The position numbers and the translations under genes are program-made. Shown here one piece after another: positions 1 through 64,000 of a stretch of DNA of 64,000 bases. Each line of letters starts with the position of its first letter. Positions within the stretch are counted from its first letter, which is position 1. Location of the stretch: contig OY282382.1 of the NCBI GenBank assembly GCA_958295905.1, positions 1,946,001 to 2,010,000 of the forward strand. Reading direction: 5' to 3'. This DNA is from an uncultured Vicinamibacterales bacterium. Its GTDB lineage: Bacteria > Acidobacteriota > Vicinamibacteria > Vicinamibacterales > UBA8438. The notes beneath the pieces are model-generated. The model saw only the letters and a list, made by a program, of their open reading frames with translations, was not told where the DNA came from and made no database searches.

Positions 1-605
1 CCATCGGGGCGATTCCGCCCGGCCAGGGCGTGGTCGTGGGGGGCGGGATCCCCTATCGCGCCGACGCGCTCGCGCAGAAGCAACAGAACTTCGAGAACCG
101 GTGGACCGACGACCCCGAGCTGAAGTGCTTCATGCCGGGGGTGCCGCGGGCCACGTATCTGCCGTACCCGTTCCGGATCCTTCAGGGCGACCGGAAGATC
201 ATGTTCATCTACGGGTTCGCCGAGGCGAACCGCACCGTGCACATGGACAAGGAGAACCCCGAGCCGCCCCCCCTCGACACCTGGATGGGGCGCTCGCACG
301 GACGCTGGGAGGGCGACACCCTCGTTGTCGACGCCCAGGGTTTCAACGGCGAGGCGTGGTTCGATCGCGCCGGCAACTACGCCGGCAGCGGTCTGCGGGT
401 CGTCGAGCGCTACACGCCGATGGGGCCGAACGCAATTCTGTACGAAGCGACCATCGAGGACCCCGCCGTCTTCACCCGTCCGTGGACCATCGAGATGCCC
501 CTCTACCGGCGCCTCGAAGCGAACGCGCGGGTGTTGGAGTACAAGTGCGTCGAGTTCTCGGAGGATCTGATTTACGGGCATCTGCGCAGGGTGCCCACCC
601 GCTGA
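1..605 (+). CDS. Hypothetical secreted-type protein, 5' end outside window
   Basis: The reading frame is open from the first bases of the window to the TGA ending at 605, so the gene almost certainly begins upstream; an internal GTG at 30 is only a possible start. About 200 residues are visible. The visible part belongs to a family common in Acidobacteriota with no named function that I recognise. Its hallmarks are a GRWEGDTLVVDAQGFN-type core, a WFDRAGN segment, and an ERYTPMGPNAILYEATIEDP stretch followed by FTRPW. The same module forms the C-terminal part of the next gene (GRWEGDTLVVEIRNFNG, ERYTRTGPDTLEY, VWTRPW), so the two are paralogous at domain level. The next gene starts 50 bp downstream on the same strand, consistent with an operon. 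Function unknown. Confidence 0.75.
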   Translation, partial: IGAIPPGQGVVVGGGIPYRADALAQKQQNFENRWTDDPELKCFMPGVPRATYLPYPFRILQGDRKIMFIYGFAEANRTVHMDKENPEPPPLDTWMGRSHGRWEGDTLVVDAQGFNGEAWFDRAGNYAGSGLRVVERYTPMGPNAILYEATIEDPAVFTRPWTIEMPLYRRLEANARVLEYKCVEFSEDLIYGHLRRVPTR

Positions 606-655
606 CCCGTCGGGACGTCCGACGGAAGTTGAAGCTTGAAGAGAGGCATCGCACG

Positions 656-2386
656 ATGAACCGGACCAGAAACATCTTGTTACCGTCCATCGCCGCCGCC
701 GCGGCGATGCTGCTGCCCGCCCCGGCCCCCGCGGCCGACTACCACCACGTGCACCTGACGACGTCGAACGCCACCGAGGCGATCGGCTGGTACTCGCGGT
801 ACCTGGATTGCGAGCCGCTCGCCGACCGCGACGACGGGGTCGAGTGCGGGGGCGCGCAGGTGGTCTTCGACTCGCGCCCGACCCTCGGCAGCAGCCAGCG
901 GACGGGCATCGACCACATCTCGTTCTCGTACCCCGATCTGACCGCGAAGATGGGCGAGCTCGAAGCGGTCGGCGTGCGCGGCTCCGGAGTGCGGCTGCAG
1001 CGTTTCCAGGACGGGTCGACCCTGCGCGACGTGCCGGGGCTGTTCAAGCACGGCTTCATCTTCGACCCCTGGGGCACCCGCATCGAGCTGGTCGAGGACA
1101 GCGCCACCCTCGGGTTCCACCACATCCATCTGAGCGCGGCCGACCCCGCCGCCACCCTCGCCTGGTATCAGGAGCGGTTCGGGGGCGAGAGCGCGCGGCT
1201 GCGCGGCCGCATCGACGGCCTGCGCCTCGGCGACGTCTGGCTGCTCGCGATGCAGGCCGACGGCGAGCCCGCGGCGACGGCGGGCCGGTCCATCGACCAC
1301 ATCGCGTTCGCGGTGCCGGAGATGGACGCGGCGGCCGGCGACCTTCGGTCGAGCGGGGTCGCGTTCCTGTCCGAGCCGGCGGTGCCCGACGGCGGCCGCA
1401 CCGGCGCCCGGCGGGCGTTCGTCGGCGGCCCCGACAACGTCAGCCTCGCCCTCGTCGAGGAAGGGTTCGCGGGGGTCGACGCCGAATTCGATGCGCCGGT
1501 CGACATCACCACCGAGCTGCAGCCGTACACCGTGCCCCGCACGCCGTGGGGCGCGCCGGACTTCCAGGGGGTGTGGACCGGCGACGCGGCGCACGGCATT
1601 CCCCTCCAACGGCCGGAGGATCTGGCCGAGGTCGAGGTGCTGACGTCCGAGCAGGCGGCGGCGCGGCGCGAGCGCGGGACCCTCGGCAGCATCTGGGGCT
1701 ACGAGTCCGAGTGGCGCGACACCACCCTCGGCTATGTGAGGTCCGCGCCCTCGCGGCAGGTGGCGATGGTCGTCGATCCGCCCGACGGCCGCCTGCCCGC
1801 CCGCACCCCCGAGGGCGAGCGTCTGCTCGCGGCGGCGCGGGCCGCCCGCCGGCCGATCGCCGAGGGCCCCGAGGACCTCAGCTCGTGGGTGCGGTGCATC
1901 ACCCGCAGCCTCGTTCCGACCCCGGGGGTCTACAACAACGGGCTCCAGATCGTGCAGGGGCCGAACCACGTCGCGCTGCAGCGGGAGATGATTCACGAGA
2001 CCCGCGTCGTCCCCACCGACGACAGCCCCCACGTCGGCGACGCCATCACCTCCTGGCTGGGCGACGCCCGGGGGCGCTGGGAGGGCGACACGCTGGTCGT
2101 CGAGATTCGCAACTTCAACGGCCGGGCGCCGTATCAGGGGTCGAGCGACGCGCTGACCCTGACCGAGCGGTACACGCGCACCGGTCCCGATACGCTGGAG
2201 TATCGGTTCACGATCGATGACCCGAAGGTCTGGACCCGGCCGTGGACGGGGATGTTCACCTTCGTCCGGGATGAAACGCAGTACGAGCTCGTCGAGTACG
2301 CGTGCCACGAGGGCAACTACGGGATGACCAACATCCTGAGCGGCGCGCGCGCGCGCGATGCCGAGGAGTCGGGCGCCGGGCGGTAG
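656..2386 (+). CDS. Secreted two-VOC-domain protein fused to an Acidobacteriota domain of unknown function
   Basis: The product is 576 residues. I chose the ATG at 656 because it follows a GAGAGG Shine-Dalgarno-like stretch and opens a clear signal peptide (MNRTRN, hydrophobic core, APAPAADY). Residues about 27-135 and 148-265 each look like a vicinal-oxygen-chelate (glyoxalase/dioxygenase) half: YHHVHL and IDHISF, then FHHIHL and IDHIAF, spaced as in the metal-binding pairs of that fold. From about residue 280 it changes to the module seen in the preceding gene (WGAPDFQGVW, GRWEGDTLVVEI, VWTRPW). VOC enzymes bind a divalent metal and act on lactoylglutathione, catechols or similar substrates; the substrate here cannot be read from sequence. 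The signal peptide places it in the periplasm or outside. The fusion of a tandem VOC unit with this uncharacterised module is unusual. Confidence 0.8.
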   Translation: MNRTRNILLPSIAAAAAMLLPAPAPAADYHHVHLTTSNATEAIGWYSRYLDCEPLADRDDGVECGGAQVVFDSRPTLGSSQRTGIDHISFSYPDLTAKMGELEAVGVRGSGVRLQRFQDGSTLRDVPGLFKHGFIFDPWGTRIELVEDSATLGFHHIHLSAADPAATLAWYQERFGGESARLRGRIDGLRLGDVWLLAMQADGEPAATAGRSIDHIAFAVPEMDAAAGDLRSSGVAFLSEPAVPDGGRTGARRAFVGGPDNVSLALVEEGFAGVDAEFDAPVDITTELQPYTVPRTPWGAPDFQGVWTGDAAHGIPLQRPEDLAEVEVLTSEQAAARRERGTLGSIWGYESEWRDTTLGYVRSAPSRQVAMVVDPPDGRLPARTPEGERLLAAARAARRPIAEGPEDLSSWVRCITRSLVPTPGVYNNGLQIVQGPNHVALQREMIHETRVVPTDDSPHVGDAITSWLGDARGRWEGDTLVVEIRNFNGRAPYQGSSDALTLTERYTRTGPDTLEYRFTIDDPKVWTRPWTGMFTFVRDETQYELVEYACHEGNYGMTNILSGARARDAEESGAGR

Positions 2387-2477
2387 GCCGGGCGCATCGG
2401 TAGATCGGGCGCGATCGATGGATCGTGGTATCGAGGGGGCAAGTCTGGCGGCACATTCCAGGAGTGAGGTAGGGGCA

Positions 2478-2915
2478 ATGCGAAAGAACGTCATCATGTT
2501 GGCGGGGGTGGTCGGGATCGGCCTGCTTGCGGCCACCGCCCAGGTCGTCGCGCATCACGCGTTCGCGGCGGAGTTCGATGCCAACCGGCCGGTCCGGCTG
2601 CAGGGCAAGATCACCCGGATGGAGTGGATCAACCCGCACTCGTGGATGCACCTCGAGGTGACCAACGAGGACGGCACGGTCGACAACTGGATGATCGAGG
2701 CGGGTCCCCCGGGAGCGCTGGTGCGCCGCGGGTGGTCGAAGAGCTCGGTGATGCCCGGGACCGAGGTGATGGTGGAGGGTTATCAGGCCATCGACGGCGC
2801 CCTGCGGGCCAACGGCCGTGACGTGACGTTCCCCGACGGCCGCCGGCTGTTCGCGGGATCGTCGGGCACCGGCGCCCCGCTCGACGGCCGCGACCCGACC
2901 GAGCAGCGCCGGTAG
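2478..2915 (+). CDS. DUF6152 family secreted protein
   Basis: The product is 145 residues, starting at the ATG at 2478 behind AGGGGCA. A signal peptide (residues 1 to about 25, ending AHHAFA) precedes the conserved core of this small family: AAEFDANRPV, GKITRMEWINPHSW, NWMIEAGPPGALVRRGW, GTEVMVEGYQA and NGRDVTFPDGRRLF. The family is widespread beside soil-bacterial quinoprotein and cytochrome genes and probably forms a small beta-rich (OB-like) periplasmic fold; its role is not established. It lies 91 bp after the VOC fusion gene on the same strand and may share its transcript. Confidence 0.8.
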   Translation: MRKNVIMLAGVVGIGLLAATAQVVAHHAFAAEFDANRPVRLQGKITRMEWINPHSWMHLEVTNEDGTVDNWMIEAGPPGALVRRGWSKSSVMPGTEVMVEGYQAIDGALRANGRDVTFPDGRRLFAGSSGTGAPLDGRDPTEQRR

Positions 2916-3281
2916 TCGCGGCCTCCCGCGGCCGGCGTCCACGGCTGGAGACGGCGGGAACCCGGACCGCGGCGGTCCGGCGGGCGGGGCGGTGCCCGCC
3001 CGCCGGCCCCGCCCGCCGGCATCCGGCCGGGGTCCCCGGCCGCCGCGAGACGCTTTCGTTGCGCCTCGTGCTCCACGCCGCGGTTCTGGCCGTGGCGGCG
3101 GTCACCTGCGCGCATCCCCAGCCCGCCCCCGACCTCTTTGGCCGACCTCGGTCCTCGAGAAGATCGGCGCGCAGGTCGCGGAGCGGCCGGGGCAACCGTT
3201 CCCCGCCTGCTTCCCGATGTTGCTGACGCATGCGCCGTTCGAGCCGACGCCGGCGGGGCATGTAGCGGCGCCGGCTACGCC
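2916..3281. other. Intergenic, no gene recognised
   Basis: No convincing coding sequence is visible. The stretch is very GC-rich and includes simple GC-skewed runs near 2975-3050. It ends at the first copy of the R1 MITE-like repeat. Confidence 0.5.
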
Positions 3282-3452
3282 CAGGAGCACCCACGCTGAC
3301 TTCGCGTGACGGCTCGCCCCGATTCGAGGGGTCGCCACCGTCTTGCCGATCGGCCGGCGCCGCGTGAGACCCACGATTCCGCCCGTCCGGAGCCCCAGGA
3401 CCCGCCACGATTCCGCCTGCGCACGGCGGTGCCGGAGCGTGGGATGGTCCTG
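3282..3452 (+). mobile_element. R1 MITE-like repeat, copy 1 of 4
   Basis: A 171-bp non-coding element whose ends form an imperfect inverted repeat: CAGGAGCACCCACGCT at the left and the complement of CAGGACCATCCCACGCT at the right. It is bracketed by the direct repeat CGGCTACGCC (3272-3281 and 3453-3462), which reads as a 10-bp target duplication. The interior is shared with copies at 6299-6471, 11093-11242 and 20778-20948, including GATTCGAGGGG, GTCTTGCCG and ATTCCGCCTGCGCACGG. No coding potential. Confidence 0.8.
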
Positions 3453-3589
3453 CGGCTACGCCCAGGGCCGCGCGCACTTCGCCGACATATATGTTGTCGT
3501 CGACCGACTTGTCCAGATTGACGCACTTTACGGGCGACTGTTGACCGGGGGGATCGGCGTCCCCCGATCATGACGGTTCGGGCATGGGC

Positions 3590-3661
3590 AACCGACGAGC
3601 AACGCCGTCAGGCGGGATGCATTGCCCGCTCGAATGCAGCGGGGGATTTTCGCCACGGGCT
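3590..3661 (-). repeat. R2 dispersed repeat, copy 1
   Basis: Reading the minus strand, the element begins CAGCCCGTGGCGAAAATC and continues through CGCTGCATTCGAGCGGGC and ATGCATCCCGCCTGAC. Related copies lie at 17731-17857 and 45513-45568. The outer end CAGCCCGTGGC is shared with the R3 family at 19931 and 39723. Confidence 0.65.
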
Positions 3662-3703
3662 GCTGGGGGCATCGGTGGATGTGGGCAGATCCGCGGTAGA
3701 GAC

Positions 3704-3806
3704 GGGGCGAGGCGCCTCGGCGGCGAAGTTCGGGTCGACGCACGGGAAGCAGCACTGGTCGAGCACGCTCGCGGAGGGGCGAGGCGCCTCGGCGGCGAAG
3801 TTCGGG
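3704..3806 (+). repeat. Direct-repeat pair, 31 bp, period 72
   Basis: A perfect 31-bp sequence starting GGGGCGAGGCGCCTCGGCGG occurs at 3704-3734 and again at 3776-3806, separated by a 41-bp unrelated spacer. It lies just before the 3' end of the alpha/beta hydrolase gene on the other strand. No coding sense. Confidence 0.75.
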
Positions 3807-3871
3807 GCGACGGTTCCGCGGGGGCGCCCGGGTTCCATGGAGCGATACGTTGATGGTTGATGAGCCCGGTG

Positions 3872-4870
3872 TCAGCGTTCGGAGTACCGGGTCAGATGAT
3901 CGACGAGGAGCGAGGACATCGCGTCGGGCGCGAGGTCGGGAATCCAGTGGCTGACGCCCTCCAGGACCTCGAAGCGGTACGGTCCGGCGACGTACTCCTC
4001 GGTCAGCAGCGCCCCGTCGATGCACAGCGCGGTGTCGCCGTCGCTCCAAGTGAACATCGTCGGCACCTCGACGGGGCCGAAGGCGGGGCCCTGCAGGTTG
4101 CGATCGGCGACGTTTGCGCGGTACCAGTTCAGGGCGGCGGCGAGCGCCGGCTTCGATCCGAGCACGCGCAAGTACTCGTCGACCGCCTCGGTGTCGATGC
4201 CGGCGAAGATGCCGCGGAGCAGCGCGTGATCGTTGGCGAGGAAGGCGTCTTCCGAGTCGGGCTGCACGAACAGGTCGAAGTAGGCCGACGCCGCGACCTG
4301 ACACGACTCGGGGTTGCCGAGGACTCGGGCGAACGCGTCGGGGTGGGGCACCGACACCGGGTTCGCGGTGATGACGCGGTCCCGCGCCGAGATCGCCACC
4401 CCCCACGCCACGGCCGCTCCCCAGTCGTGGCCGACGACGTGGAACCGCTCGGCCCCCATGGTGTCGGCGAGACCGATGACGTCCGCGATGAGCAGCGGCA
4501 GCGCGTAGTCCTCGACCCGCGCCGGACGCGCCCCGGGCGAGTAGCCGCGCTGGTCGGGCGCCACCGCGCGGAACCCCGCCTCGCCGAGGGCGCGGAGCTG
4601 GTGCCGCCATTCGTAGGACGTCTGGGGGAACCCGTGGAGGAGGATCACCACCTCGCCGTCGTCGGGGCCGGCCGTCAGCACGTCGAACGTGAAGTCGCCG
4701 ACATCGATCTGCGTCGGGGTGAGCCCGTCGCCGGCCTGACTCGCACCGCCGCCGGCGACCGGTCCGCCGCGCGCAGCGGTCTGCGCAGATAGGTCCTGCG
4801 GCTCGCCGGTGGCGACGAGCGCCGACACCAAGAGGCCCGCCGCCATCAATCGCATGGATTCCTGCGTCAT
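3872..4870 (-). CDS. Alpha/beta hydrolase, epoxide-hydrolase type, exported
   Basis: The product is 332 residues; the ATG at 4870 (MTQES) is taken as start, with an in-frame alternative five codons later (MRLMAAG) behind AGGA. A hydrophobic N-terminus predicts export. The fold is marked by the oxyanion-hole motif HGFPQTSYEWR and by the nucleophile elbow VVGHDWGAAVAW. Its Asp nucleophile is the GHDWG signature of epoxide hydrolases and related dehalogenases. A C-terminal GVSHWIPDLAPD supplies the catalytic His. Epoxide hydrolases open epoxides to vicinal diols through an Asp-ester intermediate. The next gene on this strand is a haloacid dehalogenase, so degradation of halogenated or epoxidised compounds is possible, but substrate preference is not readable here. 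Confidence 0.82.
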   Translation of the reverse strand: MTQESMRLMAAGLLVSALVATGEPQDLSAQTAARGGPVAGGGASQAGDGLTPTQIDVGDFTFDVLTAGPDDGEVVILLHGFPQTSYEWRHQLRALGEAGFRAVAPDQRGYSPGARPARVEDYALPLLIADVIGLADTMGAERFHVVGHDWGAAVAWGVAISARDRVITANPVSVPHPDAFARVLGNPESCQVAASAYFDLFVQPDSEDAFLANDHALLRGIFAGIDTEAVDEYLRVLGSKPALAAALNWYRANVADRNLQGPAFGPVEVPTMFTWSDGDTALCIDGALLTEEYVAGPYRFEVLEGVSHWIPDLAPDAMSSLLVDHLTRYSER

Positions 4871-5312
4871 TTCTCGCTTCCCGCCGCCGGCGCCCATACG
4901 GCCGCCGGCGGACCTCGCGTCCGGCACGGGCCCGTCGTCCACCCCGGAGACACGGCCTGCGCCCGGCCCTGGGGCCCCGGGGCGTTCGCCACCGCGCCGG
5001 CTCGTGCAGCCGTTGCGCGCTGCGCCGGCCCCGGGGCCGGCCCCCAAGGGCCCGGGGCGTTCGTCACGGGCTCCTGAGCATACCCGTCGACGAACCCCAT
5101 CGGCGGGAGACCATCCAACCCGGTTGGCACCCGTTCACCGTGCGCGGCGAAGCCGGGCTGTGGGTCAGTATACGTGGACAAGCAGCCACTGATGATTCAC
5201 GGCCGCGGCTCTGGTTCTTGCCGGCGGCGGCCGTGGCCGCCTCGTTCTTCCCGGCGCGCCGGGCGGCACCGGCCGATCCCAGGCGCTGCCGGCGGCGTAG
5301 GCTCGTGTCAGG
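4871..5312. other. Intergenic region with direct-repeat pair
   Basis: No gene is recognised. It contains an imperfect repeat of about 24 bp (CCCGGGGCGTTCG core) near 4966-4992 and 5043-5068, a 75-bp period, followed by GC-rich sequence without features up to the haloacid dehalogenase stop codon. Confidence 0.5.
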
Positions 5313-6185
5313 TCAGGCTTCCACGAGCGGCGCCAGATCGGTGAGCGCCGACACCACGTGATGCGCCTCGAAGCCGAGCTCCTCGGGGGGCTCGGCTTCG
5401 AGGCGCTGAATCCAGAACGTGGTCAGCCCGGCCGAGGCGGCGCCGGCCACGTCCCACGCGTTGGACGACACGAATCCCAACGCGGACCGGTCGACCCCGA
5501 GCCGCTCCGGGCCCAGGTTGTAGACGCGGGGGCTGACCTTGAAGATCTTGACCTCTTCGACGCTGATGATGTCGTCGAGCAGGGTGCCGATGCCGGCGCT
5601 CCGCGCCGCCGCCTCGAGCATCCGCGGCTCGCCGTTCGAGAGGATCGCGAGCTTCAAGCCGCGGGCCTTCAGCGCCTCGAGCCCCGGTCTCACGTCCGGG
5701 AACGCGACGAGCGTGAGGTACGCCTCCATCAGCCGGTCCTGCCGCGCCGGGGTCAGATCCAGCCCGAGGCCCGCCGCCGCGTTGACGAGGGCGTCACCCG
5801 TGACCAGCCAGAAGTCCCGGTGCCGGCCCATGAGACTGCGCAGCAGGCTGTACTGCAACTGCTTGGCGCGCCAGCGCTGCGCGAGCGCGTCGCCGTTTCC
5901 GGGGAACAGCTCCTCGCAGAGCGCGGTCACCGAGAAGACGTCGAACAGGGTGCCGTAGGCGTCGAACGCGAACGCCTCGATCCCCTCCGCGCGTGCCTGC
6001 ACACGGCCGGCCGGGGCGGCCTGATGCCGCCGCGGGTCCAGAAAGTCGAACGCGGCCGGCTCGGTCGCGGGGCGGCCGGGCCCCCGGATCGTCGCCGACG
6101 CCGCCGCGGGCCCCGCGCCGGCCACCGGCAGGGCGCCCGCGGCTGCGCCCACCGTCTTGACGAACGTTCTGCGGCTGGTGTCCAT
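5313..6185 (-). CDS. Haloacid dehalogenase type II, Tat-exported
   Basis: The product is 290 residues from the ATG at 6185, which has AGGAAGG seven bases upstream. The N-terminus MDTSRRTFVKTVGAAAGALP is a twin-arginine signal. The mature part is a HAD-superfamily L-2-haloacid dehalogenase: motif I AFDAYGTLFDVFS with the nucleophilic Asp, motif II LAILSNGEPRML, the EEVKIFKVSPRVY lysine segment, and FVSSNAWDVAGAASAG. This class hydrolyses 2-haloalkanoic acids to 2-hydroxyacids. Type II enzymes are usually cytoplasmic and about 220-240 residues; the extra length here is the Tat leader. It follows an R1 repeat and precedes the alpha/beta hydrolase on the same strand. Confidence 0.88.
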   Translation of the reverse strand: MDTSRRTFVKTVGAAAGALPVAGAGPAAASATIRGPGRPATEPAAFDFLDPRRHQAAPAGRVQARAEGIEAFAFDAYGTLFDVFSVTALCEELFPGNGDALAQRWRAKQLQYSLLRSLMGRHRDFWLVTGDALVNAAAGLGLDLTPARQDRLMEAYLTLVAFPDVRPGLEALKARGLKLAILSNGEPRMLEAAARSAGIGTLLDDIISVEEVKIFKVSPRVYNLGPERLGVDRSALGFVSSNAWDVAGAASAGLTTFWIQRLEAEPPEELGFEAHHVVSALTDLAPLVEA

Positions 6186-6298
6186 GCCGTGCCTTCCTGG
6201 GGCACCTGTGCGGAGGCGCGATCTCGCCGCCGGCTCCTCGAAGGAGCCCAAGCATACTTCGGGGCGCGGTCGGATGGAAAGCCGGTGTGCCGGCCGCC

Positions 6299-6471
6299 CA
6301 GGGGCATCCCACGCTGACGGCGCGTGACGGCTCGCCCCCGATTCGAGGGGTCGCCACCGTCTTGCCGACCGGCCGGTGCCGCGTGAGACCCGCGATTCCG
6401 CACGTCCCGAGCCCCAGGACCCACCGCGATTCTGCCTGCGCACGGCGGTGGCGGAGCGTGGGATGGTCCTG
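6299..6471 (+). mobile_element. R1 MITE-like repeat, copy 2 of 4
   Basis: A 173-bp element closely matching copy 1, with ends CAGGGGCATCCCACGCT and AGCGTGGGATGGTCCTG. The direct repeat CCGGCCGCC flanks it (6290-6298 and 6472-6480), consistent with a target duplication. It lies upstream of the haloacid dehalogenase gene. Confidence 0.8.
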
Positions 6472-6618
6472 CCGGCCGCCCTCCCCGGCCAGGGGAGGCG
6501 GCCCGAGCCGGGCGGGTCGCCGCAGCCGCAGTTGTCGGACATCGACCGGACATGGACCCCGGGCCGGCAGTTGGCGTCACGCCGGGCGGCCGTGGCGGGC
6601 GCGGTGCCCACCGCGGCG
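6472..6618. other. Intergenic, no gene recognised
   Basis: Short GC-rich stretch between the R1 repeat and the HepT-like remnant; nothing recognisable. Confidence 0.4.
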
Positions 6619-6744
6619 TCAGAGCAGCGCCACGATCGCGGCTGCGAACGCCCGCAGGTCGTCGAGGTTCCGCCCGATCAGCGCGTGCACCTGGCGATCG
6701 ACGGTCCAATAGACGTGGACCAGGAGATTGCGGAACCGGGCCAT
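6619..6744 (-). pseudogene. Remnant of a HepT/DUF86 HEPN-type ribonuclease
   Basis: The minus strand encodes 41 residues beginning MARFRNLLVHVYWTVD and ending RNLDDLRAFAAAIVALL before TGA. This is the C-terminal third of a DUF86/HepT protein. The conserved RFRNxLVH(x)Y segment carries the RX4-6H catalytic motif of HEPN ribonucleases. The frame is closed by TAG five codons upstream of the Met, and the N-terminal two thirds and any MNT antitoxin partner are missing. It is a decayed toxin gene. Confidence 0.75.
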
Positions 6745-6821
6745 GCGCTGCAGGCGCTACGAGCGGTGCCGGCTCGGCGAGCGCCGCTGCCGGGCGCCCG
6801 ACGCGATCTACCCTATTAACC

Positions 6822-8156
6822 CTATCCCAGCGCCAGCGCGTCGAGCCGGCCGGTGCTGTTGCCGACCCGGTCCATCGGGGTGCCGAGGGCGTCCATGACG
6901 GCGACGAGCAGATTGGCCATCGGCGTGTCCTTCGAATAGGTCACGTGCCGGCCGCCGCGCAGGCCGCCGCCCGCGCCGCCCACGAGCATGACCGGCAGGT
7001 CGACCGGCGCGTGCGCGTTCGAGTTCGACATGCCCGCGCCGTAGAGCAGCAGAGTGTGGTCGAGCAGCGAACCGTCGCCGTCGGGGGTCGATCTCAGCCG
7101 GTCGACGAACTCGGCGAAGAGCGACACGTGGTAGGTGTTGATCTTCGACATGGTGGCGATCTTCGCCGGGTCGTCGAGGTGGTGCGACAGCGGGTGGTGG
7201 GCGTCGGGAATCCCGATCTCGGGATAGGTGCGCCCGCTGATCTCGCGGCCGACCATGAAGCTGGCCACCCGCGTGAGGTCGGTCTGCCAGGCGAGGAGCT
7301 GCAGGTCGAACATCAGCCGCATGTGCGCCTCGAAGGTCGCGGGCACTCCGGCCGGCTGCCGCACCAGGGGCAGGGCGCGGGTGCTCTGCTCCTCCGCCTT
7401 CTGAATCCGCCGCTCGACGTCGCGGACCGCGTCGAGGTACTGCGCGAGCTTGTGGCGGTCGCCGGGGCCGAGCCCCCGCTCGAGTTCGCCGGCCTTCTCC
7501 GTCACCGAGTCGAGAATGCTGCGGTCCTCGTCGAGCCGGGTCCGCCGGACCGCGGGGTCGGTGCTGCCGCTGTCGCCGAAGAGGCGCTCGAAGACGGCCC
7601 GGGGGTCGTTCTCCATGGGCAGCGGCGTGGTCGGGGTGCGCCACGAGATGGTGTTCGTGTAGGCGCAACTGAATCCGGCGTCGCACGAGCCGGCGAAGTC
7701 GCGGCCGTCGAGGGCCAGTTCGAGCGACGAGAGCTGCGTCTGCCGGCCGAGCTGCCGGCCGAGGAGCTGATCGATAGACGTGCCCGACTCGATCTCGGCC
7801 CCGTCGGTCTTCCGGCCGGGCACCCCGGTGAGGAACTTGGTCGAAGCGCCGGCGTGGGCGCCCCCGCCGGGTCCGGGGTTGAGGCCGGTCAGCACCAGCG
7901 TGCGGTCGCGGTGCGGGGCCATCGGCTGCAGAATCGGCGAGAACGCGAAGTCGCGGCCTTCGCCGGCCGGCGTCCAGTGCTCCATCGCCATGCCGTTCGG
8001 CACGTACACCACCCCGAACCGGCGCATGCCGCGCGCCGCCGTGTTGCGCACGGCGGAGAGGGCGGGCACCATCCCGTCCAGCAGCGGCAGGGCCAGTGCA
8101 GTCCCGAGACCGCGGAGGACCGTGCGCCGGGGAATCGCTTTCCTGGTGATCATCAT
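6822..8156 (-). CDS. DUF1552 family secreted protein
   Basis: The product is 444 residues from the ATG at 8156. It has a Tat-like leader (AIPRRTVLRGLGTALALPLLDG) and the DUF1552 landmarks: FGVVYVPNGMAMEHWTP, LTGLNPG..GGAHAGASTKFLTG, SIDQLLGRQLG, HHPLSHHLDDPAKIA, and LYGAGMSNSNAHAPVDLPVMLVGGAGG. The family is distantly related to sulfatase/DUF1501-type exported proteins. It is nearly always encoded next to a DUF1587/1592 cytochrome, as here: the start overlaps the upstream gene's stop by 4 bp (ATGA), so the two are translationally coupled. The biochemical role is unknown; a secreted redox or hydrolytic complex is inferred from the partnership. Confidence 0.88.
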   Translation of the reverse strand: MMITRKAIPRRTVLRGLGTALALPLLDGMVPALSAVRNTAARGMRRFGVVYVPNGMAMEHWTPAGEGRDFAFSPILQPMAPHRDRTLVLTGLNPGPGGGAHAGASTKFLTGVPGRKTDGAEIESGTSIDQLLGRQLGRQTQLSSLELALDGRDFAGSCDAGFSCAYTNTISWRTPTTPLPMENDPRAVFERLFGDSGSTDPAVRRTRLDEDRSILDSVTEKAGELERGLGPGDRHKLAQYLDAVRDVERRIQKAEEQSTRALPLVRQPAGVPATFEAHMRLMFDLQLLAWQTDLTRVASFMVGREISGRTYPEIGIPDAHHPLSHHLDDPAKIATMSKINTYHVSLFAEFVDRLRSTPDGDGSLLDHTLLLYGAGMSNSNAHAPVDLPVMLVGGAGGGLRGGRHVTYSKDTPMANLLVAVMDALGTPMDRVGNSTGRLDALALG

Positions 8157-10600
8157 GACCCTGTGCTCCGCATCTGAAACGGGGGGCTCTCGACGATGCC
8201 GAGGACGATCGCCGACCAGCGGTAGCCGTCGCCGGCCGCGTCCCGGGCGATCCGCCGGATCGTCGGGTAGTCGTAGTGCTCGATGCCGCGCCCGAGCGCA
8301 TACGCGAGCAGCTTCCCGGTGACGGTCCGCACCAGCGGCTCGGGGTCGTTCACGAGCAGCGCCCGCAGCCCCGCGAGGCCCTCGAACACGTCGCCGGTGG
8401 GCATCGCGCCGCTCGCGTCGATGGCCTCGTGCCCGTCCGTCGTCCGCCACCGGCCGATGGCGTCGAAGTTCTCGAGGGCGAAGCCGAGGGGGTCCATCGG
8501 CGCGTGGCAGCCCGCGCACGCCGGGCTCTCGCGGTGCATCTCCATCAGCTCGCGCACGGAAGCGGGGGCGTCGCCCCGGCCGCGCTCGGGGAACGACGGC
8601 ACGTCCGGCGGAGGCGGGGGCGGGGGCGTGCCGAGCAGGTTCTCGAGCACCCACTTGCCCCGCAGGACCGGCGAGGTCCGGTTCGGATACGACGTTACGG
8701 TGAGCAGCCCGCCGTGTCCGAGCAGGCCGCCCCGCCGGCGGTCGAGGGTCACCCGGCGGAACCGGTTGCCGTAGACGCCGGGGATGCCGTAGTGGGCGGC
8801 GAGACGCTCGTTGACGAACGTGTAGTCGGCGTCGAGCAGGTCGACGAGGCTGCGGTCCTCCCGTATGACGTGCGCGACGAACAGCTCCGACTCGCGCCGG
8901 AACGCGGCCCGCAGGTTCTCGTCGAAGGTCGGGAAGAGGTTGGGGTCGGGGGTGACGGCCGGGATGTTGCGCAGGAGCAGCCACTGCCCGGCGAAGTTCT
9001 CGACGAGGGCCGATGACCGCGGATCGGCCAGCATGCGCCGGACGTGCCCGTCGAGCACCCCGGGGTCGCGCAGCTCGCCCCGGACCGCGGCGTCGAGCAA
9101 CGCCTCGTCGGGAATGCTGCTCCACAGGAAGAACGACAGCCGCGACGCGAGGGTGAGGTCGCTCACCGGATAGGGGGCGCCCGGGGCCGCGTCGACGGGG
9201 TCGCGCTCGACGCGGAACAGGAACTCGGGGTCGGTGAGCAGGCGCTGCAGGGCGAGCTGAACGCCCGCCTCGAAGCCGTCCGTCGCCCGCCGCCGCTCGT
9301 AGAACCCGAAGAGCGGGTCGACGTCGCGGTCGGTCACCGGGCGGCGGTAGGCGCGCCGGGCCAGCCGTCCCAGGATCTCGCGCGCGCACGCCTCGGCCGC
9401 GTCTCCCCGGTCGGGATGGCACGTGAAGACGGCGCGGCGGCTCGCGGTGTCGCCGGGGCCGTCCACCGCGTAGGGCCCGCCGATCTCCACGCTGTCGACC
9501 GCCGCGTTCCCCTGCCAGCGCTCGTTGATGGCGAGGGGGAAGCCGGTCTGGCGGGGCTGCAGGACGCCTTCGGTCTCCCAGAGCTTGCGTTCGAACGACA
9601 CGCCGACGACCCGCTCGCCGGCCTCGGCGTCGAACCGCGCCTGGAGGTCCTCGTCGGCCCCGAGCACGTAGGTCTCCCAGTCGGGATGCCCGAAGAGCGG
9701 CGTGTTTCCCGCGAAGCTGGCGGGGGCGGCGGTGGCGTGGGGGGGCGCGCCGCCTCCGACCGTGAACCGGGCGACGAGCCCGCCGTCCACCCGCACGTCC
9801 AGGTGCTGGGGGGTGCCGAGGCCGCGGATGTAGTCGGTATAGGTGCGCTGCAGGCGCAGCCGGACGGAATACTCGCCGTCCACCGGGAAGCGGTGGCGTA
9901 TCGCGATGCCCCCGCGCGACCCGAACGGGAGGTCCTCGCTGAGCCGGTCGTCCTGATACAGCAGCAGCGGGATGCGGTGGGTGTCGACGCTCGGCACCGG
10001 CGGCGCAAGCCCCACCGCGAGGCGGCTGATCCTGCGCGCCGCCGACAGATAGCGCTCGAGGAGGGCCGGCGAGACCGACAGCACCGCCGCCATGTTGTCG
10101 AAACCGTGCTCGTCGGCGTCGTCGGCGGGCAGGAGGGCCGACACGTCGACCTCGACCTCGAGCAGGTCGCGCACCGCGTTTCGGTACTCGGCCCGGTTCA
10201 GGCGGTGGAACGTCTCGGTGCGGCCCACCCCCGGATCGGCGGCGGCGGCCCGGTCGAGCGCCGTTTCGAGATAAGAGACGAGGGCCTGCGCGTCGCCGCG
10301 GTCGGGCCGGGGCCGCCCGGGGGGCGGCATTGCGCCGACCCGCAGTTTGCGGATCACGTGTTCCCAGATGGCCGAATCGCCCGCGGCGTCGACCAGGTCC
10401 GCCGTATCGAGCGCGAGGCCGGCCGTGCGCAGCCGCGCGTTGTGGCAGACGACGCAGTAGCGATCGAGCATCGCCCGGTGCGTCGAGGCGCCGGCGGCCG
10501 CCTGGGCCCCCGCGGCGTCGCCGGTGCCCGCCGACAGCAACAAGGCGAGGGCGGCCGTGGCCGCCGCTCTCCGGGTCCGCGCGGAAGGAGTTGCCCTCAT
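8153..10600 (-). CDS. DUF1587/DUF1592/DUF1588/DUF1585 secreted cytochrome-like protein
   Basis: The product is 815 residues. I chose the ATG at 10600 because it opens a signal peptide (residues 1 to about 33) and has GGAAAAGAA upstream. After the signal comes a haem-binding motif CVVCH (Cys49-His53), then DUF1587 (FHRLNRAEYRNAVRDLL), a carbohydrate-binding-like central part (YTDYIRG..PQHLDVRVDG), DUF1595/DUF1592 (YRRPVTDRDVDPLF, RLSFFLWSSIPDEALL, FAGQWLLLRNI), DUF1588 (NRTSPVLRGKWVLENLLG, then CAGCHAPMDPLGFALENFDA with a second CxxCH) and DUF1585 at the C-terminus. These large secreted proteins are typical of Planctomycetes and Acidobacteria and are thought to be extracytoplasmic multi-haem oxidoreductases. 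The gene is coupled to the DUF1552 gene downstream. Confidence 0.88.
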   Translation of the reverse strand: MRATPSARTRRAAATAALALLLSAGTGDAAGAQAAAGASTHRAMLDRYCVVCHNARLRTAGLALDTADLVDAAGDSAIWEHVIRKLRVGAMPPPGRPRPDRGDAQALVSYLETALDRAAAADPGVGRTETFHRLNRAEYRNAVRDLLEVEVDVSALLPADDADEHGFDNMAAVLSVSPALLERYLSAARRISRLAVGLAPPVPSVDTHRIPLLLYQDDRLSEDLPFGSRGGIAIRHRFPVDGEYSVRLRLQRTYTDYIRGLGTPQHLDVRVDGGLVARFTVGGGAPPHATAAPASFAGNTPLFGHPDWETYVLGADEDLQARFDAEAGERVVGVSFERKLWETEGVLQPRQTGFPLAINERWQGNAAVDSVEIGGPYAVDGPGDTASRRAVFTCHPDRGDAAEACAREILGRLARRAYRRPVTDRDVDPLFGFYERRRATDGFEAGVQLALQRLLTDPEFLFRVERDPVDAAPGAPYPVSDLTLASRLSFFLWSSIPDEALLDAAVRGELRDPGVLDGHVRRMLADPRSSALVENFAGQWLLLRNIPAVTPDPNLFPTFDENLRAAFRRESELFVAHVIREDRSLVDLLDADYTFVNERLAAHYGIPGVYGNRFRRVTLDRRRGGLLGHGGLLTVTSYPNRTSPVLRGKWVLENLLGTPPPPPPPDVPSFPERGRGDAPASVRELMEMHRESPACAGCHAPMDPLGFALENFDAIGRWRTTDGHEAIDASGAMPTGDVFEGLAGLRALLVNDPEPLVRTVTGKLLAYALGRGIEHYDYPTIRRIARDAAGDGYRWSAIVLGIVESPPFQMRSTGS

Positions 10601-11002
10601 CCCGTTCTTTTCCAAACGCTCCGCTGCGCGCGCCGTCCAACCGCGTGAGCCGGCGGTCTTCCACTCGGCGCCGGCGTGCCCTGCCCGCGGTGCTGCGCAG
10701 GTTCCGCCTCGGTGTGGCGGATCACCTGCCGTCTTCAATAATGTCGTACAGCCCGATGAGGCGGAACTCTCGAGCGGGCCGAGTATCGATCCCCCGATCC
10801 CCGCCTCCGGCCGGAGGTCGGGCTCAGGCGCGTTGCCATCGCCGCCGCTCCGGGATCAGGTGCATGGTCCCCGATGACTCCTGCGTTGTCAACGGTCTGG
10901 TCCGGTGCGCGAGCGCGGTCGCCTGGCGCCGGCGGGACGTGGGTGCGCGCCAAGAAAGTGGCGCCGCCGCTGGAAGTATCCGGGGTGGCCGGCCCCCGAG
11001 GC
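10601..11002. other. Intergenic, no gene recognised
   Basis: Upstream region of the DUF1592 gene and left flank of the R4 and R1 repeats. No coding sequence, RNA gene or clear promoter could be assigned. Confidence 0.4.
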
Positions 11003-11078
11003 ATCCCGTGGCGCCAAAGCGCCAACAGGACCGTTCGGGAGGGTCTCGATGCCGAGAACCGCACGGCAATCGCCAACC
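11003..11078 (-). repeat. R4 dispersed repeat, copy 1
   Basis: On the minus strand it reads through GTTCTCGGCATCGAG, CCCTCCCGAACGG and TTGGCGCTTTGGCGCC. A second copy with the same order of blocks is at 51648-51715 on the plus strand. Non-coding. Confidence 0.6.
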
Positions 11079-11092
11079 TGACAGTGCCGGCA

Positions 11093-11242
11093 GGACCATC
11101 CCACGCTTCGCCACCGCCGTGCGCAGGCGGAATCGTGGGGGGGCCTGGGCTCCGGACGTGCTCTCACGCGGCGCCGGCCGGTCGGCAAGACCCCTCGAAT
11201 CGGGGATGAGCCGTCACGCGCAGTCGGCGTGGGATGCCTCTG
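11093..11242 (-). mobile_element. R1 MITE-like repeat, copy 3 of 4
   Basis: Inverted relative to copies 1 and 2 and about 20 bp shorter inside. The ends are CAGGACCATCCCACGCT and CGTGGGATGCCTCTG. The flanks CAGTGCCGG (11084-11092) and CAGCGCCGG (11243-11251) differ at one base and look like an aged 9-bp target duplication. Confidence 0.75.
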
Positions 11243-11390
11243 CAGCGCCGGGGGCAGTCGTTTTCTCAACCGTCATGATTGGGGACGCCGATCACCCCAA
11301 CGCCACGAAACGTCGGGGACGTGTTCACAGGAAGTCTGACGGCCCCCGCGGGACGTTGTCAACGGGCGGGGGCCGCGATAGCATGGCTTT

Positions 11391-12881
11391 ATGGAGGCAA
11401 GCACGGTTTCGGTCCCGCGGGTCGGTCGAAGGCGGCGGGGATTACGCCGCGGGTTCCTCGTCGGTCTGGTCCTGGCGCTGGCCGGGGCGGCCCCGGCCGG
11501 CGGCCAGACCGGGGCGAGCCCCATCGCCGACGCCGCCCGGCGGCAGGACGGGGAGGCGCTGCGGGCGTTGCTGCGCGACGGGGTCGGCGTGGACCGCCCG
11601 CAGGGCGACGGCGCCACCGCTTTGCACTGGGCCGCGTACCGGGACGACCTGGAGACGGTGCGCCTGCTCATCGCCGCCGGCGCCGCCGTCGACCCCGCGA
11701 ACGCGCTGGGGGTCACGCCGCTGTGGCTGGCCGCCAACAACGCCAGTCCGGCGGTGGTCGAGGCGCTGCTCGCGGCCGGGGCCGACGCGAACGCGGCCCT
11801 CCCGTCCGGCGAGACGCCGCTGATGACGGCGTCCCGGACCGGCAGCGCCGGCGTGGTGCGCGCCCTGCTCGCCCACCGCGCCGACCCCCACGCGCGGGAG
11901 CACGCGCACAAGCAGACCGCGCTGATGTGGGCGGCGGCCCAGGGGCATCCCGAGGTCGTGCGGCTCCTGCTGGCGTCCGGGGCCCGGGTGGACGACCGGT
12001 CGAAGGTCTATCCCCAGGTCGTGAGCTCGTCCGGCAACGCCGACCGCAGCGGGGTCTTCGAAGTGATGCAGGGCGGCTACACGCCGCTGCTGTTCGCGGC
12101 GCGGCGGGGCGACGCCGCCGCGGCCCGGCTCCTCGTCGCGGCCGGGGCGGATGTGGACGCCGCCGCCGCGGGCGGCACGAGCCCGCTGGTGGTCGCCGCC
12201 CACAGCGGCCACGGCGCCCTCGCCGCCTTCCTCCTCGACGCCGGCGCCGACCCCGGCGCGGCCGGCGCCGGCTACGCCGCCCTGCACGCGGCGGTGCTGC
12301 GCGGCGACCCCCATCTCGCCGGCGCCCTCCTCGCCCGCGGCGCCGACCCCGACGCGGTCCTGGAGCGCGGCACCCCCGCCCGCCGGGTCAGCGCCGACTG
12401 GCGGTTGCCCCACAGCATGATCGGAGCCACGCCGTTCTGGGTCGCGGCCCGGTTCCGTGAGCCGGCGATCCTGCGCCTCCTCGCCGACCACGGCGCCGAT
12501 CCGTCGCACCAGGTCGGCGGCGAGACCGCGCTCATGGCCGCGATTCGGGGAGGCTCGACGCGGGGACGCTTCGGCGTCCCGCCTCCGGACGCCGCGGCCG
12601 AGGCCCGCCGCACCCTCGAGTCGGTGACCGCCGCCCTCGACGCCGGCGCCGACGTCGATGCCCGGAACGAGAACGGCGACACCGTCCTGCACCTCGCCGC
12701 GTCGCGGGGACTCGACGACGTGGTCGCGCTCCTCGTCGAGCGGGGCGCGGCGATCGACGCCCGGAACAAGAACGGCCAGACCCCGCTGAGCCTGGCCGGC
12801 GGCGGCGTCGCGGTGCTGCTCGTCGAGCTCGGGGCGGCCGACCCGGGGGGCGGGGCCGGGGCCGTCGTCACGGCTCGGTAG
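11391..12881 (+). CDS. Secreted ankyrin-repeat protein
   Basis: The product is 496 residues from the ATG at 11391. An arginine-rich n-region (GRRRRGLRRG) and hydrophobic core ending PAGGQTG form a signal peptide. The rest is about ten ankyrin repeats with the usual TPLxxAAxxG..xVxxLLxxGADxxA pattern, for example GDGATALHWAAYRDDLETVR, NALGVTPLWLAANNAS, HKQTALMWAAAQGHPEVVR and NGDTVLHLAASRGLDDVVAL. Ankyrin arrays are protein-binding scaffolds. Export suggests a periplasmic or surface role, but no partner is evident and there are no same-strand neighbours nearby. Codon usage matches the high-GC background. Confidence 0.88.
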   Translation: MEASTVSVPRVGRRRRGLRRGFLVGLVLALAGAAPAGGQTGASPIADAARRQDGEALRALLRDGVGVDRPQGDGATALHWAAYRDDLETVRLLIAAGAAVDPANALGVTPLWLAANNASPAVVEALLAAGADANAALPSGETPLMTASRTGSAGVVRALLAHRADPHAREHAHKQTALMWAAAQGHPEVVRLLLASGARVDDRSKVYPQVVSSSGNADRSGVFEVMQGGYTPLLFAARRGDAAAARLLVAAGADVDAAAAGGTSPLVVAAHSGHGALAAFLLDAGADPGAAGAGYAALHAAVLRGDPHLAGALLARGADPDAVLERGTPARRVSADWRLPHSMIGATPFWVAARFREPAILRLLADHGADPSHQVGGETALMAAIRGGSTRGRFGVPPPDAAAEARRTLESVTAALDAGADVDARNENGDTVLHLAASRGLDDVVALLVERGAAIDARNKNGQTPLSLAGGGVAVLLVELGAADPGGGAGAVVTAR

Positions 12882-13161
12882 CTTCTGCGGCGTGGCAGCC
12901 GTGGTGGAACCGAGGGCGGCGGGGCGCCGCCTGACTAAGGGTCCGCGCAAGAACAACTTCCTTCGGAGGCCGCAATCACGCCGTCATGGGATCGACGCCG
13001 GATGCGGCAGCTACGCGGCATGGAGGCGGCCGAAGTGAAACTGCGCCACGAAACCGATGCAAGCAAAACCGGGAGTCTATTCTTGAACGTGGCCAGCTAC
13101 CGGGCGTTCTCCGGGGGGCCGCGGCGTCGCGGGCGTGCCGCGATTGAACGAGCGCCGGAAC

Positions 13162-14073
13162 ATGAGGCATCCCAGCATGCGGGACCGAAGGGCGATGGAG
13201 ACACGATGGGTCGGCGCCGACGGAGACCTGCGGCGGCGCTCGATCGAACGTCGGGCGCGGGCGCTCGGGAAGCTGCTCGATGCGGAGGCCGTCATCCTGT
13301 TCGGGTCGCTGGCTCGGGGCGACCACGGCGTCTACGCCGACGTGGACCTCATGGCCGTGACCGCCGACAGCGCCGGGGCACGGGGAATACGGAAGTACAA
13401 CCACGAGACGGACGTGGTGGTGACGACGGCAACCGCACTGAAAGAGAGCGCGCTGCGGCCCTGGTCGGTGGAAGCGGAAGCCATCCGGCACGGATGGGTG
13501 CTGTACGACCAGGAAGCACGGACGGTCCCTTGGAGAACGACAGCGGCAGGATGGGCGAAGCCCGCGCGGAATTTGACGACGAAGATGATGACGCGACGAA
13601 CGCGGTACGGCATGGAAGAATCGATCAGGCTGCTCCGAAGCGGCGAGAGAAGCCTGGAACGGTTGAGGTCGACGACCGAAGGCGACCATGACTGGATCGC
13701 GGGGGACAGCCTGCATGCGGCGGAAATGGCCCTGAAGGCTTGGCTGGCGGCGAAAGAAAAGGTGGTGCCGCACGTTCATGACGTGAACAGATTACTGCAT
13801 GATGCCCGGAAGAACGGGTTGAAGAACATGCCGGAGTGGGACCGGAGAGATTTGGAGAACCTCAGATTGGCGGGACACGTGGAGGGGTACGACGAGCCCC
13901 CGTACGTGAAGGAAGTGGACGACAATCTGTTCAAGGAGATCGCAGAAACGGCGGTACGGGGAGTCCGGCAACAACTTGAGCCCATCTGGGAGAGAGCAGG
14001 AATCGACGAAGAAGAGATAGTCAGAAGAAACGCCGAGAGGAACCGGGAACGGCGCGCAGGAAACCGACCATGA
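13162..14073 (+). CDS. Nucleotidyltransferase-HEPN fusion protein
   Basis: About 303 residues. The start is uncertain: in-frame candidates are GTG 13135 and ATG 13162, 13177 and 13195. An N-terminal minimal nucleotidyltransferase domain is marked by AVILFGSLARGDHGVYADVD (GS-x10-DxD). The C-terminal half is a HEPN domain with HAAEMALKAWLAAKEK, HVHDVNRLLHDARKNG and LAGHVEGYDEPPYVKE. In separate genes these domains form MNT/HEPN toxin-antitoxin pairs, where MNT modifies or restrains the HEPN RNase; here both are on one chain. The gene is richer in A and uses AGA/AGG and GAA codons far more than its neighbours, which suggests recent transfer. A strong inverted repeat follows the stop codon. Confidence 0.8.
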   Translation: MRHPSMRDRRAMETRWVGADGDLRRRSIERRARALGKLLDAEAVILFGSLARGDHGVYADVDLMAVTADSAGARGIRKYNHETDVVVTTATALKESALRPWSVEAEAIRHGWVLYDQEARTVPWRTTAAGWAKPARNLTTKMMTRRTRYGMEESIRLLRSGERSLERLRSTTEGDHDWIAGDSLHAAEMALKAWLAAKEKVVPHVHDVNRLLHDARKNGLKNMPEWDRRDLENLRLAGHVEGYDEPPYVKEVDDNLFKEIAETAVRGVRQQLEPIWERAGIDEEEIVRRNAERNRERRAGNRP

Positions 14074-14082
14074 GAGGCCTTG

Positions 14083-14119
14083 GTCCGACAGCCCTGGTGA
14101 AGACCACGGGCTGTCGGAC
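14083..14119. terminator. 12-bp perfect stem-loop between convergent genes
   Basis: GTCCGACAGCCC (14083-14094) and GGGCTGTCGGAC (14108-14119) form a perfect 12-bp stem with a 13-base loop, 10 bp after the fusion gene's stop codon and before the convergent PQQ gene's end. There is only a weak TATT after it, so a bidirectional or partly Rho-independent terminator is inferred. Confidence 0.65.
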
Positions 14120-14172
14120 TATTCGTGGCCACACCCGCATGACCCTGGACGTTCTCGGAACACCGGCGGTTG

Positions 14173-16056
14173 TCAGGGCAGCGCGAATACGAACAGCGTG
14201 TTGCTTCCGCTCGGGGTGGTGAGCTCGGGAGTCAACCGCAGGAACCCGGTGCCCTGGGTCAGCCCGCCCGCCCCCACCGCGAGATACTGGCGCCCGCCGA
14301 CGCTGAAGGTCATCGGCCGGCCGCTGACCGGCCCGTTGAGGATCGTCTGCCACCGCACCTCGCCGGTCTCGGCGTCGAAGGCCCGGAAGCGGCGGACGAC
14401 GTCGCCCGAGAAGAGCAGGTTTCCGGCCGTCGCCAGCACCGACCCGTAGATGGGGGCGCGCTGCTCGTAGAGCCAGAGGGTGTCGCCGGTCGCGGCGGAC
14501 ACCGCCTCGAGACGGCCGACCGGCGCCGTGTCCGGGTCGACGTTGGGACGGTGGCGCACCTGGACGCGGACGTCGTAGCCGTCGCTCGGCCCCGCCTCCT
14601 CCACCGACATCGCGATGTCCATGCAGGCGTTGTTCATGGGCATGTAGAGCGCGTTGGTGTCGGGGCTGTAGGCCCCGGACGGCTGGTTCTTGCCCCCCAG
14701 CAGGTGGGGGCACGCGAAGGACGGCGTCCGCACCGACCGGGGCGCCGTCGACTCGTCGAACGACGGGCGTCCGGTGTCGAGGTCGAGCCCGGTCATGATG
14801 TTCTGGTAGACCGTCGGCCGCGCCCACAGGAACTCGCCGGTGGCGGCGTCCAGGGTCCAGATGAGGCCGGTCTTGCCGGGGATGCCGGTGATGACCTTGC
14901 GCCGCCCGCCCGGACGCACCGCGGGGTTGATCCACGGCACCGAGGCGGGGTTCGGCGACACCTCGGTCTCCACGATCATGCGTTCGAAGACGTGGTCGAG
15001 GTCCCAGTTGTCGCGGGGCAGGTGCTGGAAGTACCAGGCCATCTCGCCGGTGTCGGGGTCGAGGGCGAGGGTCGAGTTGGTGTAGAGCAGGTCGGCCTTG
15101 CCGGCCCCGCGCAGCGTCTCGGGCAGCGGCGCGGGCGGCCCCGTGCCCCAGTAGACGAGGTCGAGCTCGGGGTCGTAGCTGCCGACCATCCACGCCGAGG
15201 CGTGCCTCCGGGCGGAGCGGGGCAGGCCTCCCCAGGTGTCGCCGCCGGGCTGGTCCGCGGTCGCCGCGGTGTTGATGCGCCAGAGCTCCTCGCCCGTGTC
15301 GACGTCGTGGGCGGTGATGAAGCACCCGCCGGGGCGCGGGCTCGACGGGTTGCAGCGCGATCCGTTGATGAGCTTGCCGTTCACGATGGTCGGCCCCGCC
15401 GTCTGCGCCACCCGTTCGCGGTAGTCGGCCCGCTGCGTCTCCCACACCACCTCGCCGGTGCGGGCGTCGAGGGCGACCATGAACGCGTCGTTGGTGGCGA
15501 GGAAGATCTTGTCGCCGTAGATCGAGACGTTGCGGTAACGGTAGCGGGTCCCGGTGACGTTGGCGATGTTCTCCGGCAGGTTGCGGCGGTACTGCCAGAG
15601 GAGGTCGCCGGTGGTTGCGTCGAGCGCCTGCACGATGTCCTCGACGTTGGCGAGGAACATCACCCCGTCGTGGACGATCGGCTCGACCTCTTGATAGCCG
15701 AGTTGCATGGCGCGCGACCACACGAGCCGCAGCTCGGTCACGTTGCCGGCGTCGATCTGATCGAGGGGGCTGTACCCCCACAGCGAATAGCCGTTGCGGA
15801 AGCCGATCCAGTTCTCGGGCGGCGGCTCGCGCAGCATGGCGTCGGTGACCGGGACGAAGTCCTCGAGCAGATCGGCCACCGGCGCCGGATCGGGCTGCGC
15901 CGCGGCGCCGGCGGCGAACGCGAGCAGCCCCGCGCAGGCTGCGAGTCCGCGCCGCAGGGAGGCGCCGGCGCCTCCCGGGTTGCCGGGGCGGCAATCGGCG
16001 CCGCAGGGCGACGGATGCCGGGCGGGGCCGAGGGCCGGCGGCGGGTTGGTCACCAT
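14173..16056 (-). CDS. PQQ-dependent alcohol dehydrogenase-like quinoprotein
   Basis: The product is 627 residues from ATG 16056, which follows GGAAGGTGG; ATG 16071 and ATG 16104 are alternatives. A signal peptide (LLAFAAGAAAQP) precedes an eight-bladed beta-propeller with repeated WxW-docking sequences such as ALDATTGDLLWQY, ALDARTGEVVWE, ALDPDTGEMAWYF, TLDAATGEFLWAR and AFDAETGEVRWQ. The active-site region DTWGGLP, SYDPELDLVYWGTG, LLYTNSTLALD and PRDNWDLDHVFE contains the Asn and Asp expected to bind PQQ, metal and substrate. There is no fused cytochrome domain. Periplasmic oxidation of alcohols or aldehydes is inferred. Part of the N-terminal leader (about residues 17-38) is encoded by a GC-rich repeat also found at 16203-16268, so the repeat may have invaded the leader. 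Confidence 0.88.
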   Translation of the reverse strand: MVTNPPPALGPARHPSPCGADCRPGNPGGAGASLRRGLAACAGLLAFAAGAAAQPDPAPVADLLEDFVPVTDAMLREPPPENWIGFRNGYSLWGYSPLDQIDAGNVTELRLVWSRAMQLGYQEVEPIVHDGVMFLANVEDIVQALDATTGDLLWQYRRNLPENIANVTGTRYRYRNVSIYGDKIFLATNDAFMVALDARTGEVVWETQRADYRERVAQTAGPTIVNGKLINGSRCNPSSPRPGGCFITAHDVDTGEELWRINTAATADQPGGDTWGGLPRSARRHASAWMVGSYDPELDLVYWGTGPPAPLPETLRGAGKADLLYTNSTLALDPDTGEMAWYFQHLPRDNWDLDHVFERMIVETEVSPNPASVPWINPAVRPGGRRKVITGIPGKTGLIWTLDAATGEFLWARPTVYQNIMTGLDLDTGRPSFDESTAPRSVRTPSFACPHLLGGKNQPSGAYSPDTNALYMPMNNACMDIAMSVEEAGPSDGYDVRVQVRHRPNVDPDTAPVGRLEAVSAATGDTLWLYEQRAPIYGSVLATAGNLLFSGDVVRRFRAFDAETGEVRWQTILNGPVSGRPMTFSVGGRQYLAVGAGGLTQGTGFLRLTPELTTPSGSNTLFVFALP

Positions 16057-16117
16057 GGGTCCACCTTCCATACCTTCTCGTTTGGAACGATTCGGGTCGA
16101 GCGCCATCGGTCGGAGA

Positions 16118-16123
16118 ATTATA
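16118..16123 (-). promoter_or_regulatory. TATAAT -10 element upstream of the quinoprotein
   Basis: A perfect TATAAT on the minus strand, 62 bp before the chosen start codon and 14 bp before the alternative ATG at 16104. No good -35 hexamer is seen at 16-18 bp. Confidence 0.45.
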
Positions 16124-16202
16124 TGACCTGCCGTCCCTGCCGCGTCGCCGTATGATCCGGGCGGCCCGCCGACCGTCCCGCGGGCGGGGGAGTCCGGGCC
16201 GT

Positions 16203-16268
16203 GGAGCGGCGCGCCTCCCGCGGGAAGGCGCCGACGCCCGGGCGGGTTGGTTGGGCGGCAATCGGCAC
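16203..16268 (+). repeat. R5-type repeat upstream of the outer-membrane-like gene
   Basis: Contains AGGCGCCGACGCCC and GGGTTGGTTGGGCGGCAATC, blocks shared with 19146-19235 and with the tandem array at 59280-59571. A related copy lies inside the leader of the quinoprotein gene at about 15950-16020. Confidence 0.55.
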
Positions 16269-16338
16269 CGGCGTTTCGACCGACCACGTGAGAGGAGCGG
16301 CGTCAGGCGGCGTGAATCCGTCCGATACGAGGAGTGGC

Positions 16339-17694
16339 ATGAGAGTAGCGAGAGGTGCGGGAGGACTGCTTCTGACCGTGGCGCTGACCTCGGCGGCCGG
16401 CGCCGCCCGGGCCCAGGACCCGGATCCGGTCCCGCCGCCTGACGGCACGCGGGTCCTCGTGTTCCGGGAACAGTTGGCCCCGTTCGCCGAGCCGGCCCGA
16501 CGGATTCTCGGCGGCGACTACGAGCGGTTCCGCGCCACCCTCGACGTGCTGGCCGCGCAGGAGGCGCGGCAGCGCGGCCTCGCCGGCGACGTCGATTTCA
16601 GCTTCAGCGCCGACGAGACCGGCGATTTCAGCGGCGCCGGTCCGGGAAACGGGACACTGTTCGGCCTGCGCACCGGCGCGCGGCTGAGCGGGGGCGGCTA
16701 CCGGTCCCGGGTACGGCTGCTCGCGGACATGCGGGCCCTCGTCCACGACAACGTCTTCGAGCAGGACTTCAGCCGGGTGCGGATCGGCTACGACCACCGG
16801 CGGACCGACCACCTCGGGGCCTTCGCGTTCATCGAGCGGTACTCCGACGACGCCATGAGCATCGCCTCGCGCTATGAGATCGGGGCCGGGGTCAGCTTCG
16901 GGGTCGACCTGCGGCCGCGGCGGGACGACGAGGCGGGGGCCCGGGCCCTGGCCCACCTCGCGTCCGCGGACGCCGGCGGCTTCCGCTGCGGCGTCGAGCG
17001 GCTCCGGGCCGGCTTCGATCCCGCCGGCGGGTCGCCGGCGTCGACGGGCTGCGCCCCGGCGGCGCCGGCCGCCGCCCCGGCGTACCGACCGGCCGACGGG
17101 AACCCCCGGCCGGCCCCCGCCGTCTTCGACGGCCTCCTCGACGTGATGCCGGATCTCGAGCGGGGGCTCGGCGCCCGGCAGGCCATGGTGTCCCTGTCGC
17201 TCGGGGTCGGGGTCTTCTCCGAGTTCGAGAACGCCCTCATCGAGACCCGGGTCTCCCGGCTCGACGCGCCGGCCGACGGGTCGGTCCCCGCCGAGCTGCC
17301 GCTGCGCTACCTGCGGTTGCCGGGCCGGCACCGGTACCGGTTCCTGCTCTGGCCGACCATCGCCATGCGGCCGCTGTCGACGCTCTCGGTCGAGTTCGTG
17401 CCGTCGTTCAAACTGCCGATCAGCGCCCCGCGCCGCTTTTCCGACGGCGTGCTCGCCTACCGCATGGACTGGTTCGTGCGCATCGACTGGCGTCCGCGCC
17501 ACGACGACACCGTCGCCGGCCGGATGAAGCTGTTCGTGAAGTTCGACTACTACAAGAACATGGGGCCGCCCGTGGTCGCCGAGGCCCTCCCGCCCGAGGC
17601 GGCCCTCGAGCCGGTCTTCTACCACCGCACCGGCGCGTCGAAGAAGCACCGCTTCGTCTCGCTCGGGGTTTCGCTGGACCTGAAGTCGCCGTGA
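16339..17694 (+). CDS. Outer-membrane beta-barrel-like protein, DUF481-like
   Basis: The product is 451 residues from the ATG at 16339 behind GAGGAGTGGC, with a signal peptide ending GAARAQDP. After the leader there is an alternating amphipathic pattern typical of beta-barrels: DVDFSFSADETGDFSGA, LFGLRTGARLSGGGYRSRVR, RVRIGYDHRRTDHLGAFAFI, SRYEIGAGVSFGVDLRPR and terminal HRFVSLGVSLDLKSP. The arrangement resembles DUF481 (YdiY-type) outer-membrane proteins, which are about 250-300 residues; the extra length is an Ala/Pro-rich insertion near residues 195-260. It starts 283 bp from the divergent quinoprotein gene. Function unknown. Confidence 0.65.
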   Translation: MRVARGAGGLLLTVALTSAAGAARAQDPDPVPPPDGTRVLVFREQLAPFAEPARRILGGDYERFRATLDVLAAQEARQRGLAGDVDFSFSADETGDFSGAGPGNGTLFGLRTGARLSGGGYRSRVRLLADMRALVHDNVFEQDFSRVRIGYDHRRTDHLGAFAFIERYSDDAMSIASRYEIGAGVSFGVDLRPRRDDEAGARALAHLASADAGGFRCGVERLRAGFDPAGGSPASTGCAPAAPAAAPAYRPADGNPRPAPAVFDGLLDVMPDLERGLGARQAMVSLSLGVGVFSEFENALIETRVSRLDAPADGSVPAELPLRYLRLPGRHRYRFLLWPTIAMRPLSTLSVEFVPSFKLPISAPRRFSDGVLAYRMDWFVRIDWRPRHDDTVAGRMKLFVKFDYYKNMGPPVVAEALPPEAALEPVFYHRTGASKKHRFVSLGVSLDLKSP

Positions 17695-17730
17695 CGGGGA
17701 CCACGGAGGTTCTGCCGCGGCTTGGTCTAT

Positions 17731-17857
17731 CAACCCGTGGCGGCAGTCCCCGCCGCATTCGAGCGGCGATGCATCCCGCCTGACTGCGTTGCCCGCGGGC
17801 GCTCTTCCGCCCGGCGGCGCCCGCTCTCGGCGCGCCGCGGGGTTTCGCCGCGGGCTG
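17731..17857 (+). repeat. R2 dispersed repeat, copy 2
   Basis: Begins CAACCCGTGGCGGCAGTCC and carries GCATTCGAGCGGCGATGCAT, as in copy 1; it ends TTTCGCCGCGGGCTG. The outer ends form a degenerate inverted repeat. Its right end runs straight into a TGCTATGAT promoter-like element. Confidence 0.6.
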
Positions 17858-17864
17858 CTATGAT
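17856..17864 (+). promoter_or_regulatory. Extended -10 promoter element for the cyclase-family gene
   Basis: TGCTATGAT matches an extended -10 (TGnTATAAT, one mismatch) 57 bp before the start codon at 17921. It overlaps the end of the R2 repeat, so the repeat supplies or abuts the promoter. Confidence 0.45.
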
Positions 17865-17920
17865 CGACCGCGTTCTGCCGTCGGAGATCGCGCAACGGTT
17901 GCCACAGAAAGGATGACCCC

Positions 17921-19006
17921 ATGGCCTCTTCGAGACGACGGTTCTTGACGACCTTGACGACGGCGGCGGCCGGCAGCGCGGCTCTCGGTGGTCGCGCGGC
18001 GGCGTGGAGCCGGCCCACGGTGCGGCCCGTCGCGCCCGACAGCTTCTCGCCGGCCGAGCTGCTGGAGCGGCATCTGTCCCGACCTGCCGGGGCCGGCGCC
18101 CCCGCCGCGGCCGGCGCCGCCCAGAACGATCCCCGGATGCCCACGCCCGAGGAGGTGCAGTCGTGGTTCACCGATCGCCGCAACTGGGGACGGTGGGGCG
18201 ATGACGACGAGAAGGGCGCCGTCAACCTGATCACCGACGAGAAGAGCGCGGCGGCGGCCCGGCTCGTGCGGACGGGGCGGAAGGTCTCGGCCAGCCGCGT
18301 CTTCGAGCCCTCGCAGCAGTTCATCCGCAAGAGCCCGCGGGAGGGCGGCGGGGGCGCGGTGTCCGACTACTACGGCTTCATCTACCACGGGCAGACGGTG
18401 ACCCACATCGACGCCCTGTGCCACATGTGGGAGAGCGACGGCATGTGGCAGGGCCGCGACCCCGACGTGGAGGTGACCACCCAGGGGGCGGCCTTCGGCG
18501 CCATCGACGCGTGGTCCGACGGCATCGTCACGCGGGGGGTGCTGCTCGACGTGCCGCGCCATCGCGGCGAGCCGCACGTGACCCCCGGCAACCCCGTGCA
18601 GGGCTGGGAGCTCGAGGAGATCGCCCGAGCCCAGGGGATCGAGGTCGAGCCGGGCGACGCCCTGCTCGTCTACAGCGGCAAGGACTCGTTCGTTCGCGCG
18701 GGCGGCGTCTATGCGGGCGGCGACCGGCCGGGGCTCGGCGTGACCTGCGCGAAGTTCGTCCGCGACCACGACGTGGCGCTCCTCGGCTGGGACATGATGG
18801 ACGCGCGGCCCGACCCCTACGGCCTCACGTTCCCGGTCCACGGGGTGCTGTTCAATTACGGCGTGGCCCTGCTCGACAACGCCCTCCTCGAGCCGCTGGC
18901 GGCGGCGTGCGCCGAGGAGGGGCGCCACGAGTTCATGTTCATGGCGCTGCCCCTCAAGGTCGCGCGGGGCACGGGCAGCCCCGCCAACCCCATCGCGATG
19001 TTCTGA
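17921..19006 (+). CDS. Cyclase family protein (kynurenine formamidase-like), Tat-exported
   Basis: The product is 361 residues from the ATG at 17921 behind AAAGGATGACCCC. A twin-arginine leader (SSRRRFLTTLTTAAAGSAAL) is followed by the metal-dependent cyclase fold (PF04199). Its signature HGQTVTHIDALCHMW corresponds to HxGTHxDxPxH, which binds the catalytic metal. Family members hydrolyse formylkynurenine or cyclic imides or amides; the clade with the conserved WFTDRRNWGRWGDDDEKGAVN opening is uncharacterised. Export to the periplasm argues against tryptophan catabolism as its job. Confidence 0.85.
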   Translation: MASSRRRFLTTLTTAAAGSAALGGRAAAWSRPTVRPVAPDSFSPAELLERHLSRPAGAGAPAAAGAAQNDPRMPTPEEVQSWFTDRRNWGRWGDDDEKGAVNLITDEKSAAAARLVRTGRKVSASRVFEPSQQFIRKSPREGGGGAVSDYYGFIYHGQTVTHIDALCHMWESDGMWQGRDPDVEVTTQGAAFGAIDAWSDGIVTRGVLLDVPRHRGEPHVTPGNPVQGWELEEIARAQGIEVEPGDALLVYSGKDSFVRAGGVYAGGDRPGLGVTCAKFVRDHDVALLGWDMMDARPDPYGLTFPVHGVLFNYGVALLDNALLEPLAAACAEEGRHEFMFMALPLKVARGTGSPANPIAMF

Positions 19007-19145
19007 TCGCGCCCTGTTCTGCCGCGTCCTCGGCCTCCCGCCGGGCCGAGGACGCGCGCGCCGCCCACCATTCTGCGCCGTCGCACGCCGTCGCCTTGCC
19101 ATCCACGATATGCCTGAACGGCAGCTCAGGTGTCGCGGGGAGGGG

Positions 19146-19235
19146 GTCGGGAGTCTGCGCCGTAGAACGGTGCCGCCTCCCCCCGGAGGCGCCGACTCCC
19201 TGGCGGGTTGGTTGGGCGGCAGGCGACGATTGCCG
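19146..19235 (+). repeat. R5-type repeat before the ABC ATPase 3' end
   Basis: Starts GGAGTCTGCGCCGTAGAACG, the same outer end as the 29585-29694 element, and ends GGGTTGGTTGGGCGGCAGG plus GACGATTGCC. It is the longest single copy of the R5 family and lies 3 bp before the stop codon of the convergent ABC gene. Confidence 0.6.
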
Positions 19236-19237
19236 GA

Positions 19238-19915
19238 CTAGTCGTCCACCAGCCAGCCGTCGCGAAGCTGGATGATCCGGTTCCCGTAGGCGGCGTTGAC
19301 GTCCGAGTGGGTGACCTGCACGATGGTCGTCCCGTCGGCGTTGAGTTTGGTGAACAGCTCCATGATCTCGCGGCCCTGGCCGGAATGCAGGTTGCCGGTG
19401 GGTTCGTCGGCCAGGATCAGTTTCGGCTTGGCGATGAGGGCGCGCGCCACGCCCACGAGCTGCTGCTGCCCGCCCGAGAGCTGGCTCGGGTAGAGGTCCT
19501 TCTTCCCCACGATCTGAAACCGGTCCAGGGTGTCGGCCACGAGACTCTGGCGCTCGGTCCGGGGCACGTTCCGGTACGACAGCGGGACGTCGAGGTTCTC
19601 GGCGACGGTGAGATCGTCGAGGAGGTGGTAGCTCTGGAACACGAAGCCGATGTGCGAGCGGCCCAGCGCCTGGCGGTGCTTCGTCCGCAGGCGGTGGACC
19701 GGCTGGCCGAGGAAGTCGTATTCCCCGGTCCAGTCCGCGTCGTGCATCCCGAGAATGTGCAGCAGCGTCGACTTTCCGGCGCCGGACGGTCCCATGATGG
19801 AGACGAACTCGCCGGGGACGATGTCCAAGGTGATGCGGCGCAGGACGAACGTCCGGCTGACGCCGTGGCTGAAGGTCTTCTCGATGTTGCGGAGGGCGAT
19901 CAGGGGGTCGGACAT
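19238..19915 (-). CDS. ABC transporter ATP-binding protein, MacB/LolD type, orphan
   Basis: The product is 225 residues from the ATG at 19915. All nucleotide-binding motifs are present: Walker A GPSGAGKST, Q-loop VFQSYHLLDDLT, signature LSGGQQQ, Walker B LILADEPTG and H-loop QVTHSD. Length and sequence match the MacB/LolD/FtsE class that drives lipoprotein or peptide export or mechanotransmission. No permease gene lies next to it, which is unusual for this class. It is followed upstream by an R3 repeat that may have separated it from former neighbours. Confidence 0.9.
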   Translation of the reverse strand: MSDPLIALRNIEKTFSHGVSRTFVLRRITLDIVPGEFVSIMGPSGAGKSTLLHILGMHDADWTGEYDFLGQPVHRLRTKHRQALGRSHIGFVFQSYHLLDDLTVAENLDVPLSYRNVPRTERQSLVADTLDRFQIVGKKDLYPSQLSGGQQQLVGVARALIAKPKLILADEPTGNLHSGQGREIMELFTKLNADGTTIVQVTHSDVNAAYGNRIIQLRDGWLVDD

Positions 19916-19930
19916 GGCACGAGAGCTTAC

Positions 19931-20088
19931 CAGCCCGTGGCAAAACTCCGCGGCGCGCCAAAACCGGCCGGCGGTGGCGCGGAAACGGCTCGGATCGGCC
20001 AGATTTCGGCGATTTCGACGGCTGCACGACACGTTCTTGGGCCGAGATACGGCCCGGCCGGATGCAGCACCACTTCTGCCACGGCCTG
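19931..20088 (+). mobile_element. R3 MITE-like repeat, copy 1 of 2
   Basis: A 158-bp element with ends CAGCCCGTGGCAAAACT and AGAAGTGGT..., the far end reading TTCTGCCACGGCCTG. TTAC occurs immediately outside both ends (19927-19930 and 20089-20092), a possible 4-bp target duplication. The second copy is at 39723-39881 in the opposite orientation, with conserved interior blocks GGATCGGCCAGATTTCGGCG and TTTCGACGGCTG. Confidence 0.7.
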
Positions 20089-20190
20089 TTACCGCACTGC
20101 GGCGGAGTCACTGCGGGCCGAGCCCCCGCACGCGCTCGGCCCCCGCCGCGGCCGCCGAGAGCTTACCGCACGGCGGCGGAGTCACTGCCG
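20089..20190 (+). repeat. Direct-repeat pair, about 28 bp, period 74
   Basis: TTACCGCACTGCGGCGGAGT... at 20089-20116 recurs with one substitution at 20163-20190. The second unit overlaps the last codons and stop of the SRPBCC gene. Confidence 0.7.
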
Positions 20191-20640
20191 GGGCGCCGGC
20201 TTCACGGCCTGTTCACAGAACGACTGCACCGCGTCCATGTCCTGCTCGATCGCCCTGCGAACGGCGCCGGCGATGAGCCGTGTCGTGATGCGGGCGCGCA
20301 GCTTGTACGGTCGCGCTTCCATCACCAGCGTCAACTCGGTCGAGCGGCCCGCCGGCGCGACCATGAAGACCGTATCCCATACCGTGCCCCCCGCCTCGGA
20401 CACGATGCGCACCCGGTTGTTCTCGACGTACTCGGTGACCGCCAGCTCCGTCGATACTTCCTGTCCGTTCATCAGGCGGGTCTCGCGAAAACGCGTCCCG
20501 ATGCCCGATCGTACGTCGGAGAGGAACTCGATCCGGACGATCTGCGGCGCGACTTGCGCGAACCGATTGATATCGGCCACGGTCCGGAAAACGATGTCCA
20601 CCGGCGCCGCGATCCGCCGGGTCACGGTCATGCTGGTCAT
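20182..20640 (-). CDS. SRPBCC (START/Bet v1-like) ligand-binding protein
   Basis: The product is 152 residues from the ATG at 20640. The sequence MTVTRRIAAPVDIVFRTVAD is the typical opening strand and helix of polyketide-cyclase/SRPBCC proteins. It continues with GTRFRETRLMNGQEVST, DTVFMVAPAGRSTELTLVME and a long C-terminal helix (AGAVRRAIEQDMDAVQSFCE). These proteins bind hydrophobic ligands in a helix-grip fold. There is no signal peptide, so it is cytoplasmic. No neighbour indicates a ligand. Confidence 0.85.
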   Translation of the reverse strand: MTSMTVTRRIAAPVDIVFRTVADINRFAQVAPQIVRIEFLSDVRSGIGTRFRETRLMNGQEVSTELAVTEYVENNRVRIVSEAGGTVWDTVFMVAPAGRSTELTLVMEARPYKLRARITTRLIAGAVRRAIEQDMDAVQSFCEQAVKPAPRQ

Positions 20641-20777
20641 TTCTGATCGGCTCGAACCGGCGCCGCATTCCGCGGCGCCCGCTGGTCAGGGGCGGCCGCA
20701 TCCGAGCGGAACGCCGCGGACGCGCCGTGGTCGACCTCCCATCGTACTATAGAGCGCCGCCGCCGGGACGCGTTCGA
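20641..20777. other. Short intergenic before R1 copy 4
   Basis: GC-rich with one AT-rich island (TACTATAG near 20744) that could be part of a promoter. No gene recognised. Confidence 0.35.
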
Positions 20778-20948
20778 CAGGACCATCCCACGCTCCGCCA
20801 CCGCCGTGCGCAGGCGGAATCGTGGCGGGTCCTGGGGCTCCGGACGTGCGGAATCGTGGGTTCCCGCGGCGCCGGCCGGTCGGCAGGACGGTGGTGCCCC
20901 CTCGAATCGGGGGCGACCGTCACGCGCAGTCAGCGTGGGATGCCCCTG
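20778..20948 (-). mobile_element. R1 MITE-like repeat, copy 4 of 4
   Basis: A 171-bp copy in inverted orientation, with ends CAGGACCATCCCACGCT and AGCGTGGGATGCCCCTG. Unlike the other copies its immediate flanks are inverted, not direct, repeats (GGACGCGTTCG outside one end, CGAACGCGTCC outside the other). It lies upstream of the quinone oxidoreductase gene. Confidence 0.75.
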
Positions 20949-21004
20949 CGCGTCCCGAACGCGTCCGCCGACCTCGCCGGCGGTGACGGCGGCTTTCCCC
21001 ATTC

Positions 21005-21010
21005 TACAAT
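21005..21010 (+). promoter_or_regulatory. -10 element TACAAT, leaderless-type promoter
   Basis: TACAAT ends 7 bp before the ATG at 21018, with GTGACG 16 bp upstream as a weak -35. There is no Shine-Dalgarno sequence in between, so transcription would start at or next to the ATG. Confidence 0.55.
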
Positions 21011-21017
21011 CTCCGGC

Positions 21018-21998
21018 ATGAGAGCCATGCTGTGCAAGGCCTACGGGCCGCCGGAGAGCCTCGTCTGGGAGGAGGTCGATCCGCCGGCCCTCGACCACGA
21101 GGGAGTGCGCATCCGCGTCCGGGCGGCCGGCGTCAACTTCCCGGACCTGCTGATCATCGAGGGCAAGTACCAATTCAAGCCGGACATGCCGTTCGCGCCC
21201 GGTGCGGAGATCGCGGGCGGGGTGATCGAGGTCGGCGCCGGCGTCACGCGCTTCGCGCCCGGCGACCGCGTGATCGGGATGACGCGCTGGAACGGCTACG
21301 CCGAGGAGGCCGTCGTGCCCGAGGCGCGGTGTCTCCGCCTGCCCGCCGGCATGTCCTTCGAGACCGGCGCGGGCTTTCCGATGACCTACGGCACCAGTTT
21401 CCACGCCCTCGTGCAGCGCGCCCGGCTGCAGGCGGGGGAGACGTTGCTGGTCCACGGCGCGTCGGGCGGCGTGGGCAGCGCCGCGGTCGAGATCGGCGGC
21501 TGCCTCGGCGCCCGCGTCATTGCGGCTGGCGGCAGCGACGACAAGCTGCGCGCGGTCGGTGAGCGCTACGGGGTCGCCGACATCGTCAATTACCGGACGG
21601 ACCCGGCGTGGAAGGATCGGGTGAAGGCGCTGACCGGCGGCGCCGGCGCCGACGTCATCTACGACCCGGTGGGCGGCGACGTCTTCGAGCAGTCGCTGCG
21701 CTGCATCAACTGGGACGGCCGCCTGCTCGTGGTCGGCTTCGCGGGTGGCGCGATCCCGAGCGTGCGCGCCAACCTCGTGCTCCTCAAAGGGTGCCAGATC
21801 GTCGGGGTCTTCTGGGGCGCCTTCGTGCGGCGGGAGCCCGAGGTGAACCGCGCCAACTTCGACCGGCTCTTCGCGTGGTTCGAAGCGGGCCGGCTGCGGC
21901 CGCTGGTGTCGCGCACCCTGCCGCTCGAACGGGCCCCCGAGGCCCTGCGCCTGCTCCAGCGCCGCGAGGTGGTCGGCAAGATCGTGCTGACGACCTGA
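21018..21998 (+). CDS. NADPH:quinone oxidoreductase family protein (zinc-free MDR)
   Basis: The product is 326 residues from the ATG at 21018. It is a medium-chain dehydrogenase/reductase of the quinone-reductase type, with AAGVNFPDLLIIEGKYQ, PGAEIAGGVIEVGAGV, the nucleotide-binding GASGGVGSAAVEI, and VIYDPVGGDVFEQSLRCI. Zinc ligands of alcohol dehydrogenases are absent. Such enzymes reduce quinones or activated enones with NADPH in the cytoplasm. The start codon has no Shine-Dalgarno sequence but a -10-like hexamer 7 bp upstream. Confidence 0.9.
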   Translation: MRAMLCKAYGPPESLVWEEVDPPALDHEGVRIRVRAAGVNFPDLLIIEGKYQFKPDMPFAPGAEIAGGVIEVGAGVTRFAPGDRVIGMTRWNGYAEEAVVPEARCLRLPAGMSFETGAGFPMTYGTSFHALVQRARLQAGETLLVHGASGGVGSAAVEIGGCLGARVIAAGGSDDKLRAVGERYGVADIVNYRTDPAWKDRVKALTGGAGADVIYDPVGGDVFEQSLRCINWDGRLLVVGFAGGAIPSVRANLVLLKGCQIVGVFWGAFVRREPEVNRANFDRLFAWFEAGRLRPLVSRTLPLERAPEALRLLQRREVVGKIVLTT

Positions 21999-22373
21999 CG
22001 AACCAACTCGCAGCGCCCGGTCCTTCGCGCTGGCCGCCGCACCGTCCGCGCGCTCTCCGTGCGCGCGCGTGATGGAAGAACTCACGCCGTCGAGCGACCG
22101 GAGCTCGGGAACGACGCGTTCTCCGTGCGCGCGCGTGATGGAAGAACCTCCACCGCACTCTCGGCCCGCTTCCTGCCGGAGAGCCCACCTCTTTCGATGT
22201 GCACCCCCTTGCCGCGGGTGTACGTCAGATTCGTGAGATGACTCTCTGGCGGCCTTTGCGGCTCGCCGTTCCACGGAAATCCTCGAAGCGGCCGCTGAGC
22301 TTGCGGCGGCGCAGGGCGATGATGGCGTCGGCGCCGGTCACGGTCCGGCGCATGCTTGGAATGAGCTGCCCGA
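21999..22373. other. Intergenic region holding a direct-repeat pair
   Basis: Apart from the repeat pair at 22054-22147 no gene or RNA is recognised between the quinone oxidoreductase stop and the end of the HEPN gene. Confidence 0.4.
22054..22147 (+). repeat. Direct-repeat pair, 28 bp, period 66
   Basis: A perfect 28-bp sequence starting TCTCCGTGCGCGCGCGTGAT occurs at 22054-22081 and 22120-22147 with a 38-bp spacer. The GC-rich centre and TGGAAGAAC tail give it a CRISPR-repeat look, but there are only two units and no cas gene nearby. Confidence 0.75.
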
Positions 22374-22853
22374 TCAACTGTCCGGGGGACCGCCCGCCAG
22401 CCAAGTCAGAAATACCTGAATCTGATGGCGGAACGTCGCGAGCACGACCGGGAGGCGTTCTCCGAGGGGGCGCATGCGCTCTGGCTCCAGCACGAAGCCG
22501 TACACGTTGCGGAAGACGTGTCGAAACCGCAGGAACTCTCCGAGCGCGTCCGCGAGCGCGGGGTCGATCACCGCGGGACGAATCCCGGGAATCGCGATGC
22601 TCATGTCGGTGACGAGCTGCCGATGCCACTGGTCGCCCTGCGGAACGCCGCCGTCGAGCTCTTCGGCGATGCGTACGAACACGCGTTCGATGCCGTTGTA
22701 GAAGTCGTGCAGAATCGACCCGCGCGCCCGCAACGTGAAGATCGCGTCGTCCCGGGGTGCAGCCGCGTTCTGATCGCGAATCTGGTCGAGACTGTCGAGC
22801 TCGTGCCGGATCTCGGCCGCCAGCCGTCGGGCGAACGCCTCGTCCGGCGTCAC
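22374..22853 (-). CDS. HepT-like HEPN ribonuclease domain protein (toxin-like)
   Basis: The product is 159 residues from the GTG at 22853, which overlaps the upstream gene's stop by 4 bp (GTGA). It is a helical HEPN protein of the HepT-like class: ARGSILHDFYNGIERVFVRI, GDQWHRQLVTDMS, and FLRFRHVFRNVYGFVLEPER, where the RFRH/RNxY segment is expected to carry the RNA-cleaving residues. Co-translation with the nucleotidyltransferase gene makes it the presumed toxin of an MNT/HEPN pair. It could equally act in stress or phage defence; target RNA is unknown. Confidence 0.82.
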   Translation of the reverse strand: MTPDEAFARRLAAEIRHELDSLDQIRDQNAAAPRDDAIFTLRARGSILHDFYNGIERVFVRIAEELDGGVPQGDQWHRQLVTDMSIAIPGIRPAVIDPALADALGEFLRFRHVFRNVYGFVLEPERMRPLGERLPVVLATFRHQIQVFLTWLAGGPPDS

Positions 22854-23185
22854 AACTCGACACCCTCTTCACGGACGATCCGGCGGAACGCGGCGGAAGC
22901 CGCCTCGATGGGGATGAGGTCGAGCGGAAAGTCGGTCAGGGCGCCCGCCTGCGCCGATACCCGGAAGAAGCAGTCCGGGCGGAGCCCCTCGACGGCGAGA
23001 TCGATGTCCGAGCGTGGTGTGAATCGGCGGTCGGGCGCGAACGCGGAGCCGATGCCGACGACGCGGCGCGCGCCGTGGCGCCTGAGCAGGCGGGCGATGC
23101 GTTGCGCATCTCCCCGGGCCGCCGCGCGGCCGTCGGATGCGAAGCGGGTTCGGCGGACGTATTCAAGAAAAACGCCGCGGTCCAT
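22850..23185 (-). CDS. Minimal nucleotidyltransferase (MNT antitoxin-like)
   Basis: The product is 111 residues from the ATG at 23185. The nucleotidyltransferase signature is VVGIGSAFAPDRRFTPRSDIDLAVEG (GS..., DxD), followed by PLDLIPIEAAS, which supplies the third acidic residue. MNT partners adenylylate or otherwise neutralise HEPN toxins. The gene has no Shine-Dalgarno sequence; a TATACT hexamer lies 7 bp upstream, so the message is likely leaderless. The downstream HEPN gene then depends on coupling through the GTGA overlap. Confidence 0.82.
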   Translation of the reverse strand: MDRGVFLEYVRRTRFASDGRAAARGDAQRIARLLRRHGARRVVGIGSAFAPDRRFTPRSDIDLAVEGLRPDCFFRVSAQAGALTDFPLDLIPIEAASAAFRRIVREEGVEL

Positions 23186-23192
23186 CCACGGC

Positions 23193-23198
23193 AGTATA
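23193..23198 (-). promoter_or_regulatory. -10 element TATACT, leaderless-type promoter
   Basis: On the minus strand TATACT is followed by GCCGTGG and then the ATG at 23185. No -35 of note. Confidence 0.5.
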
Positions 23199-23245
23199 CC
23201 CGTTGGCGCCTCGCTGCCCGGCGCTCGGGTCCAGCGCCTCGGCGA

Positions 23246-23335
23246 GGTCGATCCGAGCGAGCGGCGGGCCGCGCAATCGTGCCGCTGAGCGCCGGGGACG
23301 CCAACCGGTCGATCCGAGCGAGCGGCGGGCTGCGT
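23246..23335 (+). repeat. CRISPR-like repeat pair, 29 bp, period 61
   Basis: GGTCGATCCGAGCGAGCGGC plus GGGC(C/T)GCG at 23246-23274 and 23307-23335. The 61-bp period (29-bp unit, 32-bp spacer) and the GGT-GATCC...CGGG layout resemble type I-E CRISPR repeats. Only two units are found; typed as repeat because no cas gene or third unit exists here. Confidence 0.65.
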
Positions 23336-23455
23336 CAGCGGTGCGGGTTGACCCAGCGCAGGCTCGGGAAGCGCAAGCGGTCCCGGGGTGCCGCGGAAGG
23401 TTCCACGGGTGCGCCGGGTATGGAGGTGCGGTGGCGCGTCGCGTTTTCAGGATGC

Positions 23456-24628
23456 CTACGCGCCCAGGATCTGCCGGGCGATGGTCTGGAGCTGCATGTT
23501 CGACGTGCCCTCGTATATCTGGCCGATCTTGGCGTCGCGGTACAGCTTCTCGACGGGGTAGTCCTTCGTGTACCCCACGCCGCCGAAGAGCTGCACGGCG
23601 AGGGACGTTGCGCGCTCGGCGACCTGGGACGAGAAGAGCTTGGCCATCGCCGCCTCGGTCAGGAACGGGCGGCCGGCGTCGCGCAGGCGCGCGGCGTTGT
23701 AGACGCCGAGGCGGGCCATCTCGACCTCGGTCTGCGCCTGCGCCACCTGGAACTGCACGGCCTGGAACCCGCCGATCGGCCGGCCGAACTGCGTGCGCTC
23801 CTGCACGTAACGGATGGCGTGGTCGAGCGCGCCCCGGGCCAGCCCGACCATCTGGGCGCCGATGCCGATGCGGCCCTCGTTCAGGGTCTCGATGGCGACT
23901 TTGTAGCCCTGGCCGAGCGCGCCCAGGATGTGGCTCTTGGGGACCCGGCACCCGTCGAGCAGCAGCTCGCAGGTGCTGCTGGCCCGGATGCCCAGCTTGT
24001 CCTCCTTCTTGCCGACCTCGAGCCCGGGGCGGTCGTGCTCGACGAGGAAAGCGGTGATGCCGCGGTGGCCGGCCGCCGGATCGACGTTGGCCATCACGAT
24101 GAAGAGCCCCGCCTCGCGCGCGTTGGTGATCCACAGCTTGCGGCCGGTGATGACGTAGTCGCCGCCGTCCTCCACCGCGCGGGTCCTCAGCGCGAACGCG
24201 TCGCTGCCCGAGCCCGCCTCGGAGAGCGCGTAGGCCCCGATCGCGCCGCCGGCGAGGCGGGGGAGGAACCGCCGTTGCAGGTCCGGGGAGCCCCAGCGCA
24301 GCAGGGCGTTGATGACCAGGGTGTTCTGGACGTCGACGACCACCGCCACCGACGGGTCGACGCGGGACAGCTCCTCGACCGCGAGCACCGACAGGAAGAA
24401 CGGGGCGCCGGCCCCGCCGAGCGACTCGGGAATCTCGATGCCCATCACCCCGAGGTCGAACAGCTTGTCGATGAGCGCCCGCGGGATGACCCCCTGCTCG
24501 TCCATCTCGCGCACCTGCGGGGCGATCTCCGCTTCGGCGAACGCCCGGACGCTGGCTCGGAACAGATCCTCGTCGTCGGAGAGCCGGGTCAGGGGGGACG
24601 GAGCGGGGGCGATGGTGTCGGTCGTCAT
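23456..24628 (-). CDS. Acyl-CoA dehydrogenase, short/branched-chain type
   Basis: The product is 390 residues from the ATG at 24628. FAD and substrate motifs are canonical: YALSEAGSGSDAFAL, VITGRKLWITNAREAGLFIV, LGIRASSTCELLLDGCRVP, RIGIGAQMVGLARGALDHAI, QFGRPIGGFQAVQF and LFGGVGYTKDYPVEKLYRDA. The catalytic Glu lies in IGQIYEGTSNMQLQTIAR. The enzyme introduces a trans-2 double bond into short or branched acyl-CoA and passes electrons to ETF. It fits with the B12 mutase, acyl-CoA synthetase and mutase-related genes downstream, suggesting branched-chain or odd-chain acyl-CoA catabolism, though these are not in one operon. Confidence 0.92.
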   Translation of the reverse strand: MTTDTIAPAPSPLTRLSDDEDLFRASVRAFAEAEIAPQVREMDEQGVIPRALIDKLFDLGVMGIEIPESLGGAGAPFFLSVLAVEELSRVDPSVAVVVDVQNTLVINALLRWGSPDLQRRFLPRLAGGAIGAYALSEAGSGSDAFALRTRAVEDGGDYVITGRKLWITNAREAGLFIVMANVDPAAGHRGITAFLVEHDRPGLEVGKKEDKLGIRASSTCELLLDGCRVPKSHILGALGQGYKVAIETLNEGRIGIGAQMVGLARGALDHAIRYVQERTQFGRPIGGFQAVQFQVAQAQTEVEMARLGVYNAARLRDAGRPFLTEAAMAKLFSSQVAERATSLAVQLFGGVGYTKDYPVEKLYRDAKIGQIYEGTSNMQLQTIARQILGA

Positions 24629-24969
24629 GGCACGTTCCGCGGCAGACGAGCAGGTGAAGACCGGTTGCCGGACATCGGGCGCGCGAGCGCCAGCCACGCG
24701 AGTATCGTGGGCGGGACGGGGGCGCGTCAAGTCGCGTCAAGGTCGGCCGAGCAGCCCGCGGTGAACGCCGCCTTGCCTGGACCGGCGAGGCGCCGGCGGG
24801 CTGAAGGGTGTCCGTTCCGACCCGGATGACCAGGGAGCAGAGTGCAGTATCGCAACCGCGGAGCTTCGCCAGCGCCTTGGAACAACGCGGTCGCATGGCC
24901 GGCCGAACGCAGCGGGCTTCCGCCACGGGCAGCCACCGGGCCCCACGGGCCTGCCGCGATCGCGGTGCG
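24629..24969. other. Intergenic left flank of the IS element
   Basis: Upstream region of the acyl-CoA dehydrogenase gene. No gene seen; it is the former promoter side of the small gene now at 27425, displaced by the insertion. Confidence 0.4.
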
Positions 24970-24977
24970 TGCTAGAC

Positions 24978-27408
24978 CTGCCCTTGCCCCAGATCTCTCC
25001 GGCTGAAAGATCACCCGTATTCGTCCCTCAGTTCGAAGGCGAAGACCATGGCGGCGAGCTGGGTGTAGCCGTGCCACAGGAGTTGCGCGCCGGGCGGGGC
25101 GCGGCGGCGCCCGAGCCAGCCGCCGAGGCGCCCGACCAGTTCGACGGCGTCACCGAGGCGGGTCGGGGGCGGCAGCTGGCGCGAGTGGGCGAAGACCGCG
25201 AGCACACGCAACTCGTCGTCGGAGAACAGCAGGTCGCCCGGCAGGTCGGGCACCTCGCGCCCGAGCTGGACCATCAACTGGATCCGCCACCCGATGACCA
25301 TCTTGATCGCCATGGCCCGTTCGAGCCGCTCGGCCTTGTGGTGCTGCAGCTCCTCGACCTTGCAGCCGGACTTGAGGACCCGGAAGTACTCTTCGATGCG
25401 CCAGCGCAGCGCATACCAGTGCAGGACCCGCACGGCGTCGGCCGTGCCGGTCACGGGCAGCGTGGTCAGCACGAACCACTCCAGCGGCTTGACCCCGGGC
25501 GGCGGCTGTTCCTCGCGCGCATGGACGACGAACAGGTTGACCGGCTTGGCGCCGGAGCACGGCAGCGCCACCGGCTGGTAGCGCAGGGTCACGTCGGCGT
25601 CGCGGGCCGCACGGCGGTCCTTGCGGGCCTGTTTACTGGCCTTCACCCGCGCGCTCAGCCGCCGCACCTCGACGGTGGCGGCGCCGCGGGCCGGCGCGTT
25701 GCGCACCTCCTCGAACAGGCGGCGGGAGACCGTCTGCCCGTCGGCGGTCTCCTCCTTGCCGAGGACCCGGTCGACCTTCGCGCGGACCAGCAGTTCGACC
25801 TGCGGGGCGTGCGTCCGGCGCTCGATGAACAGGTCCAGGAAGTCGGCCTCGCGGTCCATCGTGCACACCACGCGGGTCTCCGGCAGGCGTTCGGCCGCCG
25901 CCGCGCAGTCGCGCAGCCCCTCGACCCAGCGGAACGACTTCCGTTCCTCTCGCGGCTTCGGCTTGCCTTTCTCCCCGGGATTCCGGAACTCGGGCGCGTC
26001 GAACGCGGCCCGCAGGACGCCCAGGGACACCCCGTCGGGATTGACGGCCAGGGTCGTGTGCAACTCCAGGCCGCGGGCCACCGCGCCGGTCTGATTCGAG
26101 CCGAGGGCCCCCAGGCCCTCCGTCCGGCTGTGCCGGGTGAAGTTCAGGCTGGTGCCGTCCTGGATGCACAACACCGTGTCGTGCCCGCGCATCCGGCGCA
26201 GCGTGCGCCCGCGGTGGGGCTCGAGAATGTTCTCGACCGTCACCGCGCTTTCGGCGGGTTGGTCGATCAGCCGGTAATGGCCCTTGACCAAGGCTCTCAA
26301 TCCGTTCGCGGCCCCGGTGATGGCGCGCATCGGAGACTCGGCCATCTGCTGCGCGCTCAGAACCAGGCGCGCGCTCCGGCGCGCGTCGCCCAGCCGCGCC
26401 CCGCCGAACTCGTGGCCCGCCCAGGACTCGGCGTCGAGCCCGTCGCCGACCGCGAGCGGCGACACGTCCGGCGGCGGCGACGCGAGGCGGGCGCGCGCCC
26501 CCGGCTCCAACGCATACATATACACGGCTTTGCGCGTTTCGGGGGCCGCGCAGGTGCGGTCCTGCCGTCCGCGCCCGCAGGTCTCACCCACCCGCATCCA
26601 GTTCGCCGCCCGCACGCTCGTGCCCGGATGTTCGGTCTCGTCGACGAACGTCTCCAGCAGCCAGGGCCGATAGCCGTGGAGGCGCTCGAAGTCGTCGCCG
26701 ACCACCCGGGTGACCCGGCCCAGCACGTGGGAGGCCAAGTTGCGGCACGAGAGGCCGGGGCGCACCAGCAGCCGGCACAGTCCCAGCACCCGGTGCAGGT
26801 AGTCGCCCCGGCGCTTCTCGTCCCAGCCGATCCAGGCGTCGCGGGCCCGCAGGCGCCGCGCACTCGCGGCGAACCCGACGCCGCCCAGCCAGCCGTGCCC
26901 GGAACCCACCAGATACCGCAGTTGAGGGCCGACAAAGGGTCCGGCGCCGCGCGGGTGCTCGTCCGCCATCAGCGTATTCCACACGCGGCGGTGTTCGTCG
27001 GTCTCCACCAGCACCAGGGTCAGTTCCCGAACCTCATCGACCGTGCCGGGCACGTCCACGGCCGGCGCGACCGGGTGCGGGAGCACCCGCGGGCGGCGTC
27101 CACCGCCGCCCGCGGGGCGACCCGGCGGGAGCGCGACTTGGCCCGCCGCCTCGAGGGCGGCCAACGCCGAGGCGCAGCTCGCGCGCTGCCACCGGCCACG
27201 CCCATCGCGGAAATCGAACGCTTCACACACGCGGTCGGCGACCTGCCCGCGGCTGCCGATGCCCTGCGCCACCGCGCTCCCCAGCACATCGCGCAGGCGG
27301 GCGAGGTTGTCCCGCAGCCTCCGCATGACTTGATTCTGAATCTTCATGCCCGCCACGGTAGCGAAGTGGCCTCATGAAGTCCAGTGAAAAGTTCTGGGGC
27401 AAGGGCAG
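24978..27408 (-). mobile_element. Complete IS4-type insertion sequence
   Basis: A 2,431-bp element bounded by perfect 16-bp inverted repeats, CTGCCCTTGCCCCAGA at 24978-24993 and its complement at 27393-27408. The 8-bp direct repeat TGCTAGAC flanks both sides (24970-24977 and 27409-27416), a clear target duplication. It contains one transposase gene. The perfect duplication and intact ORF indicate a recent, probably active insertion. Confidence 0.93.
25011..27347 (-). CDS. IS4-type transposase with N-terminal DUF4338 (DruA-like) domain
   Basis: The product is 778 residues from the ATG at 27347 (GTG 27356 is an alternative). After a basic N-terminus, residues about 110-290 match DUF4338, the domain of Druantia DruA: RYLVGSGHGWLGGVGFAAS, DAWIGWDEKRRGDYLHRVL, LASHVLGRVTRVVGDDFERL and GYRPWLLETFVD. 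The C-terminal half is a DDE transposase of IS4 type: VLCIQDGTSLNF (Asp), VVCTMDREADFLDLF (Asp), and WRIEEYFRVLKSGCKVEEL, the Y-(2)-R-(3)-E-(6)-K-like catalytic segment. IS4 transposases are usually about 400 residues, so the DUF4338 part is a true added module. The gene fills the element. Confidence 0.88.
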   Translation of the reverse strand: MKIQNQVMRRLRDNLARLRDVLGSAVAQGIGSRGQVADRVCEAFDFRDGRGRWQRASCASALAALEAAGQVALPPGRPAGGGGRRPRVLPHPVAPAVDVPGTVDEVRELTLVLVETDEHRRVWNTLMADEHPRGAGPFVGPQLRYLVGSGHGWLGGVGFAASARRLRARDAWIGWDEKRRGDYLHRVLGLCRLLVRPGLSCRNLASHVLGRVTRVVGDDFERLHGYRPWLLETFVDETEHPGTSVRAANWMRVGETCGRGRQDRTCAAPETRKAVYMYALEPGARARLASPPPDVSPLAVGDGLDAESWAGHEFGGARLGDARRSARLVLSAQQMAESPMRAITGAANGLRALVKGHYRLIDQPAESAVTVENILEPHRGRTLRRMRGHDTVLCIQDGTSLNFTRHSRTEGLGALGSNQTGAVARGLELHTTLAVNPDGVSLGVLRAAFDAPEFRNPGEKGKPKPREERKSFRWVEGLRDCAAAAERLPETRVVCTMDREADFLDLFIERRTHAPQVELLVRAKVDRVLGKEETADGQTVSRRLFEEVRNAPARGAATVEVRRLSARVKASKQARKDRRAARDADVTLRYQPVALPCSGAKPVNLFVVHAREEQPPPGVKPLEWFVLTTLPVTGTADAVRVLHWYALRWRIEEYFRVLKSGCKVEELQHHKAERLERAMAIKMVIGWRIQLMVQLGREVPDLPGDLLFSDDELRVLAVFAHSRQLPPPTRLGDAVELVGRLGGWLGRRRAPPGAQLLWHGYTQLAAMVFAFELRDEYG

Positions 27409-27417
27409 TGCTAGACT
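27409..27417 (+). promoter_or_regulatory. Extended -10 promoter TGCTAGACT cut by the IS insertion
   Basis: TGCTAGACT resembles an extended -10 and ends 7 bp before the ATG at 27425. The IS target duplication TGCTAGAC covers it, so the insertion split the promoter between -10 and -35. The same nonamer occurs at 59570-59578. Confidence 0.5.
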
Positions 27418-27424
27418 GACATCA

Positions 27425-27676
27425 ATGTCCGTCATGCTGTCGAAGACGTATGACGATCTCCGATCAGCCGGCGGCGTCTCGGACAAGCAGGCCCGCACGG
27501 CGGCGGCGGAGACGGCCGTTTTCGACCCGCGCCTGCTCCGCGTTGAGATCAAGCTGAACCTTCTGATTACCCTTGGCGCGTCGACACGGGTCGGTGTCGG
27601 CCTGGTACTTCTCAGGCTCTTCGTCTTCGACTGGCCGTGTGGTGCGCACGGGAGGTCGAGATGCCGAACCCGGTAG
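27425..27676 (+). CDS. Small protein with C-terminal hydrophobic segment, coiled-coil-like
   Basis: The product is 83 residues from the ATG at 27425. The pattern YDDLRSAGGVSDKQARTAAA, then LRVEIKLNLLITLGAST and a hydrophobic stretch VGVGLVLLRLFVF resembles small DUF1640-like proteins (helical N-terminus, basic helix, one membrane segment). The C-terminus after the membrane segment is poor and overlaps the next gene by 16 bp, so the reading frame may be slightly damaged. Its promoter is disrupted by the IS insertion. Function unknown. Confidence 0.55.
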   Translation: MSVMLSKTYDDLRSAGGVSDKQARTAAAETAVFDPRLLRVEIKLNLLITLGASTRVGVGLVLLRLFVFDWPCGAHGRSRCRTR

Positions 27677-29373
27677 CTGCCGCCATTGCCGCCGCCAGCC
27701 TTGCGGCGGGCATTCCCGCGCTCGCCGCCGCCCAGACCGCCGACACGATATTCGCCGGCGATCACATCGTCACCATGGACCCGGATCAGCCCGCCGTCGA
27801 GGCGGTGGCGGTGCGGGACGGCGTCATCACCGCGGCGGGGGCGCGCGATGCGGTTCTGGCGAGGCGCGGGGAAGAGACGCGCGTCGTCGAGCTGGGCGGC
27901 CGCGCGCTGCTGCCCGGCTTCATCGACACCCACGGCCATCTCCTCGCGGTGGGGCGCGGGCTCGACACCCTGTCGCTGCATTCGCCGCCGGTGGGCGACG
28001 TGACCGGCATCGACGGTCTCGTGGGCAAGATCCGGGCGTGGATCGCCGAGCGCGGCATCCCCCCCGGCGGGGTGGTGCTCGGGAGCGGCTACGACGACTC
28101 GCTGCTGGCCGAGCGCCGCCACCCCACGCGCGACGATCTTGATCGGGCCTCGACCCGCCACCGCATCGTGCTGACCCACGTCTCGGGGCATCTGCGGGCG
28201 GCCAACTCCGCCGCCCTGGAGGCGGCCGGCGTCACCGCCGACACCCCTGACCCCCCCGGCGGGCACATCCGGCGCCGCGCCGGGTCTGGAGAGCCCGACG
28301 GAGTGCTCGAAGAGCGGGCCGGGGGGCTCGTGGCGGCGGGCGGCCCGGCGCCCACCGCCGCCGACTACGAGACCCTGGCCCGGCGGGCCATCGACGTGTA
28401 CGCCGGCTACGGCGCCACCACCGTGCAGGACGGTTCGACCAGCCCCGGGGTCGTCCAGGCCCTGCGGGCCGCCGCGGCGCGCGAGCCGTTCGCGGTCGAC
28501 GTCGCGGTGTTCCCCCGCTTCCGGACGATGGCCGACGCCGAGGGCGTGACCCACGAGCCGGCCTACCGCGGCGGGCTCCGCGTCGCCGGCGTCAAGTTCA
28601 GCCTCGACGGGTCGCCGCAGGGACGCACCGCCTGGGTCACCGAGCCGTACGCGGAGGGGCCGCCGGGGGCGGCGCCCGACTACCGCGCCTACGGCACCCT
28701 CGACCCCGGCGCCTATCGCGCCGGCGCCGCGCATCTCGTCGGCCGCGGCGTGCCCATCATCGTCCACGCCAACGGCGACGCCGCCATCGACCTGATGCTC
28801 GACGGGGTCGAGGGGGCGGTGGCGGGCCTCGACCCGATGCCGGACCACCGGGCGGTGATCATCCACGCCCAGCTCATGCGCGCCGACCAGCTCGACCGGG
28901 CCGCAGCGCTCGGGGTGGTGCCCTCGTTCTTCTCGGCCCACGCGTTTTTCTGGGGCGACTGGCATCGGCGCAGCTTCGGCGAGGCGCGCGGCAACAACGT
29001 CAGCCCGGTGCGCTGGGCGATCGAGCGGGGCGTGCCCTTCACCGTGCACAACGACGCCCCCATCGTGCCGCCGGACGTCCTGCGGCTGGTCTCCATCACC
29101 GTGAACCGGACCACCCGCAGCGGGCACGTGCTCGGGCCGCACCAGCGCGCCACCGTCCGCGAGGCGCTGCACGCGGTGACCCTGGGGGCCGCCTACCAGT
29201 ACTTCGAGGAAGAGACCAAGGGCTCGATCACGGTGGGGAAGCAGGCCGACCTCGTCGTGCTCGACCGGAACCCGTTGACGGCCGATCCGGCGGACCTGGA
29301 GCGCATCGCGGTGCTCGAGACGTTCTCGCGGGGGCGATCGGTGTACGCGCGGCCGGCGCAGACGGCGCGGTGA
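27661..29373 (+). CDS. Amidohydrolase family protein, YtcJ-like, exported
   Basis: The product is 570 residues from the ATG at 27661, which follows GGGAGGTCGAG. A signal peptide (AIAAASLAAGIPALAAAQT) is followed by the metal-dependent amidohydrolase core: ADTIFAGDHIVTMD, LPGFIDTHGHLLAVGRG (first metal ligands), VKFSLDGSPQGRTAW, VGRGVPIIVHANGDAAIDLM, DHRAVIIHAQLM, and the C-terminal GSITVGKQADLVVLDRNPL. YtcJ-type (AtzF/NfdA-related) enzymes hydrolyse N-substituted formamides or other amides. Substrate is unknown; secretion is typical for this phylum's versions. Confidence 0.9.
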   Translation: MPNPVAAAIAAASLAAGIPALAAAQTADTIFAGDHIVTMDPDQPAVEAVAVRDGVITAAGARDAVLARRGEETRVVELGGRALLPGFIDTHGHLLAVGRGLDTLSLHSPPVGDVTGIDGLVGKIRAWIAERGIPPGGVVLGSGYDDSLLAERRHPTRDDLDRASTRHRIVLTHVSGHLRAANSAALEAAGVTADTPDPPGGHIRRRAGSGEPDGVLEERAGGLVAAGGPAPTAADYETLARRAIDVYAGYGATTVQDGSTSPGVVQALRAAAAREPFAVDVAVFPRFRTMADAEGVTHEPAYRGGLRVAGVKFSLDGSPQGRTAWVTEPYAEGPPGAAPDYRAYGTLDPGAYRAGAAHLVGRGVPIIVHANGDAAIDLMLDGVEGAVAGLDPMPDHRAVIIHAQLMRADQLDRAAALGVVPSFFSAHAFFWGDWHRRSFGEARGNNVSPVRWAIERGVPFTVHNDAPIVPPDVLRLVSITVNRTTRSGHVLGPHQRATVREALHAVTLGAAYQYFEEETKGSITVGKQADLVVLDRNPLTADPADLERIAVLETFSRGRSVYARPAQTAR

Positions 29374-29420
29374 GCGGGAGCGCAAGCCTCCCGCAGTCCG
29401 CGCCGCGTGCGCGCGATTCC

Positions 29421-29584
29421 GCGGCCGGTCGCCGTCTCGACGATCTCCTCGATCGCGACGAAGTGGCGCTGCCGGTCCCGGTCGGGTGGAGCTGCTCAGC
29501 GGCGTGTCGCGCGCGCAGGAACCGCGATTGCGGCGCGCGCTGTCGGGTTTGCCGGTCCGGTTGCCAACCGACTCGACCTGGCTG
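29421..29584 (+). pseudogene. Decayed VapC-type PIN-domain toxin fragment
   Basis: The frame encoding RRLDDLLDRDEVALPVPV continues, after a one-base frameshift at about 29485, as ELLSGVSRAQEPRLRRALSG and LPVRLPTDSTW. Together these match the central part of VapC PIN toxins. The N-terminal catalytic Asp region and the C-terminus are missing; similarity stops exactly where the 29585-29694 inverted-repeat element begins. Confidence 0.6.
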
Positions 29585-29693
29585 GGAGTCTGCGCCGCAG
29601 AACGGTTTTGGGTCCGATTTTGACAATATGTAGCGGTCAATCACCAGAGCTTGCGCAACATATGGTGGTCATAATTTCCTGCGGCGCAGACTC

Positions 29694-29694
<1 letters not shown>
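29585..29694. mobile_element. 110-bp MITE with 16-bp perfect terminal inverted repeats
   Basis: GGAGTCTGCGCCGCAG (29585-29600) is exactly repeated in inverted form at 29679-29694. The interior is strikingly AT-rich (TTTTGACAATATGTAGCGG, CATATGGTGGTCATAATTTC) in a genome with very high GC. The right end overlaps the stop codon of the mutase gene, and the left end truncates a VapC remnant. The outer end is shared with R5 copies at 19146 and 59280-59571. Confidence 0.8.
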
Positions 29695-31304
<1,610 letters not shown>

Positions 31305-31406
31305 CGGCGGGCAGGTCGGAGGGACGGTGACATCGGCAGCGGGTATCTTACCGCGCCGCGCCGGCCGTTGACACGGCTCCGGTCCTGGTTCACACTCTCA
31401 GGCATA

Positions 31407-32267
31407 GTGACGAGGTTCGTACAGCGCGCAAGACGAGGATCGGTGGCGGGCTTGGCCGCCCTGCTGCCGCTCGCGGCGGCGTCGGGGGCGGCGGCGCAGG
31501 ACGTCCGGGTCGACGCCCCCATCCCGCACGTGCGCGGGCAGAGCGTCTCGCCGTCGTTCGAGGGCTGGTACCGCAATCCCGACGGCACCCGCAGCCTCGT
31601 GTTCGGCTACTTCAACCGGAACTACGGCGAGCGTCTCGACGTCCCCGTCGGTCCCGGCAACCGCTTCGAGCCCGGGCCCGCCGACCGGGGGCAGCCCACC
31701 CACTTCCTGCCGCGGCGGCAGACGGGGGTGTTCGCGGTGGTCGTGCCGGCCGGCTTCGAGGGACGGCTGACCTGGGCGCTCACCGCGTACGGCGAGACCA
31801 TCGCGATTCCGGGGCACGTGCGCCCCGAGTGGGAGATCGACGCGCTCGAAGAGGTGACGAGCGGCAACCGGCCGCCGGTGCTCCGGTTCGGGTCGCCGGA
31901 CGGCGAGCCGGGGCAGGGGCAGTACGGGGTCCGGTCGTCGGCGCGGGCGGTCGTGTCCGAACCGGCGGCGATCACGGTCTGGGCGGCCGACGACGGCGTC
32001 CGCAAGGCGCGGGCGGCCGGGCGGCCGACCCGTTTCGGACTGGTCTGGAGCAAGTACCGCGGGCCCGGCGCGGTGGTCTTCGACAACACCGAGCCGGAGG
32101 TCGGCGAGGCCGGCCGGGCGGTGACGACGGTGACGTTCGACACGCCGGGCCGCTACGTCCTGCGCGTGCTCGCGTGGGACGACTCGGGGGGACAGGCCGC
32201 GATCATGGCCGGCGGCTTCTTCTGCTGCTGGACCAACGGCTACGTGACGGTCGACGTCGAGGAGTAG
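31407..32267 (+). CDS. Secreted protein of unknown function (Acidobacteriota family)
   Basis: The product is about 286 residues from the GTG at 31407 (VTRFVQRARRG), with a signal peptide (VAGLAALLPLAAASGAAAQD). Conserved-looking parts are SPSFEGWYRNPDGTRSLVFG, YFNRNYGERLDVPVGPGN, FLPRRQTGVFAVVVPAGFEG and RLTWALTAYGETIAIPGHVR. At the C-terminus there is a PKD/cadherin-like strand pattern (GRYVLRVLAWDDSGGQ) and an FCCWTNGYVTVDVEE end. I recognise it only as a recurrent secreted family in this phylum. It is divergent from the mutase gene. Confidence 0.65.
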   Translation: MTRFVQRARRGSVAGLAALLPLAAASGAAAQDVRVDAPIPHVRGQSVSPSFEGWYRNPDGTRSLVFGYFNRNYGERLDVPVGPGNRFEPGPADRGQPTHFLPRRQTGVFAVVVPAGFEGRLTWALTAYGETIAIPGHVRPEWEIDALEEVTSGNRPPVLRFGSPDGEPGQGQYGVRSSARAVVSEPAAITVWAADDGVRKARAAGRPTRFGLVWSKYRGPGAVVFDNTEPEVGEAGRAVTTVTFDTPGRYVLRVLAWDDSGGQAAIMAGGFFCCWTNGYVTVDVEE

Positions 32268-32605
32268 GCGTCCGTGCCGTGGAACGGCGCGGACGGCGGG
32301 AGGGTTGGGCGGCGGTGGAGCCGCAGGCGGGGATCACGGTCGGGACCCGGCGGCGCGCCGCACCCCGCCGCCCGTGTGCAGGCGGGGCGGATCGTCGGCA
32401 TGGCGTCTGCCCGGTTCGGCTTTGGTGACCACGGCCCGCGCGCGGGCGGACCGTCGGAGCGGATAGAGATCCCAGGTGACCGTCCCGCCCCCCGCGCGCG
32501 GGGGGACCGTCGGCATCCTGCTCGAAGTCGAGGGGCCGGTACCCCCGCCGCCCGCGCGCGGGCGGACCGTTGGAGAACGATTCGGAACACGCCTGGAGAC
32601 AGACG
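32268..32605. other. Leader region with four CRISPR-like palindromic repeats
   Basis: No gene. The region carries the hairpin array described at 32366-32569 and the Shine-Dalgarno CTGGAGAC of the next gene. Confidence 0.5.
32366..32569 (+). repeat. Array of four degenerate 29-bp palindromic repeats
   Basis: Units end at 32394, 32453, 32509 and 32569 (periods 59, 56, 60). The cores are CCGCCCGCGCGCGGGCGG-type perfect palindromes followed by GGACCG(T); the first is degenerate (CCCGTGTGCAGGCGGGG). The length, spacing and C-rich/G-rich arms look like type I-E CRISPR repeats, but units vary and spacing is uneven. It ends 37 bp before the start of the haem/copper protein gene and could also act as RNA hairpins in its leader. 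Confidence 0.65.
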
Positions 32606-33928
32606 ATGACGCAGATCAAGGGATGCCGCTTTGCGCGGCTCGCACTGTCCGCCGCCGCGTTCGCGCTGGCCGCCGGCGCCGCCGGGGCGCAGACGGCGGA
32701 CGTCACCTTCAGCCGCGACGTGGCCCCCATCCTCCAGCGGAGCTGCGAGGGTTGCCACCGGCCCGGCGAGATGGGGCCGATGTCGCTGACCACCTACGAG
32801 GAGGTGCGTCCGTGGGCGCGCGCCATCCGGGGCAAGGTGGTCGAGCGGTCGATGCCGCCCTGGCATCTCGACAAGACCGTCGGCATCCAGGACTTCGAGA
32901 ACGACAACTCGCTGAGCGACGCCGAGATCGACACCATCGCGCGGTGGGTCGACGCCGGCGCTCCGCGGGGCAACCCGGCCGACCTGCCTCCGTCCATCGA
33001 CTGGCCCGAGGAGGACGTCTGGCGCCTCGCCGACCGCTACGGCCGCGAGCCGGACCTCGTGGTCAGTTCCGATCCGTGGACCCAGACCGCCGAGGGGCAG
33101 GACCAGTGGTGGCAGCCGATCCTCGAGACCGGGCTGACCGAGGACCGCTGGGTGACGGGCATCGAGGTGCGGCCGTCGGAGCGGCGCATCACCCACCACT
33201 CGGTCGTCTATCTGCAGCAGGAAGAGCAGCCGGGCGACCACGAGGCGGCGGTGGACGTGCCGGGGCGCGGCAGCTACCTCACCGAGTTCGCGGTGGGCAA
33301 GATCGGCGACGTGTTCCGCGAGAACACCGGCAAGCTGATGAAGGCGGGGTCGCGCATCGCCTTCGACAACCACTACCACTCGGTGGGCGAGGAACTCGTC
33401 GACTCGACCGCGGTGGGCATCTGGTTCCACCCGAAGGGTTACGTGCCCAAGTACCGCGTCTACGGCGGCGCCCTGGGGGTCCGGCAGGCGATGGACACCC
33501 TCGACATCCCGCCCGGCAAGGTCACCGTCCACCACGCCTACGTGCCGCTGGCCCTGCCCGCGCGGCTCGAGAACTACCAGCCGCACATGCACATCCGGGG
33601 CAAGGCGATGTCGATGGAGGCAATCTATCCGGACGGCCGGGTCGAGATGCTGAACCACGTCGCCAACTTCGACTTCAACTGGCACGTGAACTACGTGTAC
33701 ACCGACGACTCGGCTCCGGTGCTGCCCGCGGGCACGGTCATCCACCTGACCGCTTGGCACGACAACACCGAGGCGAACCGGGCGAATCCGGACCATACGC
33801 AGTGGGTGGGGTGGGGCCAGCGCAGCTACGACGACATGTACCACGCGCACGTGAACATCACCTACCTGACCGACGACGACTACGAGCAGATCGTCGCGGA
33901 CCGGCGCGCGGGCCGGACCGACGACTGA
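32606..33928 (+). CDS. Secreted c-type haem protein with copper monooxygenase-like domain
   Basis: The product is 440 residues from the ATG at 32606 behind CTGGAGACAGACG. After a signal peptide (GAAGAQTADV) comes a single-haem motif CEGCH (Cys47-His51) in a segment FSRDVAPILQRSCEGCHRPG typical of secreted cytochromes. MPPWHLDK and LSDAEIDTIARWVDAGAP follow. The C-terminal 250 residues contain His clusters like the two copper sites of PHM-type type II ascorbate-dependent monooxygenases: ITHHSVVYL, DNHYHSVGEE and QPHMHIRGKAM, plus HLTAWHDNT. A copper site fed by its own haem domain is inferred. Substrate is unknown; the protein acts outside the cytoplasm. Confidence 0.82.
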   Translation: MTQIKGCRFARLALSAAAFALAAGAAGAQTADVTFSRDVAPILQRSCEGCHRPGEMGPMSLTTYEEVRPWARAIRGKVVERSMPPWHLDKTVGIQDFENDNSLSDAEIDTIARWVDAGAPRGNPADLPPSIDWPEEDVWRLADRYGREPDLVVSSDPWTQTAEGQDQWWQPILETGLTEDRWVTGIEVRPSERRITHHSVVYLQQEEQPGDHEAAVDVPGRGSYLTEFAVGKIGDVFRENTGKLMKAGSRIAFDNHYHSVGEELVDSTAVGIWFHPKGYVPKYRVYGGALGVRQAMDTLDIPPGKVTVHHAYVPLALPARLENYQPHMHIRGKAMSMEAIYPDGRVEMLNHVANFDFNWHVNYVYTDDSAPVLPAGTVIHLTAWHDNTEANRANPDHTQWVGWGQRSYDDMYHAHVNITYLTDDDYEQIVADRRAGRTDD

Positions 33929-33943
33929 GGACCCCGGCGGAAC

Positions 33944-35515
33944 GTGGAGACACCGCTGTCGCCGCTCGAGTTCCAGCGCCGCTCGCGGGCGCTCTACCCC
34001 GACCGCGAGTGCGTGGTCGACGGCGGCGACCGCCTGACGTATGCGCAGTTCTTCGACCGGTGCGACCGGTGGTCGGCGGCGCTGCAGCGGCTCGGGGTGC
34101 GCAAGGGCGACCGCGTCGCATACCTGTCGCTGAACACCGCGTCGCACCTCGAGTCGTTCTACGCGGCGCCGCAGATCGGCGCGGTGCTCGTCCCCATCAA
34201 CTTCCGGCTCAAGCCCCAGGAGATCGCCTACATCGTTCGGCACTCGGGCGCGAAGGTGGTCTGCGCGCACGCCGAATTCCTCGACACCGTCGACGCGATT
34301 CGCGGCGAGTGCCCCGGCGTCGAGCACTACGTGGCCCTGGAAGGCGGCCGCGGGGGGTGGCTCGACCACCGGGCGCTGCGTGACGCGGAGTCGGGCGCGT
34401 TCGACGGCCCGGCCATCGACGAGCGCGACCTGCTGACCATCAACTACACGAGCGGCACGACCTCGCGGCCCAAGGGGGTGATGATCACCCACCGCAACGC
34501 GTACATGAACGCGGTGGGGACCTTGGTGCACATCCCCATGACCTGCGCCGACCGGTACTTGTGGACGCTGCCGATGTTCCACGCCAACGGGTGGACGTTC
34601 GTGTGGATCGTCACCGCCGTCGGCGGCGCCCACGTGTGTCTGCGCAAGGTCGATCCGGTCCAGGCTTTCCAGCTCATCCGGGACGAGGGCGTGACCCTGC
34701 TGTGCGCGGCCCCGACGGTGCTCATCGGGCTGGCCGGGTGCCCGCCCGAGCAGCGCGGGGCGGCGCCGGCCGGCGTGCGCGTGGTGACGGCCGGGGCCCC
34801 GCCCGCGGCGGCGACCATCGAGCGGGTCGAGGGCGGGTTCGGGTGGGACCTCACCCACGTCTACGGCCTCACCGAGACCGCGCCGTTCATCACCGTGTGC
34901 GAGCCGCGGCCCGAGCACGCGGGGCTGTCGGCGGCCGACCGCGCGGTGCTCAAGGCGCGCCAGGGGGTGGAGCTGATCACGTCGGGCGAGCTCCAGGTCT
35001 TCGACGAGTCGGACCGGCCCGTCCCGCGCGACGCCGCCACTCTGGGCGAGATCGTGGTGCGCGGCAACGTGGTCATGGAGGGCTACTACAACGACCCCGA
35101 GGCCACCGCGAAGGCGATGCGGGGCGGGTGGTTCCGCAGCGGCGACGCCGCCGTCGTGCACCCCGACGGGTACGTCGAGATCCGCGACCGGTTCAAGGAC
35201 GTCATCATCAGCGGCGGCGAGAACATCTCCTCGGTCGAGGTCGAGGGCGTCCTGATGCGCCATCCCGGCGTGCAGGAGGTCGCCATCGTCGGCATGCCCG
35301 ACGAGCGGTGGGGCGAGACCCCCCACGCGTTCGTCGTGACGGCGCCGGGGGCGGCGGTGAGCGGGGACGACCTGATCGCCTGGGCGCGCGCGCGGATGGC
35401 CCACTTCAAGGCCCCCCGCCGGGTCCGGTTCGTGTCGGAGCTGCCCAAGACCGCCACCGGCAAGATTCAGAAGTACGTCCTGCGGAGCGGCCGCGCCGCC
35501 ATCGCCGCGCAGTAG
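33944..35515 (+). CDS. AMP-dependent acyl-CoA synthetase
   Basis: The product is 523 residues, starting at GTG 33944 with GGCGGAAC upstream, 15 bp after the preceding stop. Adenylate-forming motifs are all present: A3 INYTSGTTSRPKGVMITHRN, A5 YGLTETAPF, A7 GGWFRSGDAAVVHPDGYVEI, A8 RFKDVIISGGENISSVEVEG and the A10 catalytic Lys in LPKTATGKIQKYVLR. The class activates medium-chain or aromatic carboxylic acids with ATP and CoA. It is probably co-transcribed with the haem/copper protein gene and may feed the acyl-CoA dehydrogenase and mutase nearby. Confidence 0.92.
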   Translation: METPLSPLEFQRRSRALYPDRECVVDGGDRLTYAQFFDRCDRWSAALQRLGVRKGDRVAYLSLNTASHLESFYAAPQIGAVLVPINFRLKPQEIAYIVRHSGAKVVCAHAEFLDTVDAIRGECPGVEHYVALEGGRGGWLDHRALRDAESGAFDGPAIDERDLLTINYTSGTTSRPKGVMITHRNAYMNAVGTLVHIPMTCADRYLWTLPMFHANGWTFVWIVTAVGGAHVCLRKVDPVQAFQLIRDEGVTLLCAAPTVLIGLAGCPPEQRGAAPAGVRVVTAGAPPAAATIERVEGGFGWDLTHVYGLTETAPFITVCEPRPEHAGLSAADRAVLKARQGVELITSGELQVFDESDRPVPRDAATLGEIVVRGNVVMEGYYNDPEATAKAMRGGWFRSGDAAVVHPDGYVEIRDRFKDVIISGGENISSVEVEGVLMRHPGVQEVAIVGMPDERWGETPHAFVVTAPGAAVSGDDLIAWARARMAHFKAPRRVRFVSELPKTATGKIQKYVLRSGRAAIAAQ

Positions 35516-35662
35516 GCGTCTGCGCCGTGCATGCGGCGCGCGGCGGAGCCGCATGCGGTGAGCCGGCGCCGGCGGCCGAGGCGCCGGTGGGGTGGCGGGC
35601 GGCGGGCCTTCCGGGGCCGGCCGCGCGACTCCGGCGCCCGCATTCCGACAGGAGACAGGGCG

Positions 35663-38026
35663 ATGCCTTCCTCCCCTTCGTTCGACCCGCTTCCCGCGGA
35701 TCCGTCCGGGGCACCTGCGGCCGACGCGGCCCGGTGCCTGGCCGCCATCGAGCGCAAGGTGCTGTGGCTCAGCACCTGGATGATCCATCACGCCAACCAC
35801 GTGCGGGCGAGCCGCGACGGCCTGAAGGTCGGCGGCCACCAGGCGTCGTGCGCGTCGATGGTCACGTTGATGACCGCCCTCTACTTCGACGTCCTCCGCC
35901 CCGCCGACCGGGTTGCGGTGAAGCCCCACGGCAGCCCCGTCTTCCACGCCATCCAGTACCTGCTCGGCAACCAGACCCGCGACCAGATCGAGCGGTTCCG
36001 GGCGTTCGGCGGCGCCCAGTCCTATCCCTCGCGCACGAAGGACCGGGACGACGTGGACATCTCGACCGGTTCGGTGGGGATGGGGGTGGCGATGACGAGC
36101 TTCGCGGCCCTCGCCCAGGAGTTCCTGCGGGCGCGCGGGCTGGCGCCGGACGACGCGCCGCGGGGGCGGATGATCGCGATCGCCGGCGACGCCGAGTTCG
36201 ACGAGGGCAACGTCTTCGAGGCGCTGCTCGAGGCCTGGAAGCACCACGTCGCCAACGTCTGGTGGATCATCGACTACAACCGGCAGAGCCTCGACGCGAT
36301 CGTCGCCGACCGGTTCTTCCACCGGCTCGACACGGTGTTCGAGACGATGGAGTGGCGGGTCGTCACCCTGAAGTACGGCCGCCGCCTCGAGGCGGCGTTC
36401 GCGCGGCGCGGGGGCGGGGCGCTGCGCCGATGGATCGACGACTGCCCCAACTCCACCTACTCGGCGCTGGCCTATCAGGGGGGCGCGGCGTGGCGGTCCC
36501 GGCTCGTGAGCGACCTCGGCGGCACCGCCGGCATCCGCGAGCTGCTCGACGAGCACGACGACGACGCGCTGCACGGGTTGATGACCAACCTCGCCGGGCA
36601 CGACCTCGACACGGTGCGCGGGGCGTTCCACGAGGCCGCGCAGGACGACCTCCCGACCTGCTTCATCGCGTACACCATCAAGGGCCACGGGCTGCCGTTC
36701 GAGGGACACAAGGACAACCACGCGGGCCTCACCAATCCCCGGCAGATCGCGGCCCTCCGGGCTGAGATGGGCATCGCCGAGGGCGGGGAGTGGGACCCGT
36801 TCGCGGGCCTCGACGTTCCGCCCGGGACGCTGCGGGCGTTCCTCGACGCGGTGCCGTTCAACCAGGCGTCGACGCGCCGGCACGACGCCCCCCGCATCGC
36901 GGTGCCGGCCGAGATCGCGGCGCCGCCCGGCGACCCCCTGTCGACCCAGGCCGGCTTCGGCCGCGTGCTGGCGGACATCGCCCGCCGGCATCCCGACCTC
37001 GCCGAGCGCATCGTGACCACCTCGCCCGACGTCACGGTGTCCACGAACCTCGGCGGCTGGGTCAACCGCCGCGGCGTCTTCGCCCGGTCGGCGCAGGCGG
37101 ACGCGTTCCGGGGCGACCGGCCCCTGTCGGCGCAGGACTGGTCGATGGGGCCGGCGGGCCAGCATCTCGAGCTGGGCATCGCCGAGAACAACCTGTTCGT
37201 GCTGCTCGCCGCCCTGGGGTTGACGGGCCCCCTGTTCGGGACCCGGCTGCTGCCGGTGGGCACCCTCTACGACCCGTTCATCAGCCGGGGCCTCGACGCC
37301 CTCAACTACGCCTGCTACCAGGATGCGCGGTTCATCCTCGTCGCCACCCCGTCCGGCGTCAGCCTGGCCCCGGAAGGGGGCGCCCACCAGTCGGTGTTAA
37401 CCCCCCTCATCGGCTTGGGACAGCCGGGCCTGACCGCCTTCGAGCCCGCCTACGTGGACGAGCTGGCCGAGATCCTGCGCTGGAGCTTCGAGCACATCCA
37501 GGCCGAGGACGGCGGCGCCGTCTATCTGCGGCTGTCGACGCGGCCGCTCGCCCAGCCGCGGCGCGGGCTTACGCCCGAGGTGCGGGCGGATGTCGTGGCC
37601 GGCGGGTACTGGCTGATCCCCCCTGCGCCGGGAGCCGAACTCGCCGTCGTCGCCTCGGGGCCGGTCGTCGTCGAGGCCGTCGAGGCCCACCGGCAGATGG
37701 CCGAGGACGTGCCCGGCGCCGGGGTGCTCGTGGTCACCTCCGCGGATCGCCTGCAGCGGGGGTGGATGCGGGCGGTGAAGGCGGGACGCCCCGAGCGTGC
37801 CCGGATATCGCGGCTGCTGCGGCCTCTGGCCCCGGCGGCCGGGCTCGTCACCGTGCTCGACGGACATCCCGCGACCCTGTCCTGGCTGGGGTCGGTGGGG
37901 CGGCACCGGGTGCAGCCGCTCGGGGTCACGCAGTTCGGGCAGTCCGGCGACATCCCCGACCTCTACCGGGCGTGCGGACTCGACGTCGACGCCATCCTCG
38001 ACGCCGCGGCGCGCCTGTGCGTCTGA
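35663..38026 (+). CDS. Pyruvate dehydrogenase E1-like transketolase family protein
   Basis: The product is 787 residues from the ATG at 35663 behind ACAGGAGACAGGG. The fold order is that of homodimeric 2-oxoacid dehydrogenase E1 (AceE type): pyrophosphate domain with KPHGSPVFHAIQYLLG, DISTGSVGMGVAMTS and the TPP motif IAGDAEFDEGN...WWIIDYNRQSLD. The pyrimidine domain has the catalytic Glu in LELGIAENNLFVLLAAL, then a C-terminal transketolase-like domain. AceE proteins are about 890 residues, so this is a shorter clade. An E2 gene lies 4 kb downstream on the same strand beyond a defence island, supporting a 2-oxoacid dehydrogenase role. Confidence 0.82.
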   Translation: MPSSPSFDPLPADPSGAPAADAARCLAAIERKVLWLSTWMIHHANHVRASRDGLKVGGHQASCASMVTLMTALYFDVLRPADRVAVKPHGSPVFHAIQYLLGNQTRDQIERFRAFGGAQSYPSRTKDRDDVDISTGSVGMGVAMTSFAALAQEFLRARGLAPDDAPRGRMIAIAGDAEFDEGNVFEALLEAWKHHVANVWWIIDYNRQSLDAIVADRFFHRLDTVFETMEWRVVTLKYGRRLEAAFARRGGGALRRWIDDCPNSTYSALAYQGGAAWRSRLVSDLGGTAGIRELLDEHDDDALHGLMTNLAGHDLDTVRGAFHEAAQDDLPTCFIAYTIKGHGLPFEGHKDNHAGLTNPRQIAALRAEMGIAEGGEWDPFAGLDVPPGTLRAFLDAVPFNQASTRRHDAPRIAVPAEIAAPPGDPLSTQAGFGRVLADIARRHPDLAERIVTTSPDVTVSTNLGGWVNRRGVFARSAQADAFRGDRPLSAQDWSMGPAGQHLELGIAENNLFVLLAALGLTGPLFGTRLLPVGTLYDPFISRGLDALNYACYQDARFILVATPSGVSLAPEGGAHQSVLTPLIGLGQPGLTAFEPAYVDELAEILRWSFEHIQAEDGGAVYLRLSTRPLAQPRRGLTPEVRADVVAGGYWLIPPAPGAELAVVASGPVVVEAVEAHRQMAEDVPGAGVLVVTSADRLQRGWMRAVKAGRPERARISRLLRPLAPAAGLVTVLDGHPATLSWLGSVGRHRVQPLGVTQFGQSGDIPDLYRACGLDVDAILDAAARLCV

Positions 38027-38263
38027 CCGGGACCCGCCGACCTGAACGAGGCGAAACGGATGGAGCGGCTCGGGTGGGTCGTCCGGCCACGGGCGGCGGT
38101 GTCCGCGCGCGCCCACGTCGTGCAGGGAGACCTTCGAGTCCTTCGAGTACACTGGCCGGAGACCTCCCGATCGCGCGACAGGTCACCGGAGCGCGGGCCC
38201 GGCCTGACGAGGTGTTGAGGGCGATGTGTTCGGGGCGAGTCCGGGAGGAGCCGTGAACACGCC

Positions 38264-39409
38264 ATGTCCGACCAACACGACGATTTGCACCTGCCGGATC
38301 TGTCGATTGCCGGATTTCGCGGCATCGAGCGTCTGTCGATCGAACGACTGGGCCGCGTGACCCTGCTCACCGGCCGCAACGGCGTCGGCAAGACGACCGT
38401 GCTGGATGCGGTACGCGTCCATGCGGCGCGGGGCCGTCCGATGGTGTTGCACGAACTGCTGGAACGGCGTGAGGAACTCGTAGCCGCTCTCGACGAAGAT
38501 CACGATCGGTTCTTCGTTCCGGACTATACGGCGTTGTTTCATGGCAGGAGCGCGACACCGGGGGCGCCCATCAGGATCGGTCCCAGGAGCGGCGGCGCCG
38601 ATCTTGAGATCGCCACGGTTCCCCCCGGGGACCTGTCGCCTGAACAGCGCGAGCTGTTCGCGGAGCACTGGACGGAGGCCGACGTCCAGGCGGTCAGAAT
38701 CGCCTACCGGGGCAGGCAGCATTTGTTGACTTCTTTTCCCGCGATGAACGATACACGTTCCGCCAACTGGTCACGCCGCCGTTACTGGCGGGATCTGCGG
38801 CGCGGATGGTCCGATGACAGCGAATGGCCGGTCGTCGAATGCGAGTCCCTGGGGCCCGGACTGTTGAGCAACAGCAGACTGGCGCGCTTCTGGGACAACG
38901 TCGCCCTGACCGAAGAAGAAGACCTGTCGATACGGGCGCTGCAACTGATTGGCGATGACGTCGAGCGTGTCGCCGTGGTCGGCGACGACGAGAGACGCCA
39001 TCCCGGAGAGGGCCGCCGTGTGCTCGTGAAGCTAAAGGACCATTCCCGTCCGGTCCCGTTGAAGAGTCTGGGCGACGGCGTCACGCGCGTGTTCGCCGCC
39101 GGACTCGCTCTGGCGAACAGCCGCGACGGTTTTCTCGTCATCGACGAGGCGGAGAACGGCATCCACCACGCTCTTCAACCGGACTTCTGGAACATGGTCC
39201 TGCGCGCCGCGCATGAGAACAACATCCAGGTGCTGGCGACGACCCACAGTTGGGACTGCGCGGCGGGTTTCGCCCGCGCGGCCGTTCAGGTCTCCGGCGT
39301 CGCCGGCGTGCTCATCCGATTGGAGAAGGACGGGGAGCAGGTTCGCGCGGTCGAATACTCCGAGGAGGAGCTCCAGGCGGCCGCCGAGCAGCATATCGAA
39401 GTCAGGTAG
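38264..39409 (+). CDS. AAA ATPase (AAA_15/AAA_21, OLD-like), defence-associated
   Basis: The product is 381 residues from the ATG at 38264. It opens with the SMC/OLD-type strand LPDLSIAGFRGIERLSIERL and Walker A TGRNGVGKTT (residues 36-45). Later come LKSLGDGVTRVFAAGLALAN (signature-like), Walker B GFLVIDEAENGIHH and switch His ATTHSWDCAAGF. This is the architecture of AAA_15/21 ATPases of OLD, Gabija, Lit-like and PARIS AriA proteins. The next gene starts 3 bp after the stop and encodes a TOPRIM-like domain, the usual nuclease partner. Base composition is lower in GC than the flanking metabolic genes. The role is inferred as ATP-driven sensing of phage components. Confidence 0.82.
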   Translation: MSDQHDDLHLPDLSIAGFRGIERLSIERLGRVTLLTGRNGVGKTTVLDAVRVHAARGRPMVLHELLERREELVAALDEDHDRFFVPDYTALFHGRSATPGAPIRIGPRSGGADLEIATVPPGDLSPEQRELFAEHWTEADVQAVRIAYRGRQHLLTSFPAMNDTRSANWSRRRYWRDLRRGWSDDSEWPVVECESLGPGLLSNSRLARFWDNVALTEEEDLSIRALQLIGDDVERVAVVGDDERRHPGEGRRVLVKLKDHSRPVPLKSLGDGVTRVFAAGLALANSRDGFLVIDEAENGIHHALQPDFWNMVLRAAHENNIQVLATTHSWDCAAGFARAAVQVSGVAGVLIRLEKDGEQVRAVEYSEEELQAAAEQHIEVR

Positions 39410-39411
39410 CC

Positions 39412-39630
39412 ATGGCCGGGTCGAACCACCCCCGTGTCCTGCTGGTGGAAGGAGTCGACGACAAGCACGTCGTTCGACATGTGCGCGACCACCAGGATCA
39501 GCCGGACATGCCTGCGTTCGATATCCGCGACAAGGACGGTATCACCAATCTGATCAGCGCCATCGGCCCGGAGATCAAGGCTCCCGGTCGGCTGGCAGTC
39601 GGTATTCTCGCGGATGCGACGGGCGCGTAG
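39412..39630 (+). pseudogene. Truncated TOPRIM-domain partner (DUF3226/DUF4435-like)
   Basis: 72 residues from the ATG at 39412. HPRVLLVEGVDDKHVVRHVR is the TOPRIM opening with its catalytic Glu, followed by FDIRDKDGITNLISAIGPEI and PGRLAVGILADATGA, where the family's DxD motif begins. The frame stops at TAG immediately after, whereas partners of this type are 200 residues or more. About 90 bp later the R3 repeat begins. The nuclease is therefore probably inactive, leaving the ATPase without a working effector. Confidence 0.65.
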
Positions 39631-39722
39631 AACCCGCCTATTGGGGTCGTCGCAGTCGCCAGCGTCCGCCCAACCGTGGGGCCCGGCCTGCTGGGTCCCG
39701 ATAGGAACGAAGAGATCGTTGT

Positions 39723-39881
39723 CAGTCCGTGGCAGAATTGGTGCTGCATCCGGCCGGGGCCGTAATCGGCCCAAGAACGTGCCGTACAGCCGTCGAAATC
39801 GCCGAAATCTGGCCGATCCGAGCCGTTTTCGCGCCACCGCCGGCCGATTTCGGCGCGCCGCGAAGTTTTTGCCACGGGCTG
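39723..39881 (-). mobile_element. R3 MITE-like repeat, copy 2 of 2
   Basis: A 159-bp element with ends CAGTCCGTGGCAGAATT and TTTTTGCCACGGGCTG, inverted relative to the copy at 19931. Its end abuts the stop codon of the macro-domain gene: the last base is at 39881 and the TAA of that gene is read from 39884-39882. The outside TTATACT is promoter-like. Confidence 0.7.
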
Positions 39882-40790
39882 TTATACTGCGCGCCCTCCT
39901 CCGGTGTCTCCCTTGCCTTTCAGACTTGTGTCCTGGCAGAGGTACTGAAGGTGGCTTCCCAGCATCTGCAGGTCCATTTCTTGTTGGAGGTAGTCTTTTT
40001 TGGATATTATGATCGCCAATCTATCGCAGAACCTCTTTTCCGAACAGGCAGCGATGAAGGACCTGACGATCTCCTTGACCATATCCTCCCGTTTGATATT
40101 GATTCGAGCACTCCCGGTGCCCAGAACAGGCACGGTGACGGGTTTTATCTCACCGTGTTCCGCAATGTAGTGCCATAGCTTACCCAAGCTTCTGATTAAC
40201 CCATCCGGCGAGCCGGTGGCTATGCCGTTCTCGTTCATGTCGGCGATTGCAACCATGTACACCGTTTGTTCTTTCGGTTGTATTTTGGCAACAGTGCCTA
40301 TAGCATACCGTTTCTTTTTTCCATTTCTACCGTCTTCTATTGAATCGAACTTTTCACCTTCAAGAGCTGTTTCCAGATCGCGATCAAGATGGGCTTCGTT
40401 GTCATAGTATTTATTTGTGAACTGCCCTTGCACGCTGTCAGCGGAAATAATACCACCAGAAACGCTCGTATCGAAAGTCGAATTAGCGCTGACAACTAAG
40501 GAACCACTAACCTTTTTGAAAAGATCTCCTATTTTAATTTCAATCCAAACGTCTGTGTCTTTCAATCGATGCTTTACCGATGACGTCGAACGGTAGTTCG
40601 ACCACATCGCAAACAGTAATGGTAAAACAACCACGCACCACGACTCGGATGCGCTAGGCCAAGATACAGAGGCAACCCTTGCCAAGAGCCATATGTAGCC
40701 AAGGTGAAAAAGAAAATTCCTTCCCAGATTTAACCAAGCATGTTTCCAATGTTGGGAGAAGTAAGGCGCAATCCAAAGCGATTCCATCAC
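39882..40790 (-). CDS. thsA: Type II Thoeris effector ThsA (two TM helices plus macro domain)
   Basis: The product is 302 residues from the ATG at 40790. The N-terminus has two hydrophobic segments (NFLFHLGYIWLLARVASVSW; CVVVLPLLFAMW). A macro-like domain follows, with VSANSTFDTSVSGGIISA, GTVAKIQPKEQTVYMVAIAD and the ligand loop VTVPVLGTGSARINIKRE. This is the DUF6430-type macro protein found as the effector of type II Thoeris. In that system a TIR enzyme makes a nucleotide signal (reported as histidine-ADP-ribose) that binds the macro domain and triggers membrane damage. It overlaps the TIR gene by 4 bp. GC content is far below the window average, indicating recent acquisition. The R3 repeat touches its stop codon. 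Confidence 0.82.
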   Translation of the reverse strand: MMESLWIAPYFSQHWKHAWLNLGRNFLFHLGYIWLLARVASVSWPSASESWCVVVLPLLFAMWSNYRSTSSVKHRLKDTDVWIEIKIGDLFKKVSGSLVVSANSTFDTSVSGGIISADSVQGQFTNKYYDNEAHLDRDLETALEGEKFDSIEDGRNGKKKRYAIGTVAKIQPKEQTVYMVAIADMNENGIATGSPDGLIRSLGKLWHYIAEHGEIKPVTVPVLGTGSARINIKREDMVKEIVRSFIAACSEKRFCDRLAIIISKKDYLQQEMDLQMLGSHLQYLCQDTSLKGKGDTGGGRAV

Positions 40791-41290
40791 AACCCCAAGC
40801 CGTTGTAGACATCCAGACTGTAATAATGCGGTCCCGACCTGTTTTGTCGCTGGTAGGTGAGGTGAGTCGTCGGCCAGTTCTCCAAGGCGTGCTGAAGGAT
40901 GGCTGCGTTGAAGCTGACGTGAACGACCAGCTTGTCACGTATCACCGGCGGGCACCTCGACGGATCCTGCTGGCGAAGTCTGTTCAAGTTCACGCCGACT
41001 ATGGGCAGATCAAGATCGAGAGCCTGCTCCATTTCCCACCGGACGAATCTGTACAAGTATCTCGTCTTTTCTCCAATCAGGACCACCAGAATCTTGCTGT
41101 TCTTCAGCCGTTCTCGAAGCTGGCGCTTGATCGATTCCGTCAGACTCGTGTCCCTCGCAGTATTCAGATCATGAGCGTCGAAGAAGTTGAACGACAGGCC
41201 GTCGTTTTGCCTCCACGCCCGCATCAAGTAGTAGTAGTGGATATCGGTATCGCCGTCAAAGCACACGTACGTCTTGTTTCTGTACGGCAT
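40787..41290 (-). CDS. thsB: Type II Thoeris TIR protein ThsB
   Basis: The product is 167 residues from the ATG at 41290 behind GAGGAGACATGAGCC. It is a ThsB-type TIR-like domain (DUF1863): KTYVCFDGDTDIHYYYLMRA, FNFFDAHDLNTARDTS, LKNSKILVVLIGEKTRYLYR and FVRWEMEQALDLDLPIVGVN. The Glu at residue 86 (RWEME) is in the position of the catalytic TIR glutamate. TIR enzymes of Thoeris convert NAD+ into a signalling nucleotide on phage infection. The gene is upstream of and translationally coupled to the macro-domain effector. The 5' region is AT-rich, with TATTAT at 41368-41363 as a possible -10. Confidence 0.82.
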   Translation of the reverse strand: MPYRNKTYVCFDGDTDIHYYYLMRAWRQNDGLSFNFFDAHDLNTARDTSLTESIKRQLRERLKNSKILVVLIGEKTRYLYRFVRWEMEQALDLDLPIVGVNLNRLRQQDPSRCPPVIRDKLVVHVSFNAAILQHALENWPTTHLTYQRQNRSGPHYYSLDVYNGLGL

Positions 41291-42061
41291 GGCTCATGTC
41301 TCCTCATTCCACATCAACCGGACTCGCTCCCGTCGACTTCACTTACTTCTCTCACCAAGGTAATAATAGACAATGGCCGGGAAAAAAGCAGCCTGTCAAG
41401 GTGAACACGGACGGCCGACCCGCCGCCGACGTAGGCAACGCCCGTCGGGCAGGGTACCACAACGGCGTCTAGCGGAGGTGCGCCGGGGTGGATCTCGCAG
41501 TCCCGCGTCAGATCGCCCTCGGTGGCGGTGCGCGAAGACCACCCGCGGCAGGAACGTCGACGCGGTCCTCGGCACCGCGGGCGGGGCTCGGCTCGGCGCA
41601 GGCGACGAACCCGCCGGCCGACATGGAGATGAGCTCTCCACCAGACTGCGCGGCCCATCGCGGTGATAGCTCGTGATCCGGGCGCTGGTCTCGCCTGGCA
41701 CCTGTAGACGGATACATCGTCTTGCGTCCACGCCGGCCCCGTTCGAGCGCAACACCCGAGGAGAGCCGGCCCACTGGCGGCGTTGACCTTATCATGAACC
41801 GTTCCCGTTTTCGTCGTGGCGGTCCGGACGGGGCGGGGAAGCCCGCGGTCAGGGGGCAGGCGAGGGCGGGCGGCGGCGTGCGAGTTCGGACCCCAGCCCG
41901 CTGGCCACGGGGCGGCGGGGGCGTCCGGGCCCGCCATCGCGCCGGCGGCTGCGGAATTGCGTTACGCTGTAGCGGCTTTGCGGGAACCGGCCGGCTCGAC
42001 CCGGGGGAGCCGGCGTCGCGCGCGCGGGCGGAACCACGAGAGGATTCCGCGGCAGGAAGGG
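41291..42061. other. Intergenic, no gene recognised
   Basis: Left 110 bp is AT-rich promoter sequence of the Thoeris operon. The rest is GC-rich with several short open frames, none convincing. It marks the boundary between the low-GC defence island and the high-GC E2 gene. Confidence 0.45.
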
Positions 42062-43963
42062 ATGGCCGAGACGACCGAGATCCGACTTCCCCGGCTGGCC
42101 GATTCCGTCACGACGGTCAAGTTCGGCGCGTGGCTGAAGTGGGAGGGCGACCGGGTCGAGGCCGGCGAGCCTGTCGCCGAGGTCGAGACCGACAAGACCA
42201 CCGTCGAGCTGGAGGCCCCGGCCGCCGGCGTGCTGTGCGACCTCCGGGTCGCGCCCGGCGCGGACGGCCTGGAGGTCGGTGCGGTGTTGGCGCGGATTGC
42301 TCCGGTAGCGGGGGAGGACCCTGGGCCCGCGGTCGCGTCACCGGCCGTGGCGACGCCGATTTCGGCGATACCGTCCCCGGCCATACCGCTGCCGGCGGCC
42401 GGAGCGCGGCTGGTCGCGGGCGGCGACGGTACGTCGATCCGCGTTGGATCGCCCGCCGCGCTGCCGGGCCGGGCTGTCCCGGGCGTGGAGCCGCCGGGCG
42501 GCTCGGCTCCCGGCGAATCGCCGGCGGCGCGGGACGAGGCGCCGACGCCGCTGAGAGCGCCCCCGGCGGCCCCCGGTGCGGCACCGGCAGCGCGGGACGC
42601 GGCGCCGGCAGATGACGCTCCCTCGGCGACGCCGCTGGCCCTCCGGATGGCCGCCGCGGCCGGGCTCGACCTGTCCGCTGTGCGGGCCGCGGGCGCCGAC
42701 GGCCGCATCCGCAGGACGGACATCGACCGCGTGCTCGCCGCGCGGCGGGGGGCGCCGGTTGAAGGCACGGGCGTATCGGAGGGTGCATTCTGGCCGGACG
42801 ACGGCCAGCCCTCGTCGGGTGCGCGGGTTGAAGCCGCGGGCGCATTCTCGCCGGTTGAAGCCGCGGGCGCAGCGGAGGGCGCATTCTGGCCGGACGACGG
42901 CCGGCCCTCGTCGGGTGCGCGGGTTGAAGCCGCGGGCGCATTCTCGCCGGTTGAAGCCGCGGGCGCAGCGGAGGGCGCGTTCTGGCCGGACGACGGCCGG
43001 CCCTCGTCGGGTGCGCGGGTTGCCGCGGGTACAGCAGAGGGTGCGTTCTCGCCGGATGGCGGCCGGCCCTCGTCGGGTGCGCCGCCTGCGCTGAGCCCGT
43101 CCAGTCCTTCCGCGGGCGCGGAGGAGCGGGCTGCCGCGGAGGCGGCGGGTGCCTCGGCGCCGCCTGCGCTGAGCCCGCCCAGTCCTTCCGCGGGCGCGGA
43201 GGAGCGGGCTGCCGCGGAGGTTCCGGGCACCGCGGCGCCGCCCCACCGCGAGCCGCCGCTGACGGCCATGCGCCGGGTCACCGCGACCCGCATGCAGCAG
43301 GCCAAGCGGACGGTCCCCCACTTTTATCTGCGCACCGAGTGCCGGGTCGACGCGGCGCTCGGTTTTCTCGCCGCCGCCAAGCGCCATTCGCCGGACGCGC
43401 CGCCCACCCTCACCGATCTCGTCGTCCGGGCCGCCGCCTGCGCGCTCCGCACCGTGCCCGAGGCCAACTCCGCGTGGGTGGACGGGGCGGTGCGGGTCTA
43501 CGACCGCGTCGACGTCGCGGTGGCCGTCAACACCCCCCACGGCCTGTTGGCGCCGGTGGTTCGCGGGGCCGAGCGGAAGGACCTCGGAGCCATCGCCCGC
43601 GAGACCCGCGCCCTCGCCGCGCGGGCCCGCGGGGGGCGCCTCGCGCCCGCCGAGTACGCGGGGGGCACGTTCACCATTTCGAACCTGGGGATGTACGGGG
43701 TCGAGAGCCTCTTCGCGATTGTGAACCCGCCGCAGAGCTGCATTCTCGGCGTGGGGGCGGCGACCCGGCGCCCGGTGGCTACCGGCGATCGCGTCGGCGT
43801 GGGGTCGGTGATGGCCTGCACTCTGTCGGCCGACCACCGGGTCATCGACGGTGCGGCGGGGGCCGCGCTGCTGGAGGCGATCAGGTCCTGCCTGGAGCAG
43901 CCCGGCCTGATGCTGCTCCGGACCGAGACATCGCCGCCGCATGACCGGGGCGGCCCGGGGTGA
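42062..43963 (+). CDS. Dihydrolipoamide acyltransferase (E2) with tandem-repeat linker
   Basis: The product is 633 residues from the ATG at 42062 behind AGGAAGGG. An N-terminal lipoyl domain (residues 4-80) has the lipoylated Lys45 in VETDKTTVELEAPAAG. A peripheral-subunit-binding domain follows at about 190-228 (ATPLALRMAAAAGLDLSAVR, GRIRRTDIDRVLA). The catalytic domain starts near residue 400 (LTAMRRVTATRMQQAKRTVP) and ends with the active-site motif SADHRVIDGAAGAAL. Between PSBD and catalytic domain is an exceptional linker. Three 32-residue copies of EGAFWPDDG(R/Q)PSSGAR... (residues 240-335) come first. Two 26-residue copies of PPALSPxSPSAGAEERAAAE follow. E2 transfers acyl groups from lipoyl to CoA; the E1-like gene upstream is its likely partner. 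Confidence 0.88.
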   Translation: MAETTEIRLPRLADSVTTVKFGAWLKWEGDRVEAGEPVAEVETDKTTVELEAPAAGVLCDLRVAPGADGLEVGAVLARIAPVAGEDPGPAVASPAVATPISAIPSPAIPLPAAGARLVAGGDGTSIRVGSPAALPGRAVPGVEPPGGSAPGESPAARDEAPTPLRAPPAAPGAAPAARDAAPADDAPSATPLALRMAAAAGLDLSAVRAAGADGRIRRTDIDRVLAARRGAPVEGTGVSEGAFWPDDGQPSSGARVEAAGAFSPVEAAGAAEGAFWPDDGRPSSGARVEAAGAFSPVEAAGAAEGAFWPDDGRPSSGARVAAGTAEGAFSPDGGRPSSGAPPALSPSSPSAGAEERAAAEAAGASAPPALSPPSPSAGAEERAAAEVPGTAAPPHREPPLTAMRRVTATRMQQAKRTVPHFYLRTECRVDAALGFLAAAKRHSPDAPPTLTDLVVRAAACALRTVPEANSAWVDGAVRVYDRVDVAVAVNTPHGLLAPVVRGAERKDLGAIARETRALAARARGGRLAPAEYAGGTFTISNLGMYGVESLFAIVNPPQSCILGVGAATRRPVATGDRVGVGSVMACTLSADHRVIDGAAGAALLEAIRSCLEQPGLMLLRTETSPPHDRGGPG

Positions 43964-45504
43964 CCTTCCGATCTCGGCAAGGCCCGCCGACGGTCATGGG
44001 CGCCCTGGCCGGCCCGCTGCGCGCGGCGTTCCACGAGCCGGACACCCGCACGTACCGGTACGCGCAAGGCACGGTGTGGGCGCTCATTCTGACCTCCATC
44101 CTGCTGCTCGTCGTCGAGGCCCTGCTGCCGGCCGGCAGCCCCGCCGGTCGCGTGGTGCAGGCCGTCGACCGCGTCCTGTTGTCGATTTTCGCGGTCGAGA
44201 TCCTGCTGCGGGTGGGTTCGTACCGGCCGCCGGCCCTCGATGTCTTCCGGCGTCCCCCCATGGGGAGGCTCCGCACCCACCTGCTGGGACGGCTCCAGTA
44301 CCTGCTGCGGCCCATCATGCTGGTCGACATCCTGGCCGTGCTGGCGCTGTTCCCCGAGCTGCGGGGCCTGCGGGCCCTGCGGCTGCTGCGGCTCCTGCGC
44401 TCGAACCGGCTGTTCCGCTACCGCAACCCGTTCGCCATCGTCCTGCAGGCGTTCGAAGAAAACGGTGTGCTGTTCATCCTGGCGTTCGGGGTCCTGGGGG
44501 CGGCGACGTTGCTGGGCGGGTCGAGCATGTACCTGGTGGAAGTCAGGGACAACCCCGACATCACCACGCTCATGGACGGCATGTGGTGGGCGCTGGTCAC
44601 CACGACCACCGTCGGGTTCGGCGACATCGCGCCGGTGACCGGGCTCGGACGCCTCATCGGCGCGGTGATGATGGTCGCCGGCATGTTCACCCTGGCCCTG
44701 TTCGCGGGCATCGTCGGGTCGAGCCTCGTCAGCAGCGTCGTCAGCGTCCGGGAGGAGCAGTTCCGCATGAGCGACTACGTGAACCACATCGTCGTGTGCG
44801 GGTACGACAAGAGCACCCATCTGATGCTCGATGCGCTGCGCGCCGAGGTCGACCCGGCGCAGACCCGCGTGGTGCTGTTCGACACCCACGAGCGCTCGCG
44901 CGACGTGCCCCCCGAGTTCCTGTGGGTGCAGGGAGACCCGACCAAGGAGAGCGAGCTGGACAAGGTGCGGCTGATGCACGCCGCCGCGGTCATCGTGCCG
45001 GGCAAGCGCGACACGTCGCCGCAGGCTGCCGACGCCCGTTCGATCCTCATCACGTTCACCATCCGGTCCTACCTCAGCCGCCAGCGCCGAGATGTTCGCC
45101 GCCGGCGGTTCCCGCTCTACGTCGTCGTCGAGATCCTCGATTCCGAGAACGTCGACCACGCGCGCAAGGCGGGGGCCGACGAGGTGATCGAGACCCGCAA
45201 GATCGGTTATGCGATGATCGCCCATGCGGTGGGGTACCATGGCACCGCCACCGCCATGAGCCGGGTGCTGCTGTCGGGCGCGCACAACGTGTATGTCGGG
45301 GTGCTGCCCGGCGATCGCAAGGAGCCGGTGCCGTTCGGCGAGCTGTTGGTGGAGATGCAGTTGTCCAAGCGCGGCGGTCTCGTGGTGGGCCTGCGCACGC
45401 CGGCCGGCGACGAAGTGATCAACCCCCCCAAGGACTACCCGGTGCAACCGCGCACGCAACTGCTCTATCTCGCCGAGGAGGCGCTGCTGGACCCGCCTGG
45501 ATAA
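43960..45504 (+). CDS. Voltage-gated-type K+ channel with RCK/TrkA-N domain
   Basis: The product is 514 residues from the GTG at 43960, overlapping the E2 stop by 4 bp (GTGA). Six transmembrane segments are apparent, with an S4-like arginine helix LRALRLLRLLRSNRLFRYRN and pore filter TTTTVGFGDIAPVTG. A Rossmann RCK domain follows (YVNHIVVCGYDKSTHLMLDA, VLFDTHERSRDVPPEF, GDPTKESELDKVRLMHAAAV). The tail resembles RCK_C (VINPPKDYPVQPRTQLLYLA). It conducts potassium across the inner membrane, gated by ligand at RCK and perhaps voltage. Coupling to an E2 gene is odd and probably not functional. Confidence 0.9.
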   Translation: MTFRSRQGPPTVMGALAGPLRAAFHEPDTRTYRYAQGTVWALILTSILLLVVEALLPAGSPAGRVVQAVDRVLLSIFAVEILLRVGSYRPPALDVFRRPPMGRLRTHLLGRLQYLLRPIMLVDILAVLALFPELRGLRALRLLRLLRSNRLFRYRNPFAIVLQAFEENGVLFILAFGVLGAATLLGGSSMYLVEVRDNPDITTLMDGMWWALVTTTTVGFGDIAPVTGLGRLIGAVMMVAGMFTLALFAGIVGSSLVSSVVSVREEQFRMSDYVNHIVVCGYDKSTHLMLDALRAEVDPAQTRVVLFDTHERSRDVPPEFLWVQGDPTKESELDKVRLMHAAAVIVPGKRDTSPQAADARSILITFTIRSYLSRQRRDVRRRRFPLYVVVEILDSENVDHARKAGADEVIETRKIGYAMIAHAVGYHGTATAMSRVLLSGAHNVYVGVLPGDRKEPVPFGELLVEMQLSKRGGLVVGLRTPAGDEVINPPKDYPVQPRTQLLYLAEEALLDPPG

Positions 45505-45512
45505 ACCGACAG

Positions 45513-45568
45513 CAGTTGCGGGATGCATCGCGGCTCGAATGCAGCGGGGACTTTCGCCACGGGCGGTT
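45513..45568 (-). repeat. R2 dispersed repeat, copy 3
   Basis: On the minus strand CCGTGGCGAAAGTCCCCGCT, then GCATTCGAGC and CGATGCATCCCGCAACTG, as in the copies at 3590 and 17731. It lies just after the K+ channel stop codon. Confidence 0.6.
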
Positions 45569-45668
45569 GGGGGACCCGCTATCGGCAGCGCGATGGCATC
45601 GCCGGTCGATGCGGGGGGGCTCGTCGCGGGTCCCCAGGCCGCGTGGCCCCGGCGGGAGGCCGAAACGC

Positions 45669-45674
45669 GCTATA
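45669..45674 (+). promoter_or_regulatory. -10 element TATACT upstream of the serine hydrolase
   Basis: TATACT in GCTATACTGCC, 65 bp before the ATG at 45740. No convincing -35; a 5' leader with a strong GGAGGA ribosome site follows. Confidence 0.4.
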
Positions 45675-45739
45675 CTGCCGCGTTTCAAGTAAGGAACGCT
45701 CGTTTGCCCGCCACCGCAGGGCGGCCCGGAGGAGGAATC

Positions 45740-47197
45740 ATGACCACGAAGCGCGCACTGGCGGCGCTGATCCTGGCGGTGCTGATGGCGCCGATGCCCG
45801 CGGCGGCCCAGCAGGAAGAGACCTACGACTACTGGAAGTTCCAGCGGGAGATGGTCCGGTACGGGCAGCAGGCGATCTTCATGTGCAACGGGCTGTTCAC
45901 GTCGAACCGCACCCTGGAGGACGTCTTCGCGCAGGAGCTCGCGTTCCTGCCCCGGCCGGTGGGGACGCCCCGCGGCGGGGACTACGTCATCGACGACAAG
46001 CGGAAGGCGGTGGCCATCGGGACGCCGGGGGGCACCCCGGTCATGCGGGCGGCGTTCCGCGAGGGCATCGGCTGCGTGATTCTGCCGCCCGACCAGACCT
46101 TCGAGGACATCGAGCGGCTGCCCGTCCTCGACCTGCCCTATCCGGCCGGCGACTCCGCCGACGTCCCGTGGCCGGATGGCGACCTCGTCGCCGGCGCCTC
46201 CCCGTCGCCGTCCATCGACGCGGCCGCCATCGAGGCCGCCTCGAACTGGGCCTTCGACCGCGGCACGCCCGAGCAGGTCACCCTGAGCCTGCTCATCGTG
46301 CACGAGGGTCAGATCATCCACGAGCGGTACGCGCCGGGGGTGGACGTGACCACCCGCACCCGCACGTGGTCGACGGCCAAGAGCATCGCCGCGACCCTCA
46401 TCGGGATGCTTGTCGACGACGGCCGCCTGAAGCTCGACGAGCCGCTGGGCTTCGAGTGGCTGCCGCGCGCCGCGTCGCCCGAGACGGACCCGCGCAACGC
46501 CATCACCCTGCGCCACGTGCTCAACATGTCGAGCGGCCTCGATGCCGTCGACAACGCCGGCCGCGAGTACGCCACGGGCTCCGGGCTCGCGTACTGGGCC
46601 GGGGCCAGCTCGGTGCGCGGCGCCCTGCGGCAGGCGCTGATCCGCGGGCCCGGCACGAGCTGGGACTACGAGAACTACGACACGCTGCTCGCGGTCTACA
46701 AGATGAAGCAGGTCCTGGGCGACGAGCAGACCTACCGCGAGTTCCCGCGGCGCGCCCTCCTCGACCGCATCGGCATGCGCAACACCCTGGTCAGCACCGA
46801 TCGGTTCGGCGACTTCATCCTCAGCAGCCAGATCTACACCAACGCCCGCGACCTCGCCCGCTTCGGCCTGCTGTATCTGCAGAACGGCGTGTGGAACGGC
46901 GAGCGGCTGATTTCCGAGGCCTGGATCGACTTCGTGCGCACCCCGGCTCCGGCCACCGTCGGCCGTGGCGGCCACTACGGCGGCCAGTGGTGGCTGGTGC
47001 CCGAGAACCGGAACGACGTGCCCAGGGACGCCTACTCGACCTCGGGCAACCGCGGCCAGTACGTCGTCGTCGTGCCGTCGCACGATCTGGTCATCGTGCG
47101 CCGCGGCCTTGATTGGGGGCGCCAGGGCTTCGACCGGTGGGGGCTGACCCGGGAGGTGCTGAAGGCGGTCCGGATGCCGACCGACGACGGGCAGTAG
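45740..47197 (+). CDS. Secreted serine hydrolase, class C beta-lactamase-like
   Basis: The product is 485 residues from the ATG at 45740 behind GGAGGAATC. A signal peptide (AALILAVLMAPMPAAAQQ) precedes a 130-residue N-terminal region and a beta-lactamase/transpeptidase-like domain. Catalytic motifs are WSTAKS (Ser211, Lys214 of SxxK), DYENYD (YxN) and TSGNRGQ in place of KTG. LRHVLNMSSGLDAVD and NARDLARFGLLYLQNGVWNG are typical of esterase/DD-peptidase relatives (PF00144). These enzymes hydrolyse esters, D-amino-acid peptides or amides; the altered third motif argues against a true beta-lactamase. Confidence 0.88.
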   Translation: MTTKRALAALILAVLMAPMPAAAQQEETYDYWKFQREMVRYGQQAIFMCNGLFTSNRTLEDVFAQELAFLPRPVGTPRGGDYVIDDKRKAVAIGTPGGTPVMRAAFREGIGCVILPPDQTFEDIERLPVLDLPYPAGDSADVPWPDGDLVAGASPSPSIDAAAIEAASNWAFDRGTPEQVTLSLLIVHEGQIIHERYAPGVDVTTRTRTWSTAKSIAATLIGMLVDDGRLKLDEPLGFEWLPRAASPETDPRNAITLRHVLNMSSGLDAVDNAGREYATGSGLAYWAGASSVRGALRQALIRGPGTSWDYENYDTLLAVYKMKQVLGDEQTYREFPRRALLDRIGMRNTLVSTDRFGDFILSSQIYTNARDLARFGLLYLQNGVWNGERLISEAWIDFVRTPAPATVGRGGHYGGQWWLVPENRNDVPRDAYSTSGNRGQYVVVVPSHDLVIVRRGLDWGRQGFDRWGLTREVLKAVRMPTDDGQ

Positions 47198-47303
47198 TTC
47201 GAAACGGCCGGCCGGCGGCTCCGCTTACCGCCCGACCGGACCTGCGGGTGTCTGCGCCGTCGGCGCGGCGTGAGCCGCTCACGGCGCGGATCCCGCCCCG
47301 CGG

Positions 47304-47780
47304 TCAACCGCCCCCCGTGGGGCGGCCAAGACGGACGACGATGTCGTACTCCGCCCGGGTCACCGGCTGCACGGACAACCGGCTGCCCTTTTGCGTCACC
47401 TTCATCGCTTCCAGGCCCTGGGTGGTCTTGAGCACGGAGAGCGGTACGGTCTCCGCGAACCGCTCCACGAACTCGAGGTCCACCATGTACCAGATCGGGG
47501 CGTCCGGCTTGCTGCGCGCGTCGAAGTACTTGTGGCCCGCCTCCCACGCGAAGTGGTCCGGATAGGCGGTTCGCGCGATCCGGGCGAGCCCGGAGACGCC
47601 GGGGGGCGCGGCGTTCGACGCGTAGAACAGCACCTCGTCGCCCACCCGCATGTCGTTGCGCATGAAGTTCCGAGCCTGGAAGTTGCGCACCCCTTCCCAG
47701 CATGTCTCCCCGTCCCGCGCCAGATCGTCGATGCTGTAGGCGCTCGGCTCGCATTTCATCAACCAGTAGCGTTTCGGCAT
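47304..47780 (-). CDS. EVE domain protein
   Basis: The product is 158 residues from the ATG at 47780. It is a single EVE (PUA-like) domain: MPKRYWLMKCEPSAYSIDDL, WEGVRNFQARNFMRNDMRVG, VLFYASNAAPPGVSGLARI and DPKxxxxxPxWYMVD-type SKPDAPIWYMVDLEFV. EVE domains bind modified bases in DNA or RNA and are often linked with restriction or defence. No restriction genes are adjacent. It has no Shine-Dalgarno sequence; GACAAT lies 6 bp upstream of the ATG. Confidence 0.9.
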   Translation of the reverse strand: MPKRYWLMKCEPSAYSIDDLARDGETCWEGVRNFQARNFMRNDMRVGDEVLFYASNAAPPGVSGLARIARTAYPDHFAWEAGHKYFDARSKPDAPIWYMVDLEFVERFAETVPLSVLKTTQGLEAMKVTQKGSRLSVQPVTRAEYDIVVRLGRPTGGG

Positions 47781-47786
47781 GCCGCT

Positions 47787-47792
47787 ATTGTC
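47787..47792 (-). promoter_or_regulatory. -10 element GACAAT, leaderless-type promoter
   Basis: GACAAT, then AGCGGC and the ATG at 47780 on the minus strand; TTGTGC lies 17 bp upstream as a weak -35. Confidence 0.45.
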
Positions 47793-47874
47793 CGCGGGGC
47801 GGGTTCGCGGCACAAGACGACGCCCACTGAACTTCGTCCGGCGGCCGTCCGTCAAATGTCAGGCAGGAGGAAGC

Positions 47875-48162
47875 ATGACAACGCAGACTTGGTGGGAAAC
47901 GGTGGGAGGCACCGGCAGCGCGGTGCTCGATCAGCTCAGAAAGCTGCTGGCCGAAGGCAACGTTCGACGGGTGCGGGTACGGCAGAAGGCGCAGGTCATC
48001 GCGGAGTTCCCGCTGACCGTGGGATTGGTCGGCGCGGTGTTCGCGCCGTTGCTGGCCGCGATCGGCGCGATAACCGCGCTGGTCACCGGGTGCACCATCG
48101 AGATCGAGCGCGAAGGTTCCGGCGAGGCGGCGGACCCTGCGCCGCCTCCCGACTCCAACTGA
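47875..48162 (+). CDS. DUF4342 family small membrane-associated protein
   Basis: The product is 95 residues from the ATG at 47875 behind AGGAGGAAGC. The sequence VLDQLRKLLAEGNVRRVRVR followed by IAEFPLTVGLVGAVFAPLLA and the hydrophobic AAIGAITALVTGCTIEIE matches DUF4342, small proteins with a membrane-inserting segment and unknown function. It is divergent from the EVE gene, with about 95 bp between them. Confidence 0.8.
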   Translation: MTTQTWWETVGGTGSAVLDQLRKLLAEGNVRRVRVRQKAQVIAEFPLTVGLVGAVFAPLLAAIGAITALVTGCTIEIEREGSGEAADPAPPPDSN

Positions 48163-48522
48163 ATGAAAGGGCGCCGTGGTCATCACGGACAACGGCGCTC
48201 CGTGGAGCGTCGTGGCGGCCACGAGCGCCGCGGCGCTCCCGGTGGACGTTCAGGATCCTGAATGCTCACGGGCTCGCGGGGCGGTGCGGGCCGTTCGTTC
48301 CTGTGCCGCCGAGGCCGGGGCCGACGCTACGTTGGATGCCCCGCACGCGGGCTCCACCCCGCAGGAGGGATCCGCCGAGTCGTCGCATCAGTGGATCCCC
48401 CGCGCGCGCGGGCTCAACCGCCGGTTGGAACCGCACTGCGGTATCATCCCCGGAGGGTCCCGTTCGTCCGGCCGCGGTGGATCGCCGCAGGCCGGCGGCA
48501 TGCGCCCGCGGGGAGGAGCGTC
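48163..48522. other. Intergenic with CRISPR-like repeat pair
   Basis: No gene recognised. Contains the pair at 48330-48419 and, near 48446, TATCAT as a possible -10 for the downstream gene. Confidence 0.45.
48330..48419 (+). repeat. CRISPR-like repeat pair, 29 bp, period 61
   Basis: GTGGATCCCCCGCGCGCGCG plus GGCTCAACC at 48391-48419 is very close to the type I-E consensus (GTGTTCCCCGCGCGCGCGGG...). A degenerate copy (GGATGCCCCGCACGCGGGCT) sits 61 bp upstream at 48330-48358. One 32-bp spacer; no further units or cas genes in the window. Confidence 0.65.
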
Positions 48523-49539
48523 GTGAGAACACGGACATGGCTGGCCGCCTGCGTTGCCGTCGTGCTGTTCGGCTCGGAGGGGCTCGCGGAGCAGGCGCCG
48601 CCCGGGTGCGAGCCGGTGGGGGACATCCGGTTCATCTGCGATCTGACCGGTCCCGAGGACTTGGCCGTCGTGCCCGGCGCCGAGTGGGTCATCGCGTCGG
48701 GGAACCAGGCGGGGGGGCGGATTCACCTCGTCGACGTGGACGAGAAGACGACCTCCGTCCTCTTCCCGACCCCGGCCCGGACCGAGCGGCTCGACCGGGC
48801 GGCTTGGCCGACCTGCCCCGGCCCCCTCGATCCCGCGGAGCTGGACGGGAACGAGTTCCGGGCCCACGGCCTCTATCTCGATCCCGGTGAGGACGGCGTC
48901 CACACGCTGTACGTGGTGCACCATGGCCGGCGCGAGTCGATCGAGGTGTTCGAGGTCGATGCGGCGGCCGGGCCGGTCACGCTGGCGTGGGTCGGGTGCG
49001 CGGTGGCCCCGGAGCCGCTGCGCCTCAACTCGGTGGTGGCGCTGCCGGAGGGCGGTTTCGCGGCGACGAGCACCTCCACCGGGGACGTCTGGGAGTGGCG
49101 CGCCGAGGGCGGCTGGTCGTTGATCGCGGGCACCGAGGACACGACGCCGAACGGTCTCGAGATTTCCCCCGACGGACGGTGGCTCTACATCGCGGGGTGG
49201 CGCGGCGAGAAGCTGACGCGCCTGTCGCGCGGGCGGACGCCGCTGCAGAAGGACGTCGTCGCGGTCCCCTTCCGGCCGGACAACTTGCGGTCGGTCGACG
49301 GCGGCGCCGTGCTCCTGGCCGCGGGCCACGGCGACTACGGGACGCCGCAGGAGACCTCGAACGTGGCGACCATCGATCCCGAGACGCTCGAGGTTCGGCG
49401 GATCTTCCGGCACCCGCGCATCGAGGGGTTCGCATCGTCCACCGCGGCCATTCGGATCGGCGGCGAGATATGGCTGGGGACGAATCGCGGCGGCATGATC
49501 GCGTACTTTCCGGCCCCGGACGCGGAGCCCGCCCGGTGA
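48523..49539 (+). CDS. Secreted SMP-30/strictosidine-synthase-like beta-propeller protein
   Basis: The product is 338 residues from GTG 48523 behind GGGAGGAGCGTC. After the signal peptide (LAACVAVVLFGSEGLAEQ) it shows a six-bladed propeller pattern: CDLTGPEDLAVVPGAEWVIA, GNEFRAHGLYLDPGEDGVHT, LYVVHHGRRESIEVFEVDAA, TPNGLEISPDGRWLYIAGWR and PRIEGFASSTAAIRIGGEIW. Related proteins are lactonases or paraoxonase-like hydrolases. Activity is unproven. It overlaps the downstream CRTAC1 gene by 4 bp (GTGA), so it belongs to that operon. Confidence 0.82.
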   Translation: MRTRTWLAACVAVVLFGSEGLAEQAPPGCEPVGDIRFICDLTGPEDLAVVPGAEWVIASGNQAGGRIHLVDVDEKTTSVLFPTPARTERLDRAAWPTCPGPLDPAELDGNEFRAHGLYLDPGEDGVHTLYVVHHGRRESIEVFEVDAAAGPVTLAWVGCAVAPEPLRLNSVVALPEGGFAATSTSTGDVWEWRAEGGWSLIAGTEDTTPNGLEISPDGRWLYIAGWRGEKLTRLSRGRTPLQKDVVAVPFRPDNLRSVDGGAVLLAAGHGDYGTPQETSNVATIDPETLEVRRIFRHPRIEGFASSTAAIRIGGEIWLGTNRGGMIAYFPAPDAEPAR

Positions 49540-51296
49540 TTCTCCAACGGCCTCTTCGAGCATCCGCGGCGCTGGGGATGGCGGCGTTCGCGGCCATCGG
49601 CGCCGCCGGCGGAACGGCGTCGGGCCAGCCCGGCGGGACGGGGGCGTGGTTCACCGACCGGGCCGCGGCATCGGGGCTCGACTTCGTGCACTTCAACGGC
49701 ATGTCGGGGGAGTTCTACCTGGCCGAGATCATCGGGCCGGGGGGGGCGCTCCTCGACTTCGACAACGACGGCGACCTCGACGTCTACCTCGTCCAGGGGC
49801 AGATGATCGGACCCGGCAAGACGCTGGACCATGCGCTGGCCGCGCCGTCCCGGGCCGGGCTGCCCCTGACCGACCGTTTGTACAGGAACGATCTCGAGAT
49901 CCACCCGGACGGAACCCGCACCCTCCGTTTCGTCGACGTCACCGCGGGAAGCGGCCTCGACGCGGCGTCGTACGGCATGGGCGTGGCGACGGGGGACGTC
50001 GACAACGACGGTTGGGTGGACGTCTACCGCATCGGGCTCGGCGACAACCAACTGTTCCGCAACGACGGCGACGGGACGTTCACGGACGTCACCGGGCAGA
50101 CCGGCACGAACGACCCGCGGTGGACGGTGGCGGCGGCGTTCGTCGACTTCGACCGCGACGGCTGGCTCGATCTGTACGTCGGCAACTACGTGGACCCGCG
50201 TCTCGACGACGAGCCGGCGTGTTTCAGCCGGACCGGCGAGAAGGACTACTGCGGGCCGAACCGCTACCCGCCGGCGCCCGACCGGGTGTATCGAAACCGG
50301 GGCGACGGCACGTTTGCGGACGTCACCCTCGATGCGCTCCGGGGCGGCGATTTCGGCCCGACCCTCGGGGTCGTGGCGGTCGACGTCGACGCCGACGGGT
50401 GGGCGGATCTCTACGTGGCCAGCGACGGCGAGCCGAACCAGTTGTGGATGAATCGACGGGACGGCAGCTTCGAGAACGCGGCGTGGCTCGCCGGGGCGGC
50501 GGTGAACCGCGACGGGCGGGCGGAAGGGAGCATGGGGGTCGACGCCGGCGATTTCGATGCGGACGGCGACGACGACCTGTTCATGACCCATATCGCCACC
50601 GAGACGAACACGCTCTACGTCAACGACGGCCTGGGGTTGTTCGAAGATCGGACGGTGCGGGTCGGTCTCGGTCCGCCCAGTCTGCCCTACACCGGATTCG
50701 GGACCGGATGGTTCGACTTCGACAACGACGGCTGGCTGGACCTCCTGATCGCGAACGGCGAGATCAGGACGATGGAAGCGCTCGCCCAGGCGAACGATCC
50801 GTTTCCGCTGCACCAGCGGAATCAATTGTTCCGCAACCTGGGGAACGGGCGTTTCGCCGACGTCACCGACGACGCCGGCAAGGTCTTCGAACTGTCGGAG
50901 GTCAGCCGGGGAGCGGCGTTCGGCGACGTGGACAACGACGGCGACGTCGACGTGCTGTTGACGAACAACAACGCGCCGGTGCGTCTGCTGATCAACGGCT
51001 TGGGCCACCGCAACCGATGGGTCGGGCTGCGGCTGGTCGGCGCCGCGGGCCGGGACATGCTCGGCGCCCGGGTCGCGCTGTTCCGCGACTCGGGGCCCGT
51101 GTTGTGGCGGCGGGCGCGCACCGACGGCAGCTACGCGTCGGCGGCCGACCCGCGGGTCCTGATCGGTCTGGGCCGCACCGCCGCGGTCGACCGGGTTCGC
51201 GTGGTCTGGCCGGACGCCGCCGTCGAAGAATGGGGGGATGTCGCCATCGACCGGTGGACGACGTTGACCCAGGGAACGGGCCGATCCGTGGAGTGA
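49536..51296 (+). CDS. CRTAC1-type FG-GAP/ASPIC-UnbV secreted protein (first)
   Basis: The product is 586 residues from GTG 49536, coupled to the upstream gene. After a signal peptide (LGMAAFAAIGAAGGTASGQ) come seven or more calcium-binding FG-GAP/VCBS loops (DFDNDGDLDVYL, DVDNDGWVDVYR, DFDRDGWLDLYV, DVDADGWADLYV, DFDADGDDDLFM, DFDNDGWLDLLI, DVDNDGDVDVLL), an integrin-alpha-like propeller. The C-terminal ASPIC/UnbV domain follows (GARVALFRDSGPVLWRRART, YASAADPRVLIGLG). Secreted CRTAC1 proteins are abundant in Planctomycetes and Acidobacteria; adhesion or ligand binding is presumed. Confidence 0.9.
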   Translation: MILQRPLRASAALGMAAFAAIGAAGGTASGQPGGTGAWFTDRAAASGLDFVHFNGMSGEFYLAEIIGPGGALLDFDNDGDLDVYLVQGQMIGPGKTLDHALAAPSRAGLPLTDRLYRNDLEIHPDGTRTLRFVDVTAGSGLDAASYGMGVATGDVDNDGWVDVYRIGLGDNQLFRNDGDGTFTDVTGQTGTNDPRWTVAAAFVDFDRDGWLDLYVGNYVDPRLDDEPACFSRTGEKDYCGPNRYPPAPDRVYRNRGDGTFADVTLDALRGGDFGPTLGVVAVDVDADGWADLYVASDGEPNQLWMNRRDGSFENAAWLAGAAVNRDGRAEGSMGVDAGDFDADGDDDLFMTHIATETNTLYVNDGLGLFEDRTVRVGLGPPSLPYTGFGTGWFDFDNDGWLDLLIANGEIRTMEALAQANDPFPLHQRNQLFRNLGNGRFADVTDDAGKVFELSEVSRGAAFGDVDNDGDVDVLLTNNNAPVRLLINGLGHRNRWVGLRLVGAAGRDMLGARVALFRDSGPVLWRRARTDGSYASAADPRVLIGLGRTAAVDRVRVVWPDAAVEEWGDVAIDRWTTLTQGTGRSVE

Positions 51297-51473
51297 GCCC
51301 CGACCCGCCGACCCGGATGCATGAGCAAGCACGATACACCGGCGCCGGGCCGGCGTTGGGCCAAAAACCTGCTACAGCGAAGCGTGTCCCGTTCGACTCC
51401 AGGAAAACATAGCTGACCACGGACCTGGACCACAAGCGGGTATCTGGAATTCGGGGCGCCGGAGGCGGGACAC

Positions 51474-51514
51474 CGGCCGCGGCCGGCATCAGTCGGCCGC
51501 GGCCGTTTCTTGTT
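51474..51514 (+). terminator. Rho-independent terminator
   Basis: CGGCCGCGGCCG (51474-51485), loop GCATCAGT, CGGCCGCGGCCG (51494-51505), then TTTCTTGTT. A 12-bp GC stem followed by a T-rich tract, 180 bp after the first CRTAC1 gene. Confidence 0.7.
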
Positions 51515-51647
51515 CGGGCCGGTGGAGCCGATCAGCACCGCCGCATCCCGGCCTCGAAGACGCCGCAACTCGCGGCCGGCGGCTCTTGCCGCCCGCGGTC
51601 GGGTGCGCGCCAGATTCGTGGAATGACTGCCCCCGGCGCCGTCGGGT

Positions 51648-51715
51648 CGGGCGATTTTCCGCGCCGTTCTCGGCATCGAGGCCCTCCTGAACGGGCTTTT
51701 TTGGGGCTTTGGCCC
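51648..51715 (+). repeat. R4 dispersed repeat, copy 2
   Basis: GTTCTCGGCATCGAGGCCCT, CCTGAACGGGC and a TTTTTTGG run, then GGGGCTTTGGCCCC. Same block order as 11003-11078. The small GCCC/GGGC stem plus T6 may terminate transcription. Confidence 0.6.
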
Positions 51716-51788
51716 CTGGATCCCCCCCGGGGGCCGGTTCCGGCGGCGGCGCCTCACTTTCTGGACGCGCCCCCCGCGGCTCCGCGAC

Positions 51789-51818
51789 TTGAAGGAATCG
51801 GCGTTCCCCGCGGATAAT
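51789..51818 (+). promoter_or_regulatory. Promoter TTGAAG-18-GATAAT, leaderless type
   Basis: TTGAAG (51789-51794), 18-bp spacer, GATAAT (51813-51818), then 7 bp to the ATG at 51826 with no Shine-Dalgarno sequence. The best-formed leaderless-type promoter in the window. Confidence 0.6.
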
Positions 51819-51825
51819 CGACGAC

Positions 51826-53664
51826 ATGCTTTCGACGGTCCGGGGTCTCCGGTCGGGGTTGGCGGCGGCCGTTCTGCCGCTCCTCGCCGGGGCCGTGGCA
51901 TGTGGCTCCGCGGAATCGGTCCCGCCGGTGTCCGGGGCGGACGGCGGGGGGCCCGCGGGCGATGCGGCCGCCCCTTCCGCCGCCGATTCGGCCGGCCGGA
52001 TTCGGTTCACCGACCGCGCGCGGGAAGCCGGCATCGACTTCGAGCACTTCAACGGGATGTCCGGCGAGTTCTATTTCAGCGAGATCATGGGGCCGGGCGC
52101 CGCCCTGTTCGATATGGACGGCGACGGCGACCTCGACGCGTACTTCATCCAGGGGCAGATGCTCGGTCCGGGCCGGACCCTCGACGACGCCCTGACGCCT
52201 CCCGCGCCCGACGCGCCCCTTCCGTTGACGGACCGCCTCTACCGCAACGACCTCGAAGTGCGCGCCGACGGCTCGCGGACGCTGCGGTTCACCGACGTGA
52301 CCGCGGGCAGCGGTCTCGACGTCCGATCCTACGGCATGGGGGTCGCGGCGGGCGATTTCGACAACGACGGCCGAGTCGACCTTTACCGCACCCGCATCGG
52401 TGCGAATCAACTCTTTCGCAACAACGGAGACGGCACGTTCACCGACGTCACGGAGCGGTCCGGCGCCGGCGACGGGCGCTGGGGCGTATCGGCGTCCTTC
52501 GTCGACGTCGACGGGGACGGGTGGCTCGACCTTTATGTCGGCAACTACGTCGATTACGACCTCGAGGACGAGTCGCCCTGCTTCGCGGTGACCGGCGAGC
52601 GGGACTACTGCGCGCCGAAGAGCTACCCGGCGGCGCCGGACCGGTTGTACCGCAACAACGGCGACGGCACGTTCGCCGACGTGACCGCCGCGGCCGGGAT
52701 CGGGGGCCGCTACGGCCCCGCCCTCGGGGTGCTGACCGCCGATTTCAACGCGGACGGCTGGATGGACGTCTATGTCGCGAACGACGGCGAGCCGAACCAG
52801 CTCTGGGTCAATCGGCGGGACGGCACGTTCGAGGATCGGGCGCTGCTGGCGGGCGTGGCGCTCGACTTCACCGGGGGCGTCGAGGCGAGCATGGGGGTCG
52901 ATGCCGGCGACTTCGATGCGGACGGGGACGACGACTTGTTCATGACCCACGTCTCGGCCGAGACGAACACGCTGTACGTCAACGCCGGCGACGGCTTCTT
53001 CGAAGACCGGAGCGCCATGACCGGCCTGGGGGCGCCCAGCCTGCCCTACACCGGATTCGGGACCGCCTGGGTCGATTTCGACAACGACGGCTGGCTGGAC
53101 CTGCTGGCCGTCAACGGTCACGTGCAGGTGATCGAGGGCTTGGCCCAGGCCGGAGACCCGTTTCCGCTGCACCAGCCCAACCAGGTGTTTCGCAATCGCG
53201 GGGGCGGGGGGTTCGACGACGTGACGGGGGAGGCCGGTCCGGTGTTCGAGCTGTCCGAGGTCGGCCGCGGGGCGGCGTTCGGGGACGTCGACAACGATGG
53301 CGACGTGGACGTGCTGGTGGTGAACAACAACGGTCCGGCCCGCCTGCTGATCAACGACTCCGGTCACCGGAAGCGCTGGGTCGGCCTGCGGCTGGTCGGC
53401 GGGCGGCGCGACGCGCTCGGCGCCCGCGTCGGCGTCTCGCGGGAGTCGGGTCCGGTGTTGTGGCGGCGGGCCCGCGCCGACGGCAGCTATGCCTCGGCCA
53501 ACGATCCGCGGGTGGTCGTCGGTCTCGGGACGGCCGACGCGGTGACCCGCGTGCGCGTCGAATGGCCGGGCGGCCGGGTCGAGGACTGGACCGATGTGCC
53601 GGTCGACGGTTGGACGACCCTGACCGAGGGCACCGGCCGGCCGGCGGGCGGCGGGAGCGAGTGA
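51826..53664 (+). CDS. CRTAC1-type FG-GAP/ASPIC-UnbV lipoprotein (second)
   Basis: The product is 612 residues from the ATG at 51826. The leader AAAVLPLLAGAVACGSAES has a lipobox-like AVAC, so it is a probable lipoprotein with an Ala/Gly/Pro-rich tether. FG-GAP loops (DMDGDGDLDAYF, DFDNDGRVDLYR, DVDGDGWLDLYV, DFNADGWMDVYV, DFDADGDDDLFM, DFDNDGWLDLLA, DVDNDGDVDVLV) and a C-terminal ASPIC/UnbV domain (GARVGVSRESGPVLWRRARA) follow. It is a close paralogue of the preceding CRTAC1 protein along its whole length, indicating tandem duplication. The TPR lipoprotein gene starts 7 bp after it. Confidence 0.9.
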   Translation: MLSTVRGLRSGLAAAVLPLLAGAVACGSAESVPPVSGADGGGPAGDAAAPSAADSAGRIRFTDRAREAGIDFEHFNGMSGEFYFSEIMGPGAALFDMDGDGDLDAYFIQGQMLGPGRTLDDALTPPAPDAPLPLTDRLYRNDLEVRADGSRTLRFTDVTAGSGLDVRSYGMGVAAGDFDNDGRVDLYRTRIGANQLFRNNGDGTFTDVTERSGAGDGRWGVSASFVDVDGDGWLDLYVGNYVDYDLEDESPCFAVTGERDYCAPKSYPAAPDRLYRNNGDGTFADVTAAAGIGGRYGPALGVLTADFNADGWMDVYVANDGEPNQLWVNRRDGTFEDRALLAGVALDFTGGVEASMGVDAGDFDADGDDDLFMTHVSAETNTLYVNAGDGFFEDRSAMTGLGAPSLPYTGFGTAWVDFDNDGWLDLLAVNGHVQVIEGLAQAGDPFPLHQPNQVFRNRGGGGFDDVTGEAGPVFELSEVGRGAAFGDVDNDGDVDVLVVNNNGPARLLINDSGHRKRWVGLRLVGGRRDALGARVGVSRESGPVLWRRARADGSYASANDPRVVVGLGTADAVTRVRVEWPGGRVEDWTDVPVDGWTTLTEGTGRPAGGGSE

Positions 53665-53671
53665 GGGCGCC

Positions 53672-55381
53672 ATGCGGGTGCGGCTGCTTCGTGCCATCGC
53701 AACGGGACACCCGAACCTGATCGGTCACGGCGCCGGACGGTTCGCGCTGGGCGTCCTCATGGCCGCGGCCTGCACCCTGCCGGCTTGCGGTCCCCGGGGC
53801 GGCACCCGCGCTCCGGACCTCCTGCCGGTCGCGTTGCCCGATCTCGACGGTGCGCACGCGTCGGTCCGGACGCAGATGCAGGCGGCGCAGGCCGCCGTGG
53901 CCGCCGCTCGAGACGGCTCGCCGGCGGAGCGGGCCGCCGCCTACGGCCGGTTGGGCCTGCTGCTGATGGCCGGCGAGTATCTGGAGGCGGCCGAGCCGAG
54001 CCTGGCCAACGCCGTGCGGCTCCTCCCCGACGAGTTCCGATGGACCTACTATCTGGCGCATCTGTACCGGCAGCAGGGCGACCTCGCGCAGGCCGCTGAT
54101 TACTTCGAGCGGGCCCATGACCGGCGGCCCGACGATTTTCCGGCGCTCGTCTGGCTGGTGTCCACCCTGCTGAGGCTGGGGCAGCCGGAGGCGGTGGAGC
54201 CCTGGCTGGCGCAGGCGCGGGCGCTGCGCCCGGGCTCGGCGGTGGTCCGCTTTCAGGAGGGGCGGACGGCCGTCGCGACCCGGGACTATGCGGGCGCGGT
54301 GGAGCATCTGACCGCGGTGCTGCGGCTCGATCCGAACGCGTCCGTCGCGCACTATCCGCTTGCGATGGCCTATCGCGCCCTCGGCGATCTGGAGGCGGCC
54401 GGGTATCACCTGGACCGCGCCGGGGGGGGCGGCGAGGGCGGCGAAGGGTCGCTGGGCCTGTCCGACCCCCTGATGGCGGATGTGGCCACCCTCCTGCGGA
54501 GTCCGCAGGCCCACCGCGGGCGCGCCCTCGAGGCGGATGCGGTCGGGGACTGGCCCGAGGCGGCGCGGCAGTTCCAGATGGCGGTCGAGCTCGCGCCGGA
54601 CGACGCGGTGCTGCGCCTCAGTTTGGCGATCGCGCACGACCGGGCCGGGAATCCGCGGGCTGCGCTGCCGGAGCTCGAAGCGGCTTTGCGGCTCGATACG
54701 GAACTAACTCAGGCCCACTACGTCCTCGGCACGCTCCTCGAGCGGGGCGGACGGGACGACGAGGCGATCGACCGGTTCACCGTCGCCGTCGCGCAGGATC
54801 CGCAGTCGGCCGAGGCGCAGCTTCGGCTCGCGAACGCCCTGCGCCGCACCGGCCGGGTCGAGGACTCGCTGGTTCCGTACCGGCGGGCGCAGGAGATCGA
54901 TGCCGGCGTGGAGGAGGCCCGGTTCGGCGAGGTGATGGGGCTGGTGCGGCTCGGACGCCACGGCGAGGCGCGTGCGCGCCTGGAGGCGGCGTTGCGCCGC
55001 AGGGCCGGGCATCCGCTGTTCGCGACGGCGTTGGCGCGGCTGTTGGCGGCGTCGCCCGACGCCCGCGTGCGCGACGGGCGGCGGGCCTTCCAGCTCGCCG
55101 AGGCCTTGGTGGCCGAGCACAAGACCACCGACGTGGCCGAGACGATGGCGATGGCCCTCGCCGAGCTGGGCGAGTTCCGGGGGGCGATGGAGTGGCAGCA
55201 GTTGGCCGTGGACGTGGCGAACGACGCCGGCCGGCCCGACCTCGCGGCCCGCATGTCCGACAACCTCGCACGCTACCGCCGCGGCGAGCCCTGCCGCACC
55301 CCTTGGCGTGACGACGCCCCCGAGCACCGCCCGGGGCCGGTGGTCGAGCCGGGCCTGCTCGGCCCCGCGCCCGAACGGTGA
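53672..55381 (+). CDS. TPR-repeat lipoprotein (first)
   Basis: The product is 569 residues from the ATG at 53672. The signal ends in a lipobox (ACTLPAC). About ten TPR units follow, for example AAYGRLGLLLMAGEYLEAAE, LAHLYRQQGDLAQAADYFER, LGTLLERGGRDDEAIDRFTV and LRLANALRRTGRVEDSLVPY. Near the C-terminus is EPCRTPWRDDAPEHRPGPVV, a signature shared with the next TPR protein. It sits 7 bp after a CRTAC1 gene and 16 bp before its paralogue, in one transcript. TPR arrays bind proteins; the CRTAC1 proteins are the obvious candidates. Confidence 0.88.
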   Translation: MRVRLLRAIATGHPNLIGHGAGRFALGVLMAAACTLPACGPRGGTRAPDLLPVALPDLDGAHASVRTQMQAAQAAVAAARDGSPAERAAAYGRLGLLLMAGEYLEAAEPSLANAVRLLPDEFRWTYYLAHLYRQQGDLAQAADYFERAHDRRPDDFPALVWLVSTLLRLGQPEAVEPWLAQARALRPGSAVVRFQEGRTAVATRDYAGAVEHLTAVLRLDPNASVAHYPLAMAYRALGDLEAAGYHLDRAGGGGEGGEGSLGLSDPLMADVATLLRSPQAHRGRALEADAVGDWPEAARQFQMAVELAPDDAVLRLSLAIAHDRAGNPRAALPELEAALRLDTELTQAHYVLGTLLERGGRDDEAIDRFTVAVAQDPQSAEAQLRLANALRRTGRVEDSLVPYRRAQEIDAGVEEARFGEVMGLVRLGRHGEARARLEAALRRRAGHPLFATALARLLAASPDARVRDGRRAFQLAEALVAEHKTTDVAETMAMALAELGEFRGAMEWQQLAVDVANDAGRPDLAARMSDNLARYRRGEPCRTPWRDDAPEHRPGPVVEPGLLGPAPER

Positions 55382-55397
55382 CGCCGCCGTGACCAGG

Positions 55398-57197
55398 ATG
55401 TTGGACAGATCGGCTTCCGGTCGTGATCCCGCGCCGATTCCGGGGCGTACCGAAATGCGGGGCGCCTCCGGGGCCGGTCGGACCCGCCGCCCGCCGCGCC
55501 GGCGTGGCGTGACCCGGGTCGGCCTGGTCCCGGCGCTCGTCCTGGGCGTCGCCGGCCCGGCGTTCGCGGGGCCGGGCGGGTTCCTGCAGGCGCCGGGGAG
55601 CGGGACGGTTCCCGCCGCGTGCGCGGTGCCGAACCTCGACCGCATGCACGCGGCGGTCCGGTCGCAACTGGGTGACGCCTATCGGGCCCTGCAGGCGCTG
55701 GAATCGGCGGGTGGGCGCGCCGCGGCCGACGCGGCGCCCGACCGTCGGCTCGGCGGAGCCTACGGCGGGCTGGGGATGCTCCTGTTCGCCGCCGACTATC
55801 CGGACGCGGCGGGGCGGTGCCTGCGGCGCGCGGCGCGGCTGGCCCCCGACGAGTTCCGCTGGCCCTACTATCTCGCGCACGTCTCCATCCGCATCGGGGA
55901 TCTGGACCAGGCGGTCGAATTCCTCGAGCGGGCGTTGGCGATCGAGCCCCGCGACTTCGCGGCCCTCGTCTGGCTGGTGCACGTGCAGGTCGATCGGGAT
56001 CGGCCCGAGGAAGCGGAGCGGCTGCTCGCCCGCGCCTGGGCGAGTCATCCGGATACCCAGGCCCTGTTGTATCAGGGGGGGAGAGCGGCCCTCGCGGCGC
56101 AGAGCTACGCCGCGGCGGTGGCCCGGCTGGAGGCGGCCCTGCGGCTGAACCCGGCCGCGACGGTGATTCACTATCCCCTGTTCATGGCCTACCGGGGCCT
56201 CGGCGATCTCGATCGGGCGCGGGACCACCTCGCGCGGAGCGGCGCCCGCACCGGCGGCCGCTCTGCCGCGGGGGGGGCGGTGTACTTCCCCGATCCCCTG
56301 ATGGCGGAGGTCTACACGATGCTCCGGAGCCCCCAGGCCCACCGCGACCTCGGCCTGCAGGCGGCCGAGCGGGGAGATTGGCCGGAGGCGGCGCGGCAAC
56401 TCGGCCAGGGTGTCGAGATGGCCCCCGACAACCCCGTCATGCGCCTGAACTTCGGCACCGCCCTGATTCGCACCGGCGACGCCCCCGCCGCGCTGGCGCA
56501 GCTCGAGGCCGCGGTGCGTCTCGATCCCGGCTTCGCGGCCGCGCATTTTCTGATCGGCACCCTCCTCGAGCGCAGCGGGCGCGACCGGGAGGCCGTCGAT
56601 CGATTCACGGCGGCGGTGACCGCCGATGCGGGCCTGGGCGCCGCCCATCTGAGACTGGGCGACGCCCTGCGCCGCACCGGCCGGTTCGAGGCGGCGTTGT
56701 CCCACTACCGGCAGGTGCAGGGCGAGCAGGCCCGTTTCGGCGAGGCGATGGCCCTGGTGCGGCTCGGCCGGTACCCGGAGGCGCGACAGACGCTCGACGC
56801 CGCCCGGGAGCGGTTTCCGGCGGAACCGTCCTTCCCCCACGCGCTGGCCCGGCTGCTCGCGGCCGCGCCCGACGCCGGTGTGCGCGACGGACCCCGGGCG
56901 CTCGCGCTGGCGCAGGGATTGGTGGCCGAAGGGCACCGGACCGCCGGGGTGGCGGAAACGATGGCGATGGCGATGGCCGAGCTGGGACGTTTCGCGGAAG
57001 CGGTCGAGTGGCAGGGTCTCGCGATGCAGGCCGCCGCCGATGCCGCCCGGTCCGACGTGGCGCGGGGGATGACCGCCAATCTGGCGCTCTATCAGCGCAA
57101 CGAACCGTGCCGGACGCCGTGGCGGGACGACGAGCCGGAGTACAATCCCGGTCCGGCCGTCGACCCGGGTCTCCTGCCGCCCGGTCCCGGCGGCTGA
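55398..57197 (+). CDS. Secreted TPR-repeat protein (second)
   Basis: About 599 residues from the ATG at 55398; alternatives are GTG 55389, ATG 55455 and GTG 55509, the last giving the shortest signal peptide (VTRVGLVPALVLGVAGPAFA). TPR units parallel those of the upstream paralogue: GAYGGLGMLLFAADYPDAAG, LAHVSIRIGDLDQAVEFLER, LIGTLLERSGRDREAVDRFT and LGDALRRTGRFEAALSHY. It ends with EPCRTPWRDDEPEYNPGPAV, matching the first TPR protein. No lipobox is visible, so it is soluble periplasmic or extracellular. The gene lies between CRTAC1 genes in the same operon-like array. Confidence 0.85.
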   Translation: MLDRSASGRDPAPIPGRTEMRGASGAGRTRRPPRRRGVTRVGLVPALVLGVAGPAFAGPGGFLQAPGSGTVPAACAVPNLDRMHAAVRSQLGDAYRALQALESAGGRAAADAAPDRRLGGAYGGLGMLLFAADYPDAAGRCLRRAARLAPDEFRWPYYLAHVSIRIGDLDQAVEFLERALAIEPRDFAALVWLVHVQVDRDRPEEAERLLARAWASHPDTQALLYQGGRAALAAQSYAAAVARLEAALRLNPAATVIHYPLFMAYRGLGDLDRARDHLARSGARTGGRSAAGGAVYFPDPLMAEVYTMLRSPQAHRDLGLQAAERGDWPEAARQLGQGVEMAPDNPVMRLNFGTALIRTGDAPAALAQLEAAVRLDPGFAAAHFLIGTLLERSGRDREAVDRFTAAVTADAGLGAAHLRLGDALRRTGRFEAALSHYRQVQGEQARFGEAMALVRLGRYPEARQTLDAARERFPAEPSFPHALARLLAAAPDAGVRDGPRALALAQGLVAEGHRTAGVAETMAMAMAELGRFAEAVEWQGLAMQAAADAARSDVARGMTANLALYQRNEPCRTPWRDDEPEYNPGPAVDPGLLPPGPGG

Positions 57198-57234
57198 GCC
57201 ACCGGGCGCGATCCCGGATACAGGAGTTCCCGCC

Positions 57235-59160
57235 ATGAAACTGGGTCGCTGCAGTCTTGTCGCCGGTCTCGCCGGCGTCCTCGGCATGACCGGCGGCGCG
57301 GCGCCCGCCGGGAGCGGCCGCGTCCCCGGCCTTCAGGGCCAGCCCGCGCAGGACACCGTGCACATCCCGCCGTCGCTGGTCGACGAGAGCTGGGTCGAAC
57401 CGCGGCGGAATGCGCAGTTGCGGACGACCGGCGACTTCGACGTGTTCCACGAGTTCCAGTTCACGGATCGGGTCGCCGAGAGCGGCATCACCTTCGCGCA
57501 CCGGATCGTCAGCGACGCCGGCAGGGACTACAAGGCCGTCCACTACGACCACGGCAACGGGGTGGCGGCGGCGGACGTGGACGGCGACGGTCTGGACGAT
57601 CTGTACCTCGTGACCCAGGTGGGGGCCAACGAGCTGTGGCGGAACCTCGGCGGCGGGCGGTTCGAGAACGTCACCGGGGCGGCGGGGGTCGGCGTCGCCG
57701 ACAGGATTGGCGTCGCCGCCTCGTTCGCGGACATCGACAACGACGGCGACCCCGACCTCTACGTCACCACCGTCCGCGGCGGCAACGTGCTCTTCGAGAA
57801 CGACGGCGGCGGCACGTTCCGGGACATCTCGGCCGCGTCGGGGCTCGGCCACGTGGGCCACTCGTCGGGCGCGGTGTTCTTCGACTATGACCGCGACGGG
57901 CGGCTCGACCTGTTTCTGACCAACGTGGGCCGCTACACCACGGACGAGATCGGGGGCGACGGCTACCGCTACTACGTCGGGTACGAGGAGGACGCGTTCT
58001 CCGGGCATCTGTTTCCGGAACGGACCGAGCAGAGCCTGCTGTTCCGGAACGAGGGCGGGAACCGGTTCGTGGACGTTTCCGAGGCGACCGGTCTCGAGGA
58101 CGGGCGGTGGTCGGGCGACGCCAGCCCCCTCGACGTGAACGACGACGGCTGGACCGACCTGTACGTGCTGAACATGCAGGGCGACGACGAGTACTACGAG
58201 AACGTCGAGGGGATCCGCTTCGTGGCGCGGGGCCGCGAGGTGTTTCCCCGGACCTCGTGGGGCGCCATGGGGATTGCGGTCCTCGACTTCAACAACGACG
58301 GCCGCCAGGACATCTACATCACCGACATGCACTCCGACATGAGTCAGGAGGTCGGACCGGCCGACGAGAAGCGGAAGGCGGACATGATCTGGGACCCCTC
58401 GATCGTGGGCGACGGGACCACGAGCATCTGGGGCAACGCCTTCTTCCTGAACCTCGGGTCCGGCCAGTTCCGGGAGGTGTCGGACGAGATCGGGGCCGAG
58501 AACTACTGGCCCTGGGGGCCCAGCGCCGGCGACCTCAACGCCGACGGCTACGAGGACCTGTTCGTGGCGTCGAGCATGAACTTCCCCTTCCGCTACGGCG
58601 TCAACTCGGTGCTGCTGAACAACGGCGGCACGCGCTTTCTCGACGTCGAGTTCATCCTCGGGGTCGAGCCGCGTGCGGGGGGGCTGACCACGCCGTGGTT
58701 CGTGCTGGGCGCGGCGGACCGCCTGCCGACGTTCACCGGCACCCCGCGCGACGTGACCGTCCGGGCCGCGCGCGGCTCCCGTTCGGCCGTCATCTTCGAC
58801 CTCGACGACGACGGCGACCTCGACATCGTGACCTCCGAGTTCAACGCCGCCCCCATGGTGCTCGTGAGCGACCTCGCCGAGCGGCGGGGCATCCGCTACC
58901 TGAAGGTGCGGCTCGCCGGCGCCGCCTCGAACCGGGACGGCCTCGGCGCGCTCGTGCGGGTGACGGCCGGCGGCCGGGTCTACACGCAGCTCCACGACGG
59001 CAAGTCGGGGTACCTGTCGCAGAGCTCCCTGCCGCTGTACTTCGGTCTCGGCGCCGCCGACTCGGTGGAGCGCATCGACGTGCGGTGGCCGTCGGGGACC
59101 GAGCAGACGGTCCCGGGGCCGCTCGACGTGAACACCCTGATCGTGGTGGCCGAGGAGTAG
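57235..59160 (+). CDS. CRTAC1-type FG-GAP/ASPIC-UnbV secreted protein (third)
   Basis: The product is 641 residues from the ATG at 57235 behind CAGGAGTTCCCGCC, with a signal peptide (LVAGLAGVLGMTGGAAPAGS). FG-GAP loops are DVDGDGLDDLYL, DIDNDGDPDLYV, DYDRDGRLDLFL, DVNDDGWTDLYV, DFNNDGRQDIYI, DLNADGYEDLFV and DLDDDGDLDIVT. The C-terminus is ASPIC/UnbV (GLGALVRVTAGGRVYTQLHD, SGYLSQSSLPLYFGLG). It is more distant from the first two CRTAC1 proteins than they are from each other and has an extra DMHSDMSQEVGPADEKRKAD insertion. It closes the SMP-30/CRTAC1/TPR cluster. Confidence 0.9.
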   Translation: MKLGRCSLVAGLAGVLGMTGGAAPAGSGRVPGLQGQPAQDTVHIPPSLVDESWVEPRRNAQLRTTGDFDVFHEFQFTDRVAESGITFAHRIVSDAGRDYKAVHYDHGNGVAAADVDGDGLDDLYLVTQVGANELWRNLGGGRFENVTGAAGVGVADRIGVAASFADIDNDGDPDLYVTTVRGGNVLFENDGGGTFRDISAASGLGHVGHSSGAVFFDYDRDGRLDLFLTNVGRYTTDEIGGDGYRYYVGYEEDAFSGHLFPERTEQSLLFRNEGGNRFVDVSEATGLEDGRWSGDASPLDVNDDGWTDLYVLNMQGDDEYYENVEGIRFVARGREVFPRTSWGAMGIAVLDFNNDGRQDIYITDMHSDMSQEVGPADEKRKADMIWDPSIVGDGTTSIWGNAFFLNLGSGQFREVSDEIGAENYWPWGPSAGDLNADGYEDLFVASSMNFPFRYGVNSVLLNNGGTRFLDVEFILGVEPRAGGLTTPWFVLGAADRLPTFTGTPRDVTVRAARGSRSAVIFDLDDDGDLDIVTSEFNAAPMVLVSDLAERRGIRYLKVRLAGAASNRDGLGALVRVTAGGRVYTQLHDGKSGYLSQSSLPLYFGLGAADSVERIDVRWPSGTEQTVPGPLDVNTLIVVAEE

Positions 59161-59279
59161 CGGCGTGCCCCGCCCGGTTCGGAACGTCGTCGGAGCGGCC
59201 GGCCGGTGCGTTGCGTCCGCCCGGTGACGAGACCGCGGCCGGACCCGTGAAGACAGCCTCCCGGCCCGTACCGGATGGC

Positions 59280-59571
59280 AGCCGGGAGTGTGCGCCGTAG
59301 CGCGGCGCCGCAAGGATGTGCCGTTTCCCCCGGAGGTTGAGCGGCAATCGGGTCCGTAGGTGCCGATTGCCGGGACCCGGAGACTGCGCTGTAGCACGGC
59401 GCCGCCGCCCGCGCCGTAGGCGCCGATTCTCCTGGAGGGTTGGCTGGGCGGCAAATGGGATCCGTAGGCGGGGATTTCCGGGGCCCGGAGTCTGCGCCGT
59501 AGGCGCCGCTTCCCTGGAGGGTTGGTTGGGCGGCAATGGGATCCGTAGGCGCCGATTGCCGCCCAGGGGAC
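59280..59571 (+). repeat. R5 tandem array, about three degenerate units of about 100 bp
   Basis: Each unit has GGAG(T/A)CTGCGC(C/T)GTAG or a near match (59283, 59380, 59485). A GCCGCC/GGCGCC block, (C)CCTGGAGGGTTGGTTGGGCG and GGGATCCGTAGGCGCCGATT follow. Single copies of the same blocks are at 15950-16020, 16203 and 19146. The GGAGTCTGCGCCG end is also that of the MITE at 29585. Confidence 0.65.
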
Positions 59572-59578
59572 GTGCTAG
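59570..59578 (+). promoter_or_regulatory. Extended -10-like TGCTAGACT upstream of Uma2
   Basis: Identical to the nonamer at 27409-27417; here about 95 bp before the ATG at 59673. Confidence 0.35.
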
Positions 59579-59672
59579 ACTGCAAGCGTTCCCGTCGCCT
59601 CGCCATGACTTCCATGCTCGACTCGCCGAACACGCCCGCTCCGCATGCCGCCGGCGGTGGAGGAACACGGCC

Positions 59673-60290
59673 ATGACGGTTGCGGCGCAGCGGTTCGGAT
59701 TGCGCATCACCACCCCGGACAGTCGCACCGACATCGACGCCGGGCCGCTTCAAGGGCTCTGGACGGAGGCGCAATACCTCCAGTTGACGGAGCACGCCAG
59801 GCTGCTGATCGAGTTCACGGACGGCCGGCTGGAGGTTCCGTCCATGCCGACGGACCGCCATCAGGCCATCTCGCAGTTCCTGTTTCTGGCCCTGTCGTCC
59901 TTCGTCGGAAACCACGGCGGCAAGGTACGCTACGCCCCCCTGCGCCTGCGCATCCGCGACGGCAAGTTCCGCGAGCCCGACCTGCTGCTCGTTCGTGATG
60001 CGGGCGACCCGCGGCGCGGCAACGCCTACTGGCGCGGCGCCGACGTGGTCATGGAGATCGTCAGCCCCGACGACCCCGAGCGGGATACCCGGACAAAGCG
60101 CCGGGACTATGCGGAGGCGCGCATCCCCGAATACTGGATCGTCAATCCCCTGGACGAGACGATCACCGTGCTGACCCTGGCCGGCGGGGAATACACCGAG
60201 CATGGTGTATTTCGCAGAGGTCAGCCGGCGCCGTCGGCGTGTCTGAACGGCTTCGCCCCGCGCGTGTCGGACGTGTTCGATGCGCCGTGA
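59673..60290 (+). CDS. Uma2 family endonuclease (DUF820)
   Basis: The product is 205 residues from the ATG at 59673 behind GGAGGAACACGG. It is a PD-(D/E)xK restriction-like fold of the Uma2 type: RLLIEFTDGRLEVPSMPTDR, HQAISQFLFLALSSFVGNHG, LRLRIRDGKFREPDLLLVRD (Asp), VVMEIVSPDDPERDTRTKRR (Glu..Lys) and YAEARIPEYWIVNPLDETIT. These proteins are very numerous in cyanobacteria and some other groups; nuclease activity is predicted from fold, and biological role is unclear. Confidence 0.9.
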   Translation: MTVAAQRFGLRITTPDSRTDIDAGPLQGLWTEAQYLQLTEHARLLIEFTDGRLEVPSMPTDRHQAISQFLFLALSSFVGNHGGKVRYAPLRLRIRDGKFREPDLLLVRDAGDPRRGNAYWRGADVVMEIVSPDDPERDTRTKRRDYAEARIPEYWIVNPLDETITVLTLAGGEYTEHGVFRRGQPAPSACLNGFAPRVSDVFDAP

Positions 60291-60330
60291 AGGGCCGTCG
60301 ATGGCGATGGCCGCACCCAGGAGGTCTTGC

Positions 60331-60771
60331 ATGGTCTCGATACCGGTAAAGAGCCGGGGACGCTTTCTCCCCGCGGCGGCGTGCGGTCTCCTGCTTGCGG
60401 CGGCCGCGGTCCGCGGCCAGGCGCCGCCCGAGCAGCGGGCGGACGTCGACGAGTTGAAGGCGGCGATCGACGCCGGCGCCACCCTGCTGCTCATCGACGT
60501 GCGCGAGGACTGGGAGGTGGCGGGCGGGTCGATGCCGGGGTCGATACACATCCCGGTGGCCGAGCTCGAGCGCCGGATGCCGGACATCCCCAAGGATGTG
60601 CGGCTCGTCTTCTTTTGAAACGGCGGCAGCCGAGCCTCCCGTGCAGCGGAGCTCTTCACCGACAACGGATACCGGACGGCGGAATTCTGCGGCCTGAACG
60701 ACTGGAAGGCGAAAGGTTACGCGCTGGGCGAGACGGAGAGGCCGGCACCGGGGCCGATCGCGCCGAAATAG
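60331..60771 (+). CDS. Secreted rhodanese, candidate selenoprotein (in-frame TGA at catalytic Cys)
   Basis: The start is ATG 60331 behind GGAGGTCTTGC. Residues 1-30 are a signal peptide (FLPAAACGLLLAAAAVRGQA). A single rhodanese domain follows: DVDELKAAIDAGATLLLIDV, REDWEVAGGSMPGSIHIPVA and MPDIPKDVRLVFF. Then comes TGA (60616-60618, codon 96), and the frame stays open with good similarity, NGGSRASRAAELFTDNGYRT then FCGLNDWKAKGYALGE, to TAG at 60769-60771 (146 residues in all). In rhodaneses this position is the catalytic Cys (VxYC-xxGxRS). TGA exactly there, with a hairpin beginning 13 nt downstream, is the signature of selenocysteine. The enzyme would transfer sulfur or selenium in the periplasm. 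A nonsense mutation from TGC/TGT is the alternative. Confidence 0.7.
60632..60654 (+). promoter_or_regulatory. Candidate bacterial SECIS hairpin
   Basis: GAG-C-CTCC (60632-60639), loop CGTGCAGC (60640-60647) and GGAG-CTC (60648-60654) form a 7-bp stem with one bulged C and an 8-nt loop. The loop begins 21 nt after the TGA and has G at its second base, within the usual bSECIS limits (loop 16-37 nt downstream, G in the first two loop positions). Confidence 0.55.
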
Positions 60772-61506
60772 GGCGGGTGTACGGCCGGCGACGCCGCCGG
60801 CGCCAGCCCATTGAGCGACGCGTGGCGCAACTGCTCGGCGGCCGCCTCGCTACCTTGCTGCAGCAGGTTGGCCTTGTGCAGCATCCTCAACCAGCGCGCC
60901 TTGTTCTTGTTCGCGGTCTGCGCCTCGTAGTCGATCTGCGGATCGCGGTACGGCTTGCCGTCGCGGAGCATCGCGAACACGACGCGCAGGATCTTGTGCC
61001 CCGTCGCCAGGACCGCCCGTCCCGAGCCGCGCCCTTTTCGCGAGCCGTTGCTTTGTACGGCCCGAACTGTGTGTCGCGGGTGCGCTCCGTCGCGCGCGCG
61101 ATCTCACACAGGACGCGCTGCAGGTACACATTGCCCTTGCGCCGCTTCCCGCTCTTGCTCCTGCCGGCCGATTCGTGGTTGCCCGGGCACATGCCCGCCC
61201 AACTCGCCAACCGCCGGGCCGTGCCGAGGGGGTCCATGTCGTCGCCGACTTCCGCCAACAGGGCGGCCGCCGCCAGCGGCCCTGTCCCCGGCAGCGTCCA
61301 GGGCAGTTCGTGATCCCGCCGGACCGCGTCGGAATGCGCCGCTCCATGTCTTCCAACGAGCGCTCAACCGCACCCAGCATGTTGCGCAACAAAACCACCA
61401 TCGGCTTGACGCCGTCGTCCATCCTCCGCCCGAAGGCATCCAGCAGCACATGGATCTTCTTGCGGGCGTTGCCCTTGACGTTCTGCACCATCTCTTCCGG
61501 GTCCGG
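60772..61506 (-). pseudogene. Decayed IS110-family transposase, copy 1
   Basis: The minus strand carries pieces of an IS110 C-terminal (Transposase_20) region in different frames: PEEMVQNVKGNARKKIHVLL, LRNMLGAVERSLEDMERRI, then AEVGDDMDPLGTARRLASWA, MCPGNHESAGRSKSGKRRKG, and FAMLRDGKPYRDPQIDYEAQ. At least two frameshifts and a short deletion separate them. It is about 85-90% similar to the copy at 61906. The element's edge lies at the 3' end of the rhodanese gene. Confidence 0.8.
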
Positions 61507-61610
61507 CCCTTCGTCAATGTCCGTCGCCGCGACGCGCTGCTGTTCCAGCCAAGCACTGAAGATCGCGGCAGCTCGGACGTACCGGTGCATGTGGGGTCGG
61601 TGCCGGGCTC
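61507..61610 (-). pseudogene. Fragment resembling a tyrosine-integrase N-terminal domain
   Basis: PHMHRYVRAAAIFSAWLEQQ then RVAATDIDEG resembles the SAM-like core-binding domain of phage-type integrases. It is fused directly to the decayed IS110 copy 1. Confidence 0.35.
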
Positions 61611-61624
61611 GAATCGATCGGCAT

Positions 61625-61740
61625 TCACGCGTTCGGCAACACCAGATCCACCACCGTCCCGTTGCTGTGGTAGCCCTTGTCCGCAACCACCTCCGTAACC
61701 CCGTCGCCTCCGGCAACACCGCCTCCACCTTTTCCTCCGA
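61625..61740 (-). pseudogene. Fragment of a DDE transposase
   Basis: VTEVVADKGYHSNGTVVDLV then LPNA and a stop. ADKGYHSN is a recognisable block of several DDE transposase families (IS1182/ISNCY-like). Only this block remains. Confidence 0.45.
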
Positions 61741-61905
61741 AAGCCCCGCGAGGCATAGACGCACTTCACCTTTCCCGCCCCGACGGCTCTTTCGTCAGGC
61801 CGGCGGTGTCCGAGTGGAAGCTGAGAGGACGGCGCCCGGCGCGCCCGGTACGCGTGCTTCCCCTTCGCCCGCGCTTCTTCCGTGCAGGCGCCGGCCGTCG
61901 CCGAG

Positions 61906-62793
61906 TCAAGCAGTGACCGGTGCGGGTGCGCCGCCCAGCGTTGCCGGCGGCCCGGCGCCGGTCACGCCGGTCACTGCCGGCGCGCGGCGCAACTGCTCGG
62001 CGGCCGCCTTCGCCACCTCCTGCAGCAGGTTCGCCTTGCGCAGCATCCTCAACCAGCGTGCCTTGTTCTTGTTCGCGGTCTGCGCCTCGTAGTCGATCTG
62101 CGGATCGCGGTACGGCTTGCCGTCGCGGAGCATCGCGAACACGATGCGCAGGATCTTGTGCCCCGTCGCCACGACCGCCCGTCCCGAGCCGCGCCCTTTC
62201 GCGAGCCGCTGCTTGTACGGCCCGAACTGCGTGTTGCGGGTGCGAGCCGCCGCGTGCGCGATCTCACACAGGATGCGCCGCAGGTACACATTGCCCTTGC
62301 GCCGCCTCCCGCCCTTGCTCTTGCCGGCCGATTCGTGGTTGCCCGGGCACATGCCCGCCCAACTCGCCAGCCGCCGGGCCGTGCCGAAGGCGTCCATGTC
62401 GTCGCCGACTTCCGCCAACAGGGCGGCCGCCGCCAGCGGTCCCGTCCCCGGCAGCGTCTGCAGCAGCGTCCAGGGCAGTTCGTAATCCCGCCGGACCGCG
62501 TCGAAAATGCGCCGCTCCATGTCCTCCAACGAGCGCTCGACCGTGCCCGACATGTTGCGCAACAAGACCACCAGCGGCTTGACGCCGTCGTCCATCCCCC
62601 GCCCGAGAGCATCCAGCAGCGCAGGGATCTTCTTGCGGGCGTTGCCCTTGACGTTCTGCACCATCTCTTCCGGGTCCCGGCCCTCGACCAGGCCGTCCAG
62701 CAGATGGCGGCCCGAGAGGCCGAACAGGTCCGTCAGAATGCCGCCGATGCGCAGGCCGCCCTCGTCTGTTGTCGAGCGCCTGAAAGTGATCAT
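61906..62793 (-). pseudogene. IS110-family transposase, copy 2, N-terminally truncated
   Basis: An open frame of 295 residues from ATG 62793. It contains the IS110 linker (GGILTDLFGLSGRHLLDGLV, GRDPEEMVQNVKGNARKKIP) and the Transposase_20 domain: LPGTGPLAAAALLAEVGDDM, RLASWAGMCPGNHESAGKSK, GGRRRKGNVYLRRILCEIAH and FAMLRDGKPYRDPQIDYEAQ. The N-terminal DEDD (RuvC-like) catalytic domain of about 150 residues is gone; the frame runs into the IS21 terminus at about 62767. It cannot be active. Confidence 0.82.
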
Positions 62794-62816
62794 TTCTGCA
62801 CCGCCATCGACTGTGC

Positions 62817-63632
62817 TCACTGCTGACCGCCGTTGTCGGCTGCCCGTTTGCGGGACGGGCGTTTGCGGCTGCGCTGCTGCCGGGTGAGTTCGGCCTCGCG
62901 TCGGCGGTAGCTCTGGCCTTCGATGGCGAGGATCTCCGCGTGGTGGGTCAGGCGGTCGATCAGGGCGACGGCGCAGGAGGCGTTGGGGAAGACGGTGTCC
63001 CAGTGCTTGAAGGGCAGGTTGGTGGTGATGAGGAGGGAGCGGTGCTCGTAGCGGCGGCTGACGAGCTGGAAGAGGAGGTCGGCGGCGCGTGCATCGTAGG
63101 CGAGGTAGCCGACCTCGTCGACCGCGAGCAGCGCGGGGCGGGTGTAGTGCTTGAGACGGCGTTCGAGGGTGCGGGCGGTCTCCTGTCCGTTGAGGTCGAG
63201 GAGGAGGTCGGCGGCGGTGGTGAAGAGGGCGGAATGGCCGGCGAGGATGGCTTGGTGGGCGATGTTCTTGGCGAGCATGGTCTTGCCGAGGCCCTGGGCG
63301 CCGACGAGGATGACGTTCTCGCCGCGGGTAAGGAAGTCGAGGGTGAGGATGCGTTCGAGGGCCGGGCGTTCGAGGGCGGCGGGCCAGTTCCAGTCCCAGT
63401 CGGCGAGGGGCTTGAAGCGTCCGAGTCGGGCGCAGGTGAGTCGGCGCTCGACGCTGCGTCGCTGTCGGTCTTGGAGTTCGGCGGCGGCGATGTGTTCGAG
63501 CAGGGCGGTCGGGCTCCAGCGCTTGCGGGTGGCCATGGCGATGATGTCGTTGAGGTCGTCGGCGGTGCGGTTGAGTCCGAGTCGGCGGAGTTCAGTCGCC
63601 GGCGTCGTCGGGGGTGTTTCGGCTGAGGGCAT
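62817..63632 (-). CDS. istB: IS21-family helper ATPase IstB
   Basis: The product is 271 residues from the ATG at 63632, overlapping the end of istA by 41 bp. AAA+ motifs of the transposition helper are clear: FLTRGENVILVGAQGLGKTM (Walker A), ALLAVDEVGYLAYDARAADL (Walker B), SLLITTNLPFKHWDTVFPN (sensor 1) and LIDRLTHHAEILAIEGQSYR. IstB loads and activates the IstA transposase at target DNA. The Arg/Lys-rich tail (RQQRSRKRPSRKRAADNGG) is usual for the family. Confidence 0.92.
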   Translation of the reverse strand: MPSAETPPTTPATELRRLGLNRTADDLNDIIAMATRKRWSPTALLEHIAAAELQDRQRRSVERRLTCARLGRFKPLADWDWNWPAALERPALERILTLDFLTRGENVILVGAQGLGKTMLAKNIAHQAILAGHSALFTTAADLLLDLNGQETARTLERRLKHYTRPALLAVDEVGYLAYDARAADLLFQLVSRRYEHRSLLITTNLPFKHWDTVFPNASCAVALIDRLTHHAEILAIEGQSYRRREAELTRQQRSRKRPSRKRAADNGGQQ

Positions 63633-64000
63633 CGTAGGTCTCCAGGTCATGTGGCCGGACGTCGAGGTCCCGCAGTCCGGGTCGGTCGGGCAGAGCGAGG
63701 CGGAGCGGTGGTTTGAGTCCGCGCCGTCGCCGTCGCGTTTCGAGGATGTGGGCGATGGAGCCGGCGCCGGGGGCGTCTCGTTGGAGGGCGTCGGCAACGG
63801 CGGCGGCGAGTTCCTGCGGCCCGTAATCGTCGAGGAGAGCGAGCAGCCGGGTGGCGTGGGGTCTGAGCGCTTCTCCGCGCCCGGCGAGTCGCTCGAAGAG
63901 GGCGGCGGTGGCGGGGACGGCGGCGCGGAGGCGGTCGCGGGTGGTGTGGGTGTTGGTCTGGCGGGTGGCGGCGAGGAGCCCTTCGAGATGGTCGGGGTCC
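63592..64000 (-). CDS. istA: IS21-family transposase IstA, C-terminal part
   Basis: The minus-strand frame is open from the window edge to TGA at 63594-63592, giving 136 residues. It has RLAGRGEALRPHATRLLALL, DDYGPQELAAAVADALQRDA, GAGSIAHILETRRRRRGLKP and DVRPHDLETYDAL, the poorly conserved C-terminal region of IstA proteins. The identification rests on its position directly upstream of and overlapping istB. The DDE catalytic core lies outside the window. Confidence 0.75.
   Translation of the reverse strand, partial: DPDHLEGLLAATRQTNTHTTRDRLRAAVPATAALFERLAGRGEALRPHATRLLALLDDYGPQELAAAVADALQRDAPGAGSIAHILETRRRRRGLKPPLRLALPDRPGLRDLDVRPHDLETYDALSRNTPDDAGD

Follow-up and report, generated by a model that had tools for sequence, protein, structure and literature searches.

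The window analysed here, a stretch of 64,000 nucleotides from an uncultured Vicinamibacterales bacterium, contains a rhodanese gene with an in-frame TGA (Table 1). As the initial annotation had described, 95 codons precede the TGA, which is codon 96, and 50 more codons of rhodanese C-terminus follow it up to the TAG at 60769-60771. The TGA occupies the place of the catalytic cysteine within LVFF-U-NGGSR. Translated through the TGA, the product matches the Pfam Rhodanese model PF00581 with 51.7 bits (cut-off 22.2) over residues 39-126 and consists of a single rhodanese domain behind an export signal, which was judged by eye. The active-site loop U-N-G-G-S-R comprises six residues, starts with the nucleophile and ends in an arginine (R101) that is invariant in the alignment of the family, and invariant family residues were found both N- and C-terminal of the TGA position. 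Upstream of the gene (57235-60290) lie the genes of an FG-GAP/UnbV-ASPIC protein and a Uma2-family protein, an order common to the congener L049. Directly behind the rhodanese gene, remains of an IS110-type element and then of an IS21 IstB gene extend over 60784-63797.

Table 1. Features of the Sec-rhodanese locus (positions in the window).
Feature	Position	Strand	Basis
Shine-Dalgarno sequence AGGAGGT, 5 nt ahead of the ATG at 60331	60319..60325	+	read from sequence
Predicted Sec-rhodanese reading frame (146 residues, Sec96 included), TAG end	60331..60771	+	frame, PF00581 match, orthologues
Predicted export signal with basic n-region and hydrophobic core; putative cleavage near residue 30	60331..60420	+	by eye; similar orthologue N-termini
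TGA, predicted selenocysteine U96, residue 1 of the active-site loop	60616..60618	+	
Putative bacterial SECIS hairpin, 7 bp, one bulged C	60632..60654	+	stem-codon conservation
TGC codon of Cys120, unvarying within the Sec clade; takes the place of the leading Gly in the canonical GG that follows strand 5	60688..60690	+	
IS110 transposase remains	61906-62820		
IS21 IstB remains	62817-63797		

Across 60 related genomes, all matches with an E value better than 1e-17 had exactly one internal stop, which was always TGA. Further members were found by scanning GTDB genomes and a sample of 396 Acidobacteriota genomes. Altogether, 33 Acidobacteriota genomes, among them those of two congeners and of roughly a dozen other genera, have a TGA at the aligned cysteine codon and an otherwise open frame up to the end of the gene. 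The rhodaneses aligned outside this clade all have TGC or TGT at the catalytic codon. The initial annotation had called for an alignment of homologues and named random stops elsewhere in the gene as a sign against a selenoprotein; relatives share the TGA at the same codon and have no such stops.

A single C-to-A change from TGC to TGA had also been put forward, either as a sequencing error or as the mark of a pseudogene next to decayed transposons, with the C-terminal portion left as a relic. TGA is indeed one base from TGC, the IS110 and IS21 remains start just past the gene, and amino-acid change after the TGA is raised compared with the congeners. However, congeners and other genera carry the TGA independently of this window, and its presence at one codon in 33 genomes excludes an error or a pseudogene for practical purposes. 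We therefore rejected this explanation, whose probability we regard as negligible. When the window is compared with the congeners L049 and L050, DNA homology extends across the upstream Uma2 gene and the complete rhodanese gene and ends a few bases past the stop codon, where other genes follow in the congeners instead of IS remains. The decayed transposons noticed at first are thus real but start only beyond the gene, and they abut an intact, vertically inherited copy. After the TGA (60616-60771), dN between the window copy and L049/L050 (0.126) is higher than dS (0.076). Every residue changed relative to these congeners occurs in other orthologues, and in the tree the window copy is nearer to L022-L024 than to its congeners. 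Exchange between alleles or local gene exchange is a possible source of these differences; decay of the window copy is not indicated by the sequences compared. Among pairs of Vicinamibacteria-type orthologues, the median dN/dS was 0.21 before the TGA and 0.26 after it. Purifying selection beyond the TGA thus equals that ahead of it in strength, which likewise argues against a pseudogene.

The initial annotation had made its proposal depend on selA, selB, selD and a tRNA-Sec gene in the same genome, and all four are present. In the host genome (6.3 Mb, 98% complete) we detected SelA with 542 bits, SelD with 290 bits and SelB with 302.9 bits for its main part and 332 bits with the C-terminal part, all above the curated cut-offs; the tRNA-Sec scored 63 bits, also above its cut-off, and ARAGORN gives it a tca anticodon. 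SelB was detected in 17 of the 19 family genomes searched. The two negative genomes are draft assemblies (the counterpart of one of them, G004, was 77% complete in the other survey). Because nearly all relatives have SelB, its co-occurrence with the gene offers no contrast.

A bacterial SECIS hairpin was looked for downstream of the TGA with the criteria of a loop of 3-9 nt, a G in the first two loop positions and a distance of 16-37 nt, the last being the published bSECIS window for the loop (PMC13188914). In the window, the 5′ arm (60632-60639) and the 3′ arm (60648-60654) form seven pairs around the 8-nt loop CGUGCAGC (60640-60647), which has G at position 2. The loop starts 21 nt past the TGA and the whole hairpin lies 14-36 nt downstream. 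The stem, loop, G and distance given in the initial annotation were all found again, but the bulged C at 60636 had been left out. Each of the 33 Sec sequences is able to fold into a hairpin with these features. Folding of the RNA downstream of the TGA, recommended at the outset as a check, did not set the single-sequence hairpin apart from chance: free folding of 45-85 nt past the TGA revealed no excess stability in this GC-rich sequence, and synonymous-codon shuffles of the window hairpin alone gave p = 0.41. The hairpin of the window could by itself therefore be due to chance. The same shuffles applied to each sequence reached p<=0.05 in only two of the 33 Sec sequences, so that this assay is not decisive alone; set-wise, the excess over shuffles was larger for the Sec sequences (mean z -0.98) than for the Cys homologues (-0.28).

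Comparison of orthologues was more informative. In subgroup A (15 orthologues) the stem is formed by codons 6, 7, 10, 11 and 12 after the TGA. The synonymous choice at these codons never varies among pairs with the same residue, six-fold degenerate Ser and Leu included, while the loop codons 8 and 9 do vary (0.47 and 0.35 in a set of 16 rows) and codons elsewhere in the gene have a mean of 0.635. Nine of 81 codons are invariant; the chance that these include all five stem codons is approximately 5e-6 if codons are independent, a figure made optimistic by shared ancestry. The hairpin of subgroup B is a different one, GGCGCGC-NNN-GCGCGCY, with 7 bp and a loop 17 nt from the TGA; here codons 4, 5 and 6 are frozen, and at the wobble positions facing G only C or U occurs. 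The frozen codons thus differ between the subgroups, each set fitting its own hairpin, and conservation moves with the hairpin. RNAalifold found little covariation in the aligned orthologues because the stems hardly vary. Its consensus for subgroup A contains only four inner pairs of the proposed hairpin (columns 18-21 with 30-33), along with a short hairpin at columns 3-14. The predicted SECIS element is therefore convincing only by comparison of orthologues and not from the single sequence.

These data also bear on the reading of the TGA as a real stop that leaves a functional truncated domain of 95 residues, or as a codon for another amino acid or for general readthrough. A truncated product would retain the signal peptide together with the initial strands, but it would lack the active-site loop, and neither the selection on the protein past the TGA nor the frozen stem codons would be expected of it. 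TGA terminates other genes in the window and in the relatives, which argues against a global recoding, and the Sec machinery is at hand. On these grounds truncation at the TGA was rejected, and we consider this group of readings very improbable. Almost certainly, then, the gene is a genuine and conserved bacterial selenoprotein gene, as judged from sequence comparison.

All 31 Sec members long enough for the tree fell, together with L067, into one clade with a support of 99/97, in an alignment of only 100 columns in which many inner forks are soft. L067 (394-732) is nested among the Sec members and is the sole Cys member (TGC) of the clade. Its genome retains SelB, and its best allowed hairpin is weak (-6.5 kcal/mol). 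In the simplest history, Sec would have arisen once and been exchanged for Cys later in L067. Among 400 Chloroflexota genomes, the best ten matches were Cys rhodaneses with Gly-Gly and the Sec family was not seen; in this sample it is therefore unseen outside the Acidobacteriota. The plasmids searched yielded only distant rhodaneses of <60% identity. Another group of Acidobacteriota rhodaneses (L041, L044, L048) has the active-site motif CRGPYC with two cysteines and is devoid of the CxxGxR loop. No conserved gene neighbours beyond the genus were found in the loci examined; the gene stands alone in surroundings that differ among genera, so that the context does not suggest a partner.

N-terminal signal sequences and one lipobox, all recognized by eye, support the extracytoplasmic location assumed from the beginning. 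The lipobox (VGLVGVACQ) belongs to the lipoprotein-type signal of a distant Sec-rhodanese, L145 (G100), and suggests membrane anchoring in some members.

The AlphaFold2 model has a confident rhodanese fold (pLDDT 85), and the structural matches in the PDB are rhodaneses, with 3tp9 as the best (Z 17.1). A selenoprotein with a rhodanese fold is highly probable, whichever mechanism it uses. U96 lies at the end of the strand formed by residues 91-96 and C120 at the end of the strand formed by residues 116-121. We take these strands to be neighbouring and parallel, as in the rhodanese fold, and hence both residues should face the active-site pocket. After the last strand, canonical rhodaneses have N-L/M-x-G-G, and Gly-Gly was present in most Cys rhodaneses compared, as a common rather than a defining feature. 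The Sec clade lacks this Gly-Gly and has instead [FY]-C-[GAPV]-[LI], followed by N or R. Cysteine was found in the C120 column of all 31 aligned Sec members and of L067, compared with none of 51 other rhodaneses. The sequences thus support UGA as a Sec codon, a conserved hairpin, the rhodanese fold and the invariance of U96 and C120; export, Se-S pairing, the substrate class and the partner are inferred.

The absence of C120 from the ordinary rhodaneses compared makes a redox enzyme possible instead of simple sulfur transfer, and the invariant second cysteine argues for redox chemistry no less than for sulfur transfer. Selenol/thiol redox pairs commonly consist of a Sec nucleophile coupled to an invariant cysteine. 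We therefore rank an exported Sec/Cys oxidoreductase first and sulfur transfer second. A U96-C120 redox mechanism, in which an exported protein with a rhodanese scaffold would act as a thiol oxidoreductase or a persulfide reductase, is plausible at a little below an even chance. During translation, SelB together with Sec-tRNA-Sec would decode UGA 96 as selenocysteine under the direction of the downstream hairpin. The product would be exported, soluble or lipid-anchored, and would fold into one rhodanese domain whose catalytic position holds Sec. According to the redox model, the selenolate would then attack a disulfide, a persulfide or a peroxide-type substrate outside the cytoplasm; Cys120, located where the next strand ends, would resolve the intermediate as an Se-S bond, which a partner would then reduce.

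The selenoprotein might instead be a true extracytoplasmic sulfurtransferase that uses a thiosulfate or persulfide donor and forms an E-Se-S intermediate, with C120 having a structural or metal-binding function. This would agree with the rhodanese family match and fold and with the six-residue loop, which keeps the invariant R101; in yeast RDL2 an arginine in the active-site loop is essential for thiosulfate cleavage (PMC8533005). Yet Gly-Gly after strand 5 is exchanged for an invariant cysteine in exactly the Sec clade, and Sec proteins, both predicted and known, are mostly redox proteins (PMC1088965, PMC9312934). We regard sulfur transfer as the less probable mechanism, although one that deserves serious consideration.

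The clade combines predicted export, an occurrence limited to Acidobacteriota in the searches made and an invariant second cysteine. It adds a well-supported, predictedly exported selenoprotein clade to a phylum for which few selenoproteins are described in the literature covered. Selenoprotein genes in general are misannotated as truncated at the TGA (PMC1088965), and the genes of this clade probably are as well. The coupling of Sec to a new second cysteine offers a direct test of the conversion of the rhodanese fold from sulfur transfer to selenium-based redox catalysis, for which L067, as a natural Cys member, is a ready comparison enzyme. That the clade is a separate family without a model, confined to Acidobacteriota, in which the rhodanese scaffold was turned into an exported U96/C120 redox enzyme for extracytoplasmic persulfides, disulfides or oxidants, is a tentative proposal that we hold to be possible rather than probable.

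The gene was at first described as a candidate new selenoprotein, a term that has to be qualified. No NCBIfam model covers the present clade, but Sec rhodaneses as such have already been published (PMC1088965, PMC9312934, PMC13188914). They were predicted in 2005 (PMC1088965), and a review from 2026 distinguishes five forms, of which two have UxxG motifs (PMC13188914). These two, forms 2 and 4 (MBM9537886.1 and MCY3690685.1), stand among the computationally predicted families (PMC13188914). Like our protein they belong to the single rhodanese family PF00581, have Sec where the catalytic Cys would be and contain UxxG, here U-N-G-G; the comparison is by motif only, and they may or may not belong to the same clade. 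Form 3, rhodanese_LYCAU (NF041203), and form 5, TsoB (NF045694), are likewise rhodanese-related bacterial selenoproteins, but their Sec sits in CxU or UxxxxU motifs. Both models reject the present protein, which scored 33.2 bits with NF041203 (curated cut-off 115) and 23.1 bits with NF045694 (curated cut-off 805). The Sec rhodanese-related sulfurtransferase from the Sargasso Sea is also a predicted Sec rhodanese with a bSECIS element, but it belongs to the COG2897 group and comprises three environmental sequences only (PMC1088965). The single-domain Cys rhodaneses GlpE, PspE, RDL2 and TSTD1 have the same fold and a six-residue active-site loop with a basic residue. They differ by Cys instead of Sec; those aligned lack C120, and most of those compared have Gly-Gly after strand 5. 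Finally, the rhodanese domains of persulfide reductase and CoA-disulfide reductase (PDB 3nta, 3icr) are structural matches with Z 14.6-15.7. These domains are Cys-dependent and fused to an FAD-dependent reductase, in contrast to the present protein, but the enzymes carry out persulfide or disulfide redox chemistry.
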